A DNA stretch of 23,788 bases from a virus (IMGVR_UViG_3300009609_000065:1-23788); one strand, 5' to 3'; numbered from the stretch's first letter, positions 1-23,788 are shown. Notes: generated by a model not told the origin, from the sequence alone. Numbers and translations: made by a program.

Positions 1-1111
1 ACTGCAATCCAACTTCGTGAGCCGTCCTACGAATCAAACGCCCACGAAGAATGTCCTTGAACATCCTTTCAGACTGGAGTGAGAACTGAAGCTTTCCGGA
101 CATATCCTTGAAAGCATTGAACTGACGAGCGAATTGCCTTGCGTTCGGGAACAATACTGGGTCGAAGATGTGAAGGTAGCTCCACATTTCTTCCATCTTG
201 TTAACGAGCGGAGTACCCGTCAACATCATGACAAACTTAGCTGGCTTGATAGCGTCTTTCACCGACTCCCAAATAGCTGTCGGGCCACTAGCGTTTGCTC
301 CGCCCTTAAGCTTGTGGACTTCATCCATGACAACAATGTCCCAAGTCACTTTGCGTGCCTCGGGAGTTGTCCTAATTGTTTCGTAATTGGTCAGAACGCA
401 AGCGCCACCCATCGCTGCCATCTTGAAGACAATCTCTCGGGTTGCCTTATTATCGGAACCCTTCAAAGGGAACATCTTCAAAGTGGGGTCCCAACGAGTT
501 GCCTCGTTCTTTGTTCCACCAGTGAGAACAATGGACTGCTTTGAGAGCCAGAGCATATTGGGCTTGCGTCCATACTTCTGCTCGAATAGGCGGCGAATGA
601 TGTAAAGGGCGACGATCGTCTCGAACGTCTTTCCGAGCGCCATTTCATTTGCGTTCATGATTCCGGTCGAACCAATCAGGTACTGATGAACGATGCGAAC
701 AACATCCTCTACCTGATATTCACGAGCGGCTTCCCATGATTCAAAGTCAGCACAGATTTCCTTGATGAGTCGTGCTGTCTCTTCAAATGCTGAGTTTTCT
801 TCTTCCTGCTTCTTTTGAATACGCAGGGCTGCCAATCGACGCATTTCCTCATCACGAGTATCACGAAGCTTACGAATCGACTTGTACTTGTCGTCGTGAA
901 TCTGAGACAGTTGCTCTTGAAGCTTCAAGATCTTTGCCGTGATTTCGTGGTGCTTAGTCTGATATGTGACTTCGCACTCCACAATCTTATCGGCGTGAGC
1001 ATCGATGGACTCTAGGAGCTTACGAATCTCGTCGTCGATGTTGAAGAATTCAGGGACGGCAGGAAGATCATCATTACCATCATCTGCATTCGGGAACTTT
1101 GGAATGTCCAT
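1..1111 (-). CDS. SNF2/DEAD-like helicase, N-terminal part (runs off left edge)
   Basis: ATP-dependent DNA helicase or translocase of superfamily 2, SNF2-like, probably acting in phage replication or recombination. About 370 residues are visible and the C-terminal RecA-like lobe lies beyond the window. Residues about 25-110 are charged and helical, likely a coiled coil. A Walker A of SNF2 type follows (NEMALGKT, where the usual form is DEMGLGKT), then motif Ia (LWLSKQS), a Walker B of DEVH type (VVMDEVHKLK) and motif III (MLTGTPL). The ATG at 1111 shares one base with the TGA of the upstream gene, behind GAGGAGATTAAC as ribosome binding site, so translation is coupled. It is the last visible gene of the leftward operon. 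The family is clear from the motifs; the exact role is inferred. Confidence 0.88.
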   Translation of the reverse strand, partial: MDIPKFPNADDGNDDLPAVPEFFNIDDEIRKLLESIDAHADKIVECEVTYQTKHHEITAKILKLQEQLSQIHDDKYKSIRKLRDTRDEEMRRLAALRIQKKQEEENSAFEETARLIKEICADFESWEAAREYQVEDVVRIVHQYLIGSTGIMNANEMALGKTFETIVALYIIRRLFEQKYGRKPNMLWLSKQSIVLTGGTKNEATRWDPTLKMFPLKGSDNKATREIVFKMAAMGGACVLTNYETIRTTPEARKVTWDIVVMDEVHKLKGGANASGPTAIWESVKDAIKPAKFVMMLTGTPLVNKMEEMWSYLHIFDPVLFPNARQFARQFNAFKDMSGKLQFSLQSERMFKDILRGRLIRRTAHEVGLQ

Positions 1112-1335
1112 CAGTTAATCTCCTCTAGGAATTTGAAGATATCTTCTTTGTAGTTGGTCAGTTGCTTAATGAAAATGCTACCGATTTCCAATGTGTTCAG
1201 GAGGGTAATAGCGCGATTGACACGCATCAATTCGTAAACAACTTCTTCCACTTCCATCTCAGACATGGTAATGTTAGTGTCGTTGAGAATCTTATGGAGA
1301 GCTTGCTGCTCTTTGGAGAGTTTGAAATATTTCAT
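1111..1335 (-). CDS. small hypothetical protein, 74 aa
   Basis: I do not recognise this protein. It is short, soluble and predicted helical, rich in Lys, Glu and Leu, with no Cys pattern and no membrane segment. The ATG at 1335 overlaps the TGA of the upstream gene by four bases (ATGA form). Its own TGA overlaps the helicase start by one base. It is therefore a middle gene of a translationally coupled leftward operon, and its position right before a helicase would suit a helicase accessory factor. That last point is context only. Confidence 0.75.
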   Translation of the reverse strand: MKYFKLSKEQQALHKILNDTNITMSEMEVEEVVYELMRVNRAITLLNTLEIGSIFIKQLTNYKEDIFKFLEEIN

Positions 1336-1562
1336 GACTTGAAGATATCCTCAGCTAGAGAGATGGACGTGAATACAAGAAAGATGAAACCAAGAAGAAA
1401 CCCTACAGTTTCTCCTAGATGGTCAACATCAAAGAAATGTCGAGTAGCTAGGAAACAGAAAGCAGCACCTACAGTGTGCAGCATGAATAGTACGTAAGCG
1501 AACTTACGATCACGTACTGTTATCCGGTAGGTCCGATAGTTGTGAGTCCTTCTATTTCTCAT
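1332..1562 (-). CDS. small membrane protein, two transmembrane segments
   Basis: A 76-residue protein with a basic N-terminus (several Arg in residues 1-20) and two hydrophobic stretches, about 21-40 and 52-70, joined by a short loop with Asp and His. By the positive-inside rule the N-terminus should be cytoplasmic. The family is not recognised. Holin-like topology is possible, but it lies in the early arm beside a helicase, and the lysis genes are in the other arm. A membrane exclusion or anchoring role is equally open. The start overlaps the preceding stop in ATGA form and the end overlaps the next gene in the same way. Confidence 0.75.
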   Translation of the reverse strand: MRNRRTHNYRTYRITVRDRKFAYVLFMLHTVGAAFCFLATRHFFDVDHLGETVGFLLGFIFLVFTSISLAEDIFKS

Positions 1563-2206
1563 GAGACTTCCTTAACAGAAACTCCCAGGCCGGGGTTTGC
1601 CTCGATGTAATCGATCACGTCCATCAATGGGCGAGTTTCAATGCCGAGCTTCCGGCACACTGCGTAATGATTACGATATTCGTCGTCACCAATGTTGAAG
1701 ACGTAATGAACAAACGTTGAATTCCCTCCACCATAATTCCCAGGCAATGGAGGAAGCTTAGCCTCAACTAGCTCAGACCTTCCAAGAATCGGCAAAGCCT
1801 TGATGAAAGCTTCATGAGCCTCACGAAGTCGAGAGTATTGAATGTGAGCCAACTTCTTGTCCTGCGTTGTACCGCTGGCTTGTGAAGCCTCACGAATAAG
1901 TCTGTCTTTGTAAGCCGTTTCCAAATCGGTGGCGAGCCTCTTTACTTTCTGGATCGCGTCAGCCATGTAATCGAGAGTCATATTGTCCAACTCGACGTAA
2001 AACGTGTCGAGAAGTTCCTGTTGAACGAGAGGAACTTCCTTTCGATTATCGTCATACCGAGAAGACAGCGACTGGATCGTGACTGACTTTCGGCAGACTT
2101 CCTTCAATTCGTCAGCCTTCTCATGAATGGCCTTAAGGAAGCCTTCTGGATTCGACAGCATTGTGGACTTGTCGATTTCCAAATCATCAAAGATTGCGGT
2201 GCTCAT
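1559..2206 (-). CDS. hypothetical early protein, 215 aa
   Basis: The family is not recognised. The protein is mostly helical and charged, with a Pro/Gly-rich break about two thirds along (LPPLPGNYGGGNS) before a C-terminal segment containing YRNHYAVCRKLGIETRP. The open frame extends upstream to 2260. I chose the ATG at 2206 because it shares one base with the TGA of the upstream gene (TGATG), matching the coupling seen throughout this operon, and a purine-rich GAAGAAGG lies just upstream. The longer form would intrude 55 bases into the neighbouring gene. The function is unknown; its place between small operon genes suggests an early phage role. Confidence 0.8.
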   Translation of the reverse strand: MSTAIFDDLEIDKSTMLSNPEGFLKAIHEKADELKEVCRKSVTIQSLSSRYDDNRKEVPLVQQELLDTFYVELDNMTLDYMADAIQKVKRLATDLETAYKDRLIREASQASGTTQDKKLAHIQYSRLREAHEAFIKALPILGRSELVEAKLPPLPGNYGGGNSTFVHYVFNIGDDEYRNHYAVCRKLGIETRPLMDVIDYIEANPGLGVSVKEVS

Positions 2207-2436
2207 CAGAATTCGCCTTCTTCCTCTTCCATTTCTTCTGTGCTCATTGTATTCCAACATGCTTCGTGAGTGCCTGTTATTAACAGCTCTCTAGTACCTA
2301 CAGGCATTTCCGGGACAACGTTCTGAATGTTCTTCCCAGATTCCCATTCTTCGAAATGGTCACGCAACATTGCAACCTTAGACTTCCGGCCGCAAATGAC
2401 GCACGGCTGAGTGATGACGATGATGATATCGCTCAT
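2206..2436 (-). CDS. small putative zinc-binding protein (CxxC...HxxC)
   Basis: A 76-residue protein with Cys12-x2-Cys15 near the N-terminus and His57-x2-Cys60 (HEACW) near the C-terminus. This four-ligand arrangement suits a structural zinc site. The segment between has the pattern W..G..IQ..P...RELLITG, which resembles a small zinc-binding protein common in phages of actinomycetes whose function is not known. The tail is very acidic. The ATG at 2436 overlaps the preceding TGA by one base, and the end overlaps the next gene by one base. The zinc site is read from spacing alone. The MPVG segment is encoded by one of the recurrent CCTGTAGG octamers. Confidence 0.8.
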   Translation of the reverse strand: MSDIIIVITQPCVICGRKSKVAMLRDHFEEWESGKNIQNVVPEMPVGTRELLITGTHEACWNTMSTEEMEEEEGEF

Positions 2437-2669
2437 CAGATACCGAATGCCTTATTGATGACTGCCCGATTCTCAGCATTGTAGTTGTTCCTGATGGAAA
2501 ACCACTTCTTCTCATCGGCAATCGTTGCTGCCAAACGAATCTCATGGAACTCATTCCAATCAGGAGAACCGTCGTCCGTTTCTTTCTTCACGTGATCGAG
2601 GCTGTCCATTGTCTCACTCCACTTTCCGTAGATGAGGCTTGCAATGTCCATGATTTCTTGCTCGTTCAC
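2436..2669 (-). CDS. small hypothetical protein, 77 aa
   Basis: The family is not recognised. The protein is acidic and helical, with Trp-containing segments (YGKWSE, DWNEFHE, EKKWFSI) and no Cys or membrane segment. It starts with GTG at 2669, forming a GTGA overlap with the TGA of the upstream gene. It ends in a one-base TGATG overlap with the downstream zinc-binding protein. It belongs to the same coupled leftward operon. Confidence 0.72.
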   Translation of the reverse strand: MNEQEIMDIASLIYGKWSETMDSLDHVKKETDDGSPDWNEFHEIRLAATIADEKKWFSIRNNYNAENRAVINKAFGI

Positions 2670-2890
2670 TTTTCATACCCCCAGGCTGAAGTCATGACAT
2701 TCAAATCATTCAGAACTTCACGGACAATTTCAAGTGTGCGCTTGTTATCCTTCGTGATCCAAATACGCTGCATTGCAACAGCTTCTCCAATCAACATACC
2801 TTGAATGACGTCGATCAATCCATCGAATCCAACCATGCTCTTTGTTAGAGCTTCCCTAGTTGAATTCCAATCCATTTCTTGCTCTTCCAT
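2666..2890 (-). CDS. small hypothetical protein, 74 aa, first gene of the leftward operon
   Basis: The family is not recognised. It is a mixed hydrophobic/charged protein with a central segment around GFDGLIDVIQGMLIGEAV. An open frame from a TTG at 2962 exists, but that TTG lies inside the array-1 site and TTGACT element. I prefer the ATG at 2890 behind GAAATGGAAATAAA, a purine-rich pattern also found before the starts at 4573 and 5383. It is the first gene after array 1 and so probably the first gene of the operon ending in the helicase. The stop overlaps the next GTG (GTGA). Confidence 0.72.
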   Translation of the reverse strand: MEEQEMDWNSTREALTKSMVGFDGLIDVIQGMLIGEAVAMQRIWITKDNKRTLEIVREVLNDLNVMTSAWGYEK

Positions 2891-2953
2891 TTTATTTCCA
2901 TTTCTATTCTGTCGCCGCTGGGGCGTGGCTGGGTCCACCTTCATCATACACCC

Positions 2954-3015
2954 GTAAGTCAATATTAACAGTGGTTGTTAGGCTGACCTAACTGGACGTG
3001 TTAAGCCAGCCTAAC
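2954..3015. repeat. array 1: three 16-bp palindromic sites, 23-bp period
   Basis: The sites start at 2954 (gtaagtcaatattaac, weak), 2977 (gttaggctgacctaac) and 3000 (gttaagccagcctaac). The starts are exactly 23 bp apart. They match the perfect palindrome GTTAGGCTAGCCTAAC found at 6164. The weak site contains, on the minus strand, TTGACT (2957-2962), which could be the -35 element of the leftward operon starting at 2890. No good -10 is seen 16-18 bp further on. The array is read as an operator set between the winged-helix gene and the operon. Confidence 0.75.
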
Positions 3016-3026
3016 ACCCTCCTATT

Positions 3027-3560
3027 CTATTCCAGAATGTGTGTCTTGATAATATCGATTATGGTGTTGTGTATACGTTGTACATTTGGTGTGCTGTACT
3101 CACCTTCGATATCGGGAAGATCTATGTCTTTCTGTAAGCAGTAAATAGTCAACAATGGAACAACGAACTCGGTAATAAGTGTGTCTGGAAGATTGGGATA
3201 TGTTTTCGCGACGTCCGCTTGCTTCCTCATGGCAAAGAAGTATTCACTTGTTTTTAGTAACCTTGTAGGTACTATAAGAATGTTCTCCTTTACTACGTCA
3301 GTCGTCAGGATGACAGGCTTATCACTCTTAAGTAGTTCTTCTCCCTTTTCTGTTATGTTGTAGTAACCTCTATAAACTTTGATGTAGCCAGCTACACGAA
3401 GTGGTTTTAATAGCTTTCTAGTATAATCTATGCTTGAGTCAACCTTCTCAGCTATAAGCTTAGCATTGTGTCCTTCTACCTTGGTTCCTTGTTCTTCTGC
3501 TTGTTTCTTCTCCAATAAGGCTCGAAGTATGTTTTTAGTAGTGTCCTTGTCGTAGGCCAT
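3027..3560 (-). CDS. winged helix-turn-helix transcriptional regulator
   Basis: A 177-residue DNA-binding protein. Residues about 33-78 have the winged-helix layout: a helix with AKLIAEKV, a recognition helix around SSIDYTRKLLKPL, then RVAGYIKVYRGYYNIT as the beta wing, followed by TEKGEELL, the usual closing helix of MarR/PadR-like domains. The C-terminal half is helical and may mediate dimerisation. The frame is open to an ATG at 3569. I chose the ATG at 3560 because a TTGACA / CATATG promoter ends six bases before it, giving a leaderless start, and GGAGG is only two bases away, too close to act as a ribosome binding site. It is the only clear DNA-binding regulator in the window and lies next to array 1, so it is the best candidate to bind the 16-bp palindromes. 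That link is inference. Confidence 0.8.
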   Translation of the reverse strand: MAYDKDTTKNILRALLEKKQAEEQGTKVEGHNAKLIAEKVDSSIDYTRKLLKPLRVAGYIKVYRGYYNITEKGEELLKSDKPVILTTDVVKENILIVPTRLLKTSEYFFAMRKQADVAKTYPNLPDTLITEFVVPLLTIYCLQKDIDLPDIEGEYSTPNVQRIHNTIIDIIKTHILE

Positions 3561-3566
3561 ACCCTC

Positions 3567-3596
3567 CATATGCTAGTAAAAAGTTGTGCTTGTCAA
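3567..3596 (-). promoter_or_regulatory. putative leaderless promoter for the winged-helix gene
   Basis: On the minus strand TTGACA (3591-3596) is followed after 18 bp by CATATG (3567-3572) as a weak -10. Six further bases lead to the ATG at 3560. The -35 is perfect and the -10 poor. The spacing to the start codon equals that of the promoters at 5917-5945 and 6274-6302. Confidence 0.45.
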
Positions 3597-3618
3597 GCCA
3601 TTTGGACAGGCGGCGTCC

Positions 3619-3627
3619 TGTGGATAA
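3619..3627 (-). other. single perfect DnaA-box 9-mer
   Basis: TTATCCACA on the minus strand is the consensus host DnaA box. It is the only perfect copy noticed, and one such 9-mer can occur by chance in a window this size, so an origin is only a possibility. Confidence 0.25.
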
Positions 3628-3919
3628 GTCGATAGCTGGCTAGTGCAATGGATTCTATTCAGTATTTAATATGGAAACCGTTTGATTCCTGTACCGGGGG
3701 CAGGGTTGCTGGTCTTGCTCAGAGAAACTTTTAATTTGGACGCTCTATTCAGGTTTCAGAGCTAACGAAACGGGTTCGCTATGTGTCCAATCGAACAGGT
3801 GTTCCTAGTTGAGAGGTGTCTACTTTCTGAGCTTCCTGCATCGTACCTGGTCACAGCGTTGCACAAGGGTAGGCTTGTTAGATAGCTGCTATGTGTAAAA
3901 GGTTTTTTTAAATTAGATG

Positions 3920-3964
3920 CTCTCTACACTCTTTGTACGAAGTACAAGGAGAGAGTGTAGAGAG
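3920..3964. other. long hairpin, 13 + 6 bp stem
   Basis: Bases 3920-3932 (ctctctacactct) are perfectly complementary to 3952-3964. Inside, 3933-3938 (ttgtac) pairs with 3942-3947 around a three-base loop, leaving a four-base bulge at 3948-3951. Outside, ATG/CAT flanks (3917-3919, 3969-3971) could extend it past a further bulge. Neither strand shows a clear T-run directly after the stem, so this is not a standard intrinsic terminator. Nineteen paired bases make it the strongest local hairpin in the window. Confidence 0.6.
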
Positions 3965-4125
3965 TGAGCATGAGTTGCTATCAAGAATGACATACCCCTG
4001 TAGGTGTCCAAGTGGGCATAGCTAGCCATACGAGCTTTCAGCAAACCGATAGGTGACTATATTAGCAATAAAGTTACATTTATTGGAAAAATATAGGCAT
4101 ATAGAATGTCTCCAGATCAATCTAA

Positions 4126-4147
4126 GCGAGTAGGTACAAATTGCGAC
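4126..4147 (+). repeat. 22-bp repeat, copy 1
   Basis: gcgagtaggta, three variable bases, then attgcgac. It agrees with 4845-4866 at 19 of 22 positions. Both copies lie downstream of the stop codons of the two paralogous leftward genes (4256-4573 and 5018-5383). Confidence 0.6.
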
Positions 4148-4171
4148 GCGAGTGAGCGAGCGAACGACAAA

Positions 4172-4206
4172 TAGCCCCGACCAGGGTAATCCCCCGATCG
4201 AGGCTA
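4172..4206 (-). terminator. putative terminator hairpin after gene 4256-4573
   Basis: In the leftward RNA 4206-4198 (UAGCCUCGA) pairs with 4180-4172 (UCGGGGCUA): nine pairs, one of them G-U. It is followed by UUUGUCGUU. The G-U pair favours the leftward strand. The loop is long and itself holds GGG/CCC. The T-run is short, so confidence is moderate. Confidence 0.45.
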
Positions 4207-4219
4207 AATGCCGCACTAT

Positions 4220-4250
4220 CAATTAAAGATTGAACGAAGTCCCTGCCACT
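4220..4250. repeat. 31-bp inverted repeat, 3'-UTR arm
   Basis: This segment is an imperfect inverted copy of 4617-4647 (26 of 31 identical after reverse complementing). It begins five bases past the stop codon of gene 4256-4573 in the direction of transcription. In the leftward RNA, three of the five mismatches become G-U pairs. Confidence 0.7.
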
Positions 4251-4255
4251 AATGA

Positions 4256-4573
4256 TTACTTGCTAAGGCGCTCGGCAAGCAATTCGGCAGCGGTCTTAAC
4301 CTTAGCCTTACGGCCTGGCTTATCGCCGTCACTCTTTGTCCTGATTGATTCAACCTTGACATTGACTTTGCCAGTCTCATGACCCTGCCAAACCTGCTTA
4401 TCGAATGTCTCCCGACAAAGATTCGCAGCCTTGACATAAGCCTCAAGCTTATTGCGGAAATTGACTTGATCGTTCAATTCCCAGTTAAGCCAATCTTCCC
4501 CCATAATTGGAGGAAACATTTCCGCAAAGTTTGCGGTCATTCCAGCAGTCAGCATTTCATTGTTCTCAGCCAT
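4256..4573 (-). CDS. small protein, paralogue of gene 5018-5383
   Basis: The family is not recognised by name. The 105 residues align with the product of 5018-5383 over most of their length. Shared features are W..LE.DDQV.FR..L (here NDQVNFR), the AN..RE.FDK.VW core, a GHE.G turn and a C-terminal DG.KPGRK basic patch, which looks AT-hook-like and could touch DNA. The frame is open to 4672, but that extension would cover the promoter and the inverted-repeat arm, so I start at the ATG at 4573 behind GATTGGAAATGTA. The gene has its own promoter (4663-4691) next to array 2. Its transcript ends are complementary to each other (4220-4250 and 4617-4647). A duplicated early gene with an unknown role. 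Confidence 0.8.
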   Translation of the reverse strand: MAENNEMLTAGMTANFAEMFPPIMGEDWLNWELNDQVNFRNKLEAYVKAANLCRETFDKQVWQGHETGKVNVKVESIRTKSDGDKPGRKAKVKTAAELLAERLSK

Positions 4574-4616
4574 TACATTTCCAATCTTTATAAATACGTT
4601 TGAATTTGGGCAATGC

Positions 4617-4647
4617 AGTGGCAGGGACTCCGCTCGTTCTTCAATTG
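4617..4647. repeat. 31-bp inverted repeat, 5'-leader arm
   Basis: This is the inverted partner of 4220-4250. It lies in the untranslated leader of gene 4256-4573, just downstream of the transcription start expected from the promoter at 4663-4691. The strongest block is AGTGGCAGGGACT (4617-4629), fully complementary between the arms. Confidence 0.7.
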
Positions 4648-4662
4648 TCAAGGTACCCCACG

Positions 4663-4691
4663 ATCGTCTCATGGATCGCCGAAATTGTCAA
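4663..4691 (-). promoter_or_regulatory. promoter for gene 4256-4573
   Basis: On the minus strand TTGACA (4686-4691) is followed after exactly 17 bp by GACGAT (4663-4668). The start of transcription would be near 4656, giving a leader of about 80 bases that contains the inverted-repeat arm. The nearest array-2 site starts at 4709, 17 bases upstream of the -35. Confidence 0.55.
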
Positions 4692-4708
4692 TAGGAATTT
4701 AGTACCAA

Positions 4709-4839
4709 ATAAAGCTAGCTTAACACCCCAAATTGGCCCAACCGAATACAATATATAAAGCAAGCTTAACACTCTAAATTGGCGCGGCCGAACACAAAAA
4801 ATAAGGCTCACTTAACATATACTGTTAAGCAAGCCTAAC
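4709..4839. repeat. array 2: six 16-bp sites, 23-bp period, in 46-bp units
   Basis: Sites start at 4709, 4732, 4755, 4778, 4801 and 4824, each exactly 23 bp after the last. Sites 1, 3 and 5 read ataa(a/g)gc...cttaac, and site 6 is gttaagcaagcctaac. Sites 2 and 4 are a different class (attggcccaaccgaat, attggcgcggccgaac) that keeps the inverted symmetry, so the array looks like a duplicated 46-bp unit. It lies directly upstream of the promoter of gene 4256-4573. TATACT fills the spacer at 4818-4823 and could be a rightward -10, but nothing lies in place for it to serve. Confidence 0.75.
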
Positions 4840-4844
4840 ACGGC

Positions 4845-4866
4845 GCGAGTAGGTATGGATTGCGAC
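4845..4866 (+). repeat. 22-bp repeat, copy 2
   Basis: Matches 4126-4147 at 19 of 22 positions (gcgagtaggta...attgcgac). It lies downstream of the stop of the paralogous gene 5018-5383 and directly beside the last site of array 2. Confidence 0.6.
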
Positions 4867-4905
4867 CATGCGAAGCATGAGCATCAGATATTTGGCCGAG
4901 TAGGG

Positions 4906-4952
4906 TTCCTCGGAACCCCCCCAACCCTTTCGGGTCAAGAGATTCCGAGGAA
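4906..4952 (-). other. structured 3' region of gene 5018-5383
   Basis: Bases 4906-4915 (ttcctcggaa) and 4943-4952 (ttccgaggaa) are perfect ten-base complements. Inside, the minus strand holds ACCC-GAAA-GGGT (4924-4935), a small stem with a GNRA-type tetraloop, next to a run of seven G. This compact nested fold could be an RNA element or a second terminator. Which strand matters is inferred from the leftward gene upstream. Confidence 0.45.
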
Positions 4953-4976
4953 ATACGCTGCCCAATCGGCGAGCCA

Positions 4977-5008
4977 GGCGGCTGGAATCATTGCTAATCC
5001 CAGCCGCC
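4977..5008 (-). terminator. hairpin just past the stop of gene 5018-5383
   Basis: ggcggctgg (4977-4985) pairs with ccagccgcc (5000-5008), nine perfect GC-rich pairs around a 14-base loop. The stem begins nine bases after the TGA of gene 5018-5383. No T-run follows, so it may act with the structure at 4906-4952 or protect the RNA end. Confidence 0.5.
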
Positions 5009-5017
5009 CGACAAACC

Positions 5018-5383
5018 TCACTTCATCGACTCCGCAATGATCTGAGCCATCGTCTTTTCGACGGCCTTACGTCCCGGCTTTTCACCGTCGGGACGAACTC
5101 GAACACTTTTGATGACGTCGGGAGAAACCGTGCCATCCTCGTGCCCCTTCCACACTGCCTTGTCGAAGACTTCCCGAGCCTTGTTGGCAACAGCCACGAA
5201 AGCCGAGAGTCGAGTGCGGAAATCAACCTGATCGTCGATTTCCAGCTTCTTCCATCCCTCACTGAGCGTGAGAGTCAGAAAGTACTCCACGATGGGATGC
5301 GCCAACATCTCAGAACTGGCCTGGTCTTTGGTGAGAGGAATGCGATCCTCAACAACCTGCGTCTCAACAGTCTGTTCGTCCAT
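5018..5383 (-). CDS. small protein, paralogue of gene 4256-4573
   Basis: A 121-residue relative of the 4256-4573 product. Shared features in order are LE(I/L)(D/N)DQV.FR near residues 50-60, AN.AREVFDKAVWKGHE.G, then SVR..PDGEKPGRKA near the C-terminus with the same basic patch. The N-terminus is longer and acidic. Two ATGs, at 5389 and 5383, follow GGAAAGGAA. I prefer 5383 because the purine run is too close to 5389. The leader carries two hairpins (5399-5448) and the stop is followed by another. No separate strong promoter is visible, so it may be read from the promoter at 5917-5945. Function unknown. Confidence 0.8.
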   Translation of the reverse strand: MDEQTVETQVVEDRIPLTKDQASSEMLAHPIVEYFLTLTLSEGWKKLEIDDQVDFRTRLSAFVAVANKAREVFDKAVWKGHEDGTVSPDVIKSVRVRPDGEKPGRKAVEKTMAQIIAESMK

Positions 5384-5398
5384 TTCCATTTCCTTTCC

Positions 5399-5448
5399 AG
5401 TCTCTCGTTTGTTCGAGACTAGACGAAACCTCTCGTCGCACCGAGAGG
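5399..5448 (-). other. two hairpins in the leader of gene 5018-5383
   Basis: cctctc (5429-5434) pairs with gagagg (5443-5448), and agtctc (5399-5404) pairs with gagact (5415-5420). In the leftward RNA they stand one after the other between the stop of gene 5466-5657 and the start of gene 5018-5383. They could act as RNA-processing, attenuation or stability elements. Confidence 0.4.
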
Positions 5449-5465
5449 AATCGTCCAGCATCGAC

Positions 5466-5657
5466 TCAGTAGTCACGCTCGTCAAGATGGGAAATGACCT
5501 TCTTCCAAAGACGAAGCTCCTTCAAAGCCTTGTTGTGCTCGTCCACCAAACGGTTGACGATCCGACGAGCATCGACGTTCAGATTGCCGCCGACATTCTG
5601 AGCGTCAGAAAGCTCACGCTCCAATTCGTAGCTGCTCCACGTTTCCATTTCTACCAT
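5466..5657 (-). CDS. small hypothetical protein, about 63 aa
   Basis: The family is not recognised. It is charged and helical (SYELERELSDAQNVGGN, then LVDEHNKALKELRLWKKV), possibly a coiled coil. The open frame runs further up to 5726, but that part overlaps the upstream gene and a strong hairpin, so it is unlikely. AAGGAGAG lies right before the ATG at 5657, only two bases from it. The in-frame ATG at 5648 is eleven bases from the same site. Either could be the start, giving 63 or 60 residues. It is one of four single small genes separated by hairpins in the leftward arm. Confidence 0.68.
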   Translation of the reverse strand: MVEMETWSSYELERELSDAQNVGGNLNVDARRIVNRLVDEHNKALKELRLWKKVISHLDERDY

Positions 5658-5689
5658 CTCTCCTTGTTGTGTTTGAAAGTAGAGAGAGC

Positions 5690-5709
5690 GGCAGGGGTTT
5701 CCCCCTGCC
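5690..5709 (-). terminator. perfect hairpin with GAAA tetraloop after gene 5716-5910
   Basis: On the minus strand GGCAGGGG-GAAA-CCCCTGCC gives eight perfect pairs around a GNRA tetraloop, starting six bases after the TGA of gene 5716-5910. Outer GAGAG/CTCTC could extend the stem. A CTCTCTCTACTTTC tract follows. It is probably a partial terminator or processing stem, since genes further left seem to depend on the same promoter. Confidence 0.6.
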
Positions 5710-5715
5710 AAACTC

Positions 5716-5910
5716 TCAGCCTTCAAACCCGCAGTACTTCATGTAGCGGATGAGAGCGAGGCGGGGGGAGTTGCCCGCTTCGAAGGCATCCCACCAATCC
5801 CAATCCTCGCCGTCGTCACTCACCATTCCAAACTCTGCCTCCATTTCCTTGTCTACCTGAAGCAGCCAGAAACCGAACCGCTTGTTGATGTCTTCGTAGT
5901 TCTTTGGCAC
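5716..5910 (-). CDS. small acidic hypothetical protein, 64 aa, leaderless GTG start
   Basis: The family is not recognised. The protein is acidic and Trp-rich (DDGEDWDWWDAFEAG), followed by a more basic C-terminal helix (LALIRYMKYCGFEG). No ribosome binding site precedes the GTG at 5910. Instead a good promoter (TTGACT, 17 bp, CATACT) ends six bases before it, so the mRNA should begin at the start codon. Internal ATGs exist, but the leaderless reading explains the sequence best. It is the first gene of the leftward arm and faces array 3. Confidence 0.72.
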   Translation of the reverse strand: MPKNYEDINKRFGFWLLQVDKEMEAEFGMVSDDGEDWDWWDAFEAGNSPRLALIRYMKYCGFEG

Positions 5911-5916
5911 AAGACG

Positions 5917-5945
5917 AGTATGCGCCTATCGGCGGAGAGAGTCAA
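5917..5945 (-). promoter_or_regulatory. leaderless leftward promoter at array 3
   Basis: On the minus strand TTGACT (5940-5945) is followed after 17 bp by CATACT (5917-5922). Six bases later is the GTG start at 5910. The geometry matches a housekeeping sigma promoter whose first transcribed base is the start codon. Array 3 begins 11 bases upstream of the -35. Confidence 0.65.
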
Positions 5946-5956
5946 TAGATCTGAGA

Positions 5957-6179
5957 AGAATACGTACCTAATCTTTTATGTAAGGTCAGCCTTACATCTC
6001 GGTATCATTACACCTAACATCTACTGTTCGTTACACTTAATGCGCGGTGTAAGGTACGCCTAACATAGAGCACTGCTCTCGACCAACACAAGATGTAAGG
6101 CTAGCTTTACAAATGATGTACACCCTACCTTACAAATTTGAATAACCGATCCTACCTCCCGGTGTTAGGCTAGCCTAAC
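5957..6179. repeat. array 3: ten 16-bp sites at an exact 23-bp period
   Basis: Sites start at 5957, 5980, 6003, 6026, 6049, 6072, 6095, 6118, 6141 and 6164. The best are 6164 (gttaggctagcctaac, a perfect palindrome), 6049 (gtaaggtacgcctaac), 6095 (gtaaggctagctttac) and 5980 (gtaaggtcagccttac). Others, such as 6003 (tatcattacacctaac), keep mainly the right half. Sites 6072 and 6141 are the weakest. Spacers are always seven bases and vary in sequence, so the period is kept while the spacers drift. The array fills the region between the divergent leftward and rightward units and is read as a cooperative protein-binding array. Confidence 0.85.
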
Positions 6180-6198
6180 ATGAGTTGATCCCCGATTA

Positions 6199-6207
6199 TG
6201 CGATAAT
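6199..6207 (+). promoter_or_regulatory. possible extended -10 next to array 3
   Basis: TGCGATAAT has the TGn extension and a near-consensus -10. No -35 is visible. The place for it touches the end of the perfect palindrome at 6164-6179, so this could be a promoter controlled by the array. It would give the small terminase gene a leader of roughly 95 bases. Confidence 0.3.
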
Positions 6208-6273
6208 GGAATCTTTGATTTTGTTGGCTACTCCTCCAAATTTTTCCCTATTTATAGATTCCTTATAGGTTTT

Positions 6274-6302
6274 TTGACATGGGTTCCCATAAATGGTATG
6301 GT
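6274..6302 (+). promoter_or_regulatory. leaderless promoter of the rightward arm
   Basis: TTGACA (6274-6279) is followed after exactly 17 bp by TATGGT (6297-6302). Six bases later is the ATG at 6309. This is the same geometry as the leftward promoter at 5917-5945. An ATG at 6279 would sit inside the -35, which argues against that earlier start. Confidence 0.6.
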
Positions 6303-6308
6303 ACCATA

Positions 6309-7412
6309 ATGCGAGACATTTCCAAGATGGTCTCAGATTCTCAGGAATTTATCCAGACAGTCAAAAAGTTCCAGGAGAAAGAAGCAGAGTTAAAGAAGGA
6401 CTTCACAGATAAACTACATGAAGCTAGAGAGAAGGAGCAAGAAGAAGATGCAGAAGGAGAAGGTTTAAATGCACCCAGTAGTATACGTAGTGATCGGAGT
6501 GGTCCTTTTGGCAGTTTTAATCCTGCTCTTCCGGACCGTGTAGAAGATAAGAACAAAGTAGAACCCGTATTTACAGAACCTAAATTCACAAAACGGAAGG
6601 GTAAGAAGTTTCACGGACCACCTAGCCCTGTAGGTGAAAAAGCTTTCCCGGAAACGAAATTCACACCCTTTTCCAGATTTGGTTCTGATAGAGATATTGA
6701 CACGTTTCGTGCTGACTTGCTGACTTTTATTGAGACTTTCTATTACATTCAGAAGCGTCTACCATTCGTCCAGGAACTGGACAAGAAATTCCAAACCCAT
6801 AGTTCCCGTCCTAAAGACATTTCCAAATGGACAGAAATAGTAGAAGGTATAGGAGAAAGTCTCTCCAATCGTGGTATTCCTCCTTACGAGGTAAAGGGCA
6901 AAGATTACATCGACCCGAAGTTTGCTTGGGCCGTGACCCTGGTGGTCAATATCAACGACAAGAGAACTCTTCCAGCCAAACTGAAAGAAGCGGGGATTAC
7001 CACCAAAGAGTGGACCGCCTTGCTGCGAAAGAAATCACATCACGATTACTATTCGATGCGTATAGAGCAAGTGTTCTCGGAAGACATTCAAAACGACGCT
7101 AAACTGGCTATCGCCAAATCGATTCAAAACGGTGACCTCAACGCTATTAAGTATTACAACGAATGGCAGAACGTGTACAGGCCCGAAAAGGGAATTCACA
7201 TTAATAACGCTCCTGAGAATACAACGTATGTCTCTGAGCCAATGTCCCAACAAATGATTACTACTGTCCTTTCGGCCATTATGGAAATCCTTGCTACCTA
7301 CGTGAGTAGTGAAGTCCTTCTTGCTATTGCCACAGAGATTCGTAAGAACGAAACTGTAAGAAAAGCTATTGAAGTACGCAGTAGCGAGCCTGCAAGCAAT
7401 ACTTTACTCTAG
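6309..7412 (+). CDS. terminase small subunit
   Basis: Probable DNA-recognition subunit of the packaging motor, 367 residues. The N-terminal third is charged and coiled (KKFQEKEAELKKDFTDKL). The central part around RTLPAKLKEAGITTKEWTALLRK has a helix-turn-helix look, followed by DAKLAIAKSIQNGDLNAIKYYNEW, a pattern typical of small terminases of the phBC6A51 type. The C-terminus is a long helix-rich oligomerisation region. The large terminase follows within about 1.1 kb. I chose the ATG at 6309 because the promoter at 6274-6302 ends six bases before it and no ribosome binding site supports the ATG at 6279. The identification rests on pattern and context. Confidence 0.72.
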   Translation: MRDISKMVSDSQEFIQTVKKFQEKEAELKKDFTDKLHEAREKEQEEDAEGEGLNAPSSIRSDRSGPFGSFNPALPDRVEDKNKVEPVFTEPKFTKRKGKKFHGPPSPVGEKAFPETKFTPFSRFGSDRDIDTFRADLLTFIETFYYIQKRLPFVQELDKKFQTHSSRPKDISKWTEIVEGIGESLSNRGIPPYEVKGKDYIDPKFAWAVTLVVNINDKRTLPAKLKEAGITTKEWTALLRKKSHHDYYSMRIEQVFSEDIQNDAKLAIAKSIQNGDLNAIKYYNEWQNVYRPEKGIHINNAPENTTYVSEPMSQQMITTVLSAIMEILATYVSSEVLLAIATEIRKNETVRKAIEVRSSEPASNTLL

Positions 7413-7422
7413 GAGGAAGAAT

Positions 7423-8178
7423 ATGGTTACAGTACATCTTCGTAGTGCGTGGACGAGTATCGTCCCTCGGGTCAATAAAGGGGCCGATCCGTACCAAGAC
7501 TTAGCGTCTTTGAGGGACCCGCAAAAGCTAGAAGTAAATTGGCTGCCGGACTACTTCGACTACCAAATGGCACAACCGGAACAGCTACTTGTAGACTTGC
7601 TCAAAACTGATTTGAACTACGGTGGACTTTCCGACGCCTCTTGGAACTTTGCGGTGGCTGGAAACAAAGAAGGCGTTTACGTTCTGAGGGGCTGTAGGAC
7701 CAAAGACGCGTTTCAGTTGCGAGACAGGGAAGAAACCCTATCGGTTCTCTGTCTACTCGGCAGAGCCGAAAAGCCAACGGACCAACTTCTCGACAACTTA
7801 AAAGCAGCTTACTCTCTCTGTAACTACGTGTACCCAGGAATTGAATTTGGTGAGAACAAGCAGGAGCACCTTTTTAACTTGGTACAAGCAGTACCTGTAG
7901 GTACAGAAAAGATTGTCTTTCCCAAAGTCGAGCAATCTCTCTACCTGGAGTCTGAGTCTGTTCACGTTCACGGTTTGATTGAAGCTCTTTCTTACTACGG
8001 TTACTACAAGTCTCGTAATGACGCTCGGTACGGACCGATTACGAAGCAAGCGGTAGCTGAATTGCAGTACGACATGAAGAAGATTGGCTACTACCACAAA
8101 GCTATTGATGGCTACTACGGGCGATGGACTCGGGACGCTTTTGAAAGGTTCAAGAATAGACTAGGAAAAGGAAACTAA
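7423..8178 (+). CDS. amidase/PGRP-like lysin with peptidoglycan-binding domain, catalytic residues missing
   Basis: A 251-residue cell-wall-binding protein. Residues about 60-140 follow the type-2 amidase/PGRP fold (LSDASWNFAVAGNKEGVYV, then LRGC and later an ETLSVLCLLG strand). The zinc-binding His residues of active amidases are not visible where expected: the first strand reads LEVNWL, and KDAF stands where a His-containing turn is usual. The C-terminal part, about 180-250, is a peptidoglycan-binding-1 domain (YGPITKQAVAELQYD, DGYYGRWTRDAFERF). The start at 7423 has a strong AGGAGG site. It sits just before a holin, so a lysis role is likely, but perhaps as a wall-targeting rather than a cutting protein. 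The fold call is from pattern only. Confidence 0.6.
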   Translation: MVTVHLRSAWTSIVPRVNKGADPYQDLASLRDPQKLEVNWLPDYFDYQMAQPEQLLVDLLKTDLNYGGLSDASWNFAVAGNKEGVYVLRGCRTKDAFQLRDREETLSVLCLLGRAEKPTDQLLDNLKAAYSLCNYVYPGIEFGENKQEHLFNLVQAVPVGTEKIVFPKVEQSLYLESESVHVHGLIEALSYYGYYKSRNDARYGPITKQAVAELQYDMKKIGYYHKAIDGYYGRWTRDAFERFKNRLGKGN

Positions 8179-8182
8179 TTTA

Positions 8183-8374
8183 ATGAGTTTCATGGATGAC
8201 ATTACTAAGGACACCGTAATCAAGGGTGTACTTGTCTTAGTAATGGCGGCGCTTCTACTATTCTGGGGACTAACTGGTGCCGACCCTGCTCAGTGGTGGT
8301 ACCCAATTATCACTCTTGTCCTTGGTACTTACTTCTTTAAGAAGGAAACCACAAAGGAATCAGATGAAGCTTGA
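8183..8374 (+). CDS. holin, two transmembrane segments
   Basis: A 63-residue protein with hydrophobic segments at about 13-31 (VIKGVLVLVMAALLLFWGL) and 37-51 (WWYPIITLVLGTYFF), a short loop between them and a charged KKETTKESDEA tail. This is the size and shape of a class II phage holin, which permeabilises the membrane to let lysin reach the wall. AAGGAAA lies nine bases before the ATG. It follows the lysin-like gene by four bases and overlaps the next membrane protein by eleven. Confidence 0.75.
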   Translation: MSFMDDITKDTVIKGVLVLVMAALLLFWGLTGADPAQWWYPIITLVLGTYFFKKETTKESDEA

Positions 8375-8516
8375 GAAAACTGCAATCCCATATATCGGGG
8401 CGGTAACAGTTCTTTCTTGTCTGATCGCTGTCTATCTTGCTAACGAGCACGACAAAGTAGAGCGGCTCGAAGAACTTATTCAGGTACTCTTGGAATTCTT
8501 CTACGATGCCTCGTAA
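8364..8516 (+). CDS. small single-pass membrane protein, 50 aa
   Basis: The start ATG at 8364 lies in the end of the holin gene behind AAGGAATCAG. Residues about 7-26 (AIPYIGAVTVLSCLIAVYLA) form one membrane segment, followed by a short charged helix (HDKVERLEELIQVLLEFF). The layout suits a holin partner, antiholin or small spanin-like lysis accessory. The stop overlaps the large terminase start by eleven bases. The homologous family is not recognised. The coupled position between holin and terminase supports a real gene. Confidence 0.68.
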   Translation: MKLEKTAIPYIGAVTVLSCLIAVYLANEHDKVERLEELIQVLLEFFYDAS

Positions 8517-10017
8517 AGAAAAAGAACTAACCTTTGACGACATACTTCTCATCACAGAGCAGAAGCTACGTGAAACAAGTATCTCCCCCGGTCTTGTCGC
8601 ATATAAGCCGCACATCTCACAAGAAAAGTGCCATAGATCTACGGCTAAAGAAAAACTATATATCGGCGGCAACCGTTCAGGTAAGACGGTATTTGGTGGC
8701 TCCGAAGCGGTCATGTGGCTAACTGGTGAGCATAAGTACCGTAAAGATCTACCAATTCCTCCTGTACGTGGGAGAGTTGTTGCAATCGATATTGAAGATG
8801 GAATTAAGAAGATCGCTATTCCAGAAATTCAACGGTGGATGCCTTCTCGTTTTCTAAAGAATGGTTCGTGGGAAGAAAGTTACGATAAGGCAAGTAAGAC
8901 TCTCAATTTGACAAATGGTTCGTTTTTGGAATTCATGTCTTACGAACAGGACGTGGAGAAGTTTGCGGGAACCAGTCGCCATTTTGTCTGGTTCGATGAA
9001 GAACCACCCGAAGACATTTACAATGAGTGTCTGATGCGTTTGGTTGACACGGACGGTTCGTACTGGATTTCAATGACGCCGCTTGTTGAGATGACCTGGG
9101 TAAAGGACAGAATTTATGACCCGTGGATCGAGGGTGACAAAGGTATTTTCGTTCTTGAAATCAACACTGAAGAAAACCCTCATATCAAGATTGAAGCACT
9201 TGATCGTATTACTCGTGGACTCTCCAGTGAAGAACGTGAAGCTCGGCGAACTGGTAAATTCATTACACACACCGGACTCGTATACGCAGGCAGTTTCGTT
9301 AACAAAAGTGTTGAGGAGGGAGGAAATGTATGTGACGACATCTTGGAAGACTTCGACGAATACAGAAACCAATGGGGCCATTTTGTTTGTATGGACCACG
9401 GTTATGCTAACCCAACCGCCTTTCTATTCTGTTGTTATGATGCCGACGGGCGGATCATTGTCTATGATGAAATCTACGAAACAAAGCGAATCGTCCGTGA
9501 AAACGCTGAAATATACAAACGTCACGTAGAAGAACTCCGTGTCCATCCTACTTACATTGTGGGCGATCCCAGTATCCAGAATACTTCTGCCATTACTCGT
9601 ACTTCTATCCAAACTGAGTACGTGGAGAATGGATTGCCGATCGCACTCGGAAACAACGACGTAAGAGGTGGAATCGCACGAGTCCAAAACCGCTTCGATC
9701 AGAAGCTACTGTTCATTACTCGTCGGTGTACGTACACTCTAAAAGAAATTGGAAACTATCGGTGGGATCGATTCGCTTCGAGCAAGATTGAAGCTCGGCG
9801 TAACAAGAAAGAAGTTCCACTGAAAAAGAATGACCACTGCCTCGATGCGCTAAGATACGGAGTAATGTCCCGTCCGGCGCTAAGTGATGAAGTTGACGCC
9901 CCTGTAGGAAATGTGCTTAACTTGCCAGAGGCAGGCGAGAAGGACTTTGACTACGAATTAGTCTTTTCGTCTAGACGCCAACGACTCGTTGACGAAGTAT
10001 TAGGGAGTGAATGGTAA
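8506..10017 (+). CDS. terL: terminase large subunit (packaging ATPase and nuclease)
   Basis: Motor that cuts concatemeric phage DNA and pumps it into the prohead through the portal. The 503 residues carry the ATPase Walker A GGNRSGKT (54-61), Walker B FVWFDEE (160-166) and coupling motif SMTP (189-192). The RNase H-like nuclease follows with acidic residues at Asp297 (CMDHGYANP), Asp354 (IVGDPSIQ) and Asp443/Asp447 (NDHCLDALRYG). The length is normal for the family. GGAA lies ten bases before the ATG. It follows the lysis genes and precedes the Acb2-like gene, with the portal 1.3 kb downstream. Confidence 0.95.
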   Translation: MPRKEKELTFDDILLITEQKLRETSISPGLVAYKPHISQEKCHRSTAKEKLYIGGNRSGKTVFGGSEAVMWLTGEHKYRKDLPIPPVRGRVVAIDIEDGIKKIAIPEIQRWMPSRFLKNGSWEESYDKASKTLNLTNGSFLEFMSYEQDVEKFAGTSRHFVWFDEEPPEDIYNECLMRLVDTDGSYWISMTPLVEMTWVKDRIYDPWIEGDKGIFVLEINTEENPHIKIEALDRITRGLSSEEREARRTGKFITHTGLVYAGSFVNKSVEEGGNVCDDILEDFDEYRNQWGHFVCMDHGYANPTAFLFCCYDADGRIIVYDEIYETKRIVRENAEIYKRHVEELRVHPTYIVGDPSIQNTSAITRTSIQTEYVENGLPIALGNNDVRGGIARVQNRFDQKLLFITRRCTYTLKEIGNYRWDRFASSKIEARRNKKEVPLKKNDHCLDALRYGVMSRPALSDEVDAPVGNVLNLPEAGEKDFDYELVFSSRRQRLVDEVLGSEW

Positions 10018-10018
10018 T

Positions 10019-10225
10019 ATGGAACCTGAGCCAATGTTGCAGTTCTTTCGCTATGACCATCTACGTGATGAACTACAGGCTATTTCAAAGCCATTTTGTG
10101 AGTTGGCTGAGCATGTAGTTCTTACTTTGCCTAGAAATCCAGAGCGGACGGTGACACTTCGTAAGTTGCTAGAAGCTAAAGATTGTGCTGTTCGTGCTCA
10201 TCTATATGAGTCGGTGCTGTCATGA
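10019..10225 (+). CDS. acb2: Acb2-like cyclic-nucleotide sponge (anti-CBASS)
   Basis: A 68-residue protein matching the short Acb2/Tad1-hairpin family: FFRYDHL near residues 9-15, then ISKPFCELAEHVV, then the hallmark LPRNPERTVTLRKLLEAKD (37-55) and AVRA. Characterised Acb2 proteins form hexamers that bind cyclic di- and trinucleotides and so block CBASS and related immune signalling. The frame is also open from a GTG at 10007, but AGGGAG fits the ATG at 10019 better. The gene follows the terminase stop by one base and overlaps the next gene in ATGA form. The family call is strong. Which nucleotide it binds, and against which host system, cannot be read from sequence. Confidence 0.85.
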   Translation: MEPEPMLQFFRYDHLRDELQAISKPFCELAEHVVLTLPRNPERTVTLRKLLEAKDCAVRAHLYESVLS

Positions 10226-10671
10226 GACCTGTTACGATTATGGAGAAGCCTACGTTTCATCCATACGTATGTATCTCCTGTGGATTGGGTGGACCCCCAC
10301 GAGAATGGTTCGTAGATATCGGGATTGATCTAGATGCTTACTTCAATCCTGTCTTGAATGGAACCGTGTATTTCTGTAATGAATGCTGGAACTCCGTTCA
10401 CGTAAATGTCTCTCGACAAATGCAGCAATGGCAGAAGGAACATGAAGCCTGGTCTGGCATTGATTCGGTGGAACCTACTTATAGATGGGAAAACAGTGGA
10501 AGCAGAGGAACTTCTGACTCTGGTGAGCCACTTGACGGAAACGATCAAGGTGCAGAACCAGACGATACAGAATCAGAATACCCAGATACAAGCGATGCAG
10601 ACTCAACTGATGACACTAGTTCAGATGAATCAACAAAGAGAGCTTTCTCCGCTCTCCTTGGAGACGGCTGA
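10222..10671 (+). CDS. zinc-ribbon protein with acidic tail
   Basis: The N-terminal half has Cys-x2-Cys (CISCG) and a second Cys-x2-Cys (CNECW) about 35 residues later, a zinc ribbon. The C-terminal third is disordered-looking and rich in Asp, Glu, Ser and Thr. The ATG at 10222 overlaps the Acb2 stop by four bases; an in-frame ATG at 10240 is an alternative. The tail is read in a frame that overlaps the coiled-coil gene 10496-10786 for 176 bases. The head of the gene is well supported; whether the full tail is made is less certain. The function is unknown and it lies between terminase and portal. Confidence 0.7.
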   Translation: MRPVTIMEKPTFHPYVCISCGLGGPPREWFVDIGIDLDAYFNPVLNGTVYFCNECWNSVHVNVSRQMQQWQKEHEAWSGIDSVEPTYRWENSGSRGTSDSGEPLDGNDQGAEPDDTESEYPDTSDADSTDDTSSDESTKRAFSALLGDG

Positions 10672-10786
10672 GGAAGTTCACGAAGAACCAGATGGTTTTT
10701 ATGACGAAGGTTATAACGCATTGGAAGAGCAACCAATTCAATTTCCAGATGAAGTCCTAGTTCCCGCAGAAGAAGGAGACGAATAG
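10496..10786 (+). CDS. small coiled-coil protein, overlaps the zinc-ribbon gene
   Basis: A 96-residue protein with a Gln/Asn-rich heptad region (LLTLVSHLTETIKVQNQTI, then NQNTQIQAMQTQLMTLVQ), typical of a short coiled coil, followed by an acidic tail with YDEGYNALEE. The frame is open back to 10406. I prefer the GTG at 10496 because GGGAAAACA precedes it and the earlier part reads poorly. The stop overlaps the next GTG by one base (TAGTG). An alternative is that a +1 frameshift joins the zinc ribbon to this coiled coil. Function unknown, perhaps head assembly. Confidence 0.6.
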   Translation: MEAEELLTLVSHLTETIKVQNQTIQNQNTQIQAMQTQLMTLVQMNQQRELSPLSLETAEEVHEEPDGFYDEGYNALEEQPIQFPDEVLVPAEEGDE

Positions 10787-11277
10787 TGGCTGAGACAGCT
10801 ACTCATCCAGTGAAATCAGATAAGGACGATAAGGACAAGGATTATCGTTCCAACGTTAAGGCAGACGCTCTTAAGGACGATGACCCTCGTTTCAAGTTCG
10901 GTCCTCCGAAGGTTCAGACCGCCGAGGATGCTGTCTTTGCTTTTCTCCGTGAAGAAATCACCGAAGATGAGTTTAAGGCTGCTTGCGGTAAGTTCGGTGT
11001 TCTTCCGGGAACACTACTTCGTCAGGCACAACCTCGTGGAGAACGTCCCGACGCAGCTTTCGAGCGTGAAATTCCCGAGGAAATTTATGACCCTCAGGCA
11101 GAACCGCTTGACGATCTAGAGACTCGGCAGAAGGTTGTCGATGAGAAGAATAAGGAGCGGGACGAAGCTGCTTCTAAGTACCAAAAGAAGCTTGACGACG
11201 TACAACTCGTTGAGCAAGTTCCTGCTGGTACTTCTCAGACGGTCGCCGATGAAGACAAGAAAGACGTTAAGAAGTAA
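10786..11277 (+). CDS. charged hypothetical protein before the portal, 163 aa
   Basis: The family is not recognised. The N-terminus is very rich in Lys and Asp (KSDKDDKDKDYRSN), the middle has a compact segment (AEDAVFAFLREEITEDEFK), and the C-terminus is a charged helix rich in Lys, Glu and Asp. No Cys cluster or membrane segment is seen apart from one Cys. The start is GTG at 10786, overlapping the preceding TAG by one base. The composition and place directly before the portal would suit a minor head or assembly protein, which is inference. Confidence 0.75.
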   Translation: MAETATHPVKSDKDDKDKDYRSNVKADALKDDDPRFKFGPPKVQTAEDAVFAFLREEITEDEFKAACGKFGVLPGTLLRQAQPRGERPDAAFEREIPEEIYDPQAEPLDDLETRQKVVDEKNKERDEAASKYQKKLDDVQLVEQVPAGTSQTVADEDKKDVKK

Positions 11278-11283
11278 CATCTA

Positions 11284-13533
11284 ATGGAAATCGTGCAGGC
11301 TGTAGGTTCGGCTGACCACAATCTAGTTACTAAGTGGGATCAGCGTTTAAAGACGTGTCAACAGTCACGCCTTAATTTCGAGAAGCAGTGGCACGAGAAT
11401 CTATCGTTTTACTTCGGTAGGCAATGGATTGTTGCTACGAAGAACCCTAATGGGGGATTTCAACTCGTAGAACAACCGGCGCAAGACCGTTGGCGTGTTC
11501 GTCACACTGCCAACCGTGTGCTTCGTATTATCCGCAATGAAGTGACGAAACTATCCAAAGAAGAGCCTCAGTTCTATTGTGTTCCCAGGAGCACGGAAGA
11601 GAAAGATCGCCTGGCTGCAATGGCTGGCGACGCAATTGCTGAGTTCATTATTAGGACAAAGTATTTCAACTCAAAGCGGATGGAAGCTACTTTCTGGGCA
11701 GTTTGTTGCGGTACGGCTTTTCTGAAGAATTATTACGATGAATCCAAATTGGAACTAGATAACCAACCAGGCAAGATCGACTTTGAAGCAGTTACGCCGT
11801 TCCATTTGTTCGTACCTAACCTACAGGTTGTAGATATTCAGGAGCAACCGTATGTCATTCATGCACGAACGATGGACCCGGAAAACGTCTACTCTACGTA
11901 TGGTGTTGATGTACAGCCTGGTACGGATAGTTCCTCTGTTATTATTGATTCTCGATTCTTGACTTCGATCGGCATTAAAACTAGTAAGTCCGATCAAGAG
12001 AAGATGTGCTACGTCAAAGAAATCTGGGTGAAGCCCTGTAGGGAATTCAAAAACGGTGCCATGTTTGTTACCGCTGAGAACAAGGTCATCTACGTATTTG
12101 AACCCCAAATGGACCCGGCGGTAGACCCAGAGGCTCAAATGGGCCAAATGGGTATTCCTGGTATGGAACAAGAAGCATTGCCAGGTATCTCACCTGTAGG
12201 TCCAAACACTAATCAAATTCGTCCACCTATGTCGAACGAGCCTGGACTGAAAGATTATGAGCATGAGTACCCGTTTAGACACGGTAGATATCCCTTTGTT
12301 AAGATCGATCATGTTCCCACTGGCATGTTTTATGCTGAGTCTGTTATTAAATCTCTGATTCCCCTACAGAAGGAGTATAACCGCACTCGCTCTATCATGC
12401 TGGAAAGTCGAAATCTAGCTGGGAAACCGCAGTGGGGTTATGTCACGGGGTCGATCGATCCGAAGAAGTTCAATTCAAGGCCGGGACTACTTCTTGCTGT
12501 TCAGCTTGGCTTTGATTTTCCGAAAGCACTGGATCAACCGGAACTTCCTCCTTCTGTTACTAACGAGCTTGATGTTACCCTACGGGATATGGACGACGTT
12601 TCGAGCCAGTTTGAGATTTCAAAGGGTAGAACGCCTCCTGGAGTTGAAGCGGCGTCAGCTATTGCGTATCTTCAAGAGGAAAATGATACCATTATGCACC
12701 ACACCGTTGTTTCTCTTGAAGCAGCAGTACAGGAAACGGGAGTACAAGTTCTGGCAAATGTACACGACTTCTGGACAGAACAACGAATCGTGGCAATGAC
12801 AAGTAAGAACCAGTTTATGGAAGTGAAGCAATTCAAGGGTGCCGATCTAAACCCAATTATGGACTTCCGAGTTGAATCTGGTTCAATGGCTCCACGGAGT
12901 ACCGCTGCAAAGCAAGCATTTATTACGGAGCTAATGAAGATGGGTGTGATTGAACCTACTCGTGCTTTGAAGTACCTACAGATGAGTGAAACGAATAAGC
13001 TTTATGACGAGATGATGCTAGATGTTCGGCACGCTCAACGTGAAAATGTCTTTATGAGTCAGGGTCAAGAGCTTACTAAGCCTGACCCGAAAGCACAACC
13101 TATTCCAGATGAGATGGGTATGTCTCAGCCTGCCGTAAGGACTGACGTAGAACGTGATCCTATGACTGGCGAACCAATCACCGACGAGATGGGTCAGCCG
13201 GTCACTTATAACGTAACAACGAACCCGTATGATAACCATGACGTCCATGTTCAGGAACACGAAGCATTCCAAAAGACACAAGAGTTTGAAATGCTGCCCC
13301 CGCAGATTCAGATGATTATTCAGGACCACGTAGACCAACACAAGATGGAAATGCTCAAGCAGCGTAATGCTATCCAAACTGACGAAGCGATGAATCAATT
13401 GGGTATGTCCCAAGCCGGTGCCCAAAATGGTCAGAACGGCCCACCCAGTCCAAATGGTTCAGGAGCACCTGTAGGTGTTTCTTCCGGATCTTCTAACAAC
13501 GGAGCTAGTTCCAATGCCAATGGAAGTTCCTGA
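11284..13533 (+). CDS. portal protein, P22-like
   Basis: Dodecameric ring at one capsid vertex through which DNA is packaged and ejected. At 749 residues the length and the succession of motifs fit P22-type portals: an N-terminal WHENLSFYFGRQW segment, RHTANRVLRIIRNEVTKL, CGTAFLKNYYD, a central PFVKIDHVPTG and SLIPLQKEYNRTRS helix, and a C-terminal helical barrel with many Gln and Met. A Met/Gly/Pro-rich loop lies near residues 285-320, and the end is a low-complexity Gly/Ser/Asn tail. The stop overlaps the scaffold start by 20 bases. The ribosome binding site is weak (AAGAAG nine bases upstream). Confidence 0.85.
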   Translation: MEIVQAVGSADHNLVTKWDQRLKTCQQSRLNFEKQWHENLSFYFGRQWIVATKNPNGGFQLVEQPAQDRWRVRHTANRVLRIIRNEVTKLSKEEPQFYCVPRSTEEKDRLAAMAGDAIAEFIIRTKYFNSKRMEATFWAVCCGTAFLKNYYDESKLELDNQPGKIDFEAVTPFHLFVPNLQVVDIQEQPYVIHARTMDPENVYSTYGVDVQPGTDSSSVIIDSRFLTSIGIKTSKSDQEKMCYVKEIWVKPCREFKNGAMFVTAENKVIYVFEPQMDPAVDPEAQMGQMGIPGMEQEALPGISPVGPNTNQIRPPMSNEPGLKDYEHEYPFRHGRYPFVKIDHVPTGMFYAESVIKSLIPLQKEYNRTRSIMLESRNLAGKPQWGYVTGSIDPKKFNSRPGLLLAVQLGFDFPKALDQPELPPSVTNELDVTLRDMDDVSSQFEISKGRTPPGVEAASAIAYLQEENDTIMHHTVVSLEAAVQETGVQVLANVHDFWTEQRIVAMTSKNQFMEVKQFKGADLNPIMDFRVESGSMAPRSTAAKQAFITELMKMGVIEPTRALKYLQMSETNKLYDEMMLDVRHAQRENVFMSQGQELTKPDPKAQPIPDEMGMSQPAVRTDVERDPMTGEPITDEMGQPVTYNVTTNPYDNHDVHVQEHEAFQKTQEFEMLPPQIQMIIQDHVDQHKMEMLKQRNAIQTDEAMNQLGMSQAGAQNGQNGPPSPNGSGAPVGVSSGSSNNGASSNANGSS

Positions 13534-14356
13534 GTTCTCTTCTGAGAGTGCATCGCCCGACGCTCCAGAAGATATTGCTTCCCCGGCGAACTCAGATAAC
13601 GAAAACGGACAAGTTGAAGAGGACTTTAGTCTAGCTTCACCTTTCCTCAGCAAAATCCCCCCTCAGGATCGTCCTATAGTTGGGCGCTATATCAAGGACT
13701 GGGATGCGGGTGTAACCAAAAAGTTCCAGGATTATGCGGGTCGTATCAAGCCGTATGAAGCTCTTGGTCCTGTTGAAGAACTACAACAACAAGTAAATTT
13801 TGTTAAAGCTTTTAGAAGTGACCCCGAATTGGTCTTCCGACTGATGTGGGAAGGAATGAACGAGCAGTACGGAGAAAATTTCGAGACCGAACTGGCTCGA
13901 ATTCTACAAATCGAGGAAGCCATGAGTCAGTTTGAAGAGAACAATGAATACAATGGTGAGGAAGTTCCCGATCCAGATGAAGTCTTCCAGCAGAACGTAG
14001 TTCAAGAGCTAGAGGAACTTCGTGCTTGGCGGGATAACTTTACTCAAGCACAACAGGACGCACAGGAACAATCGCAACTTGACACTGTGCTCCAACAGAT
14101 GCATACTCAGTACGGGCAGTTCGACGAGGATTTCGTCTTGCTCCAACTGTCGCAACACGGTGACACAAACCGAGCTATTCAGGCTTGGAATGAAATGCTA
14201 GGACAATATAGCAGCCATAATGGTTCATCTAGACCAGCCCCAAAGATTATGGGGGGTCAGGGTGGTGTTCCATCGGGCCAGGTTGATACCAAGCACCTTA
14301 GAGACAAAGATCGTCGTCAGATGGTCGCTAACATGCTAGAACACCTGGGAGACTAA
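13514..14356 (+). CDS. scaffolding protein
   Basis: Probable internal scaffold for capsid assembly: 280 residues, acidic and helix-rich, lying between portal and major capsid as scaffolds do. It has a disordered N-terminus, charged coiled segments (VVQELEELRAWRDNFTQAQQ) and a short basic C-terminus (HLRDKDRRQMVANMLEHL), which in other scaffolds contacts the capsid protein. The frame is open from 13475, but the ATG at 13514 with GGAG nine bases before it is the better start. It overlaps the portal end by 20 bases, and its TAA is followed directly by the capsid ATG. The call rests on position and composition. Confidence 0.72.
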   Translation: MPMEVPEFSSESASPDAPEDIASPANSDNENGQVEEDFSLASPFLSKIPPQDRPIVGRYIKDWDAGVTKKFQDYAGRIKPYEALGPVEELQQQVNFVKAFRSDPELVFRLMWEGMNEQYGENFETELARILQIEEAMSQFEENNEYNGEEVPDPDEVFQQNVVQELEELRAWRDNFTQAQQDAQEQSQLDTVLQQMHTQYGQFDEDFVLLQLSQHGDTNRAIQAWNEMLGQYSSHNGSSRPAPKIMGGQGGVPSGQVDTKHLRDKDRRQMVANMLEHLGD

Positions 14357-15556
14357 ATGTCTGCAACAATGACCACCATGAATGGTGTCCTCAAGGAAAT
14401 CTATGAGGGCAACATTAACGATCAGCTTAACGAAGAGCGTCTTACGATTAAGCGGATCGAACGAACCTCAGAAGGAACTGGAACAGATGCAGTTGGCGGT
14501 AAGTACGTCACTTTCCCTGTTCGTGTTTCTCGTAACGCTGGTATCTCATACCGAGCGGAAAATGTGCAGCTTGCGCCTGCTGGTCGTCAAGGACTAAAGG
14601 CAGCGCAAGAAACGCTGAAGTATGGTTACGGTCGAGTTCGTCTCACCGGACAGCTTATTGCGCTCGCTGAATCAGATCGTCAGGCTTTCGCATCCGGTAT
14701 GGATATCGAAATGGATGGCCTAAAGAATGATCTGCTCAAAGATGAGAACCGGGTTGCATACGGCCATTTGGATGCTGCTGTCGCATCCGGTATCAAAGCA
14801 AAAGCAAGCGCAGGTTCAACTGGTTCAACCGTTACCGTCGATAGTACCCAGTACATCGAAGAGGGAATGGTTATCGACATTTCTAACGCTGGCACTCCTG
14901 TCGCTGGCGGTACTGCTCTTACAGTTGACGCTGTTCTTACTTCTACTACCTTCACCGTTGGTGTGGGTGCTCCTACTGTTGCAAGTGGTAACTACGTTAG
15001 CCGTACTGGCAACTACAACCAGGAGCCGACCGGACTAAATAAGATTGTCGATAGCACGGGTGCTTTGCATGGTCTTGATCCCGCCACGACTTCTAAGTGG
15101 AAGTCAGTTGAAGATGGATCGACCACAGCACTTACGGAACTCTCCATGATTAAGATGGTGGACGATGTTCGCACCGTTTCTGGCAAGGTTCCGACTGCTA
15201 TCTTCGCTTCTCTTGGTGTTCGTCGCGCATATTGGAATCTCCTTACTGGTATGCGGCGTTATAACGAGCCGAAGAACTGGGAAGGTGGTCTTACTGGTCT
15301 CTCCTTCATGTACGGTGAAAAGGACCTCCCGGTAGTTGCCGATCCTGATACTCCTGCCAAGACGATGTTCTTCTTGAATGAGAAGGAACTGAAGATCTGG
15401 CGAGATAAGGAATGGTATTGGGAGGATCGTGATGGTAACGTCCTTAAGTGGGTTACCGATTATGATGCCTTCGAGGGACTCATGAAGAAGTATTGGCAGA
15501 TCGGTACGCACCAGCGTAACTGCCACGGCAAGATGACGAACATTACTGAGTCGTAA
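14357..15556 (+). CDS. major capsid protein, HK97 fold
   Basis: A 399-residue protein right after the scaffold. The N-terminus carries an N-arm-like segment (MNGVLKEIYEGNINDQLNE), then YVTFPVRVSRN and a glutamine-rich turn before a helical segment (EMDGLKNDLLKDENR), the usual HK97 order. Residues about 150-215 are Gly/Ser/Thr/Val-rich beta sequence (STGSTVTVDSTQYIEEG), probably an inserted I-domain or decoration domain. The C-terminal half ends in YDAFEGLMKKYWQIGTHQRN. GGGAG lies five bases before the ATG. A hairpin terminator follows, as is common after capsid genes. Confidence 0.82.
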   Translation: MSATMTTMNGVLKEIYEGNINDQLNEERLTIKRIERTSEGTGTDAVGGKYVTFPVRVSRNAGISYRAENVQLAPAGRQGLKAAQETLKYGYGRVRLTGQLIALAESDRQAFASGMDIEMDGLKNDLLKDENRVAYGHLDAAVASGIKAKASAGSTGSTVTVDSTQYIEEGMVIDISNAGTPVAGGTALTVDAVLTSTTFTVGVGAPTVASGNYVSRTGNYNQEPTGLNKIVDSTGALHGLDPATTSKWKSVEDGSTTALTELSMIKMVDDVRTVSGKVPTAIFASLGVRRAYWNLLTGMRRYNEPKNWEGGLTGLSFMYGEKDLPVVADPDTPAKTMFFLNEKELKIWRDKEWYWEDRDGNVLKWVTDYDAFEGLMKKYWQIGTHQRNCHGKMTNITES

Positions 15557-15569
15557 TCCAGTCGCCGGG

Positions 15570-15619
15570 GATAGCGAGGTGGAAAGGGAGTGGCGTAATG
15601 TCACTCCCTTTTCACTATC
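15570..15619 (+). terminator. hairpin terminator after the major capsid gene
   Basis: aaagggagtg (15583-15592) pairs perfectly with cactcccttt (15602-15611), with outer pairing of gata (15570-15573) to tatc (15616-15619) and gtg to cac in between. The stem is strong but only a short T-run follows, so it may be a partial terminator that lowers downstream expression. Confidence 0.65.
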
Positions 15620-15631
15620 TGGAGTTCTACT

Positions 15632-15778
15632 ATGCCGTTTAAGTCTGAAGATCAACGAAGATTTCTTTGGAAAAACCATCCGGCGATTGCCAGAAGATGG
15701 GCGCATAAATACGGTAACGCACCAAAGCCTGCCAGTATCAAGAAAGCCGCAAAGAAGAGGATCAAAGATGCCAGATGA
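15632..15778 (+). CDS. small basic protein, 48 aa (SEDQRRFLW family)
   Basis: Starts MPFKSEDQRRFLWKN and continues with HPAIARRWAHKYG, a short basic helical pattern that recurs in phage and bacterial small proteins of unknown function and is often found near structural genes. The C-terminus is Lys-rich. GGAG lies seven bases before the ATG, directly after the capsid terminator, and the stop overlaps the next gene by eleven bases. The family resemblance is by memory of the motif. Function unknown. Confidence 0.7.
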   Translation: MPFKSEDQRRFLWKNHPAIARRWAHKYGNAPKPASIKKAAKKRIKDAR

Positions 15779-15878
15779 AGAAGTCCCCGGTGAAGATGTT
15801 CCTGAACCGCCTGAGCATTGGCACGAAGAAAACAAGTCAGACGTTCCAGAAGATGAATTGGAGGGGGTAGATGACTAA
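15768..15878 (+). CDS. very small acidic protein, 36 aa
   Basis: It begins MPDEEVPGEDVPEPPEHWHE and is acidic and Pro-rich throughout, probably disordered. It starts within the end of the preceding small gene and ends eight bases into the M15 lysin gene, so it is coupled to both. No strong ribosome binding site is seen beyond AAGAGGATCAAAG. It may be a real tiny protein or a spacer; it is not recognised. Confidence 0.5.
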   Translation: MPDEEVPGEDVPEPPEHWHEENKSDVPEDELEGVDD

Positions 15879-16644
15879 CCTCTATCCATATGGTTACGGC
15901 AGTGTTCGGCTGTCCTGGGATCAAATGATGACAAAATCCACTGTCTATAATCTGCATCCTGAATTACGCCGCCGCTTCCATGCACTCATTGATTTCGCTC
16001 ATAGTCGTACAGTTTCTCTTGGAGTAGGAACTGGATGGAGGATTCAACCTAATCCTCCGCCTCCGGGATTTGCTAGTCCGGGCAACTCCTGGCATGAATC
16101 GTGTCCGGTTAGTCCCACATCGGCAACTGCACTAGCAATTGATACTGTGCCGACAGCATCGTGGCCTTGGATGGAGAATAACTGTCAGGCATATGGACTC
16201 CGGACATTTAAGTATGTCAATAATGAACCGTGGCATATTCAGATGGTCGAAACACCTACAGGTCGGAAGTACGCTAGAGTTCTTCCTCCTGTAAATACTG
16301 GTTTTGTTCTTCCAACTCAACCAGACCAGCCAGATAAGCCTCCTGTTACGCCTCCAACACAACCTGTAGGGACATTCACCTTGCAACTACAAAAGACAAC
16401 GCTCGATCCTGCGAACCAGGCTGCATTGAGGGGAAACGGCGACGTCTTCCTGATCCAATATGTAGCGTCCGGACTATTTAAGCAAACGAATAGTCCTAAC
16501 TTCGACTGCGGCAAACCAGATGGTGACTATGGTCCACGTACTCAAACCGCCGTCCGTGAAATTCAGAAACTCAATCAGCTAACCCAGGATGCTATCTGCG
16601 GACCTAAGACATGGGGTGCTGCATTGAATCAAGACGGGGTGTAA
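15871..16644 (+). CDS. endolysin: M15 zinc peptidase plus peptidoglycan-binding domain
   Basis: A 257-residue lysin that should cut peptide bonds in the host wall. Residues about 28-125 form an M15 (VanY-like) peptidase: His75 in SWHES, Asp91 in AIDTV and His122 in EPWHIQ are the likely zinc ligands, with Glu119 as catalytic base. The usual His-x6-Asp spacing is widened to 16 by an inserted segment, which is unusual. A Pro-rich linker (about 133-170) leads to a peptidoglycan-binding-1 domain with DGDYGPRTQTAVREIQ and CGPKTWGAAL. GGAGGGGG precedes the ATG. It lies after the capsid gene, far from the holin. Confidence 0.82.
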   Translation: MTNLYPYGYGSVRLSWDQMMTKSTVYNLHPELRRRFHALIDFAHSRTVSLGVGTGWRIQPNPPPPGFASPGNSWHESCPVSPTSATALAIDTVPTASWPWMENNCQAYGLRTFKYVNNEPWHIQMVETPTGRKYARVLPPVNTGFVLPTQPDQPDKPPVTPPTQPVGTFTLQLQKTTLDPANQAALRGNGDVFLIQYVASGLFKQTNSPNFDCGKPDGDYGPRTQTAVREIQKLNQLTQDAICGPKTWGAALNQDGV

Positions 16645-16647
16645 CAT

Positions 16648-18924
16648 ATGACGTGGCCTGATTCGGTAGACGATCATCTGACTCTGGATGGTGTTAATCT
16701 TAAGAGCACCGAAGATTACATCATTGAAACAGTTGACCCTACGGCAGAGATCTTTCTTAAGAGCGAGAAAGTCAACATCGACGGTGATCTGTACGTAAAT
16801 GGTGTACAGATCGTAAATGACATCATCGCCGGTGACGATATCCACTTCTTTGGTGGAGACATTACCGCAACTGGTGATGCTACGAATCTGGACACTACTG
16901 AGACAAACATTGCGGGTACTCTAGATGTAGCCGGAAATACCACGATCGCCGGTGACACATCTATTACTGGTGATGTTACGATCGCCAACGCTACGACAAC
17001 TATTACCAGTGATGACATTACCTTCAACGGCAATGTTCTCATTAACGGTAAAGAACCTGTAGGTCTAGAAGACGCCTCAACTACCAATGTTCAGACATTG
17101 GGAATTATGGGTGATGGTTCTGAGTGTCGTGATCTGATTCAGGCTGCTCTAGATGACGCTCCGTATGGTAGTACACTTTGGTTTCCAAAGGGTGACTATC
17201 TTCTGAAATGTGGCATTCAAGCTCGTAGTAATGTCACAATGAGGGGAGATGCTGGTGCTCGGCTCGTCAATACACATCCCCTCGGGGTTGGTAATAACCA
17301 GACCTGCACTATTCTATTTCCCGGTCAATATCATCCTAACTGGCTCCACGACTCTTATAACGACGTCGAAGGAGACATGCAATATGATACGGTTTCAAGT
17401 CCCGTCTGGGGTGATATTACAGTTACACTGACTTCTAACACTTACACCTGGTCAGTCGGCCAGCTAGTAATGATTCACACTGATATTCGTTATCCATTCC
17501 TCCGTCGTATTAAGGCTATTTCAGGCAATGTTATTACTCTTCATAAGGGTTTTGATGTGGATTGGACTGGTCATCCTTGTTATATTACTAATGGTATTGG
17601 TGATGGAGTAACTCTTAACCCAATTGGTGACGACCCTCTTCTGATGCCTAGTGGATTTATCGAAAATTTCCATTTCCAAGGCTTCACAGTTCATAGCGCC
17701 GAAGGTTACTGGCAAGCTATGTCTGGTTGTTTGGACTCCACGTTTCGTGATATTCGTGTAGAAACAAGTGGTGCACTTCTATATGGTAATGCTTACACAG
17801 ATTGTCGCTTTGAGAATATTCGTGGCAACTACCGAACACGGTTTATTGAGATTATTGACGGTGCTCGTGGCAATGTTGTAACAGATATTGCTGGTACGTG
17901 TCACGAAGTAGGTCAGAACGTCTATGAAGACTCTGGAACTGTTCTAGGAACTGGTGACCATCTCTCTAATTTCTCTATTACTGAGGAAGTAGCTCGATCT
18001 GGTGCCATTCTTCGTATGACAAACGAGCGCATGACCATCACAGACGGCAAGATTCATCTCGTTGGACCAGATAATCCGTTCAATATCATCGAATTCGGAC
18101 TAAATGTTGATGATACTCGACTTTCAAATATCGATATTCACTTGAAGGCACCAGTTGAGGGTACTATTCTCCGTCTTAAGGACGTCATCAACGCTAATAT
18201 TGAAAATATTAATGTCAAAGCTCATGGTGGATATACAGCTACTGGTAGTGCATTGACTCTAAATGAAAATGTAGATCAGTGTGTTATTGATGGATTCTAT
18301 GCTCCTGATGGAAATATTGAGGTTGTTTCTAACTTTGAAGAAGAAACTGTTGATCTTACCATCAATAACAGTAGATTCAATACAATTCAGGGTGGTCAGA
18401 GCCAGCTAATTCCTGGTTGGGTGAAAGGTAAGAACACTAGCTTTACGAAGCGTCGTGAGGCTGAAAAACTCGCAGCGCATATGCAGTGTGCTAATGTTAC
18501 GGTTACTGCTACAACCGAAACCCCTGTTTGTGCTTACACGTTGCTTACTGGACAAGAATTGAATATCGCTGATGGATTTACTGTTTTCTGTGAAGTTCAG
18601 AAGAACGGTACTCTAGACGGCTGCTATGTTAAAATCAAGATGTTCAATGCTGTTATTCTAGACTTTACTATTCTTGCTGCATATACTGGACCATATGTTT
18701 TCCAGGCTGATATTCAGAAGGAAGTCAAGGTTTTCTCCAATCACGACATGGTAGGCAATGCTAGGGCCTTTAGTACAACTGGTGTAGCTGCTTCTAGTGC
18801 TCGATATGGTGGTGCTAGTCTTGCTGCTGGGGCCGTTTGTGGGGTTTACGCTTGGAAAGCAAATGCCGGCGATACTCTGATTGTTCGTCGTGTCAAAGTA
18901 GTTCCTAACCTGAGTCTGTTCTAG
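16648..18924 (+). CDS. tailspike with pectate-lyase-like beta-helix
   Basis: A 758-residue receptor-binding spike. Residues 1-20 match the start of the next fibre gene (PDS.D.L.L.G) and are likely the virion anchor. Residues about 40-135 are repeated beta sequence (IAGDTSITGDVTIA), a stalk. At about 151-200 comes the classic start of pectate-lyase-3/tailspike beta-helices (GIMGDGSECRDLIQAAL, then TLWFPKGDYLL), followed by a long right-handed helix and a C-terminal beta domain (about 640-758). Such spikes bind or cleave surface glycans, but the enzymatic residues cannot be judged here. GGGGTG lies six bases before the ATG. Confidence 0.85.
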   Translation: MTWPDSVDDHLTLDGVNLKSTEDYIIETVDPTAEIFLKSEKVNIDGDLYVNGVQIVNDIIAGDDIHFFGGDITATGDATNLDTTETNIAGTLDVAGNTTIAGDTSITGDVTIANATTTITSDDITFNGNVLINGKEPVGLEDASTTNVQTLGIMGDGSECRDLIQAALDDAPYGSTLWFPKGDYLLKCGIQARSNVTMRGDAGARLVNTHPLGVGNNQTCTILFPGQYHPNWLHDSYNDVEGDMQYDTVSSPVWGDITVTLTSNTYTWSVGQLVMIHTDIRYPFLRRIKAISGNVITLHKGFDVDWTGHPCYITNGIGDGVTLNPIGDDPLLMPSGFIENFHFQGFTVHSAEGYWQAMSGCLDSTFRDIRVETSGALLYGNAYTDCRFENIRGNYRTRFIEIIDGARGNVVTDIAGTCHEVGQNVYEDSGTVLGTGDHLSNFSITEEVARSGAILRMTNERMTITDGKIHLVGPDNPFNIIEFGLNVDDTRLSNIDIHLKAPVEGTILRLKDVINANIENINVKAHGGYTATGSALTLNENVDQCVIDGFYAPDGNIEVVSNFEEETVDLTINNSRFNTIQGGQSQLIPGWVKGKNTSFTKRREAEKLAAHMQCANVTVTATTETPVCAYTLLTGQELNIADGFTVFCEVQKNGTLDGCYVKIKMFNAVILDFTILAAYTGPYVFQADIQKEVKVFSNHDMVGNARAFSTTGVAASSARYGGASLAAGAVCGVYAWKANAGDTLIVRRVKVVPNLSLF

Positions 18925-18932
18925 GAGATACT

Positions 18933-19589
18933 ATGTTTCCAAATGACTCCAATGACGTTCTGGACCTACAGGGTAAGGACATTCGCTTTGCCGAAGACAC
19001 TAGCTTTGAAGTAGTAAATGGTAAGAAGCTAAATTTTGTTGGTGACGTTCGTGTCAATGATGTAGTATTAGGATCGGGTGAAGATTTCGTTACTACTGCC
19101 GAACTAGACACTGTGCTTGAAAGCTACGTTCTAGAAACCGATTTGGCAGCGTTCGATTATGTAACTCCGGCTGAACTAACTGCGGCGACAGCTGATATGG
19201 CTACCGATTCAGAACTCGCCGCTGCTGTCGCTCCGATAGCTAATATGGCAACTGATACGGAGCTTTCCGATGCAATCACTGCTGTCAAGCTGAAAACGAT
19301 TACAACATATAGTGGTACTTCTGTTACTTTTGCTCTTGTTGATGCATATCGTTATCTCAGATTCACTGGAACTAGCCCTACAGTAACTGTTCCTGATAAC
19401 GCTGCTGTGGCATTTCCTGTAGGTACTGTTATTGACGGAATTTCTACTGTTACGTCAATGACATTTGCTGCCGCAGGCGGTGTTACTTTGAACAAACCAC
19501 GAACTCTTGTCACAAATGGTCCTAAATCTGGCTGGACTTTGATTAAGGTAGCTACAAATGAGTGGGATTTGCATGGAGACTTCATTTAA
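18933..19589 (+). CDS. second tail fibre, N-terminus related to the tailspike
   Basis: A 218-residue fibre. The N-terminus (PNDSNDVLDLQGKDI) parallels that of the tailspike (PDSVDDHLTLDGVNL), followed by a GD..VN.V.L segment present in both, suggesting a common docking site. The middle is Ala/Glu/Thr-rich with repeats (TPAELTAATADMATDSELAAA, MATDTELSDA), likely a coiled stalk, and the end is beta-rich with SGWTLIKVATNEWDL. AGGAGATACT precedes the ATG at 18933. The TAA shares one base with the next ATG (TAATG). Confidence 0.78.
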   Translation: MFPNDSNDVLDLQGKDIRFAEDTSFEVVNGKKLNFVGDVRVNDVVLGSGEDFVTTAELDTVLESYVLETDLAAFDYVTPAELTAATADMATDSELAAAVAPIANMATDTELSDAITAVKLKTITTYSGTSVTFALVDAYRYLRFTGTSPTVTVPDNAAVAFPVGTVIDGISTVTSMTFAAAGGVTLNKPRTLVTNGPKSGWTLIKVATNEWDLHGDFI

Positions 19590-20287
19590 TGCTAGGAGTT
19601 ATTGCTGACGCTGATGCAGAGATTTGGACTCCAATTCGTCTAGCTACTCTTGAACTCTGGCTAGATGGTAATGACCCTGGTACTATTACATCTTCTTCTA
19701 ACTTAACTTCTCAATGGAACGATAAGAGTGGTAAAAATAGACACCATACCCAGGCTAACAATACGTACAAGCCTATTACTGGAACTCGTACAATTAATGG
19801 TAAGAATGCACTAGATTTTGATGGTACTGACGATCACATCGCATACGCTTGGACTGCTTTACCACAGCCTTTGACCATTGCTACAGTAATTGCTTCAGAT
19901 GCTGCTCCTGCTGCAGCAGTTCGTATTTATGGTAGAGGTACTGTTATTACGAACTTGAATGTCGGTCAGGGCACAACAACTTGGCATTATGCTGCTGGTA
20001 CAGGTCGTCTAGCTGGAACTCCTAATACTTCTCAACACACTCTTATCGGCATTTTTAACGGTGCTACTTTATCTTCTATGCGTCTAGATGGTGTGGCTAT
20101 TTCTACTGCTGATCCTGGTACTGCTGGATTTAATGCTGGTGCTGCTGGTGCAGTTGGTGGCATTATTACACCTGCTTCTTGTTTTAATGGCCTTGTTGGT
20201 GAGGTTGTCGTTGCTAGTTCTGCTCTTAGCGGAACCGATCTTACCAACTTGGAAAGCTATCTCCGCACGAAATGGGCTACGCCGTGA
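19589..20287 (+). CDS. LamG/concanavalin-like fibre or lectin protein
   Basis: The 232 residues have the LamG-like jelly-roll pattern: LELWLDGNDPG, WNDKSGKNRHHTQ, INGKNALDFDGTDDHI, a middle LIGIFNGA...SMRLDGV strand and a closing GLVGEVVVASSAL plus LESYLRTKW. Such domains bind carbohydrates or proteins, so it is probably a tail-tip or fibre adhesin. The frame is open from 19562, but the ATG at 19589 forms a TAATG overlap with the preceding stop and has GGAG ten bases before it. It lies in the fibre block just before the adaptor genes. Confidence 0.78.
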   Translation: MLGVIADADAEIWTPIRLATLELWLDGNDPGTITSSSNLTSQWNDKSGKNRHHTQANNTYKPITGTRTINGKNALDFDGTDDHIAYAWTALPQPLTIATVIASDAAPAAAVRIYGRGTVITNLNVGQGTTTWHYAAGTGRLAGTPNTSQHTLIGIFNGATLSSMRLDGVAISTADPGTAGFNAGAAGAVGGIITPASCFNGLVGEVVVASSALSGTDLTNLESYLRTKWATP

Positions 20288-20760
20288 GTGAAACGAAGTG
20301 GTATGATCCCGGAACAGGACAATTCATTGTCGTTGATGGACATATTGTTGAACGGGATGCTTTACGGATTGCCGAAGCAATCGCAGAATACGATCCTAAC
20401 CTCTACCTACTTTGTTTGGACCCCGCTCGGGCTGAAGGAATTACAGAAGAACCGTTTGTCGTTGCAGAGAAGACTAAAGACGGAACACTAAAGCCAGTTC
20501 TCAGGGCTTGGAAGCTAGACGACGAAATTCTGTTGCGTCTCTATAACGCAGATACTCAGAAGAAGGACGTCCTAGCTAACCTTCTGAAAATGGAAGAACA
20601 ACAGAAGCTCGATGCACAGACACGCTATCAGGAGAAGCGGGATGAGGCTAAAGATATTCTTCAGCACCTAGCTGGAATGAAGAGTCGTTTCTCTGTTCGG
20701 GATAGCAATACTGGCGAACTACTAACATTCTATGACGATCGACCCCCAACGAGGAAGTAA
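20284..20760 (+). CDS. small hypothetical protein between fibre and adaptor genes, 158 aa
   Basis: The family is not recognised. The first part is compact (WYDPGTGQFIVVDGHIVERD, then LRIAEAIAEYDPNLYLLCLDP), the middle a charged helix (MEEQQKLDAQTRYQEKRDEA), the end short and beta-like (SNTGELLTFYDD). A GTG at 20284 gives a GTGA overlap with the preceding TGA, as is common here; an in-frame ATG at 20272 would add four residues. The TAA overlaps the adaptor ATG by one base. The position between fibres and head-tail adaptor suggests a virion or assembly role. Confidence 0.75.
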   Translation: MSETKWYDPGTGQFIVVDGHIVERDALRIAEAIAEYDPNLYLLCLDPARAEGITEEPFVVAEKTKDGTLKPVLRAWKLDDEILLRLYNADTQKKDVLANLLKMEEQQKLDAQTRYQEKRDEAKDILQHLAGMKSRFSVRDSNTGELLTFYDDRPPTRK

Positions 20761-22055
20761 TGGAAGTAGCTACCGCAGTTCGGAAAATAAGGCGTCAGTT
20801 CGGTGACGAATATAATGTCGTCATCACTGAGGGTGACATTCTCGACTGGATTCATGACGCAGAGCTAGACATTATTCGTTCCACATCGGATAATGATACG
20901 AAGCTAAATATCCCCGCTAATCAGTTTCCTGTAACTGTTCCCGATCGTGTCAATATCAAGAGGCTTTCGGTAGCGAATAAGGCCATTGCACACACGACAC
21001 TAACCGAACTCGACCTTACAAGTAGTAATACAGACGTAAAGGGTGGTGCCGTTTATTGGTACTTTCAGTCTGGTAAAATCTGCCTCTGGCCGGTGACTGA
21101 AACAGATACGTATTTGGTAGAAGTTCTCTATTCTAAGACTCCTACTCCTATGTCAATCGTAGCTCCGTTCCTACAGTGGCAAAATGCTGCAACTGGTGAC
21201 GGTGGATATGCATTGGTTACTGCTAATCAAGCATGGGAGGAAATGGTAAACTTCAACGTAACTTTTGATATTTCTTTTGATACTCCTGGTACTTATTATT
21301 TGATGACGATGGGCCCCGATCAGTCAATTAACCACCTGCATTGGTCGATCGTCTATACTCTGAACACAGTTGGAGTCTTGTCATTTAAGATTTCAGTTTC
21401 TGATGGTGCCACTGTACGAGTAGAGAACGCTCTTGTCTACTCTACGACTTATAAAGCTGGAACCCGAATTCTGATTAGGCTTGTATATAACGAGGCTATT
21501 GGAACTGTATCTATCTACAATGTGGACTCTAGCGGCAATGAAACTTTTATTGGTGCCTCTGCTCCGTGGGGTTCTTTCCAGGTTCAAACTGTATATGATG
21601 CTGACATTATTATCGGTGCTGCTGATCTACCTATTCCGATTCCTATTCCTCGTCCTAGCTTTACGCTCTATGGATTCGAGCTTCTGAGTGGTATTGTCTC
21701 TCTCACGGCTTATCCTGTCTTTACATTCAATGGACAATCTGATCTAATTAACCTTCCAGGGATACCTCTTACACCATTTAGTACAGCAAGCGGTCACACT
21801 ATGTCCATCGGTGGGGAGATCCAAAAATATGCGCTCAACGAATTCACTGTCCCCGAAGTATATCACGAAGATATCGTAAAATTCTGTCTCGCTAGAGCAC
21901 ATAACAAGAACCAGAATTGGCGTGCGGCTGAGGCGGAAATGGAACAATATGATCGTCATGTCTCTACCCGTCGTAATGAAGCGCAGGCAACAGATCAACC
22001 ACAGTACAAAATAAGCGACCCTGACGATTTCTCGAATGAGTATTGGTACGTCTAA
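20760..22055 (+). CDS. head-tail adaptor (gp4-like) with inserted LamG-like domain
   Basis: Connector that joins portal to tail in short-tailed phages. Residues 1-135 match the adaptor N-terminal half (AVRKIRRQFGD, EGDILDWIHDAELDIIRST, VYWYFQSGKICLWP, YLVEVLYSKTP), and about 355-431 the C-terminal helix (VPEVYHEDIVKFCLARAHNK, AEAEMEQYD). Between them about 190-215 residues form a jelly-roll, lectin-like segment (VNFNVTFDISFDTPGTYYL, IRLVYNEAIGTVSIYNVDS, FTLYGFELLSG). Plain adaptors of this kind are near 160-200 residues, so 431 reflects an insertion. GAGGAAG precedes the ATG, which overlaps the preceding TAA by one base. Adaptor identity is probable; the insertion is clear. Confidence 0.72.
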   Translation: MEVATAVRKIRRQFGDEYNVVITEGDILDWIHDAELDIIRSTSDNDTKLNIPANQFPVTVPDRVNIKRLSVANKAIAHTTLTELDLTSSNTDVKGGAVYWYFQSGKICLWPVTETDTYLVEVLYSKTPTPMSIVAPFLQWQNAATGDGGYALVTANQAWEEMVNFNVTFDISFDTPGTYYLMTMGPDQSINHLHWSIVYTLNTVGVLSFKISVSDGATVRVENALVYSTTYKAGTRILIRLVYNEAIGTVSIYNVDSSGNETFIGASAPWGSFQVQTVYDADIIIGAADLPIPIPIPRPSFTLYGFELLSGIVSLTAYPVFTFNGQSDLINLPGIPLTPFSTASGHTMSIGGEIQKYALNEFTVPEVYHEDIVKFCLARAHNKNQNWRAAEAEMEQYDRHVSTRRNEAQATDQPQYKISDPDDFSNEYWYV

Positions 22056-23755
22056 TGGCTATAACGTCCCAAATTCAAGGTGAGGAATACTTCCGTGTCC
22101 TACTCGGACAGGGTATGTATACCGCTGAACTCGCTTCTAATATTCCTGATGGCTTCTCTGCTATCTGCTACAATGTTGTGGCAACCGGCGATTCTCTAGA
22201 AAACCGCCCTGGTCTTAGGCGTAGCTCTGTTTCGTGGATGCTTTTTGAACTTGCATCTGGTTCTGGTAAATCACCAGACACAGAGAAAATTAACATTCTT
22301 TATCAGTTGAACCCTAGTATTTATAACTCGAATGCCCCAGCATTTGCATGGGGTTCTGGTGGAGGTACAGTTCCAGAGAACGTCCCATTTGGCTACAGAT
22401 TGAATCTTGTACGCTCTTATGGTGACGCTGCTACTGGTGATGGTTTTATGACCGTGCCACTTCCATCTCCTGTTCTTGGTATTTGTCAGTATCTAGACAC
22501 TGTTTACTTCATTTTGCAAGGTACAGGTGTCTACAAGATTACTGCAATTGACTGGGTGGCAGATACCATCTCGTATGTAGCTATTCCTAGTGCTGCTGGC
22601 GGCGTGTTTCATGGTCTGTTTCCCTTTAAAGATCGACTCTGGGCTTATCAGGGTCAGTATCTTTACTTTACTGATATCGCTGCTACTGGTGGTTATCCTG
22701 AGACATGGGCATTTACAACAAATCGCATCCCCTTCGTAGGTTCTTCTGGCATCGGCGCTATCAAGAAGGTTATACCACTAGGAAACAAATTGATTGTCTT
22801 TACCTCGGCCGGACTTTTCACTCTCCTTGTTGAAGGATCGCCGCAGTCGTGGATTCTACGTCAGTTGGACTCCGAGTCCATTTGTACTACGAGTCAATGC
22901 GCTTTTGAATCAAGAAACATTGTTTACTATGTGAACACACAAGGCGTTTGGGCTACTAATGGTCTGCAATGTACAAAGCTTAGTTCAGTCATTGAAGATC
23001 AGTGGTTTCTTGCTAAAGGTAAAAGAATTCACACCATCAATTCATACGAAGATGGTATGATTGTCTCTATCTCTAAACTTGTTACAGTAGATCCTAACTA
23101 TTATGACGCTCCCTCCTGTAGGACCTTCTATTCCAAACTGGACCCGATTGCCTGGACAGAGTGGAATATTATGGATACTCAATATGCTGATGATACAAAT
23201 TATGCTGGGTACAGGATTGCCTCTATTCAGTCAGTTACAAAGAAGATTCCTACATATCTCAACCCAGACCCAACGGTTTATGTTCTTGCCTATATAACGA
23301 ATTCTGTAGAAACTTACGTCCAGCCGGCGATTTTACAATTACTTATCTTTGATGGTGGTAAGGATCAGTATGTGATTGCTGATGGAACTGTTGCAGAAAA
23401 TCAGGTAGGGGTACTTGTAAAGACGAAGTACGTGGACGGCGGTAACCCGTACAACTTGAAACAATGTAAGCGCGGTCTTGTAGAATTGTACACTTCTGAC
23501 TCTCAGCATAAGTTTACTACCAGTTGGGATATCGACGCCTCTGTAGGTGATTCAACTGCGGTTCGTACTACATTGAATCAGGACTACACTGTAGGTAAAG
23601 GTTCTAACCTCATCCAGATTCCTAGTCTTTTCCATTATCGACGGTGTTCTCTGATACTCTCAGCAGACCTACAAAGTGACGAGTCTCAAATTAAGATCAA
23701 AGATGTTGCAATCGTCCAGAATACAGAGCGTTCTGAGTTCGAGAAGATCCGATGA
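22055..23755 (+). CDS. tail hub/nozzle propeller protein (P22 gp10-like)
   Basis: 566 residues of beta-rich sequence. The start has ASNIPDGFSAICYNVVATGDSLENRPGLRR split across it, a pattern seen at the start of propeller proteins that plug or extend the connector in podoviruses (P22 gp10, T7 gp12 type). Repeated strands follow (DRLWAYQGQYLYFTDIA, GNKLIVFTSAGLFTLLVEG, VYYVNTQGVWATNG), spaced as propeller blades. The frame is open from a TTG at 22043; the ATG at 22055 with a TAATG overlap is preferred. The TGA overlaps the next ATG by four bases. Confidence 0.72.
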   Translation: MAITSQIQGEEYFRVLLGQGMYTAELASNIPDGFSAICYNVVATGDSLENRPGLRRSSVSWMLFELASGSGKSPDTEKINILYQLNPSIYNSNAPAFAWGSGGGTVPENVPFGYRLNLVRSYGDAATGDGFMTVPLPSPVLGICQYLDTVYFILQGTGVYKITAIDWVADTISYVAIPSAAGGVFHGLFPFKDRLWAYQGQYLYFTDIAATGGYPETWAFTTNRIPFVGSSGIGAIKKVIPLGNKLIVFTSAGLFTLLVEGSPQSWILRQLDSESICTTSQCAFESRNIVYYVNTQGVWATNGLQCTKLSSVIEDQWFLAKGKRIHTINSYEDGMIVSISKLVTVDPNYYDAPSCRTFYSKLDPIAWTEWNIMDTQYADDTNYAGYRIASIQSVTKKIPTYLNPDPTVYVLAYITNSVETYVQPAILQLLIFDGGKDQYVIADGTVAENQVGVLVKTKYVDGGNPYNLKQCKRGLVELYTSDSQHKFTTSWDIDASVGDSTAVRTTLNQDYTVGKGSNLIQIPSLFHYRRCSLILSADLQSDESQIKIKDVAIVQNTERSEFEKIR

Positions 23756-23788
23756 CTAACGTTGACTACGCCGGGATGATGGAGCGTA
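23752..23788 (+). CDS. start of a further virion gene (runs off right edge)
   Basis: An ATG at 23752 overlaps the TGA of the propeller gene (ATGA) and opens a frame that reads MTNVDYAGMMER to the window end. GAGAAGATCCG lies just before it. Only twelve residues are visible, so no product can be named; by position it should be a tail or internal virion gene. Confidence 0.65.
   Translation, partial: MTNVDYAGMMER

Follow-up and report, generated by a model that had tools for sequence, protein, structure and literature searches.

Phased arrays of one-dimer iron-box-like palindromes in a viral genome fragment and their probable recognition by a host metalloregulator

Iron boxes and tandem operators

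In phage lambda, the OR and OL operators consist of tandem palindromes about 23-24 bp apart, which are occupied by cooperative dimers, and in corynephages the tox operator is under the control of the host DtxR. DtxR targets were also reported in the C. glutamicum prophages CGP3 and CGP4, and are described as eavesdropping on host stress (PMC12327846). Structural work on IdeR led to the proposal of the 14-bp core TTAGG-N4-CCTAA as the redefined IdeR/DtxR target consensus, in which the second C may be T; TTAGGNNNNCCTAA is bound by one IdeR dimer with a KD of about 78 nM, and this one-dimer form is itself accepted as an IdeR target (PMC8464063). According to a further study, IdeR represses from single boxes that cover the promoter and activates from several upstream boxes, activation of bfrB involves the displacement of Lsr2, and the function of one-dimer sites is stated as unknown (PMC10317159). 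IdeR is described as the only investigated counter-silencer of Lsr2 (PMC7002338). SloR, a further member of the DtxR family, binds cooperatively to 18-bp palindromes that lie 4 bp apart, corresponding to a 22-bp step (PMC12096823).

The DNA analyzed here (the window) is a stretch of 23,788 nucleotides from a virus (IMGVR_UViG_3300009609_000065:1-23788), and its intergenic regions carry three arrays of 16-bp palindromes. These share tandem arrangement and near-equal spacing with lambda OR/OL, which differ in their phage-encoded repressor, unrelated motif and three sites per operator. The half-sites, 4-bp inner gap, C/T tolerance and occurrence before actinobacterial iron genes are common to the array motif and the DtxR/IdeR box TTAGGNNNNCCTAA (PMC8464063); in contrast, chromosomal boxes are single or overlapping, whereas in phages up to ten one-dimer boxes follow one another at a fixed 23-bp step. 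The four IdeR boxes of mycobacterial bfrB, a case of Lsr2 counter-silencing, are likewise situated upstream of a promoter, but they serve a host ferritin gene and the accessible portions of the two sources describe no locked 23-bp step (PMC10317159, PMC7002338). In the tox operator and the CGP3/CGP4 targets a host iron regulator reads phage-borne operators, although these are single targets in integrated prophages, and multi-site phased arrays are not described in the accessible part of the source (PMC12327846). The SloR elements of Streptococcus mutans mntH are also adjacent palindromes, 22 bp apart, cooperatively bound and with a TTAAG....CTTAA-like core, but they number two to three and control a host Mn transporter (PMC12096823). 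The statement of an earlier, sequence-only reading of this DNA that no comparable operator design is known was too strong, given the similarity of lambda OR/OL and of the SloR sites at 22 bp. Our literature search found neither phased one-dimer iron-box arrays nor their recurrence across actinophages, and no match for phages that act as decoys for the regulators of their hosts. That a host DtxR controls phage genes is already known, while the long phased one-dimer arrays appear to be new.

Three phased arrays and their conservation

The array features of the window are as follows.

2954..2969, no strand: array 1, weak position on the 23-bp grid (GTAAGTCAATATTAAC), under the matrix threshold
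2977..3015, no strand: array 1, strong sites of one-dimer iron-box-like form at 2977 and 3000, 23 bp apart
4709..4839, no strand: array 2, strong sites at 4709, 4755, 4801 and 4824, weak positions at 4732 and 4778
5957..6179, no strand: array 3, strong sites at 5980, 6049, 6095 and 6164 (gaps of 69, 46 and 69 bp) plus weak grid positions

The three phased arrays are real. All nineteen 16-bp starts listed in the sequence-only reading were found in the sequence by direct check. A matrix trained, against circularity, on 39 sites exclusively from contigs of other phage groups recovered exactly the ten strong sites in the three intergenic arrays, together with two weak intragenic matches (9401 and 13024). 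All 13 within-array pairs among the ten strong sites are separated by multiples of 23 bp, while not a single in-phase pair arose when the three intergenic regions were shuffled 300 times with their dinucleotide composition preserved. The claim of an exact 23-bp period was borne out, as were the expectations that a matrix scan would find phased rather than scattered intragenic hits and that shuffled intergenic sequence would lack phased chains.

The remaining nine grid positions are weak and consist mostly of right half-sites (e.g., CACCTAAC and CACTTAAT). Their summed half-site matches amount to 68 in phase, versus 17-50 at the other 22 offsets, although position 6072 is indistinguishable from background by half-site matching. 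The previously claimed nineteen sites are better described as ten strong sites and about eight in-phase half-sites, and the proposal that degenerate sites hold the phase is valid for the set rather than for position 6072. Both half-sites of the one-dimer consensus are intact at 2977, 3000, 4824 and 6164; each of the other six strong sites departs from it at one or more positions, mostly by a T-to-A exchange within a half, and in several sites of arrays 2 and 3 the left half reads GTAAG or ATAAAG and scores much lower.

Array 1 is located upstream of a leftward gene starting near 2890, directly past the stop of a winged-helix gene, array 2 upstream of the leftward gene 4256-4672, and array 3 between candidate divergent promoters. 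The small leftward genes 4256-4672 and 5018-5485, which flank array 2, are paralogous and share a C-terminal KPGRK patch; neither has a Pfam or PHROG match. A 31-nt inverted repeat (84%; 4220-4250 and 4617-4647) flanks the former gene; it may mark a segment that is invertible or mobile, or its arms may pair over a long range in the RNA. No convincing gene was recognized in the roughly 690 bp of 3570-4255, where a perfect inverted repeat of 13 bp (3920-3964) occurs along with the repeat GCGAGTAGGTA...TTGCGAC, which is also present at 4845-4866.

Relatives of the terminase encoded at 8506-10017 are found in podovirus-like actinophages and IMG/VR contigs, including MW202795 (complete, 42.6 kb; 44% identity) and Arthrobacter phages such as Brad and Jasmine (36%). 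In the nearest relative, contig L008, whose terminase is 92% identical, three arrays occupy equivalent places: the counterparts of array 1 lie at 779 and 802 with place and spacing unchanged, that of array 2 at 2632-2762 with spacing unchanged, and that of array 3 at 3693-3892, where the 69-, 46- and 69-bp gaps are kept. Identity between the window and L008 is 78% in the sites and 71% in the spacers plus weak grid positions, at odds with the earlier notion of freely varying spacers; within the sites the outer half-site bases are conserved and the centre is drifting. More distant relatives (L005, L019, L022 and L024) carry one array, left of the structural genes, mostly spaced at multiples of 23 bp. 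The 23-bp lock is not universal among relatives, a 68-bp gap being present in L005 and a 24-bp step in L032 and L054. Megablast of the array region against phages gave no match.

The motif in chromosomes and other viral contigs

The array motif, TTARG-N4-CYTAA, matches the one-dimer box of DtxR/IdeR-family metalloregulators, an identity that the sequence-only reading, otherwise partly supported, had missed. The C2-to-T variation tolerated by the IdeR box also occurs among the array sites. The 19-bp full box, which accommodates two dimers on opposite faces, is not what the arrays contain: their sites are of the 14-bp one-dimer form, and TTAGGTTAGSCTAACCTAA was absent at the array sites read.

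In the chromosomes of actinobacteria, the presumed host class, TTAGGCNNGCCTAA is rare, with 1-3 copies per site-bearing genome, and 13 of 15 such sites adjoin genes of Fe, Mn or Fe-S metabolism. These encode FTR1 (three cases), siderophore-interacting proteins (SIP, two), solute-binding proteins (three) and, in one case each, Nramp, FecCD, FeoB, SufB (SufBD) and the Sdh cytochrome (Sdh_cyt); most of the 13 sites lie no more than about 50 bp from the start codon. A DtxR-family protein is encoded in all ten site-bearing actinobacterial genomes, and in one of them the sole DtxR-family gene is a canonical IdeR. Fe- and Mn-responsive members of the family are not separable on this basis, since a second DtxR-type gene of Leifsonia adjoins mntH. 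As a host design, 23-bp tandems were not found in actinobacterial chromosomes, where pairs are rare and their spacings scattered. Pairs at FecCD in Micromonospora that matched the N7 spacing turned out to combine a one-dimer box with a full box and were off the 23-bp grid.

Pattern scans of IMG/VR detected identical palindromes at a 23-bp step in further contigs. The longest row, of ten boxes, was seen in a 128-kb phage (L044) with 31 sites in the whole record; six boxes in a row occur in L147 and four in L054. All-against-all protein comparison of the contig stretches yielded several groups with no regulator in common, and the recurrence of motif and 23-bp spacing across them is therefore as expected of a host factor. 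WhiB is present in four array-bearing groups, whereas C. glutamicum was the only one among 14 control genomes to contain it; the hosts of those four groups are therefore taken to be actinobacteria.

Other site classes were also observed. A 22-bp array class with A/T-flanked WTTAGG..CCTAAW boxes occurs in L156 (10336-10592, with five boxes in a row, the maximum of the class), L159 (6900-6957), L185 and L141. LexA-like palindromes, CGAAC-N4-GTTC(G), lie beside iron-box arrays in L044 (7583-12965), L135 (1229-1266), L168 (9187) and L054 (2345), and in L135 two of them extend the row at about 24 bp, an arrangement suggestive of islands in which several host stress regulators have boxes. Variants of a Fur/Zur-like 19-mer, AATGAGAACGATTCTCATT among them, adjoin arrays in L005 (35413-35431), L019 (4298-4316), L024 (2445-2463) and L044 (10285-10303). 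A phage-borne ferredoxin (Fer4_15; L033, 553-846) is encoded near an iron-box-like site pair (388 and 434). The composition-matched control motif AATCC-N4-GGATT, intended to be neutral, itself peaked at 24-bp spacing, so that spacing alone is not diagnostic of IdeR. Pairs of this motif exactly 24 bp apart were present in 14 viral contigs (including L201, L205, L214, L216, L217, L223 and L231) and are perhaps another recurrent tandem phage operator.

Candidate binders and proposed regulation

We consider it likely that the arrays are operators for a host-encoded DtxR/IdeR-family metalloregulator of iron, and possibly manganese, positioned upstream of phage promoters. Because their motif matches the site of a host iron-sensing regulator, the phage probably senses or hijacks cellular iron status. 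The relevant neighbouring features are listed here.

3027..3569, minus strand: winged-helix protein of generic type (wHTH), the binder proposed in the sequence-only reading
5917..5945, minus strand: putative promoter for leftward transcription, TTGACT-17-CATACT, which would make the GTG start at 5910 leaderless
6274..6302, plus strand: candidate rightward promoter, TTGACA-17-TATGGT, 95 bp right of array 3; the ATG at 6309 would be leaderless
6279..7412, plus strand: first rightward gene past array 3, probably starting at ATG 6309 and weakly matching the terminase small subunit

A different, rather unlikely account is that the arrays are operators of lambda type, read by a phage-encoded repressor or activator, such as the 3027-3569 protein or one encoded outside the sequenced DNA, with a motif that converged on or copied the iron box. 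Tandem palindromes 22-24 bp apart are a usual phage layout, also with an unrelated motif, the array sites are intergenic and the wHTH gene abuts array 1. The model of this protein is good in the N-terminal domain (block pLDDT 74-89) and poor in the rest; its fold hits include DtxR, IdeR and MntR chains alongside MarR, CRP and further proteins, all with E of 0.01 or higher, and the predicted fold bears some resemblance to the DtxR DNA-binding domain, as do many wHTH proteins. Sequence searches returned generic wHTH matches only, domain search detected no Fe_dep_repress match, and neither a related-locus search nor tblastn revealed relatives in phages. Moreover, the protein and its L008 ortholog share only 42% identity, despite the 92% identity of the terminases, yet the sites keep their consensus, and the motif recurs in phage groups without a common regulator. 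The earlier assignment of this protein as the binder was consequently not upheld; it is a possible binder, and recognition by a host regulator is the simpler interpretation. The Fe_dep_repress profile (PF01325) gave no match over the cut-off in sets of 11 and 28 phage records, the complete 42.6-kb relative W01 included; the best match in phage records (G337; E 1.2e-5, 22 bits) was below the cut-off. The window and L008 are fragments, and a DtxR-like protein may be encoded in other parts of these two phage genomes.

That the arrays act as a sponge, titrating the host iron regulator so that iron uptake is derepressed in infected cells while phage promoters stay outside their control, seems very improbable. 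At least ten sites per genome, and 31 in the 128-kb phage, would suit such a role, and host iron import is raised in some actinophage infections (PMC10986025), but the phage of that transcriptome, WC1, contained no such array by matrix scan. Titration, moreover, needs no exact phasing, and instead of forming one block the sites are placed in front of genes and promoters. An iteron replication origin or partition centromere, the main alternative of the sequence-only reading, would fit the iteron-like period of about 22-23 bp and the non-coding 690 bp nearby at 3570-4255, but is also very improbable in view of three separate arrays of symmetric sites in promoter regions, a motif that marks iron genes in chromosomes, and no initiator or ParA/ParB-type match among the scanned neighbours.

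Under host-regulator control, each 16-bp site would act as a one-dimer iron box of consensus TTAGG-N4-CCTAA, tolerating C/T and A/G variation, and the 23-bp step would probably correspond to the footprint of one dimer, such that metal-loaded dimers abut and touch. Occupancy of an array would then be cooperative and switch-like with cell iron. IdeR crystals display SH3-domain swaps (PMC8464063), and such swaps might connect neighbouring dimers. The earlier view of multi-site operators upstream of promoters, probably bound cooperatively, is supported, except for the single helical register: 23 bp equal 2.19 turns at 10.5 bp per turn, and neighbouring sites are not on one DNA face because each is rotated by about 69 degrees.

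As to the sign of regulation, we infer that activation or counter-silencing is the first choice over repression, since array 3 lies upstream of both candidate divergent promoters and the L005 array is also 99 bp from a promoter-like sequence (TTGACA-17-CATACT, to its right). The number of promoter-like hits in the region is near chance, and the candidate hexamers are only partly kept in L008. The arrays would most likely raise transcription in iron-replete cells, by excluding Lsr2-like silencers or by helping RNA polymerase, with IdeR at the four boxes of mycobacterial bfrB as the model. No Lsr2 (PF11774) was detected in the phage records; since Lsr2-like proteins are annotated in the Arthrobacter relative, that search may be insensitive. 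Within array 2, a match to TTTAGA-17-TATATT would instead suit repression, which is possible for some leftward genes.

A broader scheme, advanced tentatively and less likely than not, is that several actinophage lineages independently built long, exactly phased one-dimer arrays, on which a filament of host Fe-IdeR would open or close promoters, and that together with the LexA-like and Fur/Zur-like boxes beside some of them these form "eavesdropping islands" gating infection by iron and damage state. If true, this scheme would give one-dimer IdeR sites a function. The phages provide natural one-dimer arrays in several lineages, in which cooperativity, Lsr2 counter-silencing and iron-gated infection are directly testable. 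If the host-regulator reading is right, phage expression in actinobacteria, uncultured hosts included, would be tied to cell iron via the host regulator, and the arrays could serve as a sequence signature of phages that sense the metal state of their hosts.
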